DNA of 64,000 nucleotides, taken from assembly GCA_947463325.1 (NCBI GenBank), contig CANHQT010000001.1, positions 124,001 to 188,000 on the forward strand. Direction: 5' to 3'. Below, in pieces: positions 1 to 64,000 of this stretch. Made by a program: the position numbers and the translations under genes. This stretch comes from Sphingomonadaceae bacterium (GTDB taxonomy: Bacteria; Pseudomonadota; Alphaproteobacteria; Sphingomonadales; Sphingomonadaceae). Each line of letters begins with the position of its first letter. Position 1 is the stretch's first letter. The notes beneath the pieces are model-generated. The model saw only the letters and a program-made list of their open reading frames with translations. It did no database searches and had not been told where the DNA came from.

Positions 1-81
1 AGAATGTTCCACGTGGAACAGAGCCTGACAGACCAGGAGGCGCGGATTCTCGTCGGTGATGGTGTTCCACCACCCCTTTGA
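1..81 (+). CDS. 3' end of an upstream gene, possibly rsmG (partial)
   Basis: The frame is open from the first base of the window and stops at TGA 79-81, reading through the parS palindrome with residues FHVEQSLTDQEARIL in its middle. In many alphaproteobacteria the gene before parA is rsmG (16S rRNA methyltransferase G), so this is probably its tail. That is inference from gene order, because no methyltransferase motif lies inside the window. An ATG at 4-6 also allows a 25-residue peptide, or a remnant of an rsmG start, since TDxEAR-like sequence also occurs near the N-terminus in some RsmG proteins. The bases before the window would settle it. Confidence 0.35.
   Translation, partial: RMFHVEQSLTDQEARILVGDGVPPPL
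5..20. promoter_or_regulatory. parS: parS centromere site
   Basis: TGTTCCACGTGGAACA is a perfect 16-bp palindrome and differs little from the bacterial parS consensus TGTTTCACGTGAAACA. ParB clamps load at such sites, and ParA then moves the origin region. It lies 81 bp before parA, which is the usual arrangement, and marks this end of the window as close to the replication origin. A half-like TGTTCCAC at 63-70 is not palindromic and is not counted as a second site. Confidence 0.93.
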
Positions 82-101
82 GCCGGAAACGGACGCACGG
101 C

Positions 102-884
102 ATGATTCGAATCGCCATAGCCAATCAGAAAGGCGGGGTCGGAAAGACCACGACTGCGATTAACTTGGCGACCGCGCTCGCAGCGAGCGGTTGGCGGACC
201 CTGCTGATCGATCTTGATCCGCAGGGCAATGCTTCGACGGGCCTTGGTATCGCGGCGGCCAATCGGGACCTGTCCTCCTACGACGTGCTGGGCGGCGAGG
301 CGTCGATCTCCGAGGCCGCCATTGCTACCCGGATTCCTCGGCTAGACATCGTGCCGGCGACGGTCGACCTTTCGGGGTCAGAAATTGAGCTGGTGGGTGC
401 CAGTGATCGCACGCACCGCCTGAAGGGCGCGCTTGATGCCGTTCCGGCGGGGCAGTGGGATATCTGCCTGATTGATTGTCCGCCGTCGCTCGGGCTTCTC
501 ACCCTTAACGCATTGATTACAGCTGATTCTATCTTGGTGCCTCTGCAGTGCGAGTTTTTCGCCCTCGAAGGCCTCAGCCAGCTGCTGCAGACGGTCGAGC
601 GTATCCGTGCGCGGTTTAATTCCGATCTGGCCATTCTCGGTGTGGCGTTGACGATGTTCGACCGACGCAACCGGCTGACCGATCAGGTGGCGGCTGATGT
701 TCGGGAATGTTTGGGCGGAATCGTGTTCGACAGCGTCATTCCTCGAAATGTGCGCCTGTCCGAGGCGCCTAGCCATGGGCTTCCTGCATTGGTCTATGAT
801 CATCGCTGCGCAGGATCGCTGGCCTATATTGAGCTGGCCCGCGAGGTGATCGCGCGCCTGCCGTCACTTAAGAAGGCTGCCTGA
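102..884 (+). CDS. parA: Chromosome-partitioning ATPase ParA
   Basis: This 260-residue ParA/Soj protein is the Walker-type ATPase that, with ParB and parS, segregates the newly replicated origin. The deviant Walker A motif KGGVGKTT is at residues 10-17, followed by LIDLDPQGNAS (switch I region) and IDCPPSLGLLTLNAL (Walker B region), all in the expected order. The start chosen is ATG 102 (MIRIAIANQ), which matches the family N-terminus; a TTG at 78 would add eight residues without a family counterpart. It is followed one base later by parB and preceded by parS. The length is normal for chromosomal ParA. Confidence 0.95.
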   Translation: MIRIAIANQKGGVGKTTTAINLATALAASGWRTLLIDLDPQGNASTGLGIAAANRDLSSYDVLGGEASISEAAIATRIPRLDIVPATVDLSGSEIELVGASDRTHRLKGALDAVPAGQWDICLIDCPPSLGLLTLNALITADSILVPLQCEFFALEGLSQLLQTVERIRARFNSDLAILGVALTMFDRRNRLTDQVAADVRECLGGIVFDSVIPRNVRLSEAPSHGLPALVYDHRCAGSLAYIELAREVIARLPSLKKAA

Positions 885-885
885 G

Positions 886-1827
886 ATGAACGGAGACCGG
901 CCCGACCAATCGGCTGCTGCTCCACGCGCAAAGCGCCCTGCAGGGCTCGGGCGGGGCCTTTCGGCTTTGCTCGGCGATATACAGGTCGACGCACCGGTCC
1001 ACAGCGCGCCGGGTACCCCCACCCGCAACGGCCTAGCCATGCTGCCGATTGCCGAGGTCCACCCGCATCCTGATCAGCCACGTCGCCATTTTGATGAAAA
1101 TGCGCTCGCCGAGCTTGCTGATTCAATCGCGGCGCGGGGACTGGTTCAGCCTATCCTCGTCCGCCCCGCTCCCGACGGTAATGGCTGGCAACTGGTCGCT
1201 GGTGAGCGGCGCTGGCGCGCTTCTCAGCGGGCCGGATTGCACCAGATTCCGGCGATCGTGCGGGACCTTGATGACAGCGATACCTTCACCATTGCGCTCA
1301 TCGAGAATATCCAGCGTCAGGATCTGACGGCCATCGAAGAAGCGCAGGCTTATGCCCGAATGCGCGATCAACTGGGCCATGGCCAGGATGCCATTGCGCA
1401 GATGACAGGCAAGTCGCGCAGTCATATCGCCAATATCTTGCGCCTGCTCGACCTTCCGGAAAGCATCCGTGAGCTGGTGTCCACTGGCCAGATCGGTATG
1501 GGGCATGCGCGAGCGCTGATCGGTTATCCCGATGCGGAGGCATTGGCTCGTACGATTGTCTCCAAGGGGCTTTCGGTGCGTAAGGTTGAGGCGCTGGTCC
1601 GCGCAGCGCGCAATGCCAGCGCAAGTGCGGCCAGATCAGCTGCGCGCCCCGCCGCGCCCTCGCCGGATGCTGACATTGCTGCGCTCGAGCGGCATCTTTC
1701 AGACCTTTTGGGGGTGGCCGTGCGAATCGTTCATCAGACCGATCATCGCGGTAGCCTAACGCTTGATTATAGCAGCCTCGAACAGCTGGACATGTTGTGC
1801 CAGCGCCTCACAGGCGAGCAGTTCTGA
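886..1827 (+). CDS. parB: Chromosome-partitioning protein ParB
   Basis: This 313-residue ParB is the CTP-dependent DNA clamp that loads at parS. The N-terminal KRPAGLGRGLSALLGD at about 16-31 is the ParA-contacting segment typical of chromosomal ParB. The CTP-binding region carries GERRWRAS at 106-113 and ENIQRQDL at 140-147. A helix-turn-helix follows at about 165-192 (MTGKSRSHIANILRLLDLP). The C-terminal dimerisation domain comes after an Ala/Pro-rich linker near 243-260. ATG 886 lies one base after the parA stop, so the two genes are surely co-transcribed. Confidence 0.95.
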   Translation: MNGDRPDQSAAAPRAKRPAGLGRGLSALLGDIQVDAPVHSAPGTPTRNGLAMLPIAEVHPHPDQPRRHFDENALAELADSIAARGLVQPILVRPAPDGNGWQLVAGERRWRASQRAGLHQIPAIVRDLDDSDTFTIALIENIQRQDLTAIEEAQAYARMRDQLGHGQDAIAQMTGKSRSHIANILRLLDLPESIRELVSTGQIGMGHARALIGYPDAEALARTIVSKGLSVRKVEALVRAARNASASAARSAARPAAPSPDADIAALERHLSDLLGVAVRIVHQTDHRGSLTLDYSSLEQLDMLCQRLTGEQF

Positions 1828-1932
1828 ACTTAACTATCTGTTTAAACGTCTAAAAATTTCCTAACGCTCCGGTAACCATAGCGGGCAGCGAATCCTGAAC
1901 CTGTCACCATTTATACCGGCATGGCTCGCCGG

Positions 1933-1952
1933 CTGTCCGGATGGGCGGACAG
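1933..1952 (+). promoter_or_regulatory. Leader hairpin before the DUF4402 gene
   Basis: CTGTCCG and CGGACAG form a perfect 7-bp stem with a 6-base loop, ending 30 bases before the ATG of the DUF4402 gene. It has no T-run, so it is not a terminator. It could stabilise the mRNA of an abundant surface protein. A related CTGTC...GACAG pair occurs just after the gene (2511-2537). Its function is inferred only from position and structure. Confidence 0.4.
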
Positions 1953-1982
1953 AGTAACGGGTAATCAAGGGACCACATTCAC

Positions 1983-2492
1983 ATGAGCAAGTTCATGCAT
2001 CGCGCCGTTGCCGGCGCCCTCGTTGCCACGCTGGGCCTTTCGGCTGGTGTGGCTCACGCCGCTCCTGCCACTGCCTCGGCGACCGCATCGGCACGCGTTC
2101 TGCAGCAGATCACCGTCACCAACACCTCTGACCTCGATTTCGGCACGGTTGTTGCCGGCACCGCTGCCTCGACGGTGGCGATCTCGGCCGCCGGCACCCG
2201 TACTTGCGGTTCGGGCCTGACCTGCACCGGAACCGTTTCGTCGGCCAATTTCAACATTAACGGCACCCGCAACACCGTCGTCACGATCACCGGGGACAAT
2301 ACGGTGTCGCTGGCAAACGGTAGCGGCGGCACGATGAGCGCCAGCCTGACGCGCAGCGCCAGCACGCTGACTCTCGCCAGCGCGGGCCCGGTGGGTGGTT
2401 CGTTCCAGGTTGGCGGAACCCTGAACCTGGGTGCCAATCAGGCTGACGGCGCTTACAGCGGCACGTTCAACGTCACTGTTGATTACCAGTAA
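1983..2492 (+). CDS. DUF4402 family secreted surface/pilin-like protein
   Basis: This 169-residue exported protein has a clear signal peptide of about 26 residues ending AGVAHA. The mature part is low in charge, rich in Ser, Thr, Gly, Ala and Val, and predicted to be all beta. It opens with ITVTNTSDLDFGTVVAG, the pattern of the DUF4402 family that is abundant in sphingomonads and resembles spore-coat-U/pilin subunits. Two Cys (TRTCGSGLTCTG) could form a disulphide. The ATG is preceded by AAGGGA at 1967-1972. The next genes encode a PapD-like chaperone and an outer-membrane usher-like protein, so it is probably the secreted subunit of that pathway. DUF4402 has no proven function that I know of. 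Confidence 0.8.
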   Translation: MSKFMHRAVAGALVATLGLSAGVAHAAPATASATASARVLQQITVTNTSDLDFGTVVAGTAASTVAISAAGTRTCGSGLTCTGTVSSANFNINGTRNTVVTITGDNTVSLANGSGGTMSASLTRSASTLTLASAGPVGGSFQVGGTLNLGANQADGAYSGTFNVTVDYQ

Positions 2493-2538
2493 TCGGCGAG
2501 AATTCCGGTGCTGTCTCCGTAAGGGGGAACCGGACAGG

Positions 2539-2554
2539 GATGCCAATTGGCATC
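2539..2554. repeat. Perfect 16-bp palindrome in the DUF4402 3' region
   Basis: GATGCCAATTGGCATC reads the same on both strands. It lies 46 bases after the DUF4402 stop and just before the terminator, whose loop repeats part of it (TGGCATC). It may be part of the 3' mRNA structure or a protein-binding site upstream of the chaperone gene. The sequence alone does not distinguish these. Confidence 0.5.
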
Positions 2555-2562
2555 CGGGAATG

Positions 2563-2600
2563 AAGGGGCGACTGGCATCTGCCGGCGCCCCTTTTTCTTT
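2563..2600 (+). terminator. Rho-independent terminator after the DUF4402 gene
   Basis: AAGGGGCG (2563-2570) pairs with CGCCCCTT (2586-2593), with further GGC/GCC pairing inside the loop, followed by a T-rich run CTTTTTCTTT. It separates the subunit gene from the chaperone gene, so the subunit mRNA can be made alone and in excess. Read-through or a second promoter must serve the two genes after it. Confidence 0.85.
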
Positions 2601-2754
2601 GCTCCCGCAGGGCTCCGGTTCGGACTGGTTAGCAAAGTGGAAACCATGTTGCGCCTAGGGTTTCCGCAGTTCGAACCCGGCGTGACGGGCCCGGTTGATC
2701 ATCCCATTCGGAATGGTTGCCGACCCGCCGCGCGGACCAGCGGAGACGACGGAC

Positions 2755-3579
2755 ATGCTAACCTCTTTCGGGCGGCGCCTGGCGGCGCTCGCGGCCTTGT
2801 TTGCGGCCTATTCACCAGCTCCGGCGCTCGCTGCCGGCGATTTGCTTGTCGCGCCTACGCGCGTTGTGCTCGATGGACCGCGGGGTGCGGAAGTCGTGCT
2901 CAACAATATCGGGGAGGAGACCGCCACCTATCGGGTTTCCCTCGAGCTCAAGCGGATGACGGCTAACGGCACGCTCGAAGATGTGAATCCGGAAGATGCG
3001 ACGCCTGCAGAACAGGCGATGCTCGACATGCTCTTCTACAGTCCTCGACGCATCACCTTGCCTCCTAACCAGCCACAGACTATCCGGCTGGGTGTTCGTC
3101 CGCCAGCCGGCCTGCCGGATGGCGAATATCGGGCTCATTTGTTGTTTCGCGCCGTGCGCGACGCGGTTCCCGCTGTTCAGCCAGTCGCAGCTGGATCGGG
3201 CGTATCGATTGCCCTCACTCCGATCTATGGTGTGACCATCCCAGTCATCGTCCGGCAGGGCAATCTCTCTGCCACTGCAGCTATCGCCAACCCACGCATC
3301 GAGAGCGATGGCGAGGAGCACGCGCTGCGGTTTGACCTCAGCAAGCAGGGTAATCGTTCAGTTTATGGCGAGGTGATCGTCGAACGACCGGGTGTCGCAG
3401 AGCCGCTGCTCGTGGCGCGCGGGATCGCACTCTATGCCGAACTCGATCAGCGGGTTGTCACGCTGCCGCTTGCGCCTGAACAGGTAGAGGCGCTGCGCGG
3501 CCCTGTTCGGATCCGCTACCTCGAAGATCGTGACGCCGGGGGGGCATCCCTCGCCGAAGTCAGCAGCGTGCTGCGCTAA
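2755..3579 (+). CDS. Periplasmic pilus-assembly chaperone (PapD-like)
   Basis: This 274-residue protein has a signal peptide (about residues 1-27, ending ALAA). The mature protein begins GDLLVAPTRVVLDGPRGAEV, the first strands of a PapD-like immunoglobulin domain, and continues with YSPRRITLPPNQPQTIRL, the conserved chaperone pattern that includes the subunit-binding edge strand. Such chaperones cap unfolded subunits in the periplasm and hand them to an outer-membrane usher. The start is ATG 2755, preceded by GGAG at 2742-2745; a frame opening at 2695 would put 20 non-signal residues in front. It lies between the DUF4402 subunit and the usher-like gene, 42 bases from the latter. Confidence 0.82.
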   Translation: MLTSFGRRLAALAALFAAYSPAPALAAGDLLVAPTRVVLDGPRGAEVVLNNIGEETATYRVSLELKRMTANGTLEDVNPEDATPAEQAMLDMLFYSPRRITLPPNQPQTIRLGVRPPAGLPDGEYRAHLLFRAVRDAVPAVQPVAAGSGVSIALTPIYGVTIPVIVRQGNLSATAAIANPRIESDGEEHALRFDLSKQGNRSVYGEVIVERPGVAEPLLVARGIALYAELDQRVVTLPLAPEQVEALRGPVRIRYLEDRDAGGASLAEVSSVLR

Positions 3580-3621
3580 GGTCGAACGGAAAAAGGCAGG
3601 GCGTTCGCAACGCTCGTCGCC

Positions 3622-6336
3622 ATGCAAATGTTCGCCCGCCTTGCCACCGCTATCTTGGCGGTCTCTGCGCTCCTTGGACTTGGTCCGGGGAGCGTTGGCG
3701 CATCCATGGCCCGGGCAGAAACACCGTCCACGGCATGGGTACCGCACGAGGACGAACAGTGGCTATTCGATCTACGCACCACCCGGCTGACCATTGGCAA
3801 CGGGATTCGCGGCTATTCCGACGGTCGGCGGACATGCGTTGTTCTGGAAGACATGATTCTTGCGCTCGATCTGCCGTTGAGGATCGATCCCGAGTTGCGC
3901 CGCGCAACTGGATGGGCGTTCGATGAGCGGCAGACAATTGAGATCGATCGCGCCGCCGGTCGTGCTCGCGTTGCCAGCCGTTCGGCTGCGTTACCGGTCA
4001 ATGCGATCATCGATACCGATGAAGGCTGGTGCGTCGATCCGGCGATGCTCGGTGAGTGGCTCGGTATCGGCCTCAATGCAGATCTGTCCAATTCAGTTTT
4101 GCGTATCCGTTCGGATCAGGCGTTGCCGTTCGAGCTGGCTGCACAGCGCCGCGCGCGAGCCGCTTCGCTTGGCGGACGCCAGCAATTCAACCTTGCCGAT
4201 CTTCCGCAGGCCCGCCGTCCTTATGCGATGGCAAGTCTCCCCTCGGTCGATGTCGTCGCCTCGGCAGCCGTCATCAACGATACCCGCACAGGACGGAGCG
4301 ACCGGCAGCTGCGGTATGAGTTGTTTGCCAGCGGCGAGCTGTTCGGCGCGTCCTATGATGCACGGCTTTCATCGGATTCGCGGGGAATTCCTGCCTCTCT
4401 GCGGGTTCGTGCTTATCGGTCTGATCCGGAAGGCGGACTGTTCGGGCCGTTGCAGGCAACGCATGTTGCGGCAGGCGACGTCACGACTTTGTCCACACCG
4501 CTCGTCTCGCAGCCGGTCGTCGGCCGCGGTGCGGTGATCACCAACCGCGCATTGGATTTGCCTGACAGTTTTGATCGGACCACCTTCCGGGGCGATCTGC
4601 CCGCAGGGTGGGATGCCGAACTGTATCGCAATGGTCAGTTGCTCGGATTTGCTACACCCGGCAGCGATGGGCGGTACGAATTCGCAGATGTGCGCCTGCA
4701 ATATGGTGTGAACCGCTTCGAAGTCGTGCTTTACGGCCCGCAGGGGCAGGTGCGACGCGAAGTGCGCAACATTCCGGTGGGCCTCGAAGCCATTCCGCCT
4801 CAGAAAACCTATTATTGGGCCGGAATTGTACAGGAAGGGCGCGATCTGTTGCGGCTGGATGGCGACGATGATCGTCCTTTCCGTCGCGGATGGCGCGGAA
4901 CATTCGGCATAGAGCGCGGACTAAACCGGCGCATGTCCGTTGGGGCCTGGGCGACAAGCGCCCTCATAGAGGATGTGCGCTACAATAGCGTCGAGGGCCT
5001 TGTCCGCCACAGCATCGGACCAACTCTCGCGGAAGTCAGCATGGCCATCCAGAATGGCGGCGGCCATGCCGGCCGTTTGCTGTGGGCGGGGCAGTTCGGG
5101 GATAATTATTTCACGTTTGAATCGCTTCTGGCACGCGGCGGCTATCGTTCGGATCGTGTCACTCTGGGCGTGACCGGTTTGCACAGTCTCTCGATCGATC
5201 TGGCACCGCGCATCGCCGGTACCGTTCTACCGCTTCATCTGGAGACAAGCTATCGTCAGCAAGCAAATGGTATCAATCGGCTGGAGGCGGGCGCCCGTGT
5301 TTCGGCCAATTGGCGCAATATTTCGCTGACGTCCCAGCTCGATTGGGTCGAAACTCGCGGGCGAGGGCGTTCCGACAGCGATCTGGTCGCGAGCTTGCTA
5401 GCCAACGCGCGGCTTGGCCGGTTCCGGATCCGGGGTGAGGCGCGCATCGGCATCACCGGCAATGCCTCTGATGACCGGATCCTGGTCGTTGCCGACTGGA
5501 ATCGCTCCGAACGAACCGACATGCGTGTTGAGCTGGCCTATGAATCGGGCGCAAACAGGGTTCGGGCTGGGGCAGGTTATACGCGCAGGTTCGAAAAATT
5601 TGCGCTGACCGCACAGGGCGAGGTCGCGAGCGACGGTTCGATGGCCGCGGGCATCAGTCTGAGTTTTGGAATAGGGCCTGATCCGCAGCGCGGTGGCATG
5701 CGTTTTTCGCGCGAACGGCTGGCGGCCCAAGGTCAGGCGCTGGCACGGCTCTTCTATGACGATAATGGCGATGGTCGCCGCCAAGCTGGCGAGGAGTTTG
5801 CCGAAGGCATCATCCTCACCGCAGGCAATGCGGTTGCTGCCGAGCCGACCAATGCCGAAGGCGTTGCGCTGATCGATGCGTTGGCACCGTTCCGGCCGGT
5901 GCTTATCGGCATTGATGAAAGCTCGCTGGCGAGTCCGTTGGTGCGGCCAGCGATCCCCGGCGTCGTGGTCACGCCGCGTCCCGGCGTAGTAACCGAAATC
6001 GCTATCCCGCTTGTCGCCGCTGGTGAAGTTGAGGGCATGGTCATTCGCCGTGGCGGCACAGGGATCGAAGGACTCGATCTCGAGGTGATCGACGCCAACG
6101 GCCATGTACGGGCTGTCGCGCGCACCGACTTTGACGGATTTTTCATTATAGAATCAGTGCCATACGGCCATTATCGGCTGCGCATCTCCGCCTTGTCCGC
6201 CGCTGCTGCCAATGTGTCGCCGGATCTGGGGACAATCATTCTCAGCCGCGAACGACCGCGCGTGCGATTGGGAACAATTGCTGTCGATGCACGTGCTGGC
6301 GCGATGGATGTCGCGGTGGTTGCCGCGCGTCGCTGA
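3622..6336 (+). CDS. Outer-membrane usher-like protein with C-terminal Cna-B/SdrD-like domains
   Basis: This is a 904-residue exported protein with a signal peptide of about 34 residues. A periplasmic N-terminal part (to about 270) is followed by FRGDLPAGWDAELYRNGQLL, a pattern seen in usher proteins at the plug and first barrel strands. About 300 residues of alternating polar and aromatic beta strands come next (roughly 390-690), fitting a barrel. The C-terminus carries DDNGDGRRQAGEEF (SdrD-B/Cna-B type, calcium-loop-like) and a second carboxypeptidase-regulatory-like fold near 805-880. The FimD/PapC C-terminal domain is not evident, so this is a divergent usher or usher-adhesin hybrid. Neighbouring genes supply its chaperone and subunit. 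The transport role is inferred. Confidence 0.65.
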   Translation: MQMFARLATAILAVSALLGLGPGSVGASMARAETPSTAWVPHEDEQWLFDLRTTRLTIGNGIRGYSDGRRTCVVLEDMILALDLPLRIDPELRRATGWAFDERQTIEIDRAAGRARVASRSAALPVNAIIDTDEGWCVDPAMLGEWLGIGLNADLSNSVLRIRSDQALPFELAAQRRARAASLGGRQQFNLADLPQARRPYAMASLPSVDVVASAAVINDTRTGRSDRQLRYELFASGELFGASYDARLSSDSRGIPASLRVRAYRSDPEGGLFGPLQATHVAAGDVTTLSTPLVSQPVVGRGAVITNRALDLPDSFDRTTFRGDLPAGWDAELYRNGQLLGFATPGSDGRYEFADVRLQYGVNRFEVVLYGPQGQVRREVRNIPVGLEAIPPQKTYYWAGIVQEGRDLLRLDGDDDRPFRRGWRGTFGIERGLNRRMSVGAWATSALIEDVRYNSVEGLVRHSIGPTLAEVSMAIQNGGGHAGRLLWAGQFGDNYFTFESLLARGGYRSDRVTLGVTGLHSLSIDLAPRIAGTVLPLHLETSYRQQANGINRLEAGARVSANWRNISLTSQLDWVETRGRGRSDSDLVASLLANARLGRFRIRGEARIGITGNASDDRILVVADWNRSERTDMRVELAYESGANRVRAGAGYTRRFEKFALTAQGEVASDGSMAAGISLSFGIGPDPQRGGMRFSRERLAAQGQALARLFYDDNGDGRRQAGEEFAEGIILTAGNAVAAEPTNAEGVALIDALAPFRPVLIGIDESSLASPLVRPAIPGVVVTPRPGVVTEIAIPLVAAGEVEGMVIRRGGTGIEGLDLEVIDANGHVRAVARTDFDGFFIIESVPYGHYRLRISALSAAAANVSPDLGTIILSRERPRVRLGTIAVDARAGAMDVAVVAARR

Positions 6337-6353
6337 TCGCCTGCCTTGTTCTC

Positions 6354-6440
6354 TGGTGCGGTCGAGAAGACTCGAACTTCCACGGGCTTTCGCCCACAAC
6401 GACCTCAACGTTGCGCGTCTACCAATTCCGCCACGACCGC
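6354..6440 (-). tRNA. tRNA-Leu (GAG)
   Basis: On the minus strand the sequence folds into a cloverleaf with a 7-bp acceptor stem (GCGGTCG/CGACCGC) and a D-arm containing AATTGGTAGA. The anticodon stem is CAACG/CGTTG with loop TTGAGGT, giving anticodon GAG at 6404-6406. A long variable arm (GGGC/GCCC), as in class II leucine tRNAs, and a T-arm with TTCGAGT follow. CCA is encoded (6354-6356). It reads CUC/CUU leucine codons. The neighbouring usher-like gene ends 17 bases away on the other strand. Confidence 0.96.
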
Positions 6441-6454
6441 GAGACCAGAGAAAT

Positions 6455-6478
6455 GCCGCCACCCAGCAGGATGGCGGC
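6455..6478 (-). promoter_or_regulatory. Hairpin upstream of tRNA-Leu
   Basis: GCCGCCA and TGGCGGC form a perfect 7-bp stem around a 10-base loop, 15 bases before the 5' end of tRNA-Leu on the minus strand. It lies between the zinc-ribbon gene stop (6627) and the tRNA, so it could end the zinc-ribbon transcript, although there is no clear T-run. The rest of 6479-6626 shows no gene. Confidence 0.35.
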
Positions 6479-6626
6479 AGGGGCGAGCGCTTAGCAAAGC
6501 CCCCTGAACGGTGCAACCCGCGAATTGGCGATGGTGAACCGGCGCGGGTCAAGCGCGGCTGCGTGAAGCAGGCCGGGATCGGAACTTTGGCGTGTAGAAT
6601 TCGGAATTATATTTCAAATTCGCGGC

Positions 6627-7499
6627 TTATCTCGGCGATGCCCAGCTTGCCGTCAGCAGTTGGGCGCGGCGGGGTATGTCGATCTTGGCTTCGCTGAATT
6701 CGGCCCGTTCGCCAGGGGGGAGGACATCAACCGGCGGCTGCATGATCCATTCATAGACGATGCTGCCGGTGGAATCGCGCAACTCTGCCTTAATCGGCGG
6801 TACGCTTTGTGCCCGATCGGTTGGATTAACGATGGTCCCGCGCACCGCGAACAGGATTGTTCCGTTGGGCAATGTACGGTGCTCCTGCTGGTCGACAGGA
6901 AGCTCGATGACGAGATCGGGTTCACCTGTGCCGGCGGTCGACAGGAGATTTTCGGCCCAAGCAGGTAAACCGAACCATGCGACGGCTGCGCTTGCTCCGG
7001 CTATGCTGAGAGCGAAGGCAATGGCGATTATTGTCCACAGCCGAGCCGAATTGCGCCGATAGCGCCGCTCGCGCCTGAAAGGTGGTGGCGGAAGTTCGTC
7101 GATGTCGCGATCGCGCACTGCCGGTGTATCATTTTCCGGCTGAAGCCAGGAGGCCGCGTTTTCGCGTTCTTCAAGCGCCCGCTCATTCTGCGCGTCATTG
7201 ATCGTCGGCAGATCGGCCTGCGCACCTGTCTCGCCCGTCGGATGATCGTGCACCACCGCTGTCTCGGGGGCGCTGGGTCTATCTTGAACGGGGAGAGGGG
7301 CGGCAGGCGGGGGTGATGCTGGTGCCTGCTGCATAGGGGTGGTCTGGGCCGGAGTCTGCGTCGCTGGCCGCTCAACTTGAGACGGTGCCTGGAACCATTT
7401 GTGTCCGCAGGCTGCACAACGCACGGATCGGCCGGCGGGGCCGATGGCGCTGTCTGGCACCACATATCGTGTTTGGCAGGCTGGGCAGCTCAGGATCAT
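6627..7499 (-). CDS. MJ0042-type zinc-ribbon, single-pass membrane protein (DUF3426-like)
   Basis: This 290-residue protein starts with a zinc ribbon, [12 protein letters not shown], with Cys at 5, 8, 28 and 31 (CPAC...CAACGHKW). A Pro/Ala-rich, acidic linker of about 110 residues follows, then one transmembrane helix (about 159-182) and a C-terminal extracytoplasmic domain resembling DUF3426. ATG 7499 was chosen because the ribbon begins exactly there; the longer frame would add 54 unrelated residues. It is divergent from ftsE with a 140-bp shared upstream region, an arrangement I associate with sphingomonads. Its role is unknown; a link to cell-envelope biogenesis is inferred from context only. 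Confidence 0.7.
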
Positions 7500-7639
7500 A
7501 GAACATCGTCTAAACACGGGTTGTGCAGGCTTCGCAAGCGCTGCCTTGTCCCGGCCAGCCTTGTTTCGCCTTGCAAAGCCGTGCATCAGGCGGAAGATCC
7601 GGTAATGGGACCGGCACAAGATTAGGAAGTTTAGCGGCA

Positions 7640-8377
7640 GTGGCGTCGGGACGCACGTCATCGGGTGACATCGTGCGGTTCGACAATGTCGGACTGCGAT
7701 ACGGCGCCGGTACGGAAACCCTGTCCGATATCAGTTTTACCCTCACCCGCGGCGGGTTCTACTTTCTTGCCGGGCCGTCGGGGGCGGGCAAGACATCATT
7801 GCTGAAACTGCTTTACCTTGCCCTGCGTCCGACTCGTGGTGTGGTCACGATGTTCGGGGAGGACCTTGTTACTCTGCCCCGTAACCGCCTGCCGGGATTC
7901 CGCCGTCGCATCGGCGTGGTGTTTCAGGATTTCCGTCTCATTCCGCATTTGTCCGCTTTCGATAATGTGGCTCTGCCGCTTCGCATTGCAGGGGTGGCGG
8001 AGCGCGATTTGGCCGCCCCGGTGGGTGAGATGCTTGAATGGGTGGGCTTAGGCGAACGCATGCATGCGCGGCCGGTCACCCTCTCCGGGGGTGAGCAGCA
8101 GCGCGTGGCCATCGCCCGCGCGGTAGTCGCGCGTCCGGAACTGCTGGTGGCGGACGAACCGACGGGCAACGTCGATCCCGAAATGGCGGTCCGGTTGCTG
8201 CAGCTGTTCGAAGGGCTCAACCGCATGGGAACATCAGTGGTTGTCGCGACTCACGACCTCCATCTGATGAACCGGGTCCCCGGCGCGCAAATGATGCGTC
8301 TTGCCAAAGGGCGCTTGGCTGATCCGACGGGCGCGCTGCGCTATCCGCCTGCGTCGCGTTACACGGCTGCCCCATAA
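7640..8377 (+). CDS. ftsE: Cell-division ABC-type ATPase FtsE
   Basis: This is an ABC ATPase of about 245 residues that, with FtsX, controls peptidoglycan hydrolases at the division site. It shows Walker A GPSGAGKT (about 45-52), Q-loop [20 protein letters not shown], signature [14 protein letters not shown], Walker [13 protein letters not shown] and switch His in ATHD. The start is uncertain. GTG 7640 has AGGAAG at 7624-7629 with 10-base spacing. GTG 7673, directly before the conserved [11 protein letters not shown], is the alternative. The stop overlaps the ftsX start (TAATG), so the two are translationally coupled. Confidence 0.92.
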
Positions 8378-9267
8378 TGACCGGCCATTCGAACCTTATC
8401 CCTCCCGTCGCCCCCTTGCTTGGCACTCGTCGACTTTCGGGCGGAATGCCTTGGGTTATCGCGATTATGACGGCGCTTGCCATGCTGGCGATGGCGGCAG
8501 CGTTGGTCCTTACGCCTGCGGCGACGGCGCTTTCCGGGCAAATTGCAGGGCGCGCGACGATTCAAATCGTCCAGCCCGATGCGCTGGTGCGGCGTGCTGA
8601 TGTTGCCGAACTGCGCCGGTTGCTGGCGGAGGAGCCCTATGTGGTAGCGGTCCGGAGTCTGCCCGAGGAGGAAACGGCCCGTCTCGCCGAGCGGTGGCTG
8701 GGAGAAGGTTTGTCGCAGTCCGATCTGCCTTTGCCGGCGCTGATCGATGTGGATGTTGTCCGTTCGGACGATGCGACCATGGCTCGGCTGGGCGCGGCAG
8801 TGCGTTCTGGGGTGCCAGAAGCGCGTGTTATCCCCCATGCTGAATGGCTGGGTCCAGTGGCTCGCATGATGAGTGCGATTGGCTGGATTGCAGCAGCGAT
8901 CGCAGCCATGCTTATCAGCTGTGCGGCTGTCGTCGCTGTCCTTGCAGTGCGCGCCGCGCTCTCCGCACAGCGGCCGATGATCGATATCCTCCATCTGGTC
9001 GGCGCAACCGATGTTCAGGTGGCGCGTTTGTTCCAGCGTCTGGTCGCGCGTGATGTCATGGCGGGGGCGATCCTTGGTGCCGTCGCTGCCGTTTGCCTTT
9101 CGCTGTTGGTTGTATGGCAGACGCGCGGGCTGGTTGCTGGCCTTGCCGAAGGCGCGGGGGGCTTGGCATCAGTGGTCTGGATTCTGCTTGTGCCGCCCTT
9201 GGTGATTGCCGTCGCGATGTTAGCCTCTCGGATCGCGGTGATTCGTGCGCTCGGGGAATTGCCATGA
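8377..9267 (+). CDS. ftsX: Cell-division membrane protein FtsX
   Basis: This is a 296-residue membrane partner of FtsE. An N-terminal helix (about 27-48) is followed by a periplasmic domain (to about 160) and three more helices near 165-195, 215-245 and 260-285, the normal FtsX layout. The segment DILHLVGATDVQVARLFQRL before the third helix matches the FtsX/MacB-type coupling motif. FtsX transmits ATP hydrolysis by FtsE to periplasmic amidase activators. ATG 8377 overlaps the ftsE stop by one base and its own stop overlaps the next gene (ATGA). Confidence 0.9.
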   Translation: MTGHSNLIPPVAPLLGTRRLSGGMPWVIAIMTALAMLAMAAALVLTPAATALSGQIAGRATIQIVQPDALVRRADVAELRRLLAEEPYVVAVRSLPEEETARLAERWLGEGLSQSDLPLPALIDVDVVRSDDATMARLGAAVRSGVPEARVIPHAEWLGPVARMMSAIGWIAAAIAAMLISCAAVVAVLAVRAALSAQRPMIDILHLVGATDVQVARLFQRLVARDVMAGAILGAVAAVCLSLLVVWQTRGLVAGLAEGAGGLASVVWILLVPPLVIAVAMLASRIAVIRALGELP

Positions 9268-9794
9268 TCCGCAGAATTGTCTCTGCCTTGGCCTTGGTCT
9301 GGCTGTTCGGTTTCGTCTGGTTTGCGCTGTTTCTGCCGCAACCGCTCGGCGACTGGCGGACTGACGGCATTGTGGTTTTTACTGGAGGGCCAAAGCGGAT
9401 CGATCGCGCGCTCGATCTTCTTGCGGACGGGCAGGCGCAGAGGTTGCTGATCAGCGGGGTGGATCGTGATGTACGCCCCAGCGAACTGGTCGCTGAATAC
9501 GGCCGGCCGGTGGCTCTGTTCGACTGCTGTGTTGTGTTGGGACATGAGGCAGTCGACACTCGCAGCAATGGTGAAGAAGTGGCGGGGTGGGTGCAGCGGC
9601 GCGGATACCGATCCCTGCGGCTGGTAACCACCGATTGGCACATGCGTCGGGCTCGCTTTGAGGTTGAACGGGCTTTGCCCTCCGACATCATTGTCGTGGC
9701 GGATGCCGTCCCTTCACGGCCCAGCTTCCGCACATTGTGGGTCGAATATCACAAGCTGCTGTTGCGGCGCTTGGGTTCGCTGTTCGGTATCTGA
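9264..9794 (+). CDS. YdcF/DUF218 family envelope protein
   Basis: This 176-residue protein has an N-terminal membrane anchor (residues 5-22). A DUF218 domain follows with IVVFTGGPKRIDRALDLL, ISGVDRD, DTRSNGEEVAGWV and LVTTDWHMRRARFEVERAL, the family's ordered motifs. DUF218 proteins such as YdcF, SanA and ElyC act in envelope or lipid-carrier homeostasis, but the substrate here is unknown. ATG 9264 overlaps the ftsX stop (ATGA) and is followed one base after its stop by plsC, so it belongs to the ftsEX operon. Confidence 0.83.
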   Translation: MIRRIVSALALVWLFGFVWFALFLPQPLGDWRTDGIVVFTGGPKRIDRALDLLADGQAQRLLISGVDRDVRPSELVAEYGRPVALFDCCVVLGHEAVDTRSNGEEVAGWVQRRGYRSLRLVTTDWHMRRARFEVERALPSDIIVVADAVPSRPSFRTLWVEYHKLLLRRLGSLFGI

Positions 9795-9795
9795 C

Positions 9796-10506
9796 ATGGC
9801 TTTGCTTGCGGCGGCCATACGCACCATTGTTTGGACACCCGTCTTTTACGCCGGTTCGGCTTTGCTCAGCCTGTCTGCTGGATTCCTTGCCCTATTCGAT
9901 CGCACAGCGTTCGAGCGCGCGGTCAGCCAGTGGGGCCGCTGGCAGCGCTGGTGCGCGCGGGTTATCCTGCGTCAGCATGTCGCGATCGAAGGTGAGTTAC
10001 CGAAGGAAGCGGTGTTTTTCGTCTTCAAGCATGAGGCGATGTTTGAAACCATCGACCTCCCGTTCATGCTCCACCGGCCTGTGGTGTTCGCCAAACAGGA
10101 ACTCTTTTCTATCCCGGTCTGGGGCCCGCTGGCCCGCCACTATGGGCTTATTCCAATCGAGCGGAGCGCAGGTGCCGCTGCCCTGCGCACAATGCGCCGC
10201 GCCGCGCTTGATGCCATCGCCGCGGGGCGCCCGCTCGTGCTGATGCCGGAAGGGACGCGTGTACGGCATGGCCAATCGCCTGAGCTGCGGTCGGGCTTTG
10301 CAGGGCTCTACAAGCTGCTGGGACTCGGCGTAGTGCCGGTCGCCGTCAACAGTGGGGCGCCGCGTCGGGGATGGATCAGGCTGCCCGGTACGATCACCTA
10401 TCGTATTGGTGAAGCAATTCCCCCGGGCCTGCCGCGCGAGGAAGCCGAACAGCGGGTCCATGCCGCTATCAACAGCTTGAACCCACCGCTTCTGGCGCAG
10501 GACTAA
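9796..10506 (+). CDS. plsC: 1-acyl-sn-glycerol-3-phosphate acyltransferase (PlsC family)
   Basis: This 236-residue membrane-bound acyltransferase makes phosphatidic acid from lysophosphatidic acid. An N-terminal helix lies at about 7-34. Motif I reads KHEAMFET, so the usual H-x4-D is H-x4-E. Motif II is FAKQELFSIPVWGPLARHYG, motif III VLMPEGTR and motif IV VVPVAVNSG. The length is normal. It is the last gene of the ftsE-ftsX-ydcF-plsC unit and converges on tyrA with a 4-base overlap. The Glu in motif I is conservative, and the other motifs are intact. Confidence 0.88.
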   Translation: MALLAAAIRTIVWTPVFYAGSALLSLSAGFLALFDRTAFERAVSQWGRWQRWCARVILRQHVAIEGELPKEAVFFVFKHEAMFETIDLPFMLHRPVVFAKQELFSIPVWGPLARHYGLIPIERSAGAAALRTMRRAALDAIAAGRPLVLMPEGTRVRHGQSPELRSGFAGLYKLLGLGVVPVAVNSGAPRRGWIRLPGTITYRIGEAIPPGLPREEAEQRVHAAINSLNPPLLAQD

Positions 10507-11417
10507 TGGCGGCGGCCGAAATCGGGTGCCGCGTCATCCTGACCCGAATCGACGATTGATTGGCGGACAGCGCGTGTTCGCGTGAACAGCGCTTGCAGGG
10601 CATCCCCATCACCCCAGCGGATCGCGCGCTGCAGCTGGCTCAGGTCTTCGCTGAACCGCTGCAGCATCTCTAAAACCGCCTCGCGGTTGGACAGGAACAC
10701 ATCGCGCCACATCACTGGGTCTGAGGCTGCGATGCGGGTGAAATCCCGGAAACCGCCAGCGGAATATTTGATGACCTCGCTTTCGGTTACCTCCTCCAGG
10801 TCCGATGCGGTGCCGACAATGGTGTAGGCAATCAGGTGGGGAAGGTGGCTGGTGACAGCCAGCACCAGATCGTGATGCCGGGCATCCATGATCTCGATAT
10901 TGGCGCCCAGACCCGCCCAGAAGGCCGCTACCTTCTCGATGGCGGCGGCATCTGTCCCGGCTTCGGGCGTCAGGATGCACCAACGCCCGCGGAACAGGCT
11001 GGCAAAGCCTGCATCAGGCCCGCTGCGCTCGGTTCCGGCGACGGGGTGGGCGGGCACAATGACGTGGCCGGGCAGTGCTTCGGCGAGTGCTGCCGCCGGC
11101 CCGGCTTTCGATGATCCGACATCGCTGACGATGGCATCTTTGGCCAGTGCGGGGGCAACGGCGCAGGCAACATCTGCTGTGGCGCCAACCGGAACAGCAA
11201 GGATCACCAGCTCGGCATCGCGCACCGCCTCTTCGACAGTATCCGCCACATGGGCGCAGAACCCTAGTTCTGCAGCCCGTGCGCGCACCGGGGCGCTTGC
11301 GTCATGGCCGGTCACGGTCAACCCTTCCCAAGCCTGTCCGGCGGCCCGGGCGATCGATGATCCAATCAGCCCTAGGCCGATGATGGCGATGCGACTGAAT
11401 GGCGGAGCGCCGCTCAT
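10503..11417 (-). CDS. tyrA: Prephenate/arogenate dehydrogenase
   Basis: This 304-residue TyrA-type dehydrogenase oxidatively decarboxylates prephenate (or arogenate) for tyrosine synthesis. The N-terminal Rossmann motif is [16 protein letters not shown] (about 10-25). The substrate part contains [14 protein letters not shown] and the prephenate-dehydrogenase segment [17 protein letters not shown]. It lies directly after hisC with an ATGA overlap, a pairing in which the HisC-type aminotransferase may also serve tyrosine synthesis. Prephenate versus arogenate specificity and NAD versus NADP use cannot be told from the motifs. Confidence 0.92.
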
Positions 11418-12517
11418 GCGCCAGTCACGATCCGGCGCAGCGCGGCGGCAACTCCGCGGGTTTCCTCCTCAGTGCCGATGGTGATGCGCAGCGCGTGGGG
11501 CAAGCCCTGCCCGGGCAGCCAGCGAACAATATAGCCCGCCTCCATCAATGCCTTGTAGGCATATTCTGCGCTGACATCGCCTTCGAACAGCACAAGCAGG
11601 AAGTTGGTCGCCGAGTTTACAGCAGTGATCCCATGGTTCCCGAGCGCGGCAACCTCGTCTGCCAGCCAGCTACGCCAGCGCGTGTTATGCTCGCGGCTCG
11701 CGTCGACGAAGCCTGTGTCTGCCAGCGCGGCGATGGCCGCCTGCTGGCCTGCGGCTGTGACGTTGAACGGCGCTCGGATGCGGTGCATGGCATCGATCAG
11801 CGGTGCCGCGCCATAACCCCAGCCAATACGTTCCGCTGCCAGCCCGTAAATCTTCGAAAAAGTCCGCGTGACAAACACATTGGGCGCCTCGGCCGCCAGC
11901 GCCAGGCCGTGATCATCTTCGTCCGGCGACAGATATTCCGCATAGGCCTGGTCGAGCACGAACAGCACGTCGCCGGGCAGCGATGCGTGCAGCCGTGCAA
12001 TTTCGCCCCGCGATAGCAATGTGCTCGTGGGATTGTTGGGGTTCGCAACATAGACGACGCGGGTCCGCGGCGTCACGCAGGCCAGAATGGCGTCGACGTC
12101 GGTGCCATAATTCACATCCGGCGCGATTACCGGCGTTGCGCCGACGCGCCGCGCTGCAATGTCATAGACGGCAAAGCCGAAGCGGACATAGATCACCTCG
12201 TCACCCAGACCCGCAAAGGCGCCAGCGGCGAGGTGGAGCAGCTCGTCCGACCCTGTTCCATAAATGATGCGCGCAGGATCAAGTCCATGGTGCGCTGCCA
12301 GTGCTTCGCGCAGCGCTGTCGCGCCCGGATCTGGGTATCGGCGCATGTCGGCTTCGGCGATGAAAGCCGCGCTGGCGTCCGGGCTGCACCCCAGCGGATT
12401 CTCGTTCGCGCTGAGTTTCACCAGCACGCGTCCGTCATCACCCTTTGAACGGCCGGGGACATAGGGGGCGATACCCATCACCCAGGGCTTGGGCTGCGGA
12501 ATGGCAAGGTCGGTCAT
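11414..12517 (-). CDS. hisC: Histidinol-phosphate / aromatic aminotransferase
   Basis: This 367-residue class-II PLP aminotransferase starts [20 protein letters not shown]. It has [12 protein letters not shown] near the N-terminus, [22 protein letters not shown] and the PLP-lysine segment [19 protein letters not shown]. It converts imidazole-acetol-phosphate to histidinol-phosphate. Because it is translationally coupled to tyrA, it probably also or mainly transaminates aromatic keto acids (inference). ATG 12517 was chosen over an upstream ATG that would add 27 residues outside the family alignment. It is divergent from metX, with 92 bp between. Confidence 0.9.
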
Positions 12518-12571
12518 GGGGCAGCGCCTTAGCGCAACGGACAGACCTGTCCAGCATTGCGCGGCCCCGCG

Positions 12572-12577
12572 TTGACA
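12572..12577 (+). promoter_or_regulatory. TTGACA hexamer before metX (possible -35)
   Basis: A perfect TTGACA lies 32 bases before the metX ATG. No Shine-Dalgarno sequence is visible in front of that ATG. If this is the -35 box, transcription would begin within a few bases of the start codon, so metX may have a leaderless mRNA. No convincing -10 hexamer is seen. No SAM-riboswitch consensus is recognised in the 92-bp hisC-metX gap. Confidence 0.3.
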
Positions 12578-12609
12578 TAGGGCCATGCTCCTGCGCATCG
12601 CTCTTGATC

Positions 12610-13728
12610 ATGTCTCCGCGTTTTATCGAGCATCAGCGACTCGTCCTGCCAGCCCCCCTGCTCCTCGACGGCGGAGCCGCGCTGTCGCCGGTCGAGGTCG
12701 CCTGGCAAAGCTACGGTACGCTCAATGACGCGCGCGATAATGCGATCCTCATCTGTCACGCGCTGACTGGCGACCAATATGTCGCGGGGCGTCACCCCGT
12801 TACCGGTAAGCCAGGCTGGTGGGAGCGGATGGTTGGACCCGGCAAGCCCATAGATACCGATCGTTTCTACGTCATCTGCTCCAATGTCATCGGCAGTTGC
12901 ATGGGCTCCTCCGGCCCGGCGAGTCGCGATCCGGCGTCGGATACACCATGGGGTATGCGTTTTCCGGTGATCACCATTGCGGACATGGTGCGTGCGCAGG
13001 TCGCGTTGCTCGATGCGCTTGGCATTGCGCGGCTGCATGCGGTCGTCGGTGGGTCGATGGGGGGGATGCAGGCGCTCGCTTGGGCCGCCCATCATCCCGA
13101 GCGTGTCGGCCGCGCACTCGTCATTGCCTCTGCGGCGCGCCATTCGGCTCAGAATATAGCCTTTCATGAGGTTGGCCGGCAGGCGATCATGGCCGACCCG
13201 GCCTGGAAGGGCGGCGATTATTATGGTGCGCGGGGCGGTGGGCCTGCCAAGGGCCTCGCGGTCGCGCGCATGGCGGCGCACATCACCTACCTGTCGGAAG
13301 AAGGGTTGACGGCCAAGTTCGGCCGTCGCCTGCAGAATCGCGACGCCAAGACGTTCGGCTTCGACGCTGATTTTCAGGTGGAATCCTATCTGCGGCATCA
13401 GGGTCTGGCCTTCACTGACCGGTTCGACGCCAACTCCTATCTCTACATCACCCGCGCGATGGACTATTTTGATCTGGCCGAGCCGCACGGGGGAAAGCTG
13501 GCCACCGCCTTTGCGCGCAGCGTGGCGACGCGCTTTTGCCTGGTCAGCTTCACCAGCGATTGGCTCTATCCCACGTCCGAATCGCGTGCGATTGTTCACG
13601 CGCTCAATGCCGCCGGCGCGCCAACCAGCTTCGTCGAGCTCGAAAGCGGCTTTGGCCATGATGCATTCCTGCTTGATGTGCCCGCGCTTGATCGCGTGAT
13701 CGGCGGCTTTGTGGGGGAAGGCGCATGA
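12610..13728 (+). CDS. metX: Homoserine O-acyltransferase MetX
   Basis: This 372-residue alpha/beta-hydrolase-fold enzyme activates homoserine by O-acylation, the first committed step of methionine synthesis. The nucleophile Ser149 sits in [10 protein letters not shown]. The N-terminal part has [10 protein letters not shown] and [18 protein letters not shown], and the catalytic His is in [10 protein letters not shown] near the C-terminus. Acetyl- versus succinyl-CoA use cannot be decided by eye. ATG 12610 ([13 protein letters not shown]) matches the family start. It overlaps metW by four bases (ATGA), the conserved metX-metW pair. Confidence 0.93.
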
Positions 13729-14312
13729 GCGAGCTTCGCCCTGATCTGGCGGTCATCGCTGCCCATGTCGCGGCCGGCTCCCGCGTGCTCGATGTCGGCT
13801 GTGGGGACGGTACCCTGATGGCCGCGTTGCGCGACAAGGGGTGCGACGCGCGCGGGTTGGAACTTGACCCTGCAAATGTCGCGGCTGCGGTGTCGCGCGG
13901 CCTGTCAGTGGTGCAGGGGGACTGCAATGTCGACCTCACCGACTATCCGGCGGACAGCTTCGACTATGTCATCCTGTCGCAAACGCTGCAGACGACGATG
14001 CGGCCCGACCGCGTGGTCGAACAATTGCTGCGTATTGGCCAGCGCGCCTTTGTCTCATTTCCCAATTTCGCGCACTGGCGGGTGCGGCTGAGCCTGCTGT
14101 GGGGCGGGCGCATGCCGGTGACGCGCCTGCTCCCGGTCGCTTGGTACGAAACACCCAACATCCATCATGTTACGGTTGATGATTTCCGCGCGCTGCTTGC
14201 GGAACGGGGCATTGAGGTGGAGGGTAGCTGGTTCCTGACCGGTGACCGGCCGACCAGCGCGGCAGCGGCCAATTTCCGGGCCGAACATGCGGTGTTCTTG
14301 CTGAAACGCTGA
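13725..14312 (+). CDS. metW: Methionine biosynthesis protein MetW
   Basis: This is a 195-residue methyltransferase-fold protein. The SAM-like motif [15 protein letters not shown] is at about 22-36, followed by the MetW-specific [21 protein letters not shown] and [24 protein letters not shown]. MetW is needed with MetX for full homoserine acylation in several proteobacteria. Its enzymatic role is unclear. It is coupled to metX by an ATGA overlap and ends in a strong hairpin. Confidence 0.92.
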
Positions 14313-14335
14313 CCGGCGGGCCCCTCCCGCCGGTC
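14311..14335. terminator. Hairpin between metW and the aldehyde dehydrogenase gene
   Basis: GACCGGCGGG (14311-14320) and CCCGCCGGTC (14326-14335) form a perfect 10-bp stem with loop CCCCT. It overlaps the metW stop and sits 17 bases before the stop of the convergent aldehyde dehydrogenase gene, so it can act for both. There is no long T-run on either side, so it may be an intrinsic terminator of the weak-U type or a 3' stabiliser. Confidence 0.65.
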
Positions 14336-14352
14336 AGTATTTCATGAGTCGA

Positions 14353-15777
14353 TCAGGCGGGAATGCCGCTGATCGCTTTCACTTCCATGAAGTCCTTGAG
14401 GCCGAACAGCCCGCCTTCGCGGCCGTTGCCCGACTGCTTGTACCCACCGAAGGGTGCGCCCGGCGCGGGTCCCCAGCTGTTCACGGCAACCATGCCGGCG
14501 CGCAGCTTCGGGGCGACATCGGCGGCCTTTTCGGGGTCGCCGGAAATCACGGCCGACAAACCATAGGCAGTGTCGTTGGCGATTTGGATGCCCTCGTCCA
14601 GGTCATCATAGGCGATGATCGTTGCCACCGGTCCGAACACCTCCTCCTGCGCGATGCGCATGTCCGGCGTGACACCAGAGAAGACAGTCGGGCGGATGTA
14701 ATAGCCGCGGTTCACATTGGCGGGCAGGCCGGTGCCACCCGTTTCCAGTGTCGCGCCTTCGTCGATCGCCGACTGGATCAGACCCTGGATCTTCTCGAAC
14801 TGGGCCTTGTTGACGACGGGGCCGATGTGCATGCCCTCGGCCAGCGGATCGCCGACCGGGGTCGCCTCAAACATCGCCTTGACCACGCCTGCCGCCTCGG
14901 CCTCACGCTCGCGCGGCACAAGAATGCGTGTTGGTGCGATGCAGCTCTGTCCGGTGTTGACCAATACGCCCTGCACCGTCGGTGGCAGGACGGTTGCGAA
15001 ATCCGCATCGGGCAGGACCAGGTTGGGGGATTTGCCACCCAACTCCTGGTGGACGCGCTTGACTGTATCCGCTGCCGCCTTGGCGACGAGGATGCCTGCG
15101 CGCGTCGATCCGGTGAAGCTCACCATCTCTATGTCGGGGTGCGCCGAAATGGCGGCACCGACGCCGGGGCCGTCGCCCTGCACCAGGTTGAACACGCCCG
15201 GCGGCACGCCCGCGGCGTCGAGGATCTCGGCAAAGATCGCTGCATTGCCCGGACATTCCTCCGAGGGCTTGAGCACCATCGTGTTGCCCGCTGCGAGGGC
15301 CGGTGCGACCTTGAGTGCAATCTGGTTCAATGGCCAGTTCCAGGGCGTGATCATGCCGACGACGCCGATCGGTTCATAGACGATCAGGTTTGCGCCCATC
15401 CGCTCCTTGAATTCGAAATCCTTGAGTGCCGCGATCGTGCCGAGGAATCCGCCGATCCCTGCACCAACCTGTGCGGTGGTCGCGAAGCTGACCGGTGCGC
15501 CCATTTCTTCAGCCATCACGCGGCCAAGGTCGGCAGCACGCTTCTTATATTCCTCGACAATGCGGCCGAGCAGCTCGAGCCGTTCCTCGCGCGTTGTCTG
15601 CGAAAAGCTTTCGAAGGCGCGCCGTGCCGCAGCCACTGCCGCATCGACATCGGCTTTGGTGCCGATCGTGATCGCCGACACCGGCTCCTCGGTCGCCGGG
15701 TTGATCACCTCATGGCGTTTACCGCCGATCGAATCGACCCATTTGCCATCGATATAATGTTGCAGATGCTCGCGCAT
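14353..15777 (-). CDS. NAD(P)-dependent aldehyde dehydrogenase family protein
   Basis: This 474-residue aldehyde dehydrogenase has PWNWPLNQ with Asn147, KPSEECPGNAA, FTGSTRAG, the general base Glu245 in ELGGKSPNLV and the catalytic Cys279 in NTGQSCIAPTRIL. All key residues are present and the length is typical. It oxidises an aldehyde to the acid with NAD(P). The substrate is not evident, as the family includes betaine-aldehyde- and vanillin-type enzymes. It is a single gene on the minus strand, 79 bp after the end of the M20 peptidase gene, and starts at ATG 15777 behind GGAGAGAGG. Confidence 0.9.
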   Translation of the reverse strand: MREHLQHYIDGKWVDSIGGKRHEVINPATEEPVSAITIGTKADVDAAVAAARRAFESFSQTTREERLELLGRIVEEYKKRAADLGRVMAEEMGAPVSFATTAQVGAGIGGFLGTIAALKDFEFKERMGANLIVYEPIGVVGMITPWNWPLNQIALKVAPALAAGNTMVLKPSEECPGNAAIFAEILDAAGVPPGVFNLVQGDGPGVGAAISAHPDIEMVSFTGSTRAGILVAKAAADTVKRVHQELGGKSPNLVLPDADFATVLPPTVQGVLVNTGQSCIAPTRILVPREREAEAAGVVKAMFEATPVGDPLAEGMHIGPVVNKAQFEKIQGLIQSAIDEGATLETGGTGLPANVNRGYYIRPTVFSGVTPDMRIAQEEVFGPVATIIAYDDLDEGIQIANDTAYGLSAVISGDPEKAADVAPKLRAGMVAVNSWGPAPGAPFGGYKQSGNGREGGLFGLKDFMEVKAISGIPA

Positions 15778-15856
15778 GGCCTCTCTCCTTCGGTGATGGA
15801 TGTGGCGCGATACGTTGCGCCTTGCAACCCTTGTCGCGTCGTCCGCGCCGCAGTGG

Positions 15857-17158
15857 TCAACGGCGCTCCCGTGCTAACCGGCTCAGCAGCACGGCCGAGC
15901 GCGCCGCTTGGCGGGGTAGGCTGGAAAGGTCGATCCATTCCCCGTCGGCATGTGCCAGCCCGCCTGATGCGCCCAGCCCGCCCAATGTATCGACATCAGC
16001 CGCAACCCAGCCCGAATCGGCGGCGCCGCGTCGTGCCGGGTCCATCTCGGCCAGTTCGGCAAAGCCCAAATCGCGGTTGACCGCATTCAGTCTTGCGAGA
16101 AGCGCGCGATTGCCTTCGGTCGGGGCCATCGGGGGATAGCTTGTTTCAAAGCGGATAGAGGCATCGGTGCCTGGCAGGTTGGCATCGACAATCGCCTGCA
16201 TTGCGGTGCGGATGCGCGCGTCCTGTTCGGCGGTCAGCGTGCGCAGGTCACCGCGTGCAACGGCGCTGTCGGCGATGATGTTGGTCTTGCCTACTGCGCT
16301 CACGCTCTCTGCGCTGGCGGCCAGAGTCGCTGGGGTGCCCCCGGCCACCAGACCCACATTGTAGGTGAGGTTCGCTTCGGGAAGCTCGCGGCGGAACGCA
16401 TCGAGGATGCGCGCCATCTCGTAGATCGCGCCGTATCCGGAGCCGGTAGAAAAGACTGTGCTCGAATGGCCCGCACGGCCGGTAGTGGTCAACGTCCAGT
16501 TGGCCGAGCTGCGCCGGGCGATGGTACCGAACTCCTGTTCGCCTTCGCGCGCCAGATTTTCATATTCCAGCGCTACGTCGGCCCAGCGCCCGGCCTCGAT
16601 CAGGTCTGCCCTCGCTACCTCCGACGGCGCGCCGATCCGCTCCTCGTCGCCGGTCAGCACCACCATGACGTCGGCGTCTTCGAGCGTGCCGGCCGCCTCC
16701 ATCGCGCGCAGCGCGCCGATGATCACCACCATCCCGCCCTTGTCGTCGCCGACACCCGGGCCGATCGCGCGCGTTCCCTCGCGCCGATAGGTTTGAAAGG
16801 GGGAGGTCGGTTCGAACACCGTGTCGAGATGGGCGATAAGGAGGATGCGCTTGCCGCGCCCATTGCCGCGATGTGTGGCGACGACATGGCCGGCGCGCCC
16901 CGTTGCGCTCATGTCCACCCAGCGCACCTCGAAGCCGAGCTGGGACAGCTCTGCCTCCATCATCTGGCCCACCGCGCGCACGCCCGGCAGGTTGAGGGTT
17001 CCGCTGTTCTGGTTGACCAGCCGTTCGAGCAGCGCCTCGCCATAGGCGGCATCGCTTGCCGCGAAATCGGCGGCGCGCTGTTCGCTGCGGCTCAATTGCG
17101 CGTGCGCGGGGATGGTCAGGGTGAGGGCGGCGATCACCGCAAGGATGGTGCTTTTCAT
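15857..17158 (-). CDS. Secreted M20 family zinc peptidase (glutamate carboxypeptidase-like)
   Basis: This 433-residue metallopeptidase has a signal peptide (MKSTILAVIAALTLTIPAHA), so it acts in the periplasm or outside. Zinc-binding and catalytic motifs are in order: IAHLDTVFEP, GPGVGDDKGGMVV and VVLTGDEERIGAPS. GRAGHSS marks the dimerisation domain. It resembles carboxypeptidase G2/M20 exopeptidases that remove C-terminal Glu-like residues. The true substrate is unknown. ATG 17158 was chosen because the signal peptide begins there; the longer frame would add 12 residues that break it. Confidence 0.88.
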   Translation of the reverse strand: MKSTILAVIAALTLTIPAHAQLSRSEQRAADFAASDAAYGEALLERLVNQNSGTLNLPGVRAVGQMMEAELSQLGFEVRWVDMSATGRAGHVVATHRGNGRGKRILLIAHLDTVFEPTSPFQTYRREGTRAIGPGVGDDKGGMVVIIGALRAMEAAGTLEDADVMVVLTGDEERIGAPSEVARADLIEAGRWADVALEYENLAREGEQEFGTIARRSSANWTLTTTGRAGHSSTVFSTGSGYGAIYEMARILDAFRRELPEANLTYNVGLVAGGTPATLAASAESVSAVGKTNIIADSAVARGDLRTLTAEQDARIRTAMQAIVDANLPGTDASIRFETSYPPMAPTEGNRALLARLNAVNRDLGFAELAEMDPARRGAADSGWVAADVDTLGGLGASGGLAHADGEWIDLSSLPRQAARSAVLLSRLARERR

Positions 17159-17212
17159 GGTCACCAAGGCAGCATGGTGAGCGCGCGGCGTCAACGCCTC
17201 TCACGCGCATGC

Positions 17213-17242
17213 AAAAGGGGCGCCCGCACTGGCGGACGCCCC
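17213..17242 (-). terminator. Terminator of glnA
   Basis: On the minus strand GGGGCG-TC-CGC pairs with GCG-GG-CGCCCC around a 4-base loop (17217-17242), followed by TTTT (17213-17216). It begins 23 bases after the glnA stop. The stem has one internal mismatch pair. Confidence 0.8.
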
Positions 17243-17265
17243 GATTATGTTGCCGCGATGAAAAA

Positions 17266-18678
17266 TCAGCTGCTGTAATACATGTCGAACTCGACTGGGC
17301 TCGGGGTCATTTCCCAGCGGTAGACCTCTTCCCACTTCAGCTCGATATAGGCTTCGATCTGGTCCTTGCTGAACACGTCGCCCTTCAGCAGGAAGTCGTG
17401 ATCGGCGGCCAGTGCCTCGAGCGCTTCGCGCAAACTTCCGCACACGGTCGGCACATCCTTGAGCTCTTCCGGCGGCAGGTCATAGAGGTTCTTGTCCATC
17501 GCGTCGCCGGGATGGATCTTGTTCTGGATGCCGTCCAGACCCGCCATCAGCAGTGAGGCATAGGCGAGATAGGGGTTGGCCATCGCGTCGGGGAAGCGGA
17601 ATTCGACGCGCTTGGCCTTGCTGCCTGCCCCATAGGGGATGCGGCACGACGCCGAACGGTTGCGGCTCGAATAGGCGAGCAGAACCGGCGCCTCAAAGCC
17701 CGGCACCAGTCGCTTGTAGCTGTTGGTGGTCGGGTTGGTGAAGGCATTGAGCGCCTTGGCATGCTTGATGACGCCGCCGATGTAATAGAGGCAGGTGTCC
17801 GAAAGGCCGGCATAGCCGTTGCCGGCAAACAGCGGCTTGCCATCTTCCCACAGCGACATATGCGTGTGCATGCCGCTGCCATTATCGTCCTTGATCGGCT
17901 TGGGCATGAAGGTTGCGGTCTTGCCATAGGCATGCGCGACCTGGTGCACGACATATTTGTAGATCTGCATGTTGTCGGCGGTCTTCACCAGCGTGTCGAA
18001 TGTGACGCCGAGTTCATGCTGGGCTGCAGCCACCTCATGGTGGTGCTTGTCCATGTTGAGGCCCATTTCCGTCATGGTCGAAACCATCTCGGCGCGGATG
18101 TCGACAGCGCTGTCGACCGGTGCGACCGGGAAGTAACCCCCCTTGGCGCGCGGACGGTGGCCCAGGTTGCCGCTGTCATAGCTGCGCCCGGTGTTCGTCG
18201 GCAGCTCGACATCGTCGATCGTGTAGCCCGAGGCATTGTAGCTGTTCTCGAACTTCACATCGTCGAACATGAAAAATTCGGCTTCGGGGCCGACATAGAT
18301 GGTGTCGGCGATGCCGGCCGCCTTCACATAGGCTTCGGCGCGCTTCGCGGTAGAGCGCGGGTCGCGCGCGTAAAGCTCGCCCGACGAAGGCTCGACGATA
18401 TCGCAGAAAATGACCAGCATCGGCGTCGCGCTGAACGGATCCATGTGGATCGCGTCGAGGTCGGGCTTCAGGATCATGTCGCTTTCGTTGATGGCCTTCC
18501 AGCCGGCGATCGACGATCCGTCAAACATCAGGCCGTCTTCGAGCTGATCTTCGTCGAGCAGGGCGGCGGTCATGGTCAGGTGCTGCCACTTGCCCTTGGG
18601 GTCGGTGAAACGCAGATCGACCCACTCGATCTCCTTGTCCTTGATCAGCTTGACGATGTCCTTGGGGCTGTTGGCCAT
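17266..18678 (-). CDS. glnA: Glutamine synthetase, type I
   Basis: This 470-residue glutamine synthetase makes glutamine from glutamate, ammonia and ATP in the cytoplasm as a dodecamer. It shows [19 protein letters not shown] (about 50-68), the metal/glutamate region [22 protein letters not shown], the ATP loop [18 protein letters not shown] and NRSASCRIP. The adenylylation-site region reads [10 protein letters not shown], so activity is probably controlled by GlnE-type adenylylation. It follows glnB by 57 bases on the same strand, the standard glnBA operon, and ends in a terminator. Confidence 0.97.
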
Positions 18679-18735
18679 GGTGGCAGTTCCTCGCTCTCGT
18701 TGTTGTCAGATATGAATTCAGTTGACGTGGCGGCG

Positions 18736-19086
<351 letters not shown>

Positions 19087-19150
19087 TCAGGTTGGCGAAG
19101 CGCGTCATGGCAAAGGCCATCGCGCCCACCGCAGCGTGCGTGCGACTGAC

Positions 19151-19168
19151 TAATCAAGAAGCGTGCCA
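19151..19168 (-). promoter_or_regulatory. Possible sigma-54 (-24/-12) promoter for glnBA
   Basis: On the minus strand TGGCACGCTTCTTGATTA matches the RpoN consensus TGGCACG-N4-TTGC(A/T) at every position of the -24 box. It matches TTG of the -12 box but reads GA instead of GC. It lies 77-94 bases before glnB, where NtrC-activated promoters are expected. The changed -12 dinucleotide is normally important, so this may be weak or non-functional. Confidence 0.4.
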
Positions 19169-19256
19169 GCACGAAATGCACGGGTTCGCGCGCGAATCCG
19201 CGTTGAACTGGCGGCCACTGCTACAATTTCAGGCAACATCGGCCGAAACCTGCCTG

Positions 19257-19276
19257 AAAAACAGGCAGTCCTGCCT
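19257..19276 (-). terminator. Terminator of map
   Basis: On the minus strand AGGCA (19276-19272) pairs with TGCCT (19267-19263) around GGAC, followed by G and TTTTT (19261-19257), starting 10 bases after the map stop. An overlapping alternative stem CTGCCTG/CAGGCAG (19250-19268) can form around the A/T run on either strand. Confidence 0.6.
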
Positions 19277-19285
19277 TTTGGGGGA

Positions 19286-20116
19286 TCAATAGGGGGGCTT
19301 GTCGAACCCGTCGGGGCTTTTGGTGAAGATCTCGCAGCCCGTTTCGGTGATGCCGATCGAATGTTCGAATTGCGCCGACAAAGAACGGTCGCGCGTCACC
19401 GCCGTCCAGCCGTCGTCCAGCACCTTCACCCCTGGCTTGCCGAGGTTGATCATCGGTTCGATGGTAAAGAACATGCCCGGGCGCAGTTCCGGACCTTGCC
19501 CCGGCCTGCCGACATGGACGATGTCCGGCGCGTCGTGGAACAGGCGACCGAGGCCATGCCCGCAGAAATCGCGCACCACGCCATATCGCTGCCGTTCAGC
19601 ATGGCTCTGGATGGCATGGCCGATATCGCCCACGGTGTTGCCGGGCCGTGCAGCCTCAATACCGAGCATCAGGCATTCATAGGTGACATCAACCAACCGT
19701 CGCGCCTTCAGCGGCACATCTCCCACCAGAAACATGCGGCTGGTATCACCATGCCAGCCATCGACGATCACCGTGATGTCGATGTTCACGATGTCGCCGT
19801 CACGGAGCGGCTTGTCGGAAGGGATGCCGTGGCAAACCACATGATTGATCGAAATGCAGCTGGCATGGATATAGCCGCGGTAGCCGACGGTTGCGGGTGT
19901 TGCGCCCGCGGCGAGCACGAAATCCAGCACCAGCCGGTCGAGATCTTGGGTCACTGCGCCGGGCACGACATGCGGCACCAGCATGTCGAGCGCTGCTGCG
20001 GCGAGCGCGCCTGCTTTGCGCATGCCGACAAAGCCTTCGGGCCCATGAAGGCGGATCGATCCGTCGCGGACGGGCGTGGTGTCCGCTGAAGCTGCGATAT
20101 AATCCATGCCGGTCAT
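19286..20116 (-). CDS. map: Methionine aminopeptidase, type I
   Basis: This 276-residue (start uncertain) M24 metallopeptidase removes the initiator Met from nascent proteins. The metal-ligand segments are in order: GDIVNIDITVIVDGWHGDTSRMF (two Asp), FCGHGLGRLFHDAPDIVH (His), FFTIEPMI (Glu) and AQFEHSIGITETG (Glu). YIHASCISINHVVCHGIP holds the substrate His. In-frame ATGs at 20173, 20143, 20116 and 20107 are possible and none has a good Shine-Dalgarno. 20116 is used so that the gene does not run into its divergent neighbour. Confidence 0.88.
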   Translation of the reverse strand: MTGMDYIAASADTTPVRDGSIRLHGPEGFVGMRKAGALAAAALDMLVPHVVPGAVTQDLDRLVLDFVLAAGATPATVGYRGYIHASCISINHVVCHGIPSDKPLRDGDIVNIDITVIVDGWHGDTSRMFLVGDVPLKARRLVDVTYECLMLGIEAARPGNTVGDIGHAIQSHAERQRYGVVRDFCGHGLGRLFHDAPDIVHVGRPGQGPELRPGMFFTIEPMINLGKPGVKVLDDGWTAVTRDRSLSAQFEHSIGITETGCEIFTKSPDGFDKPPY

Positions 20117-20171
20117 ATAGAGGCTTACGCCCGCATTGGCCATGGCCGCCGCTCGCGCTATGGCGCTCCCC

Positions 20172-20930
20172 ATGACTCAATCCAAAATCTGGACTGCCGC
20201 CCTTGTCGTGATCGGCGACGAAATCCTTTCCGGCCGCACGCAGGACCGCAATATCACCCAGGTCGCCGCTTGGCTGAACGTGCAAGGCATCCGGCTCGTC
20301 GAGGTACGCGTGGTGCCCGATGTCGAGGATGCGATCATCGAGGCGGTGGATACGCTGCGTGCCCGCAACGACTATCTGTTCACCACCGGCGGCATTGGCC
20401 CGACGCATGACGATATCACGGTCGATGCCATTGCCCGCGCCCTCGGTGTGGGTGTGGTGCATCACCCCGATGCGGTCGATATCCTCACCCGCTATTATGA
20501 GACGCGCGGCGGCGTCACCGAGACGCGTCTACGCATGGCGCGCGTGCCGGAGGGGGCGGACCTCATCCCAAACCGTATGTCTGGTGCGCCCGGCATCCGC
20601 ATCGGCAACATCTTCATCATGGCCGGCGTGCCTGCGATCACCGCCGGTATGCTCGATGCCCTTACTGGCGAGCTGGAGGGTGGCGATCCACTGGTCTCGG
20701 TCACGCTCGGTGCCTGGGCAGCGGAAAGCGAGGTGGCCGATCTCCTCCGTACGGTCGAGCGGGATCATCCCGGCTGCGCCATCGGCAGCTATCCCTTCTT
20801 TCGCGAAGGGCGGGTTGGCGCCAATTTTGTCACCCGTTCGACCGAACTCGATCGGGCGCAGGCATGCAGCGCGTCCATTGCCGCTGGCCTTGCGGCACGC
20901 GGCTATGAATCGGTCGAAGGCGGGATTTGA
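20172..20930 (+). CDS. CinA N-domain (MoaB/MogA-like) protein
   Basis: This 252-residue protein has AALVVIGDEILSGRTQDRNI, VRVVPDVEDAIIEAV and FTTGGIGPTHDDITVDAIA, the molybdopterin-binding-fold motifs of the competence/damage-inducible protein CinA. The C-terminal nicotinamide-nucleotide deamidase domain of full-length CinA is absent, so this is the short COG1058-type form. Its biochemical role is uncertain; members have been linked to ADP-ribose or NMN-related pyrophosphatase activity. It starts at ATG 20172, divergent from map, and its last 28 bases overlap the end of the convergent MFS gene. Confidence 0.83.
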   Translation: MTQSKIWTAALVVIGDEILSGRTQDRNITQVAAWLNVQGIRLVEVRVVPDVEDAIIEAVDTLRARNDYLFTTGGIGPTHDDITVDAIARALGVGVVHHPDAVDILTRYYETRGGVTETRLRMARVPEGADLIPNRMSGAPGIRIGNIFIMAGVPAITAGMLDALTGELEGGDPLVSVTLGAWAAESEVADLLRTVERDHPGCAIGSYPFFREGRVGANFVTRSTELDRAQACSASIAAGLAARGYESVEGGI

Positions 20931-22153
20931 GTCGCGCGCGGCAACAATTGCAGCAGCATCAGGCAAGACAATCCGAACAGGGTCGAAACGATAAAGGCTG
21001 CGCCGGGGAAATGCACCGGCGCATCCGCTGCGGTGAACCGGGCCATGGTCCCCGTCAGCAATAATGGGGCGACCAGCGATCCCACGCCCATCGCCATCGC
21101 AGCCACACCCTGCACTTCGCCGTGCGTTTCCGGCGTCGCGCGCCGGCTCATCATCGCCATCAGGCTCGGCTGCACCAGTGCGCCGGGAACCAGGGTGACC
21201 ATGATCACAAAGGCCATCCAGCCTTCATCGGCAAAGGCATAAGCGAGATAGCCGGTACATGACGCCATGAGGCCGATGGACGCGGCCTTGCGTTCGCCGA
21301 GCCGCGCAACCGCCGGGCCGGTCACGAAGAATTGAGCAAAGGCAATGACCAAGCCTACAACGGCAAGGCTTGCGCCGATCATCGCAGTCGACCAGCCGAA
21401 CTTTGCCATGGCGTAGAAGCTCCAGGTCAACGGATAGACGAGGCTGGCGATCTGCCAAAGCGTCAGCACGGCGGCCACGCCCATCATACCGGGGATCGCG
21501 CGCGCCGCACTCAGTGCGCCCAGTGGATTGGCGCGCCGCCAGTCAAAACGCCGCCGGCGCTCACGCTCCAGGGTTTCGGGAAACAATGTCAGTCCATAGA
21601 TGAAATTGGCTGCCGCCAGTATCGATGCAGCGACGAATGGCGCGCGCGGACCCATCTCGCCGAGCAGTCCGCCGATGGCCGGGCCGGCGATGAATCCGAC
21701 GCCAAAAGCTGCGCCGACATAGCCGAAGTTGCGGGCGCGTTCCTCCGGGCGGGTAACGTCGGCGATGGCGGCCTGAGCCGCCGCATAGCTGCCACCAAAA
21801 ATCCCGGAGATAACCCGCGCCAGAAACAGCAGCGGGAGCGTGTCGACGACAACCAGCAGCACATAATCGATGGCCAGGCCCGCCAACGACAACAGCAACA
21901 CCGTGCGCCGGCCAAAGGCATCGGAGAGATTGCCCAGCACCGGGGCTGAAAAAAATGTCGCCAGCGCCATGGCAAGGCCGATCCAGGCGCCGATGCCGAT
22001 CGCATCAGCCAAGCCCACGCGCGCGACGTCCATCACCAGTTCCGGGAGCACCGGCATGATGATCCCAAACCCGACCGCATCGATGAATATCGTGAATACG
22101 ATGAAGGGGATGATGTGCCGCGTCGCGGCGGAAGGCGGAGACGCGGTGCTCAC
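20903..22153 (-). CDS. MFS exporter, TetA/DHA1-like
   Basis: This 416-residue protein has about 12 transmembrane segments. The MFS motif A reads LGNLSDAFGRRTVLLLSLAG after helix 2, and RVISGIFGGSYAAAQAAIADV with the following GPAIGGLLGE is the motif C region, both typical of drug:H+ antiporters of the tetracycline-exporter type. The exported substrate is unknown and resistance should not be assumed. It starts 64 bases after the FkbM gene ends on the same strand and so may be the last gene of that cluster, perhaps exporting a product or precursor (inference). Confidence 0.85.
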   Translation of the reverse strand: MSTASPPSAATRHIIPFIVFTIFIDAVGFGIIMPVLPELVMDVARVGLADAIGIGAWIGLAMALATFFSAPVLGNLSDAFGRRTVLLLSLAGLAIDYVLLVVVDTLPLLFLARVISGIFGGSYAAAQAAIADVTRPEERARNFGYVGAAFGVGFIAGPAIGGLLGEMGPRAPFVAASILAAANFIYGLTLFPETLERERRRRFDWRRANPLGALSAARAIPGMMGVAAVLTLWQIASLVYPLTWSFYAMAKFGWSTAMIGASLAVVGLVIAFAQFFVTGPAVARLGERKAASIGLMASCTGYLAYAFADEGWMAFVIMVTLVPGALVQPSLMAMMSRRATPETHGEVQGVAAMAMGVGSLVAPLLLTGTMARFTAADAPVHFPGAAFIVSTLFGLSCLMLLQLLPRATQIPPSTDS

Positions 22154-22217
22154 CCTTGTTCCGCTAGGGCCTGACCCTGTCTAGGCAAAGCGAATATTGC
22201 GCTGGCCCAGCCACCCC

Positions 22218-23003
22218 TCATGCCCGTTCGGCAAGGACGTCGAAATGATGTCCAAAACCGACACGGGTGAACCGGTCGAAACCTGCACGCCGCAAAATCG
22301 TCTCGATCCGCTTTTCGTCGGACCAGCGCTGGTCGATCTCGTAGAAGGCGGCTTTGATGCGGCTGGAAGCGCGGGTCTTGACGAGTTCCGCAAAGACCTC
22401 CGCCTCATGTCCTTCGACATCGACCTTGACGACGATGGGCCCATTGCCCGCTAGGATTTTTTCCAGCTCGACCGATGATACGGCTTCAATGGTTTCCAGC
22501 GTTACTGAACCTTTCAGGTCCCCGCTGTCACCGATGGCGGCCATGCCGCTGTGCCGTTCCGGAACCCGGATGGTAATCGGCCCGCTGTGTGTTGAAACTG
22601 CTAGGCGATGCGCTTTGATTTTGCCGGTCAGGCCATTGGCTTCGGCGTTGGCGACAAGCAGGCTGTGAGTGGCATCGACCGGCTCGAAGGCAATCGCCTT
22701 GATACAGGCGGGGTTGCGCGCCGCGATCAGGCTGTACAGCCCTTGGTTGGCCCCGATATCGACAAAGGTAAATGGCTCGCCATCCCTTTCCAGAAAGTCA
22801 GCAAGGAAACGGCCATAGGTGCCGCCCCGGCAGTAGACATAGGTGCGGTCCTGCCAGCGCTCGATCATGCGCACGCCATATGCGGTAGGGCCGGCCTGCG
22901 GTGGGCCATCCGGATTTGTGACCGCCCGTTTCCATGCCGCATATGCGCGCCAGTACAGCTTTCGCACCTGCTTCACGACGGCGTAGCGCCATAAATTGTT
23001 CAT
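22218..23003 (-). CDS. FkbM-family SAM-dependent methyltransferase
   Basis: This 261-residue methyltransferase has VDIGANQGLYSLIAA (SAM-binding motif I), IAFEPVDATHSLLVANAEAN and VVKVDVEGHEAEVFAEL, the FkbM hallmark. Such enzymes O-methylate sugars or polyols in polysaccharides and secondary metabolites. The start is ATG 23003, which overlaps the stop of the preceding glycerophosphotransferase-like gene by 4 bases. It is the fourth gene of a coupled minus-strand unit, so its substrate is probably the glycan or phospho-polymer made by that unit. Confidence 0.85.
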   Translation of the reverse strand: MNNLWRYAVVKQVRKLYWRAYAAWKRAVTNPDGPPQAGPTAYGVRMIERWQDRTYVYCRGGTYGRFLADFLERDGEPFTFVDIGANQGLYSLIAARNPACIKAIAFEPVDATHSLLVANAEANGLTGKIKAHRLAVSTHSGPITIRVPERHSGMAAIGDSGDLKGSVTLETIEAVSSVELEKILAGNGPIVVKVDVEGHEAEVFAELVKTRASSRIKAAFYEIDQRWSDEKRIETILRRAGFDRFTRVGFGHHFDVLAERA

Positions 23004-24184
23004 GCGGCCTGTTCCTTGGTCCGGCGTTCCAGCCAAGCGAGGATCGCGGTGGCTGCTCGTTCGGCGGACGGGGTGCTGGTTAGATCAAAACTATAGGCAA
23101 AAAGCGCCTGCTGGGCCTGCTTGTACCGCTCGGGCTCGGTGACCGCCAGATCAAGTGCATCCGCCAGCTGGTCGAGGTCGCGCACCACCGGCCCTGCTCC
23201 CCAATGCGCGAAATCCTTGTTGTCCTGCCAATCCTGCCCGACCGAATCCCAGAAGATGCAGGGTCGCGGATAGCGGAGGAATTCATAGACCTGGCTACTC
23301 GCATCGCCGAGATAGATGTCGGCCCGATTGGTATAGGTCATGTCGAGGGAGGCCTGGCTGCCGTCATCGATGCGGATGTGCGGGCAGTCGCGAACCGTTT
23401 CTGTGATCTCCGGCACGCGCGCAATTGATGGTGGCGACAATCCGACCGTCCATTTCTTGGCGAACAGCATGATGTGTGGGGCGAAGACGAGATTGAACCG
23501 GTCCTGCTCCGCGAACCAGCGCAGGATCCGGTTGCCATCGCGATACCAGGAGGAAAGTGCTGGTGACGGGTGCGGGTTGTAGAGGACAGTCGGCCGGCCA
23601 TTGTCGAACAAGGGTGACCGGTCGGGCGTGGCCTCTTGGGTATCGAATTTCGGATATCCGACAATCGCATGGCCATCCGGTTTCAGCAGGCCTGCATCGG
23701 CCAGCCGGTCTTTGATCTTCTCGCCCGACATCAGGACCAGATCGAACTTCACGCTCGCTTTGTCGAAACCGATAGCCCGATCCCCTGCGCCATGACGGGT
23801 ATGGATGAGCGGCAGCTGGTCCAGTCCAAGCCGGGTCTTGAGAAGGGTCGATGTCTTTTCCGGAACGACCAGCGCATCGAGGCCCGCAAACAGATCCCTG
23901 TTGCGGGCGAGTATCGATACCCGGTCGCTCGGGATTGCGCCTCCGCTTGCTTTGGTCAGCCAGCTGGCAGCGGTCGATGGAGGGCGCAGCGTGATGATCC
24001 GCGGATCGTTGCCAGAATGCCCGGCCTTTTCCCAAAGCCGTCTGACCTCGGCCTCCGCCGTGCCGCCGCTCACGAAAATGCTGATGTCTGCCTGCGCGGA
24101 GAGGGCTGCGGCAATCGGCAGGCTGTGGGCTGCCTGGTGCCCCGCCGCATGATTGAACAGAAAGCCGACCTTTTTGCGCATCAT
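23000..24184 (-). CDS. CDP-glycerol glycerophosphotransferase-like enzyme
   Basis: This 394-residue protein resembles the Glyphos_transf/TagF-like family. It opens MRKKVGFLFNHAAGHQA and has a central HTRHGAGDRAIGFDK (the H-G...K motif region). PTVLYNPHPSPALSSWYRDG corresponds to the nucleotide-binding loop and YLGDASSQVYEFLRYPRP to the D-x-S-S...E-F motif. These enzymes transfer glycerol-phosphate or similar units from a CDP carrier to surface polymers. Here it is coupled by ATGA overlaps to a HAD phosphatase before it and an FkbM methyltransferase after it. Specificity for CDP-glycerol is not shown. Confidence 0.72.
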   Translation of the reverse strand: MMRKKVGFLFNHAAGHQAAHSLPIAAALSAQADISIFVSGGTAEAEVRRLWEKAGHSGNDPRIITLRPPSTAASWLTKASGGAIPSDRVSILARNRDLFAGLDALVVPEKTSTLLKTRLGLDQLPLIHTRHGAGDRAIGFDKASVKFDLVLMSGEKIKDRLADAGLLKPDGHAIVGYPKFDTQEATPDRSPLFDNGRPTVLYNPHPSPALSSWYRDGNRILRWFAEQDRFNLVFAPHIMLFAKKWTVGLSPPSIARVPEITETVRDCPHIRIDDGSQASLDMTYTNRADIYLGDASSQVYEFLRYPRPCIFWDSVGQDWQDNKDFAHWGAGPVVRDLDQLADALDLAVTEPERYKQAQQALFAYSFDLTSTPSAERAATAILAWLERRTKEQAA

Positions 24185-24855
24185 GACCGACGCCAGTCGA
24201 GGATGGCCCAGCCGCGCGCGCGGGCCAGCCGCAGCAGTTTTGGAGAGGCATTGACCGCTACCGGCTCGTCTGCCCATTCGAAGACGGGCAGGTCCGATGC
24301 ATGGTCCGAATAGAAACGGACATGGGCCGTGCCGCGATCAATGTCGCGCTGGGCGAGGGCATCCACGATCATCGCCAATTTGGTTGGGCCGTAACAGTTG
24401 CGTCCTTCAATCCGGTGCGTCAGCCAGTCGCCATCCCATAGCCCGCCGGTCGCAACGACATCGGCAATCCCGAGCTGCCGGGCTAGCGGCTTGATGTAGA
24501 GCGCCGGCGCCGCGGTCGCGAGCATGACCCGGCGGCCGGAGGCTTTTTCTGCGGCGATCAATTCATGAGCCTGCCGGAACAGTCCCGACCGGAACAGGTC
24601 AGCCGCGAACGCCTCCGCCAGCTGTTCCGCGCGCTCCCTCGGCAGCCGGCTGCCCAGGGCGACCCGGTGCATCCATTCCTTCATCCTTTCCCGTGAAATG
24701 CGCTTGAAGCCATAGGCCAGCGCCACCGGGGTCAGGAGGGGCAGCAGAATCAGGCGCCAAGGCGCGTGCCGTAACAGCCCGAACAGAAGGAACAGGCTGT
24801 AGGTGGGGCGGCGGGTGATAGTCCGGTCGACGTCGAAAATGGAAATTCCGGTCAT
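24181..24855 (-). CDS. HAD-IB phosphatase (PgpC/CicA-like)
   Basis: This is a 224-residue haloacid-dehalogenase-superfamily hydrolase. Motif I is FDVDRTI with nucleophile Asp8 and Asp10, motif II is in MLATAAPAL, a Lys occurs in GPTKLAMIV and motif IV is YSDHASDLP. A hydrophobic stretch at about 19-50 suggests membrane contact, as in PgpC-type phosphatidylglycerophosphate phosphatases and CicA. It probably dephosphorylates a small or lipid-linked phosphate made in this cluster. It overlaps both neighbours by 4 bases. Confidence 0.78.
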   Translation of the reverse strand: MTGISIFDVDRTITRRPTYSLFLLFGLLRHAPWRLILLPLLTPVALAYGFKRISRERMKEWMHRVALGSRLPRERAEQLAEAFAADLFRSGLFRQAHELIAAEKASGRRVMLATAAPALYIKPLARQLGIADVVATGGLWDGDWLTHRIEGRNCYGPTKLAMIVDALAQRDIDRGTAHVRFYSDHASDLPVFEWADEPVAVNASPKLLRLARARGWAILDWRRS

Positions 24856-25676
24856 GTGCGCCGCTGGGCCAATATCGTTTCGACTTGGGCGTGGTCGGAA
24901 ACTTTGTCCACGTCAACCGCGGCGAGGGGAAATGGCAGGCGCACGGCCTTGGCCTGCACATTGAGGCGCGCACCGGCGCGATCGAATGCCTCATCCAGAG
25001 TCAACCGGCGCAACAGGACGTTGAACAACAGGGCTGGCCCAAGCTTGGCGGCCATGCGCCAAGGCTGTTTGCGGTGCCGTTCGAGCGATGACCAGTAGCG
25101 CAAGGCCTCCATAACGGCGGGTGATCGCAACGCGAACAGATTGGCGCCCGAGACCGCATCGTCCCTGAATTTGAGCCAGGTCCGTTTCGTGGGGTCGGCG
25201 ATTCGGGACAGTGTCGACCGGGATACCAAGCCCACGGCAACGTCGCTTTGCCGGCTTTCGGCCATGAAATGTTCGATCATCGGTCGGTCGAGCAGCGGGT
25301 GATCGGCGGTGGTCAGCAGAATGGGCCAGGGCTGGTCCAGCGTTTCCAGATGGGATGCGACCGAATTGGCTATGCCGTCCGTCGATTTGGCGCCGGAGAC
25401 GCGGCCATCTTTCAGCAGGGGCAGGATGTCCGCATGCCTCATGATCCTTTCGGGGTCCTGGGACAATATTGTTACCGATGCCACGGCGGGCACTGAAAGC
25501 AGGTTTTCGAGGACGTGCGCGATCATCGCCCTCCCGCCCAGCGGTATCAGCGCCTTGGTCGACACGCCGAAATGTGCCGATAAAGGGTCTCCGCCGGGGC
25601 GCGAACCGGCCAGCAAGATAACTGTCCACGACTCTGGTCCGGCTTTGGCGGCGCTGGTCGATCGTTCCGTGCTCAT
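24852..25676 (-). CDS. NTP-transferase (nucleotidyltransferase) domain protein
   Basis: This 274-residue protein starts, after a short tail, with VILLAGSRPGGDPLSAHFG, a form of the nucleotidyltransferase loop LAGGxGxR in which several residues are changed. STKALIPLGGRAMIAHVLENL and LTTADHPLLDRPMIEHF (the metal-binding Asp region) follow. Such enzymes make NDP-sugars, CDP-alcohols or guanylylated cofactors. As the first gene of the minus-strand quartet, it likely supplies the activated donor. ATG 25676 was chosen because the conserved domain follows closely; the frame is open 27 residues further upstream. Confidence 0.75.
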   Translation of the reverse strand: MSTERSTSAAKAGPESWTVILLAGSRPGGDPLSAHFGVSTKALIPLGGRAMIAHVLENLLSVPAVASVTILSQDPERIMRHADILPLLKDGRVSGAKSTDGIANSVASHLETLDQPWPILLTTADHPLLDRPMIEHFMAESRQSDVAVGLVSRSTLSRIADPTKRTWLKFRDDAVSGANLFALRSPAVMEALRYWSSLERHRKQPWRMAAKLGPALLFNVLLRRLTLDEAFDRAGARLNVQAKAVRLPFPLAAVDVDKVSDHAQVETILAQRRT

Positions 25677-26020
25677 GGGTATCTCTTTGCTGCGTCCGAT
25701 TGTCGCGCGGACGCGGAGACGAACCACTGTTGCGTGAATATTGCCGCCTTTGCCCAATCCATGGACCGAATTTCAACGCCTTGACACTGTGGCCACGGCG
25801 CCAAGGCCGGTCGCCATCCTGTGTCGGAATGTCCATTCATTGGCTGGTGTCGGCCTGCTTGCTTTCCCCGCCCATCTGCGCTCGCCGTCCTTTTTTCAAG
25901 GTCGTTTTCATCGCGCCCAAAGCGATCTCTTGCGCCGCCGACCGATTGGCGCGGCAGCTTTGGCACAGGGCCTCAGAAGCTGAACCCTTGGTTCAGGCCA
26001 GCGCTGCGCCCGAGCCTATG
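25677..26020. other. 344-bp non-coding stretch
   Basis: This gap lies upstream of the minus-strand nucleotidyltransferase gene and downstream of the SurE-like gene, so it should hold the promoter of the surface-polymer module and the end of the SurE transcript. A TTGACA occurs on the plus strand at 25781-25786 without a partner -10 box. No convincing hairpin with a T-run and no codon-like frame with a recognisable product was seen on either strand. Confidence 0.5.
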
Positions 26021-26983
26021 TTACTGGCTGATAAGGGGCGCAAGTGTTTGACTAACCTGCGAGCGGCTATCGGCTGGCGCGTCATAGGCGATCTGGATCA
26101 CGCTTACTGATATGGCGGCGCGGGCAACAGCAGCCTCGTCTTCGCCCTGTTCCGCCGCAGGCTCACCGGTCGCTCGCGAAAATAGCAGGCCGGGCATGGG
26201 AGAGGTGGTTTGCCGGCCGGTCGCGCGGCCCAGGTCTTCAACGAAGCGCAACTCGTAAGGCGAATAGCTCCCTATGCGGCTCATGCGCCATTGTGCGGTC
26301 TCGACAGAGGCCGGAAAATTGACGTTGAGGCCTAGTCCGGGCGGCAAAAGGGGGCTATCGCCGGCGCGTGCATCCAGCTGGCGGATCAGTTCCATGGTCT
26401 TCCCCGCAACAGACGTTGCGAGAGGATTGCGGAGATCCGGTCCGCTTTCCGATTGTTCGACGGCGCTCAATGCAATCGCCGGGATGCCCCGGATCATGGC
26501 ATATTGCGCGTTGCTGACCGTGCCGGAACTGATGACGATGGTTCCGGCATTCAGGCCTATGTTGGGGCCGGAGAGCACAAGGTCCGGTGCCCGCCCCCAT
26601 CGCGCCTGTGCGAGCACGTCAATGCCGTAGAGCGTCGCCATCACCGGGGTCCCGTCCAAATAATGGAAATCGGGGCCCAGATCGGCTCGGGTCATCACCC
26701 CCGCTCCCGGGTCGCCGGCGCGGGCGGCGCCGTTGACGCAGTCGCTGGCCAGCGGTTGTAGCGGGCGCATGGGCCGCAGCGCGGCGCCCATGCCACTTTG
26801 TTGGGCGCAGGGCACCACAACGATCACATCGTGTCCGTCTGCCTTCAGGGCATCATAAAGGGCCTTCACATTGGCGGTGAGGCCATCGTCGTTCGACAAC
26901 ACAATATTGCGGGCGTCTGCCGGGGCGGCAGTGGCTAAAACCACCGCCCCGAACAGAATGAGTGAGCCCAATCGCAAGCTCAT
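26021..26983 (-). CDS. Exported SurE-family 5'/3'-nucleotidase-like protein
   Basis: This 320-residue protein has a signal peptide (about residues 1-24, MSLRLGSLILFGAVVLATAA and following). Next come the SurE motifs VLSNDDGLTAN (metal Asp32 and Asp33), VVVPCAQQSGMG (conserved Ser) and LVLSGPNIGLNAG (Asn). Classical SurE is cytoplasmic and about 250 residues; this one is longer and exported, so it could dephosphorylate nucleotides or other phosphomonoesters in the periplasm. ATG 26983 lies 10 bases after the stop of the interrupted TonB receptor, so the two form one transcript, perhaps taking up and processing a phosphorylated nutrient. Confidence 0.8.
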   Translation of the reverse strand: MSLRLGSLILFGAVVLATAAPADARNIVLSNDDGLTANVKALYDALKADGHDVIVVVPCAQQSGMGAALRPMRPLQPLASDCVNGAARAGDPGAGVMTRADLGPDFHYLDGTPVMATLYGIDVLAQARWGRAPDLVLSGPNIGLNAGTIVISSGTVSNAQYAMIRGIPAIALSAVEQSESGPDLRNPLATSVAGKTMELIRQLDARAGDSPLLPPGLGLNVNFPASVETAQWRMSRIGSYSPYELRFVEDLGRATGRQTTSPMPGLLFSRATGEPAAEQGEDEAAVARAAISVSVIQIAYDAPADSRSQVSQTLAPLISQ

Positions 26984-26993
26984 CTGCTTTGGC

Positions 26994-29231
26994 CTAGAAT
27001 CGCACGCGGGCTTGAAGGCCATAAGTGCGTGGGTCGTTGTAGATGGTCGACGTCTGGCGGCTGGCGACGCGGAAATCGAAGTAGTTATAGGTCACGTCGG
27101 TCAGATTCTTGACCCATAGCGCCAGTTCCAGCGTGCCACCCGCAACCTCGATGTCACTGAGGGTCAGTCTGCCATTGATCAGGAAGGCACTGTCCGCCTG
27201 ATACGTCACGGTATTGTTCGCAAAATAATTGCCGGCGGTGTTCGCATCTAGGTGCAGCCTCAACTCGCCAAAGGACAGGCGGGGGAAGGTATAATCTGCC
27301 GTGAATGTCACCGCATGGCGCGGCGTGAAGGCCGAGCTGACCTGCTGGATCGCGCCGGAGAAGATATTGACCACCGGTGTCGGCGGAGCGTCCGTGAAGA
27401 CATAGTTGGCGCCCAGCAGCAGATTGTCGGTCGGAGCCAGCGTCACATCGAGCTCCACACCCTTGATCTGCCGGGTTTCCGGAGCGTTGACCGTCTCGGT
27501 GTTCGAAACGAAAGCTGGATTGATGAAGTCGACCTGCTGGTTGGACAGCTCACTGGTATAGGCCGCCAGGTTGAAACGGGCCCGGCGGTCAAACAGGTCC
27601 GCTTTGATCCCCGCCTCCCAGGCGACCAGCTCTTCTTCACCGAACGGCCGCAGGATGGACGAGCGGGTGTTGGCGCCCCCCGCACGGTAAGCGCGGCTGA
27701 CCTTTACATAGGCATTGATGTCATCGCTGAAATCATAAGCGATGGTCGCCATGGGGTCGATACGGCTGGAGTTGAATTCGAAGTTCAGGTTCGGATTCGC
27801 GCCGCGGATCGCGGTCAGCAGGCCGTCCTTGCTGTCATCGGTGTAACGCAGGCCGGCGGTGAGATGGAGCCCTTCCAGCGCCGATGGCGACCAGGTGAAC
27901 TGGCCGAACACTGCCGTCGACCGCACATTCACCCGCGCCGCGCGATCGGGGATAGCCGTGCCGCCGTCCGGGACCGGCGCCGGGAACAGGACGAGGCCGG
28001 TGTTGGTCGCGTTCAGTCGCCCGGCGGAATAAACGATCGCTTCGTCCGCCCCATTTTCGTTGAAATAATATCCGCCGACCACATAGCTGAGATCGCCAGC
28101 CTCGCCCACGAGCTGGAGCTCCTGGCTGAACTGGTTCTGGTCGACGAGCGCGTAACTCAGTCTGCCGAACGTTCGGTTCGGCCCCCATGTAGTGACCGCA
28201 CCGGTATCTTGATCCCATTGGACGGAATTGAGATCCCGCCATGCAGTAATGGAGCGCAGCGTCAGATTATCTGTCAGATCCCATTCGGCCAGCAGCGAGT
28301 GCCCTGCGGCACGCTGTGGATTGCGCAGCACCGGAACGCCGATACGACCGGTCCGCACACGTCCTTCACGCAGGGTGATGAAGCTGGGCCTGACGGTAGC
28401 TGCCTGATCGGTTGCCGTGATGTCGCTGTAGGCGCTGGTCGATTCATCGTGCGACTGGTCGTACGAATAAAGGATCGAAACACCGTCGGCCGGCTCCCAG
28501 TGCGCCGATATCTTGAATCCATATTTGCGGATTTCCCCATAGTCGAGGAAGCTGGGGTCCGGGTTCATCACCAGGCCGCCCCGGTCGCTGTAAAGCCCGT
28601 CAACCTTGATGTTGATGCCGCCGATGCTGGGCAGGTTGAGGTGGGCCGCCACCATACGGCTGTCGTAATTGCCGAAGCCGCCACGCAGATCGAGGCCGAA
28701 TTCGCCGGTCGGTCGCCGCGTCACGATGCTGACCGCGCCGCCGATTGTGTTGCGGCCGAACAGCGTCCCCTGCGGGCCGCGCAGGACTTCGATCCGCTCA
28801 ATGTCGGACAATTCCATGCCAAGGCCGGAGACACGGCCGACATAGACGCTGTCGATATAGATGCCGACCGTGGGGTCGCGCGTTACTTGCGTCGCATCGA
28901 CTGGGACCAGGCCGCGCATGCCGATGGTGACGGCTGACGCTCTGCCGAGAAAGGGCGAAATCCGAAGCGACGGGACGCTGCCGGAGAAAAGGTCGCTCAG
29001 CGAGTTGACGCCGCGTTGTTCCAGCGTGTCGGCACCCAGCGCAACGATGGAGATCGGGGTGTCTTGGAGGTTCTCTTCACGCTTTTGCGCGGTGACGACA
29101 ATGTCTTCGATGCCTTCGAACTCAGCTTGGTCGTCGGCCTCCTAGGCCTGCGCTTGTCCTGCCAGAGCAAATGAGCTGACGCTCAGTGCAAGCGCAATTC
29201 TGACTGTGCGCGAAAGGTCAAACCTCAACAT
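26994..29231 (-). pseudogene. TonB-dependent receptor interrupted by an in-frame amber codon
   Basis: The full frame of 745 codons begins at ATG 29231 behind a strong GGGAGGAAAC ribosome site. It encodes a signal peptide (MLRFDLSRTVRIALALSVSS..., ending AQA), then TAG at 29144-29142, then continues in the same frame. The next part is the TonB-box/plug start FEGIEDIVVTAQKREENLQD, then VLRGPQGTLFGRNTIGGA, a 22-strand-type barrel and the C-terminal Phe. No other stop or frameshift is seen. A single C-to-T change from CAG would explain it. It is therefore a recent pseudogene, a sequencing error or a gene needing amber suppression. AGGAGG overlaps the TAG but no start codon follows within 15 bases; the first in-frame ATG is at 28919, inside the plug. 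Confidence 0.85.
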
Positions 29232-29390
29232 CCCTGTTTCCTCCCCTGAAATGGCGAACGCCGGGCAACGCGCCCCCTTTTGAACTAAGAGGAGAATCGG
29301 GCCGCACCGAGGGTGCGCCCGAAGAGCCAAAGTTTGTCAGGTTTTCTGTCCCGCTACCCAAGGCCCGCCATCTCCCGAAGCGGCTGTCCG

Positions 29391-29433
29391 AGTTTCGGTC
29401 GGGATGGTTGGCCATCCTCGAATCACCGAAACT
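29391..29433. promoter_or_regulatory. Nested inverted repeat between the TonB receptor and iclR-type genes
   Basis: AGTTTCGGT (29391-29399) and ACCGAAACT (29425-29433) form perfect 9-bp arms. Inside them GGATGG (29402-29407) and CCATCC (29412-29417) pair around TTGG. It lies about 160 bp before the TonB receptor start, so it is either in its mRNA leader as a long hairpin or a two-part protein-binding site. The remainder of the 310-bp gap 29232-29541 holds the ribosome site of the receptor and the operator described separately. Confidence 0.5.
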
Positions 29434-29493
29434 GCTGGGAAGGTTGCCAGATTAAAACGCTAGGTCAACGAGCTTGTCTCTTTTCACGGACCA

Positions 29494-29514
29494 TTGTCCC
29501 GCATTATGGGACAA
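29494..29514. promoter_or_regulatory. Probable IclR-type operator
   Basis: TTGTCCC-N7-GGGACAA is a perfect 7-7-7 palindrome ending 27 bases before the start of the IclR-type gene. It faces the divergent TonB receptor/SurE genes. IclR regulators usually bind such short palindromes in the intergenic region they share with their targets. Binding is inferred from symmetry and position. Confidence 0.6.
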
Positions 29515-29541
29515 ATAGATGGTATCAGTGGAGTTGGCTTG

Positions 29542-30327
29542 ATGGCGGATAACGCGCCTGCGTCTCGAGGACCTATGCGGCCGGTCGGTCTGGCCCTTGC
29601 TGTGGTCGATCGGGTGGCCGAACTGCAACCCATCGGAGCCAGCGATCTCGCGCGGCACATCGCCTTACCCAAGGCTACCGTGCATCGTCTTTTGCTGGCG
29701 CTGGAGAGTTACGGCTGGCTTGAGCGCGACGCTGGACCAAGGCCGCGATGGTCACTGACCGTCAAACCGATAGGCATTGGCGGGCGAGCCATTGAGCGCA
29801 AGAGCGGTCTTCGCATGGCCGCTCTATCCGTCATGGATTCGCTGCGGCACGAAACGGGCGAGACCGTACACCTCGGCTTGCTCCACGGCGATAAGATGCT
29901 GTTGATTGAGCGCATTGACGGGATCAAGAGCGTCGGCATCTTCCTTCCTGTCGGGACCAGCTGGGATCTGACCTGGTCCAGTTCCGGCAGAGCGATCTTG
30001 GCCAATTTGTCCGCGGATGAGCAGCGTGAGTTTCTGCGGACACCCCGCTATCGTCGCAGGTCTGAGACGGATGTCATTCCCGTGGGCGAACTCATGGCTG
30101 AATTGGCCTTGGTCAGGGAACGAGGCTTCGCAATCTCGGTGGGGATAGCAGGAGCAAACAGCAGCAGCATTGGGGCGGCGATTTTTGACAGGCATGGCGC
30201 CCCCTTCGCAGGTCTTTCCCTCAGTGGTGCCGTTGATCGTCTGCGCGAACCCGAGCTTATGGCCTTGGCTCCACTGCTTGTTGAAGCTGCCCGCAGGATA
30301 AGCATGGGCATGGCGCTGCAGGTCTGA
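29542..30327 (+). CDS. IclR-family transcriptional regulator
   Basis: This 261-residue protein has an N-terminal winged helix-turn-helix (about 15-75, with GASDLARHIALPKATVHRLLLALESYGWL). A C-terminal effector-binding domain follows, with ETGETVHLGLLHGDKMLLIERI, PVGTSWDLTWSSSGRAILA and ISVGIAGANSSSIGAAIFDRHG. ATG 29542 is chosen because GGAG lies 8 bases before it. A TTG at 29494 would lie within the operator palindrome. It is divergent from the TonB receptor/SurE pair and probably controls it in response to a small-molecule ligand. Confidence 0.9.
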   Translation: MADNAPASRGPMRPVGLALAVVDRVAELQPIGASDLARHIALPKATVHRLLLALESYGWLERDAGPRPRWSLTVKPIGIGGRAIERKSGLRMAALSVMDSLRHETGETVHLGLLHGDKMLLIERIDGIKSVGIFLPVGTSWDLTWSSSGRAILANLSADEQREFLRTPRYRRRSETDVIPVGELMAELALVRERGFAISVGIAGANSSSIGAAIFDRHGAPFAGLSLSGAVDRLREPELMALAPLLVEAARRISMGMALQV

Positions 30328-30448
30328 GAGACTGTTGACCTGTCGCAGGTGATGAAGGCATTAGGCGAGCGCATCGTCCGGGCCACTGACAATCACGGCG
30401 TAGGTCGTGCACGGGCCGGATAGTCATAGTCCGACTTTGCAAAGAGAT

Positions 30449-30522
30449 GCGGGTGTAGCTCAATGGTAGAGCAGAAGCTTCCCAAGCTTACGACGAGGGT
30501 TCGATTCCCTTCACCCGCTCCA
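30449..30522 (+). tRNA. tRNA-Gly (CCC)
   Basis: The 74-base cloverleaf has acceptor stem GCGGGTG/CACCCGC, D-arm AGCTCAATGGTAGAGC and anticodon loop TTCCCAA with anticodon CCC at 30481-30483. The T-arm is GAGGGTTCGATTCCCTT, the discriminator base is T and CCA is encoded. It reads GGG glycine codons. A TTTTT run directly after CCA may serve termination. Confidence 0.96.
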
Positions 30523-30529
30523 TTTTTCC

Positions 30530-31087
30530 TTGGGGATTGCGCCGATTTCCCGCCCATCGCCTGACCATTGGGCCGTTCGCTCCCGCTTGATCCGGCGGCT
30601 GTCGAGCTATTGGCGGATGGAGGCGGCCAATGTGCTGTTGGTGCCACTGTTCGCTGCATTTGTGGTGGTGGTAAAGGGAGACAGCCTCTCCCTACCCCTC
30701 GCTTTTGCGGCTTTTGCCTGTTCCGCCTTGTTGGTTGTGGGCGCCATTGCCTGGAAGATTGAGCTGGACGGCCTCAAGGGCGATGCGCGGCTCGGCGATC
30801 GCGCCTTGCCCTGGCTGGACCGGGTGCGGTTGCCGACGCTTGTCTTGGCTGTCCTGTCACCGGTCGCCGCTGTCTTCGAATATCTGGTGGACGGCGGCTG
30901 GACCGCATCGGCCGTTGCGACCGCCATTCTTGCCCTGCTCGCGCTGCTTGAGTGGGTGAACTACTATAAGGTGCAGCTGCAGCATTTCGACCATTTGGCC
31001 GATTTCAGGCGTCTGCTGGCGGGGCGCGGCTTTCGCGAGGCACATCTGGCCAAGGCGCTGCGGCTCAGGCGCTCGCGCGGGGGCTAG
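30530..31087 (+). CDS. Small integral membrane protein of unknown function
   Basis: This frame of up to 185 residues has three or four hydrophobic helices (about 34-50, 55-75, 102-118 and 123-143). A basic C-terminal tail follows (LQHFDHLADFRRLLAGRGFREAHLAKALRLRRSRGG region). No family is recognised with confidence. The start is uncertain: TTG 30530 gives the full frame, whereas ATG 30617 starts right before the first helix but lacks a good ribosome site. It follows tRNA-Gly on the same strand and ends in a 4-base overlap with the convergent dehalogenase gene. Composition and clean helices support it as a real gene. Confidence 0.6.
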   Translation: MGIAPISRPSPDHWAVRSRLIRRLSSYWRMEAANVLLVPLFAAFVVVVKGDSLSLPLAFAAFACSALLVVGAIAWKIELDGLKGDARLGDRALPWLDRVRLPTLVLAVLSPVAAVFEYLVDGGWTASAVATAILALLALLEWVNYYKVQLQHFDHLADFRRLLAGRGFREAHLAKALRLRRSRGG

Positions 31088-31989
31088 CGCGGTTGGCCGT
31101 TGACCAATGACAGGATTTTCGCGGCAAAGCCTGCCGGATCATCCTCTTGGATGAAATGGCCGCCGGACAGCGTTCCGTGCGCTTGTCCTGCGGTGCCCGG
31201 CACGCGGCCGATGAACAGGGCATCGCCGCCGCGGGTGATCGGGTCAGCATCGCTGAAGCAGCAGAGGAAGGGCTTGTCCCACGCGTCGAACACCGCCCAA
31301 GCCCGCTTCTGGTCGGGGACGGCGACATTGCCTTCGAACGGCACGAAGGAGGGGAAGATGCGCGCCGCCGCCTTGTAGGCGGATGTCGGGAAGGGCGCGT
31401 CATAGGCTGCGATTTCGGCGTCCGATAGCGGTCGCTTCGTTCCCGCTTTGACGATCCGGCCGATCGGGAAGACCGGGCTGTAGCGTGAAAAGGCGCGCCA
31501 CATGCGGAAGGCGCGCGGGGCCGGCTGGCCTTCGGGCAGCCCGCCATTGGAGAGGGCCACGCCGGCGAAGCGTTCCGGCATCGCGGCCACCATGCGCAGG
31601 CCGATCAGCGACCCCCAGTCCTGGCAGGCGAGCGTAATTTGGCTCGCGCCAGTGCCTTCGAGCCACTGGCTCATCCAGTTCACCTGCGCGCCATAGCTGT
31701 AATCGGATTTGCGCGCCGGCTTGTCCGATCGGCCGAATCCGATGAGGTCGGGTGCGAGGACGCGGCAGCCGGCGGCAGTCAGCAGCGGGATCATGTGCCG
31801 CCACAGATAGCTCCAGGTCGGCTCACCATGGAGCAGCAGCACAACCGGCCCGTCGCGCGGCCCTTCGTCGATATAATGGACGCGCAGCTCTGTTCCGCTC
31901 CCCGCATCGCGGACGGAGGCATAATGGGGCTTGAACGGGAAATCCGTGATCGCTGCAAAGGCGCTGTCGGGGGTGCGCAGGACGTCCAT
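31084..31989 (-). CDS. Haloalkane dehalogenase (DhlA-like, subfamily I)
   Basis: This 301-residue alpha/beta hydrolase carries HGEPTWSYLWRHMIP with the oxyanion/halide Glu-Pro-Thr pattern and the nucleophile Asp124 next to Trp125 in LACQDWGSLIG, the same positions as in DhlA. The catalytic acid is likely Asp247 or Asp249 (FSDADP), and the catalytic His278 is in SGGHFIQED. The cap domain keeps DAPFPTSAYKAAARIFPSF. These features fit hydrolytic cleavage of a carbon-halogen bond to an alcohol and halide, although some homologues have other epoxide or ester substrates. It is a monocistronic minus-strand gene; its upstream 96-bp region is shared with imuA. Confidence 0.83.
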   Translation of the reverse strand: MDVLRTPDSAFAAITDFPFKPHYASVRDAGSGTELRVHYIDEGPRDGPVVLLLHGEPTWSYLWRHMIPLLTAAGCRVLAPDLIGFGRSDKPARKSDYSYGAQVNWMSQWLEGTGASQITLACQDWGSLIGLRMVAAMPERFAGVALSNGGLPEGQPAPRAFRMWRAFSRYSPVFPIGRIVKAGTKRPLSDAEIAAYDAPFPTSAYKAAARIFPSFVPFEGNVAVPDQKRAWAVFDAWDKPFLCCFSDADPITRGGDALFIGRVPGTAGQAHGTLSGGHFIQEDDPAGFAAKILSLVNGQPR

Positions 31990-32076
31990 GAAGCCTCCAT
32001 ATTATGACACTTTAAGTGCCAAAACATTATGTGGGGGTCAAGCGCAACCTCTCCGGATTGACGCGAGAGAGATTGA

Positions 32077-32091
32077 GAACATATCATGAAC
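32077..32091. promoter_or_regulatory. LexA (SOS) box at imuA
   Basis: GAAC-N7-GAAC at 32077-32091 is the direct-repeat operator bound by alphaproteobacterial LexA (GTTC-N7-GTTC on the other strand). It overlaps the imuA ATG at 32086, so bound LexA would block transcription or the start region directly. The site fits the DNA-damage induction expected for imuA-imuB-dnaE2. Confidence 0.85.
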
Positions 32092-32901
32092 AATATGATC
32101 GATTCGCTCCGCCTGCTCCGGCGCCGATTGGCGTTGGTTGAAACCCGTGACCGCGCAACCCGCGGCACGGCAGGGTCTGTGCCCGTCGGTCATGGGGCTA
32201 TCGATCATGCTCTGGGCGGCGGATTGATGCGCGGTCGGCTGCATGAACTGTTGGCCCCCGCTGACGATGCCGGGGCGGCCTCGGGCTTTGCTGCGGTGCT
32301 TGCGCGGCTGATCGGCGGGGACATCATGTGGGTTGTCGATGAAGCATTGTGGCGGCGTGAGGGTCGGCTCCACCCAGCCGGCTTGGCAGCGATCGGGCTC
32401 GATCCCGCCCGGCTGATCATTGTTTTGTTGCCCGATGTGTCTGCGGTGCTGCGCGCAGCGGTCGATGGTCTGCGCTGCAGCACCCTCGGATCGGTGGTGA
32501 TCGCGCTGCCGGGGGATCCGCGTGCTCTCGATCTTACCGCCAGCCGCCGCCTTGCACTGGCGGCAGAGGCGGGCGGGGTAACAGCTTTGATGCTGCGGCT
32601 AGGCGGGAAACCGCTGCCCAGCGCTGCACAGTCGCGCTGGCAGGTGGCATCGGCCCCTTCGCTGCCCCTGGCTGGTGCGAGTCCCGGCCATCCTGCCTGG
32701 ACTCTTGAATTGCTGCGCCAGCGTGGCCGCCCCGACGGTGGCCGTTGGTGCGTGGAGTGGGACAGTGAACAGGCGCGATTGCATGACCGGGATAGGGCAG
32801 CCGCAACCATCGCTGACGGCGCGGCGCTTCCTCGCACTGTGGTTTCCCTTTCTCCCGGCCGATCGGCTGCGCGCGCAGGCGCATCGCGGCGCATCGCGTG
32901 A
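32086..32901 (+). CDS. imuA: Mutasome accessory protein ImuA
   Basis: This 271-residue RecA/SulA-like protein is the first gene of the inducible mutagenesis cassette. It shows VPVGHGAIDHALGGGLMRGRLHELLAP, the N-terminal ImuA pattern resembling a degenerate RecA core, and later LPDVSAVLRAAVDGLRC, VVIALPGDPRALDLTASRRLALAA and RWQVASAPS. ImuA tethers RecA and the ImuB/DnaE2 complex for translesion synthesis. ATG 32086 lies in the LexA box; ATG 32095 is an alternative start just after it. The final 119 bases overlap imuB in another frame. Confidence 0.88.
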   Translation: MNNMIDSLRLLRRRLALVETRDRATRGTAGSVPVGHGAIDHALGGGLMRGRLHELLAPADDAGAASGFAAVLARLIGGDIMWVVDEALWRREGRLHPAGLAAIGLDPARLIIVLLPDVSAVLRAAVDGLRCSTLGSVVIALPGDPRALDLTASRRLALAAEAGGVTALMLRLGGKPLPSAAQSRWQVASAPSLPLAGASPGHPAWTLELLRQRGRPDGGRWCVEWDSEQARLHDRDRAAATIADGAALPRTVVSLSPGRSAARAGASRRIA

Positions 32902-34378
32902 TTCGATTCCGGCGGAGGGCGAACCGCTAGCGTTGATCGAAAAGCGGCGCGGGGCGATGCGGCTTGCCGCCTGCGATGCGGCTGCGCGCGAACGCGGCTT
33001 GTCGCCCGGCATGACGCTGGCGGATGCGCGGGCGCGTGTGCCGGATGTGGTGGCGGTGCAAGCGGATGTGGCGGCCGATCGGGTCTGGCTTGATGCCATT
33101 GCCGATGCCTGCGACCGTTTCACGCCATTGGTGATGGTCGAACCGCCCGATGGCCTCGTCCTCGATATGACTGGCTGCCTTCATCGCTATGATGACGAGC
33201 CCGCACTGCTCGTCGAGGTGGACGCCGCGATGCGCCGCTGGGCCAGCGTCGCGCGGGCTGCGATGGCAGCAACACCGGAAGGCGCGCGGGCGTTGGCGCG
33301 GTTTCAGATGCTGCCCGCGCCGGACGAGGCATCGGCGCTGCGCCGCCTGCCGGTCGCCGCGCTCGAACTGGATAGCGAGAACCACGCCGGCTTGCGCCGT
33401 GCCGGTTTCAGAACGCTTTGCGATCTTGCTGACCGGCCGATGGCACCGCTCGCGGCCCGTTTCGGGGGGGATCTGGTAGATCGGCTCCGCCGCATCCTTG
33501 GCGAAGGCGACAGCCGCCTCGTGCCGCGCCGGATGCCGCCAGCGCTCGCGGTGGAGCGGCGCTTTGCTGAACCCATCGCCACCGCCGAAGCGGCGCTCGG
33601 CGTGATTGGGGATCTTGCGGCAGAGGTGCAGGCGATGCTTGAGACACGTGGACGGGGCGGCCGCCGCTTCGTCGCCCGCCTCTACCGCAGCGATGGCCAT
33701 GTCACCACGCTCGCCATCGACAGCAGCCGCCCGCTCCGTGATGCACAGGGTATAGCGCGCTTGTTTGTCGAACGGGTCGGCAGCCTCAACGATCCGCTCG
33801 ATCCCGGCTTTGGCTATGACATGATCCGCCTGGCCGTCCCGCGTGATGAACCGCTTGCCGTCGCGCAGCTTGCGCTGGAGGGCGGAGCGACAGGGAAAGG
33901 GGCGGACGGGGAGGACATTGCCGCGCTGGTTGACCGGCTCAGCACACGCGTCGGCGCACGGCGCGTGCGGCGCTTCGTGCCGCGCGACAGCCATCTGCCG
34001 GAACAGACGGCGCTGGCACTGCCCGCCATCGAAGCCCCTGCGCCTGCACCATGGCCGGCACCCGAACCGGGGGAGCCGCCGCTGCGCCCCCTCCACATGT
34101 TCGATCCGCCCCAGCCGGTCGAGGTGATCGCTGCCGTTCCTGACGGGCCGCCGCAGCGCTTCCGCTGGCGGCGCACGCTGCATGAGGTGGTGTATGCCGA
34201 GGGGCCTGAACGCATTGCCGCCGAATGGTGGCGCCGGGCGCCGGGCGATCACGGCCTCACGCGCGATTATTACCGGGTGGAGGATGGGCGCGGGCGCCGC
34301 TTCTGGTTGTTCCGCCATGGTCTTTACGGCAGCGAACGCACCGATCCCCGCTGGTATGTGCACGGATTATTTGCATGA
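32783..34378 (+). CDS. imuB: Y-family polymerase-like mutasome protein ImuB
   Basis: This 531-residue DinB/UmuC-fold protein starts MTGIGQPQPSLTARRFLALWFPFLPADRL. It keeps the palm and finger folds but lacks the Y-family catalytic carboxylates; where active polymerases have S-x-D-E it reads EPPDGLVLDMTG. This is typical of ImuB, which acts as a hub linking DnaE2, ImuA and the sliding clamp. A helix-hairpin-like segment is LRRAGFRTLCDLADRPMAPL (about 233-252). ATG 32783 lies inside imuA, with a 119-base overlap. The stop overlaps the dnaE2 start (ATGA). Confidence 0.9.
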   Translation: MTGIGQPQPSLTARRFLALWFPFLPADRLRAQAHRGASRDSIPAEGEPLALIEKRRGAMRLAACDAAARERGLSPGMTLADARARVPDVVAVQADVAADRVWLDAIADACDRFTPLVMVEPPDGLVLDMTGCLHRYDDEPALLVEVDAAMRRWASVARAAMAATPEGARALARFQMLPAPDEASALRRLPVAALELDSENHAGLRRAGFRTLCDLADRPMAPLAARFGGDLVDRLRRILGEGDSRLVPRRMPPALAVERRFAEPIATAEAALGVIGDLAAEVQAMLETRGRGGRRFVARLYRSDGHVTTLAIDSSRPLRDAQGIARLFVERVGSLNDPLDPGFGYDMIRLAVPRDEPLAVAQLALEGGATGKGADGEDIAALVDRLSTRVGARRVRRFVPRDSHLPEQTALALPAIEAPAPAPWPAPEPGEPPLRPLHMFDPPQPVEVIAAVPDGPPQRFRWRRTLHEVVYAEGPERIAAEWWRRAPGDHGLTRDYYRVEDGRGRRFWLFRHGLYGSERTDPRWYVHGLFA

Positions 34379-37300
34379 GCGGCCAGCCCGCCTTTGCCGA
34401 ATTGGTCACTGCGTCGCATTTCTCTTTCCTGCGCGGGGCATCGCACCCGGCTGATCTGGTGGCGCGGGCGATTGAGCTCGGGCTGGCAGGGGTCGGCATT
34501 GCCGATCGCAACAGCGTCGCGGGCGTGGTGCGTGCCTGGAGCGCGCTCGGGCAAGCGCGCGCGGCGATGAAGGAAAGGGGCGCGCACGTGCCGCTCCCCC
34601 GGCTGGTCAGTGGCGCGCGGCTGGTGTTTGTTGATGGCACGCCGGACATCATTGCCTATCCGGTTGATCGCCGCGGCTGGGGCCGGCTCACCCGGCTGCT
34701 TACCACCGGCAATCTGCGCGCCGAAAAGGGCGACTGCATTCTGCGCCTGCCTGATCTGCTCGCCTTTCACGAAGGGCTGCAGCTGATCGTCATGCCATCC
34801 AGCAGCGCGACGCCGCAGCGCCCGCGACGCAACCCGGTCGAGCATGACAGTGCTGCACCTGTGCCCCCGTTGGCGCTGGTGCAGCCAGACGGCCTTGCGC
34901 CTTTGCTGATGCGGCTGGGGCGTTTGGCGCCCGGCCGGGTCTGGTTGGGCGTGACCATGGCACGGCGCGGGCGTGATGCGCGGGATCTTGAACAGGCGGC
35001 GACGCTGGCGGATGCTGTGGGTGTGCCGCTGATTGCGACCGGCGACTGCCTTTACGCCGCGCCGGAGGCACGGCCGCTGCACGATATTCTGACCTGCATC
35101 GACAAGGGCGTGACCATCGCCGAGGCGGGGACGCGGATCGAGGTGAATGCCGAGCGGCACCTCAAGTCGCCGGATGAGATGGCGCGGCTGTTTGCGGCTC
35201 GCCCCGATGCGGTGTCGGAAACGATCCGTTTCCTTGACGGCATCACTTTCGACCTTGGCGAGCTTTCTTACGAATATCCGCATGAGCCGGTGCCGATGGG
35301 CTGGGAGCCGCAGGCCTGGCTTGAACATATCGTCATCGAAGCCGCGCATCAGCGCTACGGCCCCCGACTTCCTGATGATGTACGGCGGCGGCTCGGCGAT
35401 GAATTCGCGCTGATCGCCAAACAGAAATATGCGCCCTATTTCCTGACCGTCCACGACCTTGTCGCCTTTGCCCGCGCTCAGGATCCGCCGATTCTGTGTC
35501 AGGGGCGCGGCAGCGCAGCCAATTCGATCGTCTGCTTTCTGCTCGGCGTCACGTCAGTCGATCCGTCCGAGCATGACCTGCTTTTTTCCCGCTTCGTCTC
35601 CGAGGAACGCAACGAGCCGCCCGACATCGACGTCGATTTCGAGCATGAGCGGCGCGAGGAGGTGATGCAATATGTCTATCGCCGCTACGGCCGCCACCGT
35701 GCTGCGATCGTCGCCACGGTCATCCACTATCGTCCGCGCAGCGCAGTCCGGGATGTCGGCAAGGCGCTGGGCCTTACAGAGGATGTGACTGCGCGCATCG
35801 TTTCCACTGTGTGGGGCGGCTTCACCCGCGACCTGCCGGATCGGCGCGTGAGCGATGCAGGGTTCGATCCCGAAGCGCCGCAGATCCGCCGCATGACCGA
35901 CCTTGTCGGGCAATTGCTCGCCGCGCCCTTTCCGCGCCACCTTTCCCAGCATGTCGGCGGTTTCATCCTCACTCAGGATCGCCTCGACGAGACGGTGCCG
36001 CTGCACAATGCGGCGATGGCGGATCGCACCTTCGCCGAATGGGACAAGGACGATATCGCCGCACTCGGCATCATGAAGGTCGACGTGCTGGCGCTCGGCA
36101 TGCTGAGCTGCATCCGCAAGGCATTCGGCCTGATGAGCGAGCATGGGCTTGGCGAGCATAGTCTCGACATCGATCTCGCGGCCGATGACCCGTCAGTCTA
36201 CGCGATGCTCGAAAAGGGTGACAGCATCGGTGTGTTCCAGGTGGAAAGCCGGGCGCAGATGAACATGTTGCCGCGCCTTCGCCCCCGCAATCTCTATGAC
36301 CTGACGGTGCAGGTGGCGATCGTCCGCCCCGGCCCGATCGAAGGCGATATGGTCCATCCCTATCTGCGCCGCCGCTGCGGGGAGGAGCGCGCCGACTATC
36401 CTTCTCCCGGTCCGCCGCACGATCCGGACGAGCTCAGGAAATTGCTGGGCCGCACCTATGGCGTTCCCATTTTCCAGGAACAGGCGATGAAGCTGGCGAT
36501 TGTCGCCGCCGGTTTCACCCCATCAGAGGCGAACCAGCTGCGCCGGGCGATGGCGACTTTCCGCCACCGCGGGGGCATCGACCGGTTCCGCGACAAGATG
36601 ATCGGCGGCATGACTGGACGCGGCTATTCCGCCGAATTTGCCGAACGCTGCTACCGCCAGATCGAAGGGTTCGGCAGCTACGGTTTTCCGGAAAGCCATG
36701 CGCTTTCCTTCGCGCGGCTGGTCTATGTCTCGGCGTGGATCAAATGCCACCACCCCGGCATCTTCGCCTGCGCGTTGCTCAATGCCCAGCCGATGGGCTT
36801 CTACGCGCCTGCGCAGATCGTCCGCGATGCGCGCGAACATGGGGTGGAGGTCCGCCCGATCGATGTCGCGCACAGCCATTGGGATTCGACGATGGAGCGC
36901 CGCGCCGACGGTCAGCTCGCGCTGCGCCTCGGCTTTCGCCAGATCAGCGGCTTTCGCGAAGCCTGGACGGATGCGTTGGTGCGGGCGCGGGCTGACCAGC
37001 TGCTTGCCAGCCCGGAGGATCTCGCTCGCCGGGCAGGCCTGCCTTCACGTGCCTTGCGCCTGCTGGCCGATGCCGATGCGCTGGGATCGATGGGCCTCTC
37101 CCGCCGTGAGGCGCTGTGGGAAGTGCGGCGCACACCCACCGGAGAACTGCCGCTGTTCGCGGCGGCGCATGCCCGCGAACTAGGTGATGAACCCCCATCA
37201 CATCTCCCGCTCATGCCCGCGTCTGAGGAAGTGGCTGCCGACTACCAGAGTGTGCGCCTGTCGCTCAAAGGCCATCCCATGGCTTTCCTGCGCTCCCGCC

Positions 37301-37725
37301 TCGCTGCCGAAGGCGTGTTGAGCTGCGCCCAGACCAGTGCGGCGAAAGCTGGCACAAGGGTCAGCACTGCCGGCGTGGTGCTGATCCGCCAGCGCCCGGG
37401 CAAGGGCAATGCCGTGTTCATCACCATCGAGGATGAAACCGGCGTCACCAACATCCTGCTCTGGTCGCGGCTGCTCGACCGCTTCCGGCGTGAGGTGATG
37501 GCATCGCGGCTGATGCTGGTGACCGGAGAGGTGCAGCGCAGCCGCGAAGGGGTGGTGCATCTGATGGCGACCCGTATCGAGGATCGCACGGCGATGCTCG
37601 GCCTGCTGGCGGATACGCCCCCTCCCACACCGCTCTGCCCGCCGGATGAAGTCGCGCGCACGCCCGGCAGCACTCGCCACCCGCGCGACGTGCGCATCCT
37701 GCCCACCAGTCGTGATTTCCACTGA
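34375..37725 (+). CDS. dnaE2: Error-prone DNA polymerase DnaE2
   Basis: This 1116-residue C-family polymerase starts MSGQPAFAELVTASHFSFLRGASHP, the PHP domain; residues 1-300 are divergent as in DnaE2. The palm carries PDIDVDFEHERREEVMQY with the catalytic Asp pair and CQGRGSAANSIVCFLLG before it. GVPIFQEQAMKLAIVAAGF and GFPESHALSFARLVY follow, and an OB-fold lies near the C-terminus (GVTNILLWSRLLDRF). It performs translesion synthesis with ImuA and ImuB after DNA damage. ATG 34375 overlaps the imuB stop; the longer frame starts inside imuB. Confidence 0.95.
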   Translation: MSGQPAFAELVTASHFSFLRGASHPADLVARAIELGLAGVGIADRNSVAGVVRAWSALGQARAAMKERGAHVPLPRLVSGARLVFVDGTPDIIAYPVDRRGWGRLTRLLTTGNLRAEKGDCILRLPDLLAFHEGLQLIVMPSSSATPQRPRRNPVEHDSAAPVPPLALVQPDGLAPLLMRLGRLAPGRVWLGVTMARRGRDARDLEQAATLADAVGVPLIATGDCLYAAPEARPLHDILTCIDKGVTIAEAGTRIEVNAERHLKSPDEMARLFAARPDAVSETIRFLDGITFDLGELSYEYPHEPVPMGWEPQAWLEHIVIEAAHQRYGPRLPDDVRRRLGDEFALIAKQKYAPYFLTVHDLVAFARAQDPPILCQGRGSAANSIVCFLLGVTSVDPSEHDLLFSRFVSEERNEPPDIDVDFEHERREEVMQYVYRRYGRHRAAIVATVIHYRPRSAVRDVGKALGLTEDVTARIVSTVWGGFTRDLPDRRVSDAGFDPEAPQIRRMTDLVGQLLAAPFPRHLSQHVGGFILTQDRLDETVPLHNAAMADRTFAEWDKDDIAALGIMKVDVLALGMLSCIRKAFGLMSEHGLGEHSLDIDLAADDPSVYAMLEKGDSIGVFQVESRAQMNMLPRLRPRNLYDLTVQVAIVRPGPIEGDMVHPYLRRRCGEERADYPSPGPPHDPDELRKLLGRTYGVPIFQEQAMKLAIVAAGFTPSEANQLRRAMATFRHRGGIDRFRDKMIGGMTGRGYSAEFAERCYRQIEGFGSYGFPESHALSFARLVYVSAWIKCHHPGIFACALLNAQPMGFYAPAQIVRDAREHGVEVRPIDVAHSHWDSTMERRADGQLALRLGFRQISGFREAWTDALVRARADQLLASPEDLARRAGLPSRALRLLADADALGSMGLSRREALWEVRRTPTGELPLFAAAHARELGDEPPSHLPLMPASEEVAADYQSVRLSLKGHPMAFLRSRLAAEGVLSCAQTSAAKAGTRVSTAGVVLIRQRPGKGNAVFITIEDETGVTNILLWSRLLDRFRREVMASRLMLVTGEVQRSREGVVHLMATRIEDRTAMLGLLADTPPPTPLCPPDEVARTPGSTRHPRDVRILPTSRDFH

Positions 37726-37828
37726 TCGCGTGCGCGCACGGAACCTTGCACCCTCCACGCCTGTTGCTGTTGCAGCCATGCGCGGTCCCTGCCACGATGG
37801 CTAAGGTACATATTGGGGAGACGGGGCA

Positions 37829-38671
37829 ATGGACGATTCTGCGCAACCGGCGGGCGCATCAACGGCAGCAGTGGGGGCGACTGCTCCAGCACCAGCCGTG
37901 CAACGCGATCTGCTCGGACGCACCGTGCTCGGCGGCGCGCTGCTCGCAGTCGGCGGGAGTCTCGTTGCCGCGCTCGGTAGCGGCTGGGGCCTGTGGTCGT
38001 TCGGGCCGGCGCTGCGCGTGGTCTTCTTCGCCGGCATTGCCTGCGGCCTCATTCTCATCCTTGCGATTGCCGGCTGGGGCTGGGCGCAGCGCAAGCAGCG
38101 GCCGGTGGCCTGGCGCACGCTCGGCCCGGGCATGCTCATTGCCGCCGCTTTCCTCCTCTATTTCCTGCGCTTCATCTGGCTCGGCACGACTCTGCCGGCG
38201 ATTCATGACATTTCCAGCGACCCAGCCGATCCGCCTGCCTTTGTCGCGATAGCCCCGCGCGCTGACAGCGAGACAGCGGTACCCGGCGCAGACGATCCCA
38301 AGATGCAGGGCCTGTCGCCACGCCAGCGCCTTTCGCGCCTGCAGGCTGAAGCCTATGGCGATATCCGCTCTGTGCGTCTTGAAACCACGCCGCAGCAGGC
38401 GTTCGACCGTGCGTCGGCGCTGGTTGCGTCACGCGGCTGGGAGGTGGCGGCAAGCGACCCTGCCACCGGCCGGATCGAGGCGACGGACACCAGCACCTTC
38501 TTCCGCTTCAAGGATGATGTGCTGATCCGTGTGCGGCCGGCCGAAACCGGCAATGCCGCAATTGTCGACATGCGCTCGGTCAGCCGGGTCGGTCAGCATG
38601 ATTTTGGCGTCAATGCCAATCGTGTGCGCGCCTTCCTTGCCGACCTGTCAGCCGGCACCGGCGACCGATGA
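37829..38671 (+). CDS. DUF1499 domain membrane protein
   Basis: This 280-residue protein has three hydrophobic helices (about 30-50, 58-85 and 95-115). A soluble C-terminal domain follows with PAIHDISSDPADPPAFV at its beginning and a DUF1499 body (YGDIRSVRLETTPQQAFDRA, RIEATDTSTFFRFKDDVLIR, VDMRSVSRVGQHDFGVNANR). The His/Asp-rich DISTD-type motif here reads DISSDP. The function is unknown. ATG 37829 follows GGGGAGACGGGG. It lies alone between dnaE2 and a TonB receptor gene, with no sign of coupling to either. Confidence 0.8.
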   Translation: MDDSAQPAGASTAAVGATAPAPAVQRDLLGRTVLGGALLAVGGSLVAALGSGWGLWSFGPALRVVFFAGIACGLILILAIAGWGWAQRKQRPVAWRTLGPGMLIAAAFLLYFLRFIWLGTTLPAIHDISSDPADPPAFVAIAPRADSETAVPGADDPKMQGLSPRQRLSRLQAEAYGDIRSVRLETTPQQAFDRASALVASRGWEVAASDPATGRIEATDTSTFFRFKDDVLIRVRPAETGNAAIVDMRSVSRVGQHDFGVNANRVRAFLADLSAGTGDR

Positions 38672-38864
38672 GCGCAATGAAGCCGGGACGGCTGGCCTGT
38701 GACGGTGCCATCGGCGCCCGGTTCCAATATGGTTGCGACCTTGGTTGTTTCGCTGCAATAGGCGCTTAGGGGCATTGGCGCATGGTCAAATAAGGCCGTG
38801 CGCCGGGTGAACGGCACCCGCAAGATCGGCGAAATCCCGAACAGACTAGGGGGAATAAAGCAGC

Positions 38865-41800
38865 ATGACACGGATATCACGCATGGCGGCGTCTGCCAGC
38901 ATGGCCACTATGGCCCTGGCAATGCTTGCGGCACCGGCTGCCGCCCAGACCCAGCCTGTTGAAGCGCCGCCGCAGCAGGGGGAAACCAATCCGTCCGACA
39001 TCGTCGTGATCGGCAGCCAGATTCAGGGCGCGCAGATCAATGATGTGCTGCCGGTCACCGTGCTTGATGAACAGCAGATCGAAAACACCGGCGCTTCATC
39101 GGGCGATGAGCTGTTCCGCTCTATTCCGCAGACGGGCACTGTGGCGTTCAACGAACAGAATGCCACCACGCAGAACAATGTCCGCGGCGACGTGGGGTCG
39201 GTCAACCTGCGCGATCTCGGAACCGGCAACACCCTGTTGCTGATCAACGGGCGCCGCATGAACCTGCACCCCGGCTTCCAGACTGAGTTGTTGGTGCCGG
39301 TGGTCAGCCCTGACACCAATGAAATCGCGCCGGGTAGCGTGCGCCGGATCGAAGTGCTGCGCGATGGCGCCTCGGCCGTCTACGGTGCCGATGCGGTCGC
39401 CGGTGTCATCAACACTGTGCTCCGCGGCAACCGCCGTGGTGGCTTTGTTGAGACTGACTGGCGCGCGTCCGACGGGACCAGCCTTTACAGCTATTCGCTG
39501 AGCGGCGGTTACGGCTTCGACTTCGCCGGTGGACGCGGCAACCTGACGCTTTACGGGGGCTATTTCCACGAAAATGGGATGCCTTCGTCGGGGCGTGAAT
39601 ATTCGCGCGACGATGACCGTACGCGCCTGATCGTTGGAACTCCCTTCGAAGGCGATGCCTCGTTCAACAACCGCAACACCTTCGGCCCGTTCGGCCAGTT
39701 CGACATCCAGACATCGCCCAACAGTCGCACGCCGATCAACGACGATGATTTTTATCTCCAGCCGAGCAGCTTCACCGGCTGCCGCATGGATTTCGGCAAC
39801 GGAATCTGCGCCCGCAACGGTGAAACGCCGACCACGGCGGTGCGCTACAACACCATTTTCGGCAACACGCTGATCAGCCGCAAGGATCGCTACAATGCGA
39901 TGGCGCTGCTCAGCTACGAACTGTCCAATGATGTGGAGGCCTATTTCGAAGGCAGCTACTATCGCTCTGAAAACGCACGCAAAAATGATGCGTCGGCGAT
40001 CTTGAGCGCGGTCCCGGTCGGCATTTCACGCAATGCCTACTGGAACCCCTTCGGCCCTGTCACTTTCCCGAACGGTGCCGCCAACCCCAATCGCCTGCCC
40101 GGCACGACCATCCCGACGACGGGCGCGGACATCATCATGGAGCGCTACCGCTTCGTCGATGCCGGTAACCGCGACGTGTTTGTCGATAAGGATTCGTTCC
40201 GTCTGGTTGCGGGTCTGCGCGGCTCGCTCGGCTCGTGGGAATTCGACACCGGCTTTGTTTATTCGGAATCCGAAGTCACCGATCTTGAAACCAACCGTGT
40301 TTCGTTGACCCTGCTGCAGCAGGCGATGAATCGCTCGACGCCCGATGCATATAATCCGTTCAACGGTGGTTGTGCCACGGGCGATCCGGGGCAGGGCGAT
40401 TGCACGCCCAACCCGACTTCGGTGATCGACACATTCCGCATCAATGTCTCCCGCCGTGGCGGTACGACCTTGGCACTGGCCGATTTCAAGATCAGCCGTG
40501 ACGACCTGTTCACCCTTCCGGGCGGCAATCTGGGTGTGGCTGCGGGCATCGAATGGCGGCGCGAAACCTTCTTCGATGATCGCGACCCGCGCCTTGATGG
40601 CACCATCACCTGGATCGACAGCGTCATTCCCGGCGTGACCAACGGCAGCGATGTTGCCGGTACCAGCCCATCGCCGGACACGGATGGCACGCGCGAGGTT
40701 TATTCGGCCTTTGCCGAACTGTTCGTCCCTCTGATCAGCAGTGACATGGATATTCCGCTGGTTGAGGAGCTCAATCTTCAGCTTGCCGGGCGGATCGAGC
40801 ATTTCAAGGATATCGATGCGACGGCGATGGTTCCGCGTGTGGCGGCATCATGGACCACGCTGCCGGGTGTCACGCTGCGCGGCGCCTGGTCGCAGGGCTT
40901 CCGTGCGCCCAATCTCGTGCAGGTCAATGACGATGGCACGACGCGGTCCAACACCCGCGACGATTTCGTGATCTGTCAGGCGCGTGTCGAAAAAGGCCTT
41001 CTGGCCAATCTCGACGGTTGCCCTGGTCAGGGTGTGATCAGCTTCCGCTCCGGGGCAAGGACTCTCCGGCCCGAGGACAGCGAGAGCATCAACCTCGGCA
41101 TTGTCCTCGAACCCGAGTTCATTCCGGGCCTGACGGTGACGGCCGACTATTGGCGGGTCAAGCAGACCGCGCTGGTCGGCACATTCGGTGACGATAATGC
41201 GATTGCGCTCGATCTGCTGCGTCGCCTGAGTGGAAGCAGCAACCCGAATGTCATTCGTGCCGCCCCGACGGCGGATGATATCGCGCTGTTCACCGGCACC
41301 CGCCTTGCCCCGACCGGTGCGATCATCCAGGTGCTCGACCCCTATCTCAACCTCGACAGCCGCGTGTCCAAGGGTTGGGATTTCGGCCTTGTCTATCGGG
41401 TGCCGGACTTTGGCCTCGGCGACTTCCGCTTCCGGCTCAATGCGGCGCGCCTGAACAGCTTCGTCCAGAGCGCCAGCGCCGATGGCGAAGAGCTGCTCGC
41501 CGGGATTGCTGCCGGCCGGCTTCCAGCCGACGTGACTGTCGGCGGTCTGGGCGAACTGCTCGAGATCGAAGGGCGCCCGAAATGGCGTCTGAGCGGATCG
41601 ATCAACTGGGAAAGCGGACCGGTCGAAGTCGGCCTGTTCGGTCAATATACCGGCGCGGTGTGGGACACGAGCGTGGTGCGTGACATCCTGCTGGTGTCGA
41701 ACGATCCCAATGCCAACTTCTACCGCGTCAGCGACCAGTTCCTGACCAACCTTTCGATCGCCTATACGATCAGGAACAACACGCCGCTTGACGGAACCCG

Positions 41801-41930
41801 CTTGCGGTTCGCGGTCAACAATCTGTTCAACGAAGATCCGCCGCTCGCCGACGAAACCTATGGTTTCTTCAGCGAACTGCATACGGCTCGTGGACGGGTG
41901 TTCCATATCGAACTGCGCAAGCAGTTCTAA
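38865..41930 (+). CDS. TonB-dependent outer-membrane receptor
   Basis: This 1021-residue receptor has a signal peptide of about 28 residues (ending PAAAQ), a TonB-box region NPSDIVVIGSQIQGAQ and a plug with LLINGRRMNLHPG, PGSVRRIEVLRDGASAVYGADAVAGVIN. A long barrel ends in the terminal Phe (FHIELRKQF). The plug and length match large sphingomonad receptors of the Oar/CirA-like type that import peptides, glycans or siderophores. The AGGGGGA ribosome site is about 10 bases before ATG 38865. It is followed by exported hydrolases, so its ligand may be a peptide or glycopeptide product (inference). Confidence 0.93.
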   Translation: MTRISRMAASASMATMALAMLAAPAAAQTQPVEAPPQQGETNPSDIVVIGSQIQGAQINDVLPVTVLDEQQIENTGASSGDELFRSIPQTGTVAFNEQNATTQNNVRGDVGSVNLRDLGTGNTLLLINGRRMNLHPGFQTELLVPVVSPDTNEIAPGSVRRIEVLRDGASAVYGADAVAGVINTVLRGNRRGGFVETDWRASDGTSLYSYSLSGGYGFDFAGGRGNLTLYGGYFHENGMPSSGREYSRDDDRTRLIVGTPFEGDASFNNRNTFGPFGQFDIQTSPNSRTPINDDDFYLQPSSFTGCRMDFGNGICARNGETPTTAVRYNTIFGNTLISRKDRYNAMALLSYELSNDVEAYFEGSYYRSENARKNDASAILSAVPVGISRNAYWNPFGPVTFPNGAANPNRLPGTTIPTTGADIIMERYRFVDAGNRDVFVDKDSFRLVAGLRGSLGSWEFDTGFVYSESEVTDLETNRVSLTLLQQAMNRSTPDAYNPFNGGCATGDPGQGDCTPNPTSVIDTFRINVSRRGGTTLALADFKISRDDLFTLPGGNLGVAAGIEWRRETFFDDRDPRLDGTITWIDSVIPGVTNGSDVAGTSPSPDTDGTREVYSAFAELFVPLISSDMDIPLVEELNLQLAGRIEHFKDIDATAMVPRVAASWTTLPGVTLRGAWSQGFRAPNLVQVNDDGTTRSNTRDDFVICQARVEKGLLANLDGCPGQGVISFRSGARTLRPEDSESINLGIVLEPEFIPGLTVTADYWRVKQTALVGTFGDDNAIALDLLRRLSGSSNPNVIRAAPTADDIALFTGTRLAPTGAIIQVLDPYLNLDSRVSKGWDFGLVYRVPDFGLGDFRFRLNAARLNSFVQSASADGEELLAGIAAGRLPADVTVGGLGELLEIEGRPKWRLSGSINWESGPVEVGLFGQYTGAVWDTSVVRDILLVSNDPNANFYRVSDQFLTNLSIAYTIRNNTPLDGTRLRFAVNNLFNEDPPLADETYGFFSELHTARGRVFHIELRKQF

Positions 41931-41993
41931 TGGGCTGCGCCAGATGATGACGGAGGGGTGCTCGGGTTTGTGGGCGGGTGCTGGCGCAATTCT

Positions 41994-43184
41994 ATGCGCC
42001 GACATCGATCGGGCCACTGCTCGCGCATTCCCCGTTCGGCATCGGGCCATCTGATGTTCGGGGCCGTGCTCGCCCTGCTGCTGTCGGCAGTGGTGCCGGA
42101 CGGCAGCGAGGCATCCGTCACCAATGCCGCCTGCCAAGGGTCGGATATCGCCGTTGATCGCGCCTTCGATGGTGGTGCCTTTGCCGCCTGCACCATCGAC
42201 GTGAATGGCACGATCACGCTCGACATCCGGCCGGAGACGCTCCCCATCAATCCCAGCCCCTGGTATGCCGTGCGGCTCAACCAGTCGGGGGCGCGTGAGC
42301 GACGTATCACGCTGCGCTATGCCGATGCTCATCATCGTTATGCGCCTTGGTTCCGTGTCGCGGGCGGGCCTTGGCAGCGGCTAGAATCCTATCCGGTCGA
42401 GCCCGGCAGGCGCGAGGTGCCGGTCTACCTTCCGGCCTTTGCCGGTGAGGCTTGGCTTGCGGCACAACCGCTGGTTCCGATTGATGGCGTTGCCAGTCAT
42501 TGGGCTGCCCTGGCTTCACAAGGCACGGTTTCGCTGGATATGACCGCGACGAGTACTGACGGGCGCCCCGTTCCGCTGTACCGCCATGGCGCTGCCGACG
42601 CGCGTTCCATCCATGTGATCGCGACGCGCCAGCATCCGCCGGAAACCACCGGCGCTGCGGCCTTTGATGCCTTTGCCGAGCGGTTGTTGGCAGGCTTGCG
42701 GGGGCGCAACTGCCCCGACCATGCTCTTTTGTTCGCGCCGCTGCTCAATCCTGACGGTCTGGCGCGCGGGCATTGGCGCACCAACGCCGGGCATATTGAT
42801 CAGAACCGCGACTGGGGGCGGTTTGCGACGCCGGAGATAAGCGCAGTCGGCCAGCGGCTTGAAGCGCTGGCCGGCCAGGCGCAGATCGTTTCCGTGCTTG
42901 ATTTCCATTCGACGAGGCAGGCTGCCATTTATGTTTCGCGCAGCGCCGGGCCTCGCGCGCAATCCTTCGCGTCCGCTGTGGAGGCGGCCACGGGCATGCG
43001 GGCGGTGCGAACGCGTGCAGCCGATGGCGATACGCTCAAGAGCTGGTCGGAAAACCGCTTCGGCAGTGAAAGCTTCACTGTCGAACTGCCGGATAGCGCC
43101 AGCCCTGCAGAAGCGGCGATAGCTGGCCGCGTCATCGCAGACCTCTATCTGGCCCATTATCTGTGCCCGGCATCAGGAGCCTGA
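41994..43184 (+). CDS. Exported M14 zinc carboxypeptidase-like protein
   Basis: This protein of about 396 residues has a hydrophobic signal segment (MFGAVLALLLSAVVPDGSEA). An N-terminal beta domain like that of cytosolic-carboxypeptidase-type M14 enzymes is followed by the catalytic part. Zinc ligands are the His and Glu of ATRQHPPET and the His of LDFHST. Substrate-binding Arg/Asn-Arg are in GHWRTNAGHIDQNRDWG and the catalytic Glu is in SFTVELPDS. All M14 active-site residues are thus present. The start is uncertain: ATG 41994 is used, ATG 42054 begins right at the signal helix, and GTG 41958 is also open. It begins 63 bases after the TonB receptor. Confidence 0.8.
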   Translation: MRRHRSGHCSRIPRSASGHLMFGAVLALLLSAVVPDGSEASVTNAACQGSDIAVDRAFDGGAFAACTIDVNGTITLDIRPETLPINPSPWYAVRLNQSGARERRITLRYADAHHRYAPWFRVAGGPWQRLESYPVEPGRREVPVYLPAFAGEAWLAAQPLVPIDGVASHWAALASQGTVSLDMTATSTDGRPVPLYRHGAADARSIHVIATRQHPPETTGAAAFDAFAERLLAGLRGRNCPDHALLFAPLLNPDGLARGHWRTNAGHIDQNRDWGRFATPEISAVGQRLEALAGQAQIVSVLDFHSTRQAAIYVSRSAGPRAQSFASAVEAATGMRAVRTRAADGDTLKSWSENRFGSESFTVELPDSASPAEAAIAGRVIADLYLAHYLCPASGA

Positions 43185-43186
43185 CC

Positions 43187-44149
43187 TTGAACCGACCCTT
43201 GGCATTGATGCTCTCCCTGCTGCTTCTGTCGGGATGTACGCAGGCCGTTGCGCAAGATCGTTCGCGTTCTGCGCCAGAACCGCAGCGTTGCCAGACGCCG
43301 CAATCGGTCCCTGATGCGATGGCCGCGCGCGGTGTTCAGCGGTTTGTCTTTTCGGGCTGGTCTGGGCCGGCCCTGCCGGTCTGGTATGTGCGTCCGGCCG
43401 GAACGCCAGCCTCCGCACCCTTGGTCTTTGTATTTCACGGGGTTCGGCGCGATGCTGACCGCTATCTTTCGGAATGGCTCGACGTGGCGGAGCGGGAACA
43501 GGTGGTCGTGGTGGTGCCCGAATTCACCTGTGATGGCTTCCCGGGCGCACCCAATTACAATCACGGGCGGCTGATCGACCGGTCGGGTCGTGCCGTGCCT
43601 GCGAGTGAGCGGACCTTTGCAGTCATCGAGCCATTGTTTGATGCGATGCGCGAACGCGAAGCGCTGACTGCCCCGACCTATTGGATGCTCGGCCATTCGG
43701 CGGGGGCGCAATTCGTCCATCGCTACATCATGACCGGTAACGGCCGGCGGCTTGAACGCGCGGTATCCGCCAACGCCGGGTCCTATATGTATCCGGATGA
43801 CCGTTTCGCCTGGCCGTTCGGAACGCGGACATTGCCCGATGGCATTTGGGTGCCAGAGCGAGCTTATGCTGTGCCGATGACTATCCTGCTCGGCACGGCC
43901 GACAACGACCCCGACTATCCCAGCCTGCCGCGCGAGCCCGAAGCAATGGAGCAAGGCCCGCACCGGCTGGCGCGCGGCCTAGCCTTTTCCAACGCAACGC
44001 GGGCCGACGCGGCCCGGCGCGGATTGCCCTATGCTTGGGATTGCCGATTGGTGCCGGGTGTCGGGCACGACAATGGCCGAATGGCCCCAGCCGGCATTGC
44101 CGTTCTGCGCCAGACCGCGACGCTGCAAGCGTGCCCCGCACCGCGATAA
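43187..44149 (+). CDS. Lipoprotein alpha/beta hydrolase (esterase/depolymerase-like)
   Basis: This 320-residue protein has a lipobox LLLLSGC, so it is probably anchored to a membrane after signal-peptidase II cleavage. The body is an alpha/beta hydrolase resembling the LpqC/poly-hydroxybutyrate-depolymerase group, with LVFVFHGVRRDAD near the oxyanion site, nucleophile Ser in MLGHSAGAQFVHRY and a likely catalytic His in VPGVGHDNG. The start TTG 43187 is preferred because AGGAG lies 7 bases before it and it lies two bases after the M14 stop. GTG 43163 and ATG 43208 are alternatives. It is co-transcribed with the M14 gene. Confidence 0.78.
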   Translation: MNRPLALMLSLLLLSGCTQAVAQDRSRSAPEPQRCQTPQSVPDAMAARGVQRFVFSGWSGPALPVWYVRPAGTPASAPLVFVFHGVRRDADRYLSEWLDVAEREQVVVVVPEFTCDGFPGAPNYNHGRLIDRSGRAVPASERTFAVIEPLFDAMREREALTAPTYWMLGHSAGAQFVHRYIMTGNGRRLERAVSANAGSYMYPDDRFAWPFGTRTLPDGIWVPERAYAVPMTILLGTADNDPDYPSLPREPEAMEQGPHRLARGLAFSNATRADAARRGLPYAWDCRLVPGVGHDNGRMAPAGIAVLRQTATLQACPAPR

Positions 44150-44298
44150 GTGGTGACCGGCGCCACTGACGCGGTGGCGATCGGGGATGGTTCGGCTTGC
44201 GGCGCTGCCGATGCGCACCATTTTGTAGGCTGAATGGTTGACCCTTACATCTTTCCCCGACCATGCCGTTGGCGCCCGCTTTCTCCGGGTGTTTGCCG

Positions 44299-45036
44299 AT
44301 GAGCCCGCGCCGCAAGCGCAAGGGCGTGGCAACGTCCATCATCCTGCTGGTGCTTCTGATCCTTCTTGCCGGTGCCCTGTGGTGGGGCAGGGGTTGGCTC
44401 AACGCGCACCCCCAGCATAATCCATGGGCGCCGCTGGCCCTCGACCAGCCAGTCGGCTGGGCGACACACCGAAAACTCGCGGCCCTGCCGCGTGGTGAAG
44501 GGGTTTGCGGTGCACTATTGCGTGATGGCGGCGTGCGCTTCGATGCCTTGCCGGACGTCGGCGAAGCGGCCTGTCGTGCGCCCGACAGGGTACGGCTGGC
44601 TGAGGACGCGGCGCGCTCCATTGTTTTTCGCCCTGTCGGCGCGGCGCCATCCTGCGCGGTGGCTGCCGGGTTCGTCCTGTGGATGCGTGACAGTGTCACT
44701 CCCGCTGCAAAGCACCATTTCGGGCAGCGTATCGCCCGGGTCGAACATCTCGGCAGCTATAGTTGTCGGCCGATTGCGGGTGGCGGCGGCTGGAGCGAGC
44801 ACGCCACCGCCAATGCGCTCGACATCAGTGCCTTCATTTTGGCGGACGGGACGAGGATCAGTCTGATCGACGACTGGAACGGCGATCCTGCGCGCGCAGC
44901 CTTCTTGCGCGACGTGCGTGACGGTGCGTGCGATCTATACTCGACCGTCCTGTCGCCGGACTACAACCGCGCCCATGCCGACCATTTTCATTTCGATATG
45001 GCCGACAGGGCGGGTGGCTGGCAGGTCTGCCGTTAG
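44299..45036 (+). CDS. Extensin-family (VanY-like fold) cell-wall peptidase
   Basis: This 245-residue protein has an N-terminal membrane anchor (about 9-28, after the basic MSPRRKRKG). An Extensin-like C-terminal domain of about 170 residues follows, with WSEHATANALDISAF and HADHFHFDMAD. These are the His/Asp zinc-ligand motifs shared with D,D- or L,D-carboxypeptidases of the VanY/MepA type. It probably acts on peptidoglycan in the periplasm. ATG 44299 is chosen because the anchor begins there. The gene is 149 bases after the lipoprotein gene, and its end overlaps the convergent dehydrogenase gene by 4 bases. Confidence 0.82.
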   Translation: MSPRRKRKGVATSIILLVLLILLAGALWWGRGWLNAHPQHNPWAPLALDQPVGWATHRKLAALPRGEGVCGALLRDGGVRFDALPDVGEAACRAPDRVRLAEDAARSIVFRPVGAAPSCAVAAGFVLWMRDSVTPAAKHHFGQRIARVEHLGSYSCRPIAGGGGWSEHATANALDISAFILADGTRISLIDDWNGDPARAAFLRDVRDGACDLYSTVLSPDYNRAHADHFHFDMADRAGGWQVCR

Positions 45037-46208
45037 TTTCCGCCGACGCCTGAGGGCGAGATGCGGAACAGGCGGCCTTGTCCGCGCCGCCCGCCGTCCT
45101 CGAGGATCCAGACCGCTCCGTCGGCGCCCTGCGTCACGTCACGCACACGAAAGCCGGTGTCCCACCGGTTCGCCTGCCGTGCGGATGCGCCGTCGAGGTC
45201 GACCCGGATAAGGGCCTGGCCGCTCAATGCCGCGATAAAGGCATCGCCCTGCCATGCAGGAAAAGCGCTGCCGGAGTAGATCATCATCGCCCCGGGCGAG
45301 ATGGCTGGGTTCCACCACAGCACAGGGGCTGCAAATCCGTCACCCGGCGAATGGTCGGGGATATCGCGGCCACCATAATGGTCGCCGTTGGAGACCAGCG
45401 GATAGCCATAGTTGGCGCCGCGCTCGATCAGGTTGAGCTCGTCACCATGGGCGGGGCCCATTTCCAGTTCCCACAGGCGGCCTTCGCCATCAAAGGCGAG
45501 GCCCAGCGGATTGCGCAGGCCCGCTGCCCAGATTTGTGCGCGCACGGCGCCCTGCCCATAATAGGGATTGTCGGACGGGGTCATGCCGGTGTCGGTCAAC
45601 CGCACGATCTTGCCGAGAGTGCCGTCCATATCCTGCGCCGGATCGAATTTCTGGCGGTCGCCGGTGGCGATGTAGAGCATGCCGTCCGGACCGAAGGCGA
45701 GGCGGTGCCCGAAATGGCCGTTGCCCGATACGAAGGGAGAGGCGCGCCAAATGATCTGGAAATTTTCCAGCTGGCTCATGTCGTCGGACAGGCGGCCGCG
45801 GCCCACTGCCGCGCCCTTGCCGCCTTCCCCTTCTTCTGCCCAGGAGAGGTAGACCAGACGGTTGTTCGCGAAGTCGGGGTGCAGCACCACATCGCCCAAG
45901 CCGCCCTGTCCGGCGTAGGAGACGGCAGGAATGCCCGTCACGTCACGCACTTCGCCGCCTTGTTCCCAAAGCAGCAAGCGGCCGGCCTTTTCCGTCACCA
46001 GCGCAAACGGGCTGTCGGGAAGGAAGGTGACTGCCCAAGGCTCCTCGAAGTCCGCGATCTGTGTCATGCTGAACGGCGCATCGGCAACCGGCGTGCCAGT
46101 GATCGGCCCGGCATTGGCTGCGGATGGCGTCGATGCATTGGAATCGCCAGGCAGGCTGCAGGCGGCAATCGTCGCGCCGAGCGCGATCAGGGTGAGGCGG
46201 TGCGGCAT
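45033..46208 (-). CDS. Lipoprotein soluble aldose sugar dehydrogenase (PQQ-type fold)
   Basis: This 391-residue lipoprotein (lipobox LGATIAAC) is a six-bladed beta-propeller of the GdhB/Hip family. It has PWAVTFLPDSPFALVTEKAGRLL, GHFGHRLAFGPDGMLYIATGDR (catalytic His region), AAGLRNPLGLAF, LWELEMGPAHGDELNLIERGANYG and WVPs-type ends. Such enzymes oxidise aldoses with PQQ and pass electrons to the respiratory chain. No PQQ synthesis gene lies in this window. ATG 46208 begins the lipoprotein signal; the longer frame would add 22 residues. It converges on the extensin-family gene. Confidence 0.85.
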   Translation of the reverse strand: MPHRLTLIALGATIAACSLPGDSNASTPSAANAGPITGTPVADAPFSMTQIADFEEPWAVTFLPDSPFALVTEKAGRLLLWEQGGEVRDVTGIPAVSYAGQGGLGDVVLHPDFANNRLVYLSWAEEGEGGKGAAVGRGRLSDDMSQLENFQIIWRASPFVSGNGHFGHRLAFGPDGMLYIATGDRQKFDPAQDMDGTLGKIVRLTDTGMTPSDNPYYGQGAVRAQIWAAGLRNPLGLAFDGEGRLWELEMGPAHGDELNLIERGANYGYPLVSNGDHYGGRDIPDHSPGDGFAAPVLWWNPAISPGAMMIYSGSAFPAWQGDAFIAALSGQALIRVDLDGASARQANRWDTGFRVRDVTQGADGAVWILEDGGRRGQGRLFRISPSGVGGN

Positions 46209-46357
46209 GTCTCTTTCGTGTCCCTGTCTTCGGCTAGGAAGACTGTCATGTAGGGCTCCCGCACATGTCTGCAATGGGGATCATCCGGCATCTTGCCTCG
46301 GGCTCTCGCGCAGCCTATAGGGCGTGTGCTTCCAGACATCGCAAGAAGTTCGGCAGC

Positions 46358-46390
46358 GCCGGGGCCAGCAGGGCCCGGCGGGGCTTCCCC
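46358..46390 (+). promoter_or_regulatory. Paired hairpins in the rimP-nusA-infB leader
   Basis: GCCGGGGCC (46358-46366) pairs, with one mismatch, with GGGCCCGGC (46371-46379), and GGGG/CCCC (46380-46390) forms a second small stem directly after. They end 22 bases before the rimP ATG. There is no T-run. They could modulate translation or rho-dependent control of an operon known in other bacteria to be autoregulated by NusA. The function is inferred. Confidence 0.3.
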
Positions 46391-46412
46391 CTATTCAAAC
46401 GACGGAGCAGCA

Positions 46413-46970
46413 ATGGCGGATATCGCCGCACTGACGCAATTGATCGAGCCCGAGGCCAAGGCCCTCGGCTTTGATCTCGTGCGCGTGCGCTTCTTCGGCG
46501 GGGAGGAGCCGACGCTCCAGATCATGGCCGAACGGCCGGAGACGGGCCAGCTCACCATCGACGACTGCTCTGCGCTGTCGCATCGCATTTCGGACGTGCT
46601 TGACGCGCTCGAGGCGGAAGGGCGTGATCCCATCGAAGACGCCTACCGGCTTGAGGTCAGCTCGCCCGGCATCGACCGGCCACTGACCCGGCTCACCGAT
46701 TTCGAGGCTTGGGCCGGGCATGAGGCGAAGATCGAGCTCGCTGAGGAATATGCCGGGCGCAAGCGCTTTCGCGGGCAACTGCATGGCGTCGATCCGCGTG
46801 GCGAGGCCAGCGCGGTGGGCATAGAGGACAGGCAGGGCGACGTGCATTTCGTGCCCTTTGCCCTGATCGCCGATGCCAAGCTCTTGCTGACTGACAGATT
46901 GATTGCCGCCAGCCGCCCGCTCGATACGAGCGGCGCGGACGAATTCGAACCCACCGAAGACACGGACTGA
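46413..46970 (+). CDS. rimP: Ribosome maturation factor RimP
   Basis: This 185-residue RimP is needed for 30S assembly. The N-terminal domain has LIEPEAKALGFDLVRVRFFGGE and TIDDCSALSHRISDVLD, and the hinge region reads YRLEVSSPGIDRPLTRLTDF. The C-terminal SH3-like domain covers about 95-160. ATG 46413 (MADIAALTQLIE) is preceded by GGAG at about 9 bases and matches the family start; the frame is open 40 residues further upstream without conservation. It is the first gene of the rimP-nusA-ylxR-infB-rbfA operon and ends 16 bases before nusA. Confidence 0.93.
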   Translation: MADIAALTQLIEPEAKALGFDLVRVRFFGGEEPTLQIMAERPETGQLTIDDCSALSHRISDVLDALEAEGRDPIEDAYRLEVSSPGIDRPLTRLTDFEAWAGHEAKIELAEEYAGRKRFRGQLHGVDPRGEASAVGIEDRQGDVHFVPFALIADAKLLLTDRLIAASRPLDTSGADEFEPTEDTD

Positions 46971-46986
46971 CAAGGGATTTAACGCC

Positions 46987-48579
46987 ATGGCCAACGCCAT
47001 TTCCGCCAACCGGGCCGAGCTGCTCGCGATTGCCAACTCGGTGGCGAGCGAAAAGCTGATCGACAAGGCAATCGTCATCGAGGCGATCGAGGAAGCGATC
47101 CAGCGCGCCGCGCGCGCCCGCTTCGGCCAGGAAAACGACATCCGCGCCAAGCTTGACCCGATGACCGGCGATCTTCGCCTGTGGCGCGTCGTCGAAGTCG
47201 TCGAAGTCGTCGAGGATTATTTCAAGCAGGTCGACCCCCAGCGGGGTGAGGAACTGCAGCCCGGAGCGAAGGTTGGCGACTTCATCGTTGATCCGCTGCC
47301 GGCAATCGATCTCGGCCGCATCGACGCCCAGTCAGCCAAGCAGGTCATCTTCCAGCGCGTGCGCGAGGCTGACCGCGAGCGGCAGTATGAAGAATATAAG
47401 GATCGCGCCGGAGAGGTGATCACCGGCGTCGTCAAGTCGGTCGAGTTCGGCCATGTCATCGTCAACCTCGGCCGCGCCGAGGGCGTCATCCGCCGCGACC
47501 AGCAGATCCCGCGCGAAATGGTCCGCATGGGCGACCGCATCCGTGCCGTGATCCTCAAGGTGTCGCGCGAAACGCGCGGCCCCCAGATCATGCTGAGCCG
47601 CGCGCACCCCGATTTCATGAAGAAGCTGTTCGCCCAGGAAGTGCCCGAAATCTACGACGGCATTATCGAAATCAAGGCTGCCGCCCGCGACCCGGGCAGC
47701 CGCGCCAAGATCGGCGTGATCAGCTATGACAGCAGCATCGATCCCGTCGGCGCCTGCGTCGGTATGAAGGGCAGCCGCGTTCAGGCCGTGGTGCAGGAGC
47801 TGCAGGGCGAAAAGATCGACATCATCCCCTGGAGCGAAGACACCGCGACCTTCGTCGTCAACGCTCTGCAGCCCGCCACCGTCAGCCGCGTGGTGCTTGA
47901 TGAGGATGAAGGCCGCATCGAAGTGGTCGTCCCTGACGATCAGCTCAGCCTAGCCATCGGCCGTCGCGGCCAGAATGTCCGTCTCGCCAGCCAGCTTACT
48001 GGCCGCGCGATCGACATCATGACCGAGGCTGATTCGAGCGAAAAGCGCCAGCGCGAATTCCTCGAACGCTCGCAGATGTTCCAGGATGAACTCGACGTCG
48101 ATGAAACGCTGGCGCAGCTGCTTGTCGCCGAAGGCTTCACGGAGATGGAGGAAGTTGCCTACATCGCGCCCGAGGAACTTGCCGGCATCGAAGGTTTCGA
48201 CGAGGAGCTGGCCGAAGAGCTGCAGAACCGCGCCACTGAAGCGCTCGACCGTCGTGAATCGGCCGCGCGCGAGCTGCGCCGGTCGCTCGGTGTCGAAGAT
48301 GCGTTGGCAGAAATGCCGCACCTCACAGAGGCGATGCTGGTCACGCTCGGCAAAGCGGGCATCAAGACGCTCGACGACCTTGCCGACCTCGCGACTGACG
48401 AGTTGATCGCCAAGAAGCGCAGCGAACCGCGTCGCGGTGGCCGCGAACGTCCGGAGGACAAGGGCGGCGTCCTCGCCACCTACGGCCTCAGCGAAGAACA
48501 GGGCAACGAGATCATCATGGCAGCTCGTGCGCACTGGTTCGAAGACGGGGAGGCCGCCGATGCGGACCCCGCGCAATGA
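46987..48579 (+). CDS. nusA: Transcription termination/antitermination factor NusA
   Basis: This 530-residue NusA has an N-terminal RNA-polymerase-binding domain (about 1-130). An S1 domain follows (about 135-205, GEVITGVVKSVEFGHVIVNL), then KH1 and KH2 domains (about 230-345, VGACVGMKGSRVQAVVQEL and LSLAIGRRGQNVRLASQLTG). Two C-terminal helix-hairpin-helix repeats occur near 370-500. The segment RVVEVVEVVEDY near 64-77 contains a tandem VEV repeat encoded by repeated GTCGAAGTC-like units. The gene overlaps ylxR by 20 bases. Confidence 0.97.
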   Translation: MANAISANRAELLAIANSVASEKLIDKAIVIEAIEEAIQRAARARFGQENDIRAKLDPMTGDLRLWRVVEVVEVVEDYFKQVDPQRGEELQPGAKVGDFIVDPLPAIDLGRIDAQSAKQVIFQRVREADRERQYEEYKDRAGEVITGVVKSVEFGHVIVNLGRAEGVIRRDQQIPREMVRMGDRIRAVILKVSRETRGPQIMLSRAHPDFMKKLFAQEVPEIYDGIIEIKAAARDPGSRAKIGVISYDSSIDPVGACVGMKGSRVQAVVQELQGEKIDIIPWSEDTATFVVNALQPATVSRVVLDEDEGRIEVVVPDDQLSLAIGRRGQNVRLASQLTGRAIDIMTEADSSEKRQREFLERSQMFQDELDVDETLAQLLVAEGFTEMEEVAYIAPEELAGIEGFDEELAEELQNRATEALDRRESAARELRRSLGVEDALAEMPHLTEAMLVTLGKAGIKTLDDLADLATDELIAKKRSEPRRGGRERPEDKGGVLATYGLSEEQGNEIIMAARAHWFEDGEAADADPAQ

Positions 48580-49297
48580 TCCTGACGGCCTGACCGACGG
48601 CTTGGATGGCGGCGCTTGCGAGCGCCGCTGCATCCTCACGGGCGCCCACGGCGGGCGCGATGCGCTGTTGCGCCTCGCGCTCTCGCCGGATGGGGTGATT
48701 GTGCCTGATGTGCTTGCCCGCGCGCCCGGCCGGGGTGCCTGGATCGGCGTGACGCGCGGCGACCTTGAAATTGCGATCGCCAAGGGCAAGTTAAAGGGGG
48801 CGCTGGCGCGTGCGTTCAAAGGCACGGCCTCTGCCATTCCCGCCGATCTCGCGGAACAGATTGACGCGGCTTTCCGCCGCACCTTTCTTGCGCAACTGGG
48901 CATGGCGGCAAAGGCTGGCGTGCTGTTGACCGGCGCTGAAAAGATCGATGTGGCGGCGCGTTCGGGACAGATTGCTCTGCTCGCCCATGCCGCCGATGCT
49001 GCGACAGGCGGGCGTCGCAAGCGTGACCAGGCGTGGCGCGTGGGTGAAGACCGCGAAGGCAGCGGCGTCACCGGCATCATCCTGCCGGTGGACCGGGCTG
49101 CTCTGTCTGTGGCATTGGGCCGCGACAATGCCGTCCATATCGCGCTGACAGATGACGGCTGGGCCACGCGGCTCTCCGCTTTGCTCGATCGCTGGCATCG
49201 CTACGCCGGATGGGCTAGGGGCAGTGGCGCGCCGTCGGCCGAAGAAAATGACACGCCCATTCCCGACAGCGGGGACGGGCAGACTGTTGCTGTGTGA
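48560..49297 (+). CDS. YlxR (DUF448) RNA-binding protein with L7Ae-like domain
   Basis: This is a 245-residue two-domain protein. The N-terminal DUF448/YlxR domain has ERRCILTGAHGGRDALLRLALSPDG and PGRGAWIGVTRGDLEIA. A middle part has AAKAGVLLTGAEKIDVAARSGQIALLAHAADA, resembling the L7Ae/L30e fold. This fused form is usual in alphaproteobacteria between nusA and infB. It is presumed to bind RNA or the transcription/ribosome-assembly machinery. ATG 48560 lies inside the end of nusA (20-base overlap). Confidence 0.88.
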   Translation: MRTPRNDPDGLTDGLDGGACERRCILTGAHGGRDALLRLALSPDGVIVPDVLARAPGRGAWIGVTRGDLEIAIAKGKLKGALARAFKGTASAIPADLAEQIDAAFRRTFLAQLGMAAKAGVLLTGAEKIDVAARSGQIALLAHAADAATGGRRKRDQAWRVGEDREGSGVTGIILPVDRAALSVALGRDNAVHIALTDDGWATRLSALLDRWHRYAGWARGSGAPSAEENDTPIPDSGDGQTVAV

Positions 49298-49313
49298 AGG
49301 ACAGACAATTTCG

Positions 49314-51872
49314 ATGAGTGATGAAACCGACAAGCCGACCCTGAGCCGCAAGCCGCTTGGCCTCAAGCGCACGGTTGAGGCTGGCCAGGTGCAGCAGCAG
49401 TTCAGCCACGGTCGCAAGAATACCGTGGTGGTCGAGGTGAAGCGCCGCCGCATTCTCGGCAAGCCTGGCGAGGCGGAAGCCCCTCAGGCAGCGCCTGAGC
49501 CGGCGCCCGAGCCGACGCCCGCACCGGCCCCCGTGGCGAAGGCGCCAGCGCCTGCGCCTGCGCCAACCCCGTCGCGCGCGCCCGTTGACAGCCTTGAAAG
49601 CCGTCAGGAGCGTCAGGCCCGCCTGCTGCGCGAAGCAGAGGAAGCGCGTCTGGCCTCGCTCGAGGAAGCGCGTCGGCGCGAAGAAGCCGAGAAGCAACAG
49701 GCAAGCGAGGAAGAGCGCCGCCGCGCCGAAGAGAATCGCCGCGCCGAAGAAGAGGCGGCTCGCGCCGCTAGCGAAGCCGCTGCTGCCGCTGCCGCCGCTG
49801 CTGCTGTGGCCGCCGAAGAATCGCCCGCCGCTGACGCCGACGAAAGCGAAGCCGCCCCGTCCCAAGGCGAAGAACGCTTTCCGCCGCCGCGCCGCTTCAC
49901 ACCTGTGGAAGCGCCCAAGCGCCCCGAACCCAAGGCTCCTTCACGCGACGGCAAGCGCGCCGGCGACAACCGGCGACAGTCGGGCAAGCTCACGGTCACC
50001 CGTGCGCTCGGTGATGATGAAGGTGCGCGCGCCCGTAGCCGTGCGGCTCTGGAACGGGCGCGGGACAAGGAACGCCGCCGCGCCATGGCTGGCAGCAACC
50101 AGCCGCGCGAAAAGCAAGTGCGTGACGTGGTCGTGCCTGACGCGATCACCGTTCAGGAACTCGCCAACCGCATGGCGGAAAAGGGTGCGGATCTGGTGAA
50201 GGCCCTGTTCAAGATGGGCATGATGGTCACCGTCAACCAGACGATCGACCAGGATACCGCCGAACTGCTCGTCACCGAATTCGGTCATAATATCACCCGC
50301 GTGTCCGCTTCGGATATCGACATTGATACCGATAGCGATGTCGATGCGCCTGAAACGCTGAAGGTGCGGCCGCCGGTCGTCACGATCATGGGCCATGTTG
50401 ACCATGGCAAGACCAGCCTGCTCGATGCGTTGCGCGGCACCGCCGTCGTTTCGGGCGAGGCCGGGGGCATCACCCAGCATATCGGCGCCTATCAGGTGAA
50501 GACATCGTCGGGTGCGCTGGTCAGCTTCCTCGATACGCCGGGTCACGCTGCATTTACGGAAATGCGTGCGCGTGGCGCGAACATCACTGACATCGTCATT
50601 CTGGTGGTGGCGGCCGATGACGGGCTGATGCCGCAGACGATTGAGGCGATCAATCACACCAAGGCCGCCGGCGTGCCGATGATCGTCGCGATCAACAAGA
50701 TCGACAAGCCTGAGGCTAATCCGCAGAAAGTGCGTGAACGCCTGCTCGAACATGAAATCGTGGTCGAGGCGATGGGCGGTGACGTTCAGGATGTCGAAGT
50801 ATCGGCCCTCAAGGGCACCAATCTCGACAAGCTGGTCGATGCGATCGCCCTTCAGGCCGAGATTATGGAATTGCGCGCCAATCCCGATCGTGCGGCAGAA
50901 GCGACAGTGGTCGAAGCCAAGCTCGACAAGGGCCGTGGCCCGGTCGCCACGGTGCTGGTGCGCCGCGGCACGCTCAGGACCGGAGACATTTTCGTCGTCG
51001 GGTCGGAAAGTGGCCGTGTCCGTGCGATGATCGATGACAAGGGCAAGCAGATCAAGGAAGCCGGTCCGTCGATGCCGGTCGAAGTGCTCGGCCTGGGCGG
51101 CGTGCCGTCGGCTGGCGATACGCTGACCGTGGTCGAGAGCGAGGCCCGTGCCCGTGAAGTCGCCTCCTTCCGTGCCGAACAGGCGCTGCGCAAGCGCACC
51201 GCCATGGCCCCGGCAAGCCTCGAAAACATGTTCTCCGCGCTTGAGGACAAGGCCCGGACCAAGGAATATCCCGTGGTCATCAAGGCCGACGTGCAGGGTT
51301 CGGTCGAAGCGATCGTCGGCGCGCTCCACAAGATCTCGACTGATGAGATCAAGGTGCGCGTGCTCCATTCCGGCGTTGGCGCGATCACCGAAAGTGACGT
51401 TACGCTGGCCAGCGCATCGGGTGCGCCGATCATCGGCTTCAACGTCCGCCCCAATGCCAAGGCGCGCGAAGTTGCCAACCAGCGCAAGACGCGGATGAAG
51501 TATTTCGACGTCATCTATCACCTGACCGAGGACATCGCGAAGGAGATGGCAGGCGAGCTGGGTCCGGAAATCATCGAAACCGTGGTCGGCCGTGCCGAGG
51601 TCCGCGAAGTGTTCCCGGCGGGCAAGAAGGACAAGGCCGCCGGCCTCCTCGTGCTCGAAGGTTCGATCAAGAAGGGGCTGCACGCCCGCCTCACGCGCGA
51701 GGATGTCATCGTCTCGAAGACGACCATCGCCTCGCTCCGCCGCTTCAAGGACAATGTCGAGGAAGTGCGCGCCGGGATGGAGTGCGGCGTGTTGCTCGCC
51801 GACACCAACGACATCAAACCGGGCGACAATCTCGAGGTGTTCGAGGTCGAGGAACGCGCACGGACGCTTTAA
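49314..51872 (+). CDS. infB: Translation initiation factor IF-2
   Basis: This is an 852-residue IF-2 GTPase. The N-terminal domain is long and low in complexity (Pro/Ala repeats about 55-90, then a charged Glu/Arg/Ala coiled region to about 190). The G domain carries [16 protein letters not shown] (G1), [10 protein letters not shown] (G2), [10 protein letters not shown] (G3), INKIDKP (G4) and SALKGTNLD (G5). Domains II-IV follow, ending in the fMet-tRNA-binding C-terminus. ATG 49314 ([19 protein letters not shown]) matches the alphaproteobacterial start. It is followed by rbfA after 62 bases. Confidence 0.97.
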
Positions 51873-51934
51873 CCCTGTGTCATGGCGATCCCCGGCCGCA
51901 ACCGGTGGGTCGCCTTGGCCGGCAATGATGAACC

Positions 51935-52333
51935 ATGGCTGCGAAACGCGAACAATCCGAAGGCCCCTCGGTCCGCCTGCTGCGGGTGGGAGAACAGGTG
52001 CGCCATATCCTTGCCGGGTTGCTCCAGCGCGGCGAGGTGCATGACGATGTGCTCGCCAGCCACCCGGTCAGCGTGACCGAAGTGCGCATGTCACCTGATC
52101 TGCGCCATGCCACCGTGTTCGTGAAGCCGCTGCTCGGCCGTGACGAGGAAGCCGTGCTCAAGGCGCTGAGGACCAACACCGCCTTTCTCCAGCGCGCGGT
52201 CGCCCGCGCGGTGCGCATGAAATATGCCGCGCGCCTCAAATTCATCGCCGACGAAAGTTTCGACGAGGGCAGCCATATCGACCGGCTGCTGCGCGATCCG
52301 CATGTCGCGCGCGATCTGGGCGAGGACGGTTAG
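51935..52333 (+). CDS. rbfA: Ribosome-binding factor A
   Basis: This 132-residue KH-like protein aids late 30S maturation and cold adaptation. It has [45 protein letters not shown] and [25 protein letters not shown], all typical. ATG 51935 is the only reasonable start. It is the last gene of the rimP-nusA-infB-rbfA run before a palindromic repeat element. In many bacteria truB follows directly, but here tdk and a GNAT gene lie between. Confidence 0.94.
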
Positions 52334-52435
52334 AGCATTGTCACGTCAGGCAAAATCAGCTGACGACCCGGACCATGCCGCAGAACAACAGGATAGAGCG
52401 GCGGCTTTGATTCAATCAGAACCGAACGCGCTCTA
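52331..52435. repeat. Intergenic palindromic repeat element between rbfA and tdk
   Basis: The 105-base stretch starts TAGAGC and ends GCTCTA. It holds two hairpins: CGTCAG (52344-52349) with CTGACG (52360-52365), and TAGAGCG (52394-52400) with CGCTCTA (52429-52435) enclosing the small palindrome TGATTCAATCA. Ends of the AGAGC...GCTCT type around TTGATTCAATCA resemble dispersed extragenic elements of alphaproteobacteria. The first hairpin may also end the rbfA transcript. Only one copy lies in the window. Confidence 0.6.
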
Positions 52436-52469
52436 GCGGCACTCGCGCCGGCGCGCTAACCGCTGACGC

Positions 52470-53063
52470 ATGGCCAAACTCTACTTCTACTATGCCAGTA
52501 TGAATGCTGGGAAATCGACCACGCTGCTGCAGGCGGACTTCAACTACCGCGAACGTGGCATGGAGACGATGCTGTGGACCGCTGCGCTTGATGACCGGTA
52601 TGAGGTCGGCGCGATCACCAGCCGCATCGGGCTGCAGGCGCAAGCGCACAAGTTCACGCCCGAGACGGATCTCTTTGCAGATGTGCTGGCCGAGCATGGG
52701 CGCCGCCCCCTCGCTTGCGTGCTGGTGGATGAGGCACAGTTTCTGAGCCGCAATCAGGTGCTCGGCCTCGCACGCCTCGCTGATGAGGCGAACATTCCCG
52801 TCGTCACCTATGGCCTCAGGACAGATTTTGCCGCCAACCTCTTTCCCGGCTCGGCCGCGCTGCTCGGGCTGGCCGATACGCTCGTCGAATTGAAGGGCGT
52901 GTGCGAATGCGGGCGCAAGGCGACGATGAACCTTCGCGTCGATGCGTCGGGCCGCGCGGTGCTCGAAGGCGCGCAGACCGAGGTCGGCGGGAACGATCGC
53001 TATGTTGCGCTCTGCCGAAAGCATTTCACGGCTGCACGGGCGGAGGCCGCCCGGAGTGCGTGA
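52470..53063 (+). CDS. tdk: Thymidine kinase
   Basis: This 197-residue type-II thymidine kinase salvages thymidine to dTMP with ATP. The P-loop is in YASMNAGKSTTLLQ (about 8-21), the Walker B/DEAQ motif in VLVDEAQFLS and the lasso region in TYGLRTDF. Zinc Cys are in GVCECGRKA and near ALCRKH. The length is typical. ATG 52470 begins the family sequence AKLYFYYASMNAGKS. It overlaps the following GNAT gene by 8 bases. Confidence 0.94.
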   Translation: MAKLYFYYASMNAGKSTTLLQADFNYRERGMETMLWTAALDDRYEVGAITSRIGLQAQAHKFTPETDLFADVLAEHGRRPLACVLVDEAQFLSRNQVLGLARLADEANIPVVTYGLRTDFAANLFPGSAALLGLADTLVELKGVCECGRKATMNLRVDASGRAVLEGAQTEVGGNDRYVALCRKHFTAARAEAARSA

Positions 53064-53592
53064 GGCGCTCTATCGCCCGCTATCCGATGGCGATCTTGCG
53101 CTCGAACTGCTGGAGGAGCGGCATCGCGAAGGGTTGCGTGCCGCCTGCCTCGCCGATGCGGCCATTTGGGACATTTATGCGTCCAGCTTCAATGCCGCGC
53201 ATTTCGATGCGGCCTTTGCCGGGCTGGTCGGCCATGACAGCCGTATGCCTTATGCGATCGTCGCTGCGGGCCGGATCGTCGGCATGACCGCCTGGCTGCG
53301 GCCCGACTGGACGGCGCAGACGGTCGAGATCGGCAACAGCTATATCGCGCCCGATGTGCGCGGCACGGGGCTTAATGGACGGGTGAAGCGGCTGATGCTG
53401 GGCCACGCTTTTGCTGCTGGCATCCGCCGCATCGAATTCCGCATCGACGAACGCAACGCCCGCAGCCAGGCTGCGGTGATAAAGCTGGGCGCCACCAAGG
53501 AAGGCGTGCTGCGTGCCGAACGCATCACCTGGACTGGCTATGTGCGTGACACCGGCCTTTTCTCTATCCTCGCGGACGAGTGGCAGGGATGA
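53056..53592 (+). CDS. GNAT-family N-acetyltransferase (RimJ/RimL-like)
   Basis: This 178-residue acetyltransferase has a RimJ/RimL-type core: EIGNSYIAPDVRGTGLNGRVKRLMLGHAF (acetyl-CoA binding R-x-x-G-x-G/N region), IRRIEFRIDERNARSQAAVIKLGATKEGVLR and a C-terminal RDTGLFSILADEW. Members acetylate protein N-termini or small amines. The substrate here is unknown. GTG 53056 is used because GGAGG lies 9 bases before it and the conserved start REALYRPLSDGDLALELL follows. It overlaps tdk by 8 bases and truB by 4 bases, so the three are coupled. Confidence 0.84.
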   Translation: MREALYRPLSDGDLALELLEERHREGLRAACLADAAIWDIYASSFNAAHFDAAFAGLVGHDSRMPYAIVAAGRIVGMTAWLRPDWTAQTVEIGNSYIAPDVRGTGLNGRVKRLMLGHAFAAGIRRIEFRIDERNARSQAAVIKLGATKEGVLRAERITWTGYVRDTGLFSILADEWQG

Positions 53593-54524
53593 GTGGGGGA
53601 GGGAGTCTCCTGCTCAACGGCTGGCTGATCATCGACAAGCCCGTCGGTATCGGCTCGACGCAGGTGGTCGGGGCGGTCAAGCGCGCCCTGCGCGAAGGCG
53701 GCTATGCCCCCACAAAGAAAGACATGCCCAAGGTCGGGCATGGCGGCACGCTTGATCCGCTGGCGAGCGGGGTCCTCCCGGTGGCACTCGGCGAAGCGAC
53801 CAAGCTCGCCGGGCGGATGCTCGATGCGAGCAAACTTTATGACTTCACTATCGCTTTTGGCACGCAGACCGACGGGCTCGATGCCGAGGGCGCGGTGGTG
53901 GCGACCAGCGATGTCCGCCCGACCCTTGCCGAGGTGGAGGCAGTGTTGCCGCGCTTTACCGGCCCGATCGATCAGGTGCCGCCAGCCTATTCGGCGATTC
54001 TGATCGATGGCCAGCGCGCCTATGATCGCGCGCGCCGGGGCGAAGCGGTGGAGATGGTCGCGCGGCCGGTGACGGTCTTCGGCCTCGAAATCCGGGACGA
54101 CACAGCAAGCGGGCAGCGACTGGAAAGCGTGACGCTCTCCGCTCACGTTTCCAAGGGTACCTACATCCGTTCCCTCGCGCGGGACATTGCGTTGGCGCTC
54201 GGAACAGTCGGCCATGTTGCCATGTTGCGGCGCACGCGCGCCGGTCCGTTCGGGCTCGATGCCGCGATTTCGCTGGACAAACTGGCCGATGCCGCTATGG
54301 CGCGCAGCCTTGAGGAGCTGCTTTTGCCAGTGGAGGCAGGGCTGGACGGTATCCCGGCTCTCCCTCTCGTGCCTGACGAGGCAAAGGCGATCGCCCAAGG
54401 GCGAACTCTTTTCGGGCAATCCGTGGATGACGGAGACTATCTGGCGATGGACGGCAAACGGCCGGTCGCGCTGGTTTCCGTTGCCGCCGGCACAGTGTCG
54501 GTGATCCGCGGGTTCAATCTTTAG
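53589..54524 (+). CDS. truB: tRNA pseudouridine-55 synthase TruB
   Basis: This 311-residue pseudouridine synthase modifies U55 in the T-loop of tRNAs. It opens with [18 protein letters not shown] and carries [23 protein letters not shown] with catalytic Asp56. [40 protein letters not shown] and [16 protein letters not shown] follow in order. ATG 53589 overlaps the GNAT stop (ATGA). It is followed after 22 bases by rpsO, the classic truB-rpsO-pnp order. Confidence 0.96.
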
Positions 54525-54546
54525 ATCTGATACCGTGGGAAAAGAC

Positions 54547-54816
54547 ATGTCGATCACAACAGACCGCAAGGCCGAAGTCATCAAGGACAATGCGCGCGCC
54601 GCCAATGACACCGGCTCGCCTGAAGTTCAGGTCGCGATCCTCACCAGCCGCATCAATGCGCTGACCGACCATTTCAAGGATCACCACAAGGACAATCACT
54701 CGCGGCGCGGTCTGCTGATGATGGTCAACAAGCGGCGTTCGCTGCTCGACTATCTGAAGCGCAAGGATGTGGAGCGTTACAACGCCCTCATCGCCAAGCT
54801 CGGCCTGCGCAAGTGA
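54547..54816 (+). CDS. rpsO: 30S ribosomal protein S15
   Basis: This 89-residue S15 is the usual length for the family. It has [48 protein letters not shown] and the terminal [12 protein letters not shown]. It binds 16S rRNA early in 30S assembly. ATG 54547 with GGGAAAAG just before it is the start; a GTG at 54535 would add four residues not found in S15. A strong hairpin follows 10 bases after the stop. Confidence 0.97.
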
Positions 54817-54825
54817 CGTAAATGC

Positions 54826-54851
54826 TCGGCTCCCCATCGGGGAGCCGATTT
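54826..54851 (+). terminator. Terminator/hairpin after rpsO
   Basis: TCGGCTCCCC (54826-54835) and GGGGAGCCGA (54839-54848) form a perfect 10-bp stem around ATC, followed by TTTGCATTTG. It lies 10 bases after the rpsO stop. In other bacteria the rpsO-pnp space also has an RNase III site; this hairpin could be processed as well as terminate. Confidence 0.8.
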
Positions 54852-54862
54852 GCATTTGCATC

Positions 54863-54945
54863 ACCCCGGGCCTGATCCGGGGTCCAGAAACACCAGCGCA
54901 TCCGCGCTGTCCCACGCCCGCACTGGGTCCCGGTCCAACGCCGGG
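54863..54945. repeat. Two REP-like hairpins between rpsO and pnp
   Basis: ACCCCGG (54863-54869) pairs with CCGGGGT (54877-54883), and CCCGG (54929-54933) pairs with CCGGG (54941-54945). The first, with GCCTGAT in the loop, resembles the CCCGG-N-GATCCGGGG extragenic palindromes common in sphingomonads and other proteobacteria. The 271-bp spacer 54817-55087 otherwise shows no gene. Confidence 0.55.
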
Positions 54946-55087
54946 AAGACGGGTAACCAAGGGGCTCCCTTCGCATTCGGCGAAGGTGGCCATGGGGCGC
55001 AACAGGGCCCCGACCGCTCGCAGGCCGGTTCGCCTGCCACCAACGAAGAGGCCCCGGCATCGCAATAGGGCGGCCGGGTGAAATCAT

Positions 55088-57418
55088 ATGAGCATGTTCA
55101 ATACCAAGACCGTCTCCATCGAATGGGGCGGCAAGACGCTGACTCTGGAAACCGGGCGTATCGCCCGCCAGGCCGACGGCGCGGTTCTCGCCACCTATGG
55201 CGACACGGTGGTGCTGTGCGCCGTCACCGCGGCAAAGTCGGTCAAGGAAGGGCAGGATTTCTTCCCGCTCACCGTCCACTATCAGGAAAAATTCTCGGCT
55301 GCAGGGCGCATCCCTGGCGGCTTCTTCAAGCGTGAGCGCGGTGCGACCGAAAAGGAAACGCTGGTTTCGCGCCTCATCGACCGTCCGGTCCGCCCGCTGT
55401 TTCCGGAAGGTTTCTACAACGAAATCAACGTTATCGCTCAGGTGCTGAGCTATGACGGCGAAACCGAGCCGGATATTGTGGCGATGGTTGCCGCCTCGGC
55501 TGCCCTCACCATTTCGGGCGTGCCTTTCATGGGCCCGATCGGCGCCGCACGCGTCGGCTTCAAGGATGGCGAATATCAGCTGAACCCGAGCATGGCCGAA
55601 GTCGCCGAAGGCCGGCTGGATCTCGTCATCGCCGCCACCAATGACGCGGTGATGATGGTCGAATCCGAAGCCAAGGAACTGACCGAAGCCGAAATGCTCG
55701 GCGGCGTGATGTTCGCGCACAAGGAAATCCGCAAGGTCATCGACGCGATCATCGATCTCGCCGAACAGGCCGCCAAGGATCCGTGGGAAATCGACCTCAC
55801 CGACAACACGGCCGACATCAAGGCGAAGCTCAAGGATCTGGTCGGTGCCGATATCGCCGCCGCCTACAAGCTGACCAACAAGTCGGCGCGTTCGGATGCG
55901 CTCAATGCCGCCCGCGCCAAGGCGAAGGAAGCCTTTGCCTCGGAAAGCCCGCAGACCCAGATGGTCGCCATCAAGACCATGAAGAAGGTCGAGGCGGACA
56001 TCGTGCGCGGTGCGATCCTCAAGGACGGCCAGCGGATCGACGGCCGCACCACCACCCAGGTGCGCCCGATCGAGATCATGACCGGCTTCCTGCCGCGCAC
56101 CCATGGTTCGGCGCTGTTTACCCGCGGTGAAACGCAGGCGATCTGCACCACCACGCTGGGCACCAAGGACGCCGAGCAGATGATCGATGGCCTCGATGGC
56201 CTCAGCTACTCGCGCTTCATGCTGCACTATAACTTCCCGCCCTATTCGGTCGGTGAAGTGGGTCGCTTCGGTGCGCCGGGCCGCCGCGAAGTCGGCCATG
56301 GCAAGCTGGCATGGCGCGCGCTGCACCCTGTGCTGCCGAGCCACGATGATTTCCCCTACACCATCCGCATCCTCTCCGACATCACCGAGTCGAACGGCTC
56401 GTCCTCGATGGCGACGGTGTGCGGTGGCTGCCTTTCGATGATGGACGCCGGCGTTCCGATCACCTCCCCGGTGAGCGGCATCGCCATGGGCCTGATCCTC
56501 GAAGGCAAGGATTACGCGATCATCAGCGACATCCTGGGTGACGAAGACCATCTCGGTGACATGGACTTCAAGGTCGCTGGCACCGCCAAGGGCATCACCA
56601 CGATGCAGATGGACATCAAGGTTGCCGGCATCACGCAGGAAATCTTCGAAAAGGCACTGGCGCAGGCGGCCGAAGGTCGCACGCACATCCTGGGTGAGAT
56701 GGCCAAGGCGCTGGGTGAAGCACGCACCGAATTGTCGGCGCATGCCCCGCGCATCGAAACGATGCAGATCGACAAGTCGAAGATCCGCGACGTCATCGGT
56801 ACCGGCGGCAAGGTGATCCGTGAGATCGTCGCCACCACCGGTGCCAAGGTCGACATCGACGACGAAGGTGTGATCAAGATCAGCTCGTCGGATGTGAAGC
56901 AGATCGAAGCCGCGATGAACTGGATCAAGGGCATCGTCGAAGAGCCCGAGGTCGGCAAGATCTACAACGGCAAGGTCGTGAACATCGTCGATTTCGGCGC
57001 GTTCGTGAACTTCATGGGCGGCAAGGACGGCCTCGTCCACGTTTCCGAAATGCGCAATGAGCGCGTCGAGAAGGTGAGCGACGTCGTTTCCGAAGGCCAG
57101 GAAGTGAAGGTCAAGGTGCTCGAAGTCGATCCGCGCGGCAAGGTTCGCCTGTCCATGCGCGTCGTCGATCAGGAAACCGGCGAAGAGCTCGAAGACACCC
57201 GCCCGCCGCGTGAACCGCGTGAAGGCGGTGATCGCGGTCCGCGCGGCGACCGTGGCGATCGTGGTGGTCGCGATGACCGCGGCGGCCGTCGCCGCCCCGG
57301 CGGTGACCGTGATCGTGGTCCGCGCGGTGATCGCGGCGATCGTGGCCCGCGTCGTGAGAGCAACGACGGTCCGGAAGACGGCGGCCATGTCCCCGCCTTT
57401 CTGAAGGGCGACGACTGA
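55088..57418 (+). CDS. pnp: Polynucleotide phosphorylase
   Basis: This 776-residue 3'-5' phosphorolytic exoribonuclease has two RNase PH domains (about 12-230 and 310-550; [51 protein letters not shown]). A KH domain follows at about 555-615 ([18 protein letters not shown]) and an S1 domain at about 622-690 ([20 protein letters not shown]). The last 70 residues are a low-complexity Arg/Gly/Asp tail of repeated GDRG/RGD units, a likely RNA- or RNase-E-contacting extension. ATG 55088 is the chosen start; ATG 55094 is two codons later. A strong terminator follows. Confidence 0.97.
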
Positions 57419-57467
57419 TCCATTGCGAGAGCCGCTCTCCTGTCCGGGAGCGACTGTCGAACCAAAG

Positions 57468-57497
57468 AGCCCCGCGCCCACCGGCGCGGGGCTTTTT
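57468..57497. terminator. Bidirectional terminator between pnp and the SDR gene
   Basis: AGCCCCGCGCC (57468-57478) and GGCGCGGGGCT (57483-57493) form an 11-bp stem with loop CACC, followed on the plus strand by TTTTT. On the minus strand it is followed by CTCTTTGG, so it can also serve the convergent SDR gene, which ends 11 bases away. Confidence 0.92.
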
Positions 57498-57507
57498 CCT
57501 TGAGGGG

Positions 57508-58293
57508 CTAATCCCCCGGCGAAGCAGCGGTGCCAGCGGTGAGGCCGCCGTCGATGGCAATCTCCGCACCGGTCACATAGGCCGCTTCGTCGCTTGCCAG
57601 CATGACAGCGACGGCGGCGACTTCCTCGACCGTGCCGAAGCGTTTGAGCGGGGTATCCGCGACCATCGCTGCCATGCGCTCCTCGCGTCCCGGCGCATCG
57701 CCGATCAGCGCTTCCCACATGTCGGTCAGGATCGCGCCGGGGTGCAGCGAGTTGCACCGGATGGCGAGGCCCTGCCCGGCGCAATAGAGCGCCACGCTCT
57801 TGCTGTGATTGCGGATCGCCGCCTTGGATGAGGCATAGGCTGCCGCGCCTGGCACGCCCACCATCCCCGATCGCGAGGACAGGTTGATGATGGAGCCCTT
57901 GCCGCCGGCCGCCCGCATGGCGCGGATCGCATAGCGGCATCCCAGAAATGTGCCGTCGAGGTTGGTGGCATGCACCCGCCGCCATTCCGCGAGGCTGACA
58001 TGTTCGGGATCATGCGCCGCCGGTCCATCCTCGAACCCGGTGATCCCGGCATTGTTGACGACCACGTCGATGCGCGGGCGGAGCGCTAACAGCGTGTCCC
58101 ATGCCGCCTCGTCGGCGACGTCCATCGCGTGAAACTGTGCCCCGATGCTCGCAGCGGTTGCGGTGCCGCGCTCGGCATCGATATCGGTGATGAGAACGTC
58201 CGAGCCCTCGCGGACGAAGGCGGCGGCGATTGCGGCACCGATGCCGCGCGCCCCGCCGGTGACAAGCGCCTGCTTGCCTGACAGTCTTGCCAT
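57508..58293 (-). CDS. Short-chain dehydrogenase/reductase (SDR)
   Basis: This 261-residue classical SDR has the cofactor motif [17 protein letters not shown] (about 10-26), the Asp of TDID (NAD preference likely), NNAG and the catalytic Ser...Tyr-x3-Lys in [40 protein letters not shown] and [15 protein letters not shown] near the end are typical. The substrate is unknown; a hydroxysteroid or cyclic alcohol is possible. ATG 58293 begins the conserved [14 protein letters not shown], and the longer frame is not conserved. It is a single minus-strand gene. Confidence 0.9.
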
Positions 58294-58475
58294 GATGGGT
58301 CTTTCGTGAAGCCTGTTCGTCTGTGGCGATGGTTTTCGCATCGCCGTGGAGCGCAACCAACGTATGCGCCATGGCGGTTCAGAGGGTCATCACACCTTAC
58401 TCCTGCAGACAGGAGGCCATTATCTGGCTGATGTGTGGGCCGGTCAAGCGCGGCAAGGACGCGATGGCGCTGCCG

Positions 58476-61400
58476 TCACTCCGCAGCGAGCAATTCTTCC
58501 GCCGCGCCGAGGTCGACCGAGACGAGGCGGCTCACCCCGCGTTCGACCATCGTCACCCCGAACAGCCGGTGCATGCGCGCCATGGTCACGGCATTGTGGG
58601 TGACGATGAGATAGCGGGTCGCGGTTTCGCGGGTCATGCGTTCGAGCAGGTCGCAGAAACGATCCACATTGGCATCATCCAATGGCGCATCGACTTCGTC
58701 GAGCACGCAGATCGGCGCGGGGTTGGTGAGGAACAGCGCAAAAATCAGCGCAATGGCGGTCAGCGCCTGTTCGCCGCCTGAGAGCAGGGTCAGCGACGCG
58801 AGCTTCTTGCCGGGCGGCTGCGCCATGATCTCAAGCCCAGCCTCCAGCGGATCGTCTGAATCGACGAGCGCGAGATGCGCCTGGCCGCCGCCAAACAGCG
58901 TCACGAACAGGCTGCGGAAATGGCCATCGACCTTTTCGAACGCGTCGGTCAGGCGCTGCCGGCCCTCGCGGTTCAAATGGCCAATCGATCCGCGCAAGCG
59001 GTTGACGGCCAGCTGCAGCTCCTCGGCTTCGGCGGCACTGGTCGTCTGAGTAGCTTCGAGTTCGGCAAGCTCCTGCGCGGCGATCAGGTTGACTGGGCCG
59101 ATCCGCTCACGATCCTGGGTCAGCCGCTCATGCGCTGCGCTTTCCTCGGCGGGGCTGGCAACCTCCTCTGCGGCAAAGCCTGCCTTGGCCGGGAGCAGTG
59201 GCGGCGGACATTCGAACCGCTCACCGGAAATGCGGCCCATTTCGATGCGGCGGCTTTCGGCATTCTCGGCGCGCGCCGTTGCACCAGCGCGCTCCTCGCG
59301 CGCGGCGGCCAGTGCTTCGCGCGCAGCATCGAGCAGGGCTTCAGCGGTGCGCGCGGCTTCTGCCGTTGCCCGTTCATCCGCTAGTGCGGCCGTGACCGCC
59401 GCTTGTGCGGCTTCACGCTCGCGCTCGCTGAGTTCGATCTGCCGGGCGATCGCCTCGGGCCGGGCGGCGATGCTGTCGCGCTCGGCGGTGATCTCGGCCT
59501 CGCGCGCGGCCATGCCTGCGATGCGTCGCGCGGCCTCGCCGGCACGCGCTTTCCAGCCACGCATTTCCGCTTCGGATTCGACCTGCGCCTCGCGCTCCCG
59601 TGCAATGGCGCGGTCGAGCATGGTCAGGCCCTCGCGCGCCTGTGCCAGCGCTAGGCGCGCGGCCTCGGCTTCGGCTTCGGCGGAGGCCAGGCGTTCGGCC
59701 ACCACTTGGCCGTCGGGCAGTGCCGCCACTGCCGTTCGTGCTATATCCAGCGCCTCGCTTGCCTCGGCGGCTTCGGCCTCGCTCGCTTGCTGGCGCTCGG
59801 CGAGATGCCCTGCGGTTGTCCGCCACCGCTCATAGGCGGCATCGGCAGCATCGGCAGCGCGTGCCAGCCGGCGCGATTCTTCTTCTGCCGCGCTCAGGGT
59901 GCCGCGCGCAGCGGTCAGGGCAGCGTCTGCTTCGCCGACCAGGTGCTGGGCATTGCCATGCTCCTGTTCGATCTGCGCCAGCGCTGCTGCCATCGGGGGA
60001 ATCTGCGCCCCAATCGCCTCGCGCCGGTTTGCGCGCACCAGCCGTTCTGCCGCTGCGGCGCCGTCGCCGCTTGCCACGAACCCGTCCCAGCGCCGCATAT
60101 GCCCGTCGCGAGTGACCAGCCGTTGCCCGACAGCAAGCGCCTGCCCCTTGTCCTCATCAACCACGCCGATCTGCGCCAAGCGGGCTGCGAGCTGCGCTGG
60201 CGCGTTCACCACTTGCGTGAGCGGCGTCACGCCGGCGGGGAGGGATGGCCCCTGTGTCGTTCCGCCGCCGGCCCAACCGCGGCCTTTGTCTTTGCCCAAG
60301 GGCGCTGACAGTTCATCGCCCAGTGCCACTGCCAGCGCTGCTTCATAACCGGGTTCGACGCGCAGAGCCGCAATCAGCGCTCCGTCATCGCCTGCCGATG
60401 CGGCGAGAGAACGTTCAAGCGCTGCAGCCTCGCTTTCGAGCGCTGTCAGCGCCGCACGCGCTTCGGCCAGTCTGGTTTCGGTCTCGGCAATCCGGGTCGC
60501 CGCTTCCTGCCGCGCGATTCCTGCAGCTGCTATCCCTGCTTCGGCTTGGCCGATGCGTTGTGCGGCGGCGTCTGCTTCAGCGCGGGCGCCCAGCGCTGCG
60601 GTTTCGAGCGCCGCGCTGTCACCAGCCTCTGCCAGCGCCTGCGCGATCCGCGCCTGTTCCGCGGCAATGCGGCTGGCCCGCCGTTCTGCATCGGCCAGTG
60701 CGGCTTCGGCAATGCGCCGTTCGGCATGGTCATTGGCGGCATCCGCGCGGGCGCCCGCCAGGGCAACTTCGGCATCGCGCGCACGGTCGGCGGCAAGCGC
60801 ATTGGCCTCCGTCAGAGCCGGGCGTTTGGCGTCCTCAGCGGCGATCGCCTGCTGGGCCTGTTTGGCCAGCGCGGAAAGCCGTTCGATCGCCGCTGCGCCT
60901 TCGCGGGCGAGGGCGTCCTCGGCATCACGGTCCCGTGCGATGCGCGCCATTTCAGCAGCGATGTCGGCGATCCGCCGTTCGATGGTCGCGAGTGCGGCGC
61001 GTTCTTCGCCCAATCGAGTGGATAGGCGGTGCTCGGCCTCCCGCGCAGCGGTGGCGGCGTCGCGGGCCGCGGCCATTGCGGCTACGGCGGCGGCTTGCTC
61101 GGCGGCGCCTTGTTCCTGCCGGGCCTGCGCTTCGGCCACGCGCGCTTCGGCGGCCTGTGCCTCGGCGCGGGCGGCATCGGCCTGTGCGGCGGCATCGCGC
61201 CAGCGTGCATAGATCATCCGGCCTTCGGTGATGCGGATCGCCTCGGACAGGCGGGCATAGCGTTCGGCGGCCTTGGCTTGCCGGCGCAGCTGGCCGGCGC
61301 GCGCATCCATGTCCGCCAGCAATTCGGCAAGTCGGGCCAGATTGCCTTCGGTCTGGCGCAGCTTGCTCTCGGCTTCCTTGCGGCGGACGTGGAGGCCAGA

Positions 61401-61916
61401 AATGCCGGCTGCCTCTTCGAGCAGCAGGCGGCGCTCCTGCGGCTTGGCAGCGATGATGGCGGCGACCTTGCCCTGGCTGACCAGCGCCGGGCTGTGTGCG
61501 CCGGTGGCGGCATCAGCGAAGATCAGGGCGACATCGCGTGCGCGCACGTCGCGCCCGTTGGCGCGATAGGCGCTGCCAGCGCCACGTTCGATCCGGCGCA
61601 CGACTTCGAGCGCGCCGCCTTCGCCTTCGCTGACCAGGCCCGGCAGCGGTGCCCCCTCGGTGTCGCAGACCAGCGCGACTTCGGCAAAGTCGCGCGCTGG
61701 CCGTGCCTCGGTGCCGGCGAAGATGACATCATCCATCCCCCCGCCGCGCATGGATTTGGGCGAAGATTCGCCCATCACCCAGCGGATCGCTTCGAGGAGG
61801 TTGGATTTGCCGCAGCCATTCGGCCCGACAATGCCGGTCAGGCCCGGTTCGATCCTCAGCTCCGTGGGTTCGACAAAGCTTTTGAAGCCAGTCAGGCGCA
61901 GACGGGTCATGCGCAT
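58476..61916 (-). CDS. smc: Chromosome segregation protein SMC
   Basis: This 1146-residue SMC condensin ATPase starts MRMTRLRLTGFKSFVEPTEL. Walker A is GPNGCGKSN (31-39), the arginine-finger region follows and long Ala/Glu/Arg coiled coils span about 160-480 and 650-970. The hinge lies near 490-640. The C-terminal head carries LTLLSGGEQALTAIALIFAL (signature) and ICVLDEVDAPLDD (Walker B). It compacts and aligns origin-proximal DNA with ScpA/ScpB, loaded by ParB at parS. ATG 61916 has GGGAG 8 bases upstream; GTG 61925 and ATG 61910 are close alternatives. Confidence 0.95.
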   Translation of the reverse strand: MRMTRLRLTGFKSFVEPTELRIEPGLTGIVGPNGCGKSNLLEAIRWVMGESSPKSMRGGGMDDVIFAGTEARPARDFAEVALVCDTEGAPLPGLVSEGEGGALEVVRRIERGAGSAYRANGRDVRARDVALIFADAATGAHSPALVSQGKVAAIIAAKPQERRLLLEEAAGISGLHVRRKEAESKLRQTEGNLARLAELLADMDARAGQLRRQAKAAERYARLSEAIRITEGRMIYARWRDAAAQADAARAEAQAAEARVAEAQARQEQGAAEQAAAVAAMAAARDAATAAREAEHRLSTRLGEERAALATIERRIADIAAEMARIARDRDAEDALAREGAAAIERLSALAKQAQQAIAAEDAKRPALTEANALAADRARDAEVALAGARADAANDHAERRIAEAALADAERRASRIAAEQARIAQALAEAGDSAALETAALGARAEADAAAQRIGQAEAGIAAAGIARQEAATRIAETETRLAEARAALTALESEAAALERSLAASAGDDGALIAALRVEPGYEAALAVALGDELSAPLGKDKGRGWAGGGTTQGPSLPAGVTPLTQVVNAPAQLAARLAQIGVVDEDKGQALAVGQRLVTRDGHMRRWDGFVASGDGAAAAERLVRANRREAIGAQIPPMAAALAQIEQEHGNAQHLVGEADAALTAARGTLSAAEEESRRLARAADAADAAYERWRTTAGHLAERQQASEAEAAEASEALDIARTAVAALPDGQVVAERLASAEAEAEAARLALAQAREGLTMLDRAIAREREAQVESEAEMRGWKARAGEAARRIAGMAAREAEITAERDSIAARPEAIARQIELSEREREAAQAAVTAALADERATAEAARTAEALLDAAREALAAAREERAGATARAENAESRRIEMGRISGERFECPPPLLPAKAGFAAEEVASPAEESAAHERLTQDRERIGPVNLIAAQELAELEATQTTSAAEAEELQLAVNRLRGSIGHLNREGRQRLTDAFEKVDGHFRSLFVTLFGGGQAHLALVDSDDPLEAGLEIMAQPPGKKLASLTLLSGGEQALTAIALIFALFLTNPAPICVLDEVDAPLDDANVDRFCDLLERMTRETATRYLIVTHNAVTMARMHRLFGVTMVERGVSRLVSVDLGAAEELLAAE

Positions 61917-61979
61917 GATGCGCACTCCCGCCTGACTGTCACCTGCTTTGCCAAATCGTCCCCCCGGATGCGCGCTGCG

Positions 61980-62708
61980 TCAGCGTGCGCCTGCCGCTTG
62001 GAGCCGTTCCTTCACCTGATCCCAGCTGACCGCACCGGTGAGAACTTCGCCATTGAGAAGGAAGGTCGGCGTGCCGGTGATTTCAAATTGTTCCTGATTG
62101 CGCTGCGTCGCTTCCTGCCAGCGCGTCACGCCTTCGGTGTTGGCAAGGCAGGTCGAAATGTCTGACGCAGCCATGCCGCGGGCGGCAAAGAAAGTGTCGA
62201 TGCCGAATGCTGAGGCAAAGGCGGTGAAATTCTGGCTCTGCAACGCGGCCTGACCAGCCTGCTGGTTGCCGGCCTGGATGGTCTGCATCAGCTCGCCCTG
62301 AGTGGCGAAGACATTGTCCATCAGCGGGAAGAAACGCTCCGTGCCGCCGCAAGCCGCGATGCTGGCGACAGCAAGGTCAAACGGGTTAAGCATGAACGGG
62401 CGAATTTCCACGCTGACACGGCCGCTATCGACAAACTCGCCCTTGAGCTCGGCATTGCTCGCGTTCGCAAAGGCGGCGCAGACGCCGCAGGTGGGCGAAG
62501 CAAATTCGACCAGCTTCAGCGGCGCATCGGGGTTGCCCATGACGAAACCGTCCTGCGTCGCGCTTACCACCTGGGACCATTTCTGGCCGGCGGGGGCTTC
62601 GACTTTGGGCAGCGCGTCGCCGCTCGGCCCGCTCCCGCCTCCGCTGCAGGCGGTGAGCGCGATGGCGGCGATGGCGGCGATGCCGAGAGTCTTGATGCGG
62701 ATGGTCAT
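61980..62708 (-). CDS. DsbA-like thioredoxin-fold lipoprotein (CGVC)
   Basis: This 242-residue protein has a lipobox ALTAC (Cys21) and a DsbA/thioredoxin_4 domain with active-site CGVC (Cys74 and Cys77) in FASPTCGVCAAF. The helical insert and a cis-Pro loop TGTPTFLLNG follow. It likely oxidises or isomerises disulphides in the periplasm, anchored to a membrane. It is 32 bases after a second DsbA-like gene on the same strand and before smc, a conserved sphingomonad block. Confidence 0.86.
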   Translation of the reverse strand: MTIRIKTLGIAAIAAIALTACSGGGSGPSGDALPKVEAPAGQKWSQVVSATQDGFVMGNPDAPLKLVEFASPTCGVCAAFANASNAELKGEFVDSGRVSVEIRPFMLNPFDLAVASIAACGGTERFFPLMDNVFATQGELMQTIQAGNQQAGQAALQSQNFTAFASAFGIDTFFAARGMAASDISTCLANTEGVTRWQEATQRNQEQFEITGTPTFLLNGEVLTGAVSWDQVKERLQAAGAR

Positions 62709-62740
62709 GACAGTTTCCCTGTTTGAAATGATGAAATGGG

Positions 62741-63436
62741 TCAGCGGCTGGCAGCGAGCGCGGCGTCAAGGCGGGGGCGCAAGCCCGACCAGCTATGCAC
62801 CTCGTCAAGCAGCGTGCCATTGATGGCAAAGCTCGGCGTGCCGTGGACGCCAAGCGCGCGTGCGGCATTGGACATGGCGATCAGCCGCTCCTGCAACGGC
62901 CGGTCGGCCATGCAGCGGGTGATCTGGTCGGCTGTAAAGCCGCGGCGTTCCATCCAAGCGGCCACACCGGCATCGCGGGCGAGTCGCGCGAGCCGCTGTT
63001 CCACTGGCCCGGTTGCCCAGCCTTGCCGTGTTGCCTCGGGCAGGGCCTGCACGCGCTGCAGAATAGCCGCCTGCTCCGCCATCAGCGCTTCGTGGCGCGA
63101 GAAAAAGCGGGCTGGCGCGCCACAATGCGCGGCGACGGCCATGGCAAGATCGATGGGGTCGCGCACCAGATGGCGGATTTCGGTGCTGACACGTCCGCCG
63201 GCGACATAGCTGTTCTTGAGCGTCGTGCTGCCTTCGGCCGAAAAACGGGCGCAGGCCGGGCAGGTGTAGGAGACATATTCGGTGACCTTCACCGCCGCGC
63301 CCGGATTGCCGAGGATGTGGCTGCCGCCTTCGCCGACAGTGACAGTGGACATAGGGCGCGGTGCCTGCGCGGTGGCGGGCAGGGTGAGCGCCAGCGTGGC
63401 GGCCATGGCGGCGGAAAGGGTCAGGTGGAAACGCAC
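62741..63436 (-). CDS. DsbA-like periplasmic thioredoxin-fold protein (CPAC)
   Basis: This 231-residue exported protein has signal peptide MRFHLTLSAAMAATLALTLP plus ATAQA. Its DsbA-like domain has active site CPAC (Cys59 and Cys62) in EYVSYTCPACARF and cis-Pro loop HGTPSFAING. It parallels the neighbouring CGVC lipoprotein in length and layout, so the two are tandem paralogues, one soluble and one lipid-anchored. The redox roles (oxidase versus isomerase) are not decided by the motifs. It starts 41 bases after the DUF721 gene stop. Confidence 0.87.
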   Translation of the reverse strand: MRFHLTLSAAMAATLALTLPATAQAPRPMSTVTVGEGGSHILGNPGAAVKVTEYVSYTCPACARFSAEGSTTLKNSYVAGGRVSTEIRHLVRDPIDLAMAVAAHCGAPARFFSRHEALMAEQAAILQRVQALPEATRQGWATGPVEQRLARLARDAGVAAWMERRGFTADQITRCMADRPLQERLIAMSNAARALGVHGTPSFAINGTLLDEVHSWSGLRPRLDAALAASR

Positions 63437-63477
63437 GGGCTGTTCATTCTCGAAAAAGGGCTGCCGGGACAGCAGCG

Positions 63478-64000
63478 TCAGCGGACTTTAGGCAGGGCGT
63501 CGCGCTTGGCAAGACTGGTTGCAAGCCCTTCGAGCACGCTGCGCAATTCGGGATCGGCAATCGTCGCAAGACCGGGGGAAAGCGGGATGGTGGCGGGGGC
63601 GACACCGGCATCAACCACCGGCAGTGGTGCCTTTGCCGCTGGCTTTACCGGCTTGCCCTGTTCGATGCGGATACGGGCAACGGCAGCATAGCCGAAAAAG
63701 GCATTCACTCTGGCAATGATGTCCGGCAGCACATGCTGCACCAAGGGTGCCTGTGCGCCCGCCACGGCCAGAGTCAGCGTGCCGTCCGCCTTCTTGCCAT
63801 GCGGAAATCGCAGAGCGACGGGCGATGTGGCGCGTGCCAGCTTCGCCCCGACGATTTCAGGCCAGCGGGTGACAATCGATGACTGGACGAAGCCGAATTT
63901 GCGAAAGGCGGTGCCTCCGATTGCCGGGATAAGATCGGCGATGGCGCGCGCCTCCCCGCCGCGCGCGCGTGTCGGCTGCGCCGACTGCTCGGCCGCTTTG
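63478..64000 (-). CDS. DciA-type DUF721 protein (5' end outside the window)
   Basis: The frame enters the window at its right edge and ends at 63478, giving 174 visible residues. The first part reads AIADLIPAIGGTAFRKFGFV, SSIVTRWPEIVGAKLARATS and KADGTLTLAVAGAQAPLVQH, which is the DUF721 domain of DciA, the replicative-helicase (DnaB) loader or recruiter of many bacteria. The C-terminal part carries a Pro/Ala linker and a short helical tail. It lies ahead of the two dsbA-like genes and smc. The N-terminus and start codon lie beyond position 64000. Confidence 0.82.
   Translation of the reverse strand, partial: KAAEQSAQPTRARGGEARAIADLIPAIGGTAFRKFGFVQSSIVTRWPEIVGAKLARATSPVALRFPHGKKADGTLTLAVAGAQAPLVQHVLPDIIARVNAFFGYAAVARIRIEQGKPVKPAAKAPLPVVDAGVAPATIPLSPGLATIADPELRSVLEGLATSLAKRDALPKVR

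Follow-up and report, generated by a model that had tools for sequence, protein, structure and literature searches.

Does a single amber codon behind the signal peptide of an otherwise open receptor gene mean that the receptor has been lost, or is the codon decoded, switchable or simply false? The question is raised by a 64,000-nucleotide stretch of a Sphingomonadaceae contig, CANHQT010000001.1 (the window), in which the frame of a TonB-dependent receptor runs on the minus strand from an ATG at 29231 to 26994 and comprises 745 codons. Translation reveals one internal stop in the whole frame, a TAG at 29144–29142, which is codon 30 counted from the ATG. A sequence-only reading of the window had placed a lone in-frame TAG after a signal-peptide-like start, and it lies exactly there. 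That reading had offered four explanations, namely recent inactivation, phase-like on/off variation, suppression by a tRNA and an assembly error.

Codons 1–29 (29145–29231) encode a signal-peptide-like start that ends in AQA and resembles the corresponding stretch of the orthologues; it was called by eye and by comparison with these. Eight bases before the ATG lies a purine-rich, ribosome-site-like element, AGGGGAGG (29240–29247, minus strand), also recognised by eye. Beyond the TAG, translation and tblastn give 715 open codons (26997–29141) for the mature TonB-dependent receptor. A TonB-box-like DIVVTA is found among the residues past the TAG by eye and by orthologue comparison, and residues 25–136 of the mature part (28734–29069) match the Plug domain PF07715 with an E-value of 3.3e-16 and 60.2 bits against a cut-off of 23.9. 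No Pfam barrel model matched the receptor within the E-value limit; the NCBIfam TonB-siderophore receptor profile covers residues 424–715, up to the final residue, at a score below its curated cut-off. Of the receptor parts proposed earlier, the plug is confirmed by Pfam, the candidate ribosome site, signal peptide and TonB box were recognised by eye, and the barrel has the sub-threshold NCBIfam match.

The earlier description of the frame as intact from ATG 29231 to the terminal Phe is borne out by the 715 open codons and by tblastn, in which receptor residues 1–745 form one unbroken alignment with the nearest orthologue at 86% identity. Intact orthologues co-align with the frame up to the C-terminal Phe, and the match is far beyond chance. 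The gene's own terminator (26994–26996, minus strand), which the sequence-only reading had passed over, is a TAG too; the orthologues end in TGA in 15 of 16 rows and in TAA in the remaining one.

The orthologues also supply the ancestral state of codon 30. By contig positions and lengths, three pairs among the 16 orthologue rows are the same genes (L040 and L116, L041 and L115, L043 and L012), leaving 13 distinct orthologues. The comparison of the junction codon that had been proposed as a check returns a sense codon in every one of the 13: CAG in 11, CAA in one (L042) and GAG in one (L120). The TAG is therefore derived. The nearest orthologue among the matches listed, L011 in genome G016 of the same genus, is 87% identical over the mature part and reads GCC CAG GAC where the window reads GCC TAG GAG. 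CAG to TAG, suggested earlier as the simplest change, accordingly agrees with both the nearest orthologue and the majority, and on these alignments one C-to-T change in a Gln codon would account for the stop. An orthologue is present in 12 of the 79 other genomes of the genus (E ≤ 1e-150), which marks the receptor as accessory, a gene that the cell should be able to lose. A search for same-species sequence of the receptor returned four loci at 77–82% among genome contigs, a best match of 44% among plasmids, and no match among the viral contigs searched.

If the TAG is read as a stop, no start codon downstream would rescue the receptor. There is no in-frame ATG, GTG or TTG between the TAG and 28919, where the first such codon (28917–28919) opens an ORF of 26994–28919. 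This start falls within the plug, so a protein made from it would lack the signal peptide, the TonB box and part of the plug. A leader peptide or an internal start was rejected on this ground. Translation would probably yield the signal peptide of 29 residues and no receptor.

The receptor gene sits in a cassette with two neighbours. A divergent IclR-family regulator (29494–30327, plus strand; PF01614, PF09339) lies on one side, and the next gene downstream (26021–26983, minus strand; PF01975) encodes a SurE-like protein with a signal-peptide-like start; its translation could also begin at an in-frame ATG at 27022. Both neighbours stand beside the orthologue in five distinct genomes (L011, L012/L043, L040/L116, L041/L115 and L042), with identities of 67–72% for IclR and 60–66% for SurE. 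Neither was found within flanks of about 1.5 kb around the other eight orthologues, which are about 70% identical to the receptor. In the window the IclR and SurE-like genes stay open. Decay of the whole region was considered and rejected: the 52 genes picked by a rough script leave three gaps of more than 300 bases, one of which is the N-terminal part of the receptor gene together with its upstream region. When some 78 kb of G016 flanking the orthologue were compared with the window, only four stretches matched, so this genome is no yardstick for the window as a whole. Elsewhere in the window, the product of a gene at 20903–22153 (minus strand) is an MFS transporter; its top NCBIfam hit, the Tet(A)/(B)/(C) efflux model, scores 301 bits, well under the cut-off of 475.

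The gene body still bears the marks of purifying selection. Between the window receptor and L011, a scripted Nei–Gojobori count gave a dN/dS of 0.069 at a dS of 1.27, a value at which synonymous sites are near saturation. When changes were polarised by four outgroup rows, with codons containing a gap excluded and 177 differences unpolarisable, 95 synonymous and 43 nonsynonymous changes fell on the window branch and 111 and 51 on the L011 branch. Neither the dN/dS nor the branch counts show any sign of relaxed selection in the gene body. It follows that the stop is recent relative to the species split, or is not real, or that the protein is still made; the dN/dS test cannot separate a recent stop from a false base or from continued production.

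Under the second of these possibilities, the TAG stems from an error in the assembly or consensus, or is the minor allele of a mixed population, and the living strain would carry a sense codon and a working receptor. An otherwise intact frame under unrelaxed selection is what such an error would leave, and the assembly comprises 57 contigs and is without some tRNAs that every cell needs. Single substitution errors are, however, rare in deep short-read assemblies. An error or minor allele is unlikely, although it carries real weight. Recent inactivation accords with the same frame: as in a recent nonsense pseudogene, a single derived stop interrupts a gene whose remainder is open and whose orthologues in relatives are intact.

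Alternatively, suppression or leaky readthrough of the amber codon might still yield some full-length receptor. Purifying selection on the gene body is compatible with this, and the variation of the junction residue (codons CAG, CAA and GAG) suggests that several inserted residues might be tolerated. The parallel for such decoding is supE44 of E. coli XL1-Blue, a mutant tRNA-Gln by which UAG is partly decoded as Gln (PMC11148124). The residue inserted there, Gln, is also the one that most relatives carry here, whereas a tRNA-Gln with a CUA anticodon is needed there and the two tRNA-Gln of the window's genome have the anticodons TTG and CTG.

The suppression offered by the sequence-only reading found no backing in the amber-tRNA search. 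The window's genome has 43 tRNA matches (RF00005), and ARAGORN read the anticodons of 42; none of these 42 is CTA, in a tRNA set that is incomplete. In the 43rd match (L110) the acceptor stem is mispaired, and the anticodon loop, CUCCGAA, reads Arg-CCG. Ile-GAT, Ala-TGC and Ser-TGA were not found among the matches despite a stated completeness of 99.99%, and with the set incomplete an amber tRNA could be absent from the list too. Release factor 1 is present, scoring over its cut-off in an open frame, and TAG is in ordinary use as a terminator: among the 52 predicted window genes, which are the individually unchecked picks of a simple and rough codon-usage script, 33 end in TGA, 10 in TAA and 9 in TAG, the receptor gene being one of the 9. 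The absence of CTA among the anticodons read, the presence of release factor 1 and the use of TAG all count against readthrough, which is very unlikely. Its regulatory form, in which a leaky or conditional decoding of the amber codon throttles receptor production and purifying selection persists although the gene looks dead, has but a slim chance of being correct.

Some features of this genome were observed in passing. At 2.29 Mb, with the same stated completeness, it is small for its genus, in which most of the 79 others measure 3 to 5.7 Mb; genome G090 is likewise 2.3 Mb. At one further locus of the genome (L129, G000:C2:17500–21900), positions 227–415 and 4066–4254 of the locus form a 189-base direct repeat that is 95% identical, its copies lying 3839 bases apart. 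The repeat spans tRNA-Arg(CCG) and its degenerate duplicate, a pattern as from an integrated element. Four ORFs between the repeats were scanned; one encodes a Band-7/SHOCT protein and three are without a Pfam match, and no integrase was among the four.

The last explanation is a phase-like on/off variation, in which the codon would change from sense to stop and back unusually often. A short and perfect inverted repeat, GGCCT AGG AGGCC, holds the TAG (window 29130–29152); judged by eye, it might promote templated change in one of its arms. This repeat is possibly a chance product of GC-rich sequence, and inspection by eye revealed no repeat tract at the site of the kind that the proposed phase-like variation would call for. 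No phase-switching mechanism is known to act through a single substitution, and in the one genome of the species examined no alternative allele appeared. The L011 codon sits in CCAGG, a sequence prone to deamination in E. coli that carries dcm. Deamination of 5-methylcytosine was nevertheless rejected as a route to frequent change here: PF00145 (C5-methyltransferase) had no match in the window's genome, none in G016 and two in G024, and the control was positive in 10 of 14 genomes, E. coli included. Phase-like switching is thus exceedingly improbable.

Lone amber codons in receptor genes are found elsewhere in the group. Among the matches listed, another TonB-dependent receptor with a single TAG occurs in G024, of the same genus (L122, G024:C13:98500–102000), where the TAG replaces the conserved Gln of RGPQGTL and the frame is open for 159 codons before it and 627 after. 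A third receptor with a single TAG and an otherwise open frame, again among the matches listed, occurs in G044, of the same order (L123, G044:C27:3800–7000). Both share with the present gene a receptor frame that is open but for one TAG; they differ from it in being other receptor genes and in where the TAG lies, within the plug in G024 and within the barrel part in G044 rather than at the signal-peptide junction.

A DNA pattern for RGPQGT gave an approximate base rate. Across 80 genomes of the genus it had 1059 individually unchecked matches with CAG and two with TAG, of which the one in G024 is a receptor and the one in G092 is not. The resulting CAG-to-TAG rate is 1 in 1060 per site (exact 95% interval 0.00002 to 0.005), a figure which takes the one CAG codon measured as representative of all and which includes a case, G024, that had been spotted before the pattern was run. 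For genes with 17 CAG codons this puts the share with a CAG-to-TAG change at about 1.6% (0.04 to 9%), which corresponds to an expectation of 0.34 such receptors, with a very wide interval, for the 21 plug matches in the window's genome. No stop was present inside the matched stretch, the part examined, in any of these 21. A transition can produce TAG from 25 codons of the receptor gene, TGA from 12 and TAA from 9; amber is therefore the likeliest kind of stop.

Among the explanations offered by the sequence-only reading, recent inactivation is the best supported, by a derived stop in a gene whose remainder is intact. The TAG is probably an ordinary nonsense allele, either recent or strain-level, in an accessory receptor gene that belongs to an IclR–receptor–SurE cassette. 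In the proposed sequence of events, a C-to-T change would have struck a Gln codon of this accessory gene recently in the strain or species lineage; ribosomes would then halt after 29 residues and release only the bare signal peptide, and with no downstream start to rescue the receptor the gene would be inactive. We infer that the TAG is present in the living strain, in which case the receptor would not be made there.

For the biology of the organism, this reading would add little beyond annotation: an accessory outer-membrane receptor, intact in relatives, would have been caught at or just after its loss. Were readthrough of the TAG true in the native strain, the gene would instead be a rare case in which the amount of an outer-membrane receptor is controlled by amber readthrough.
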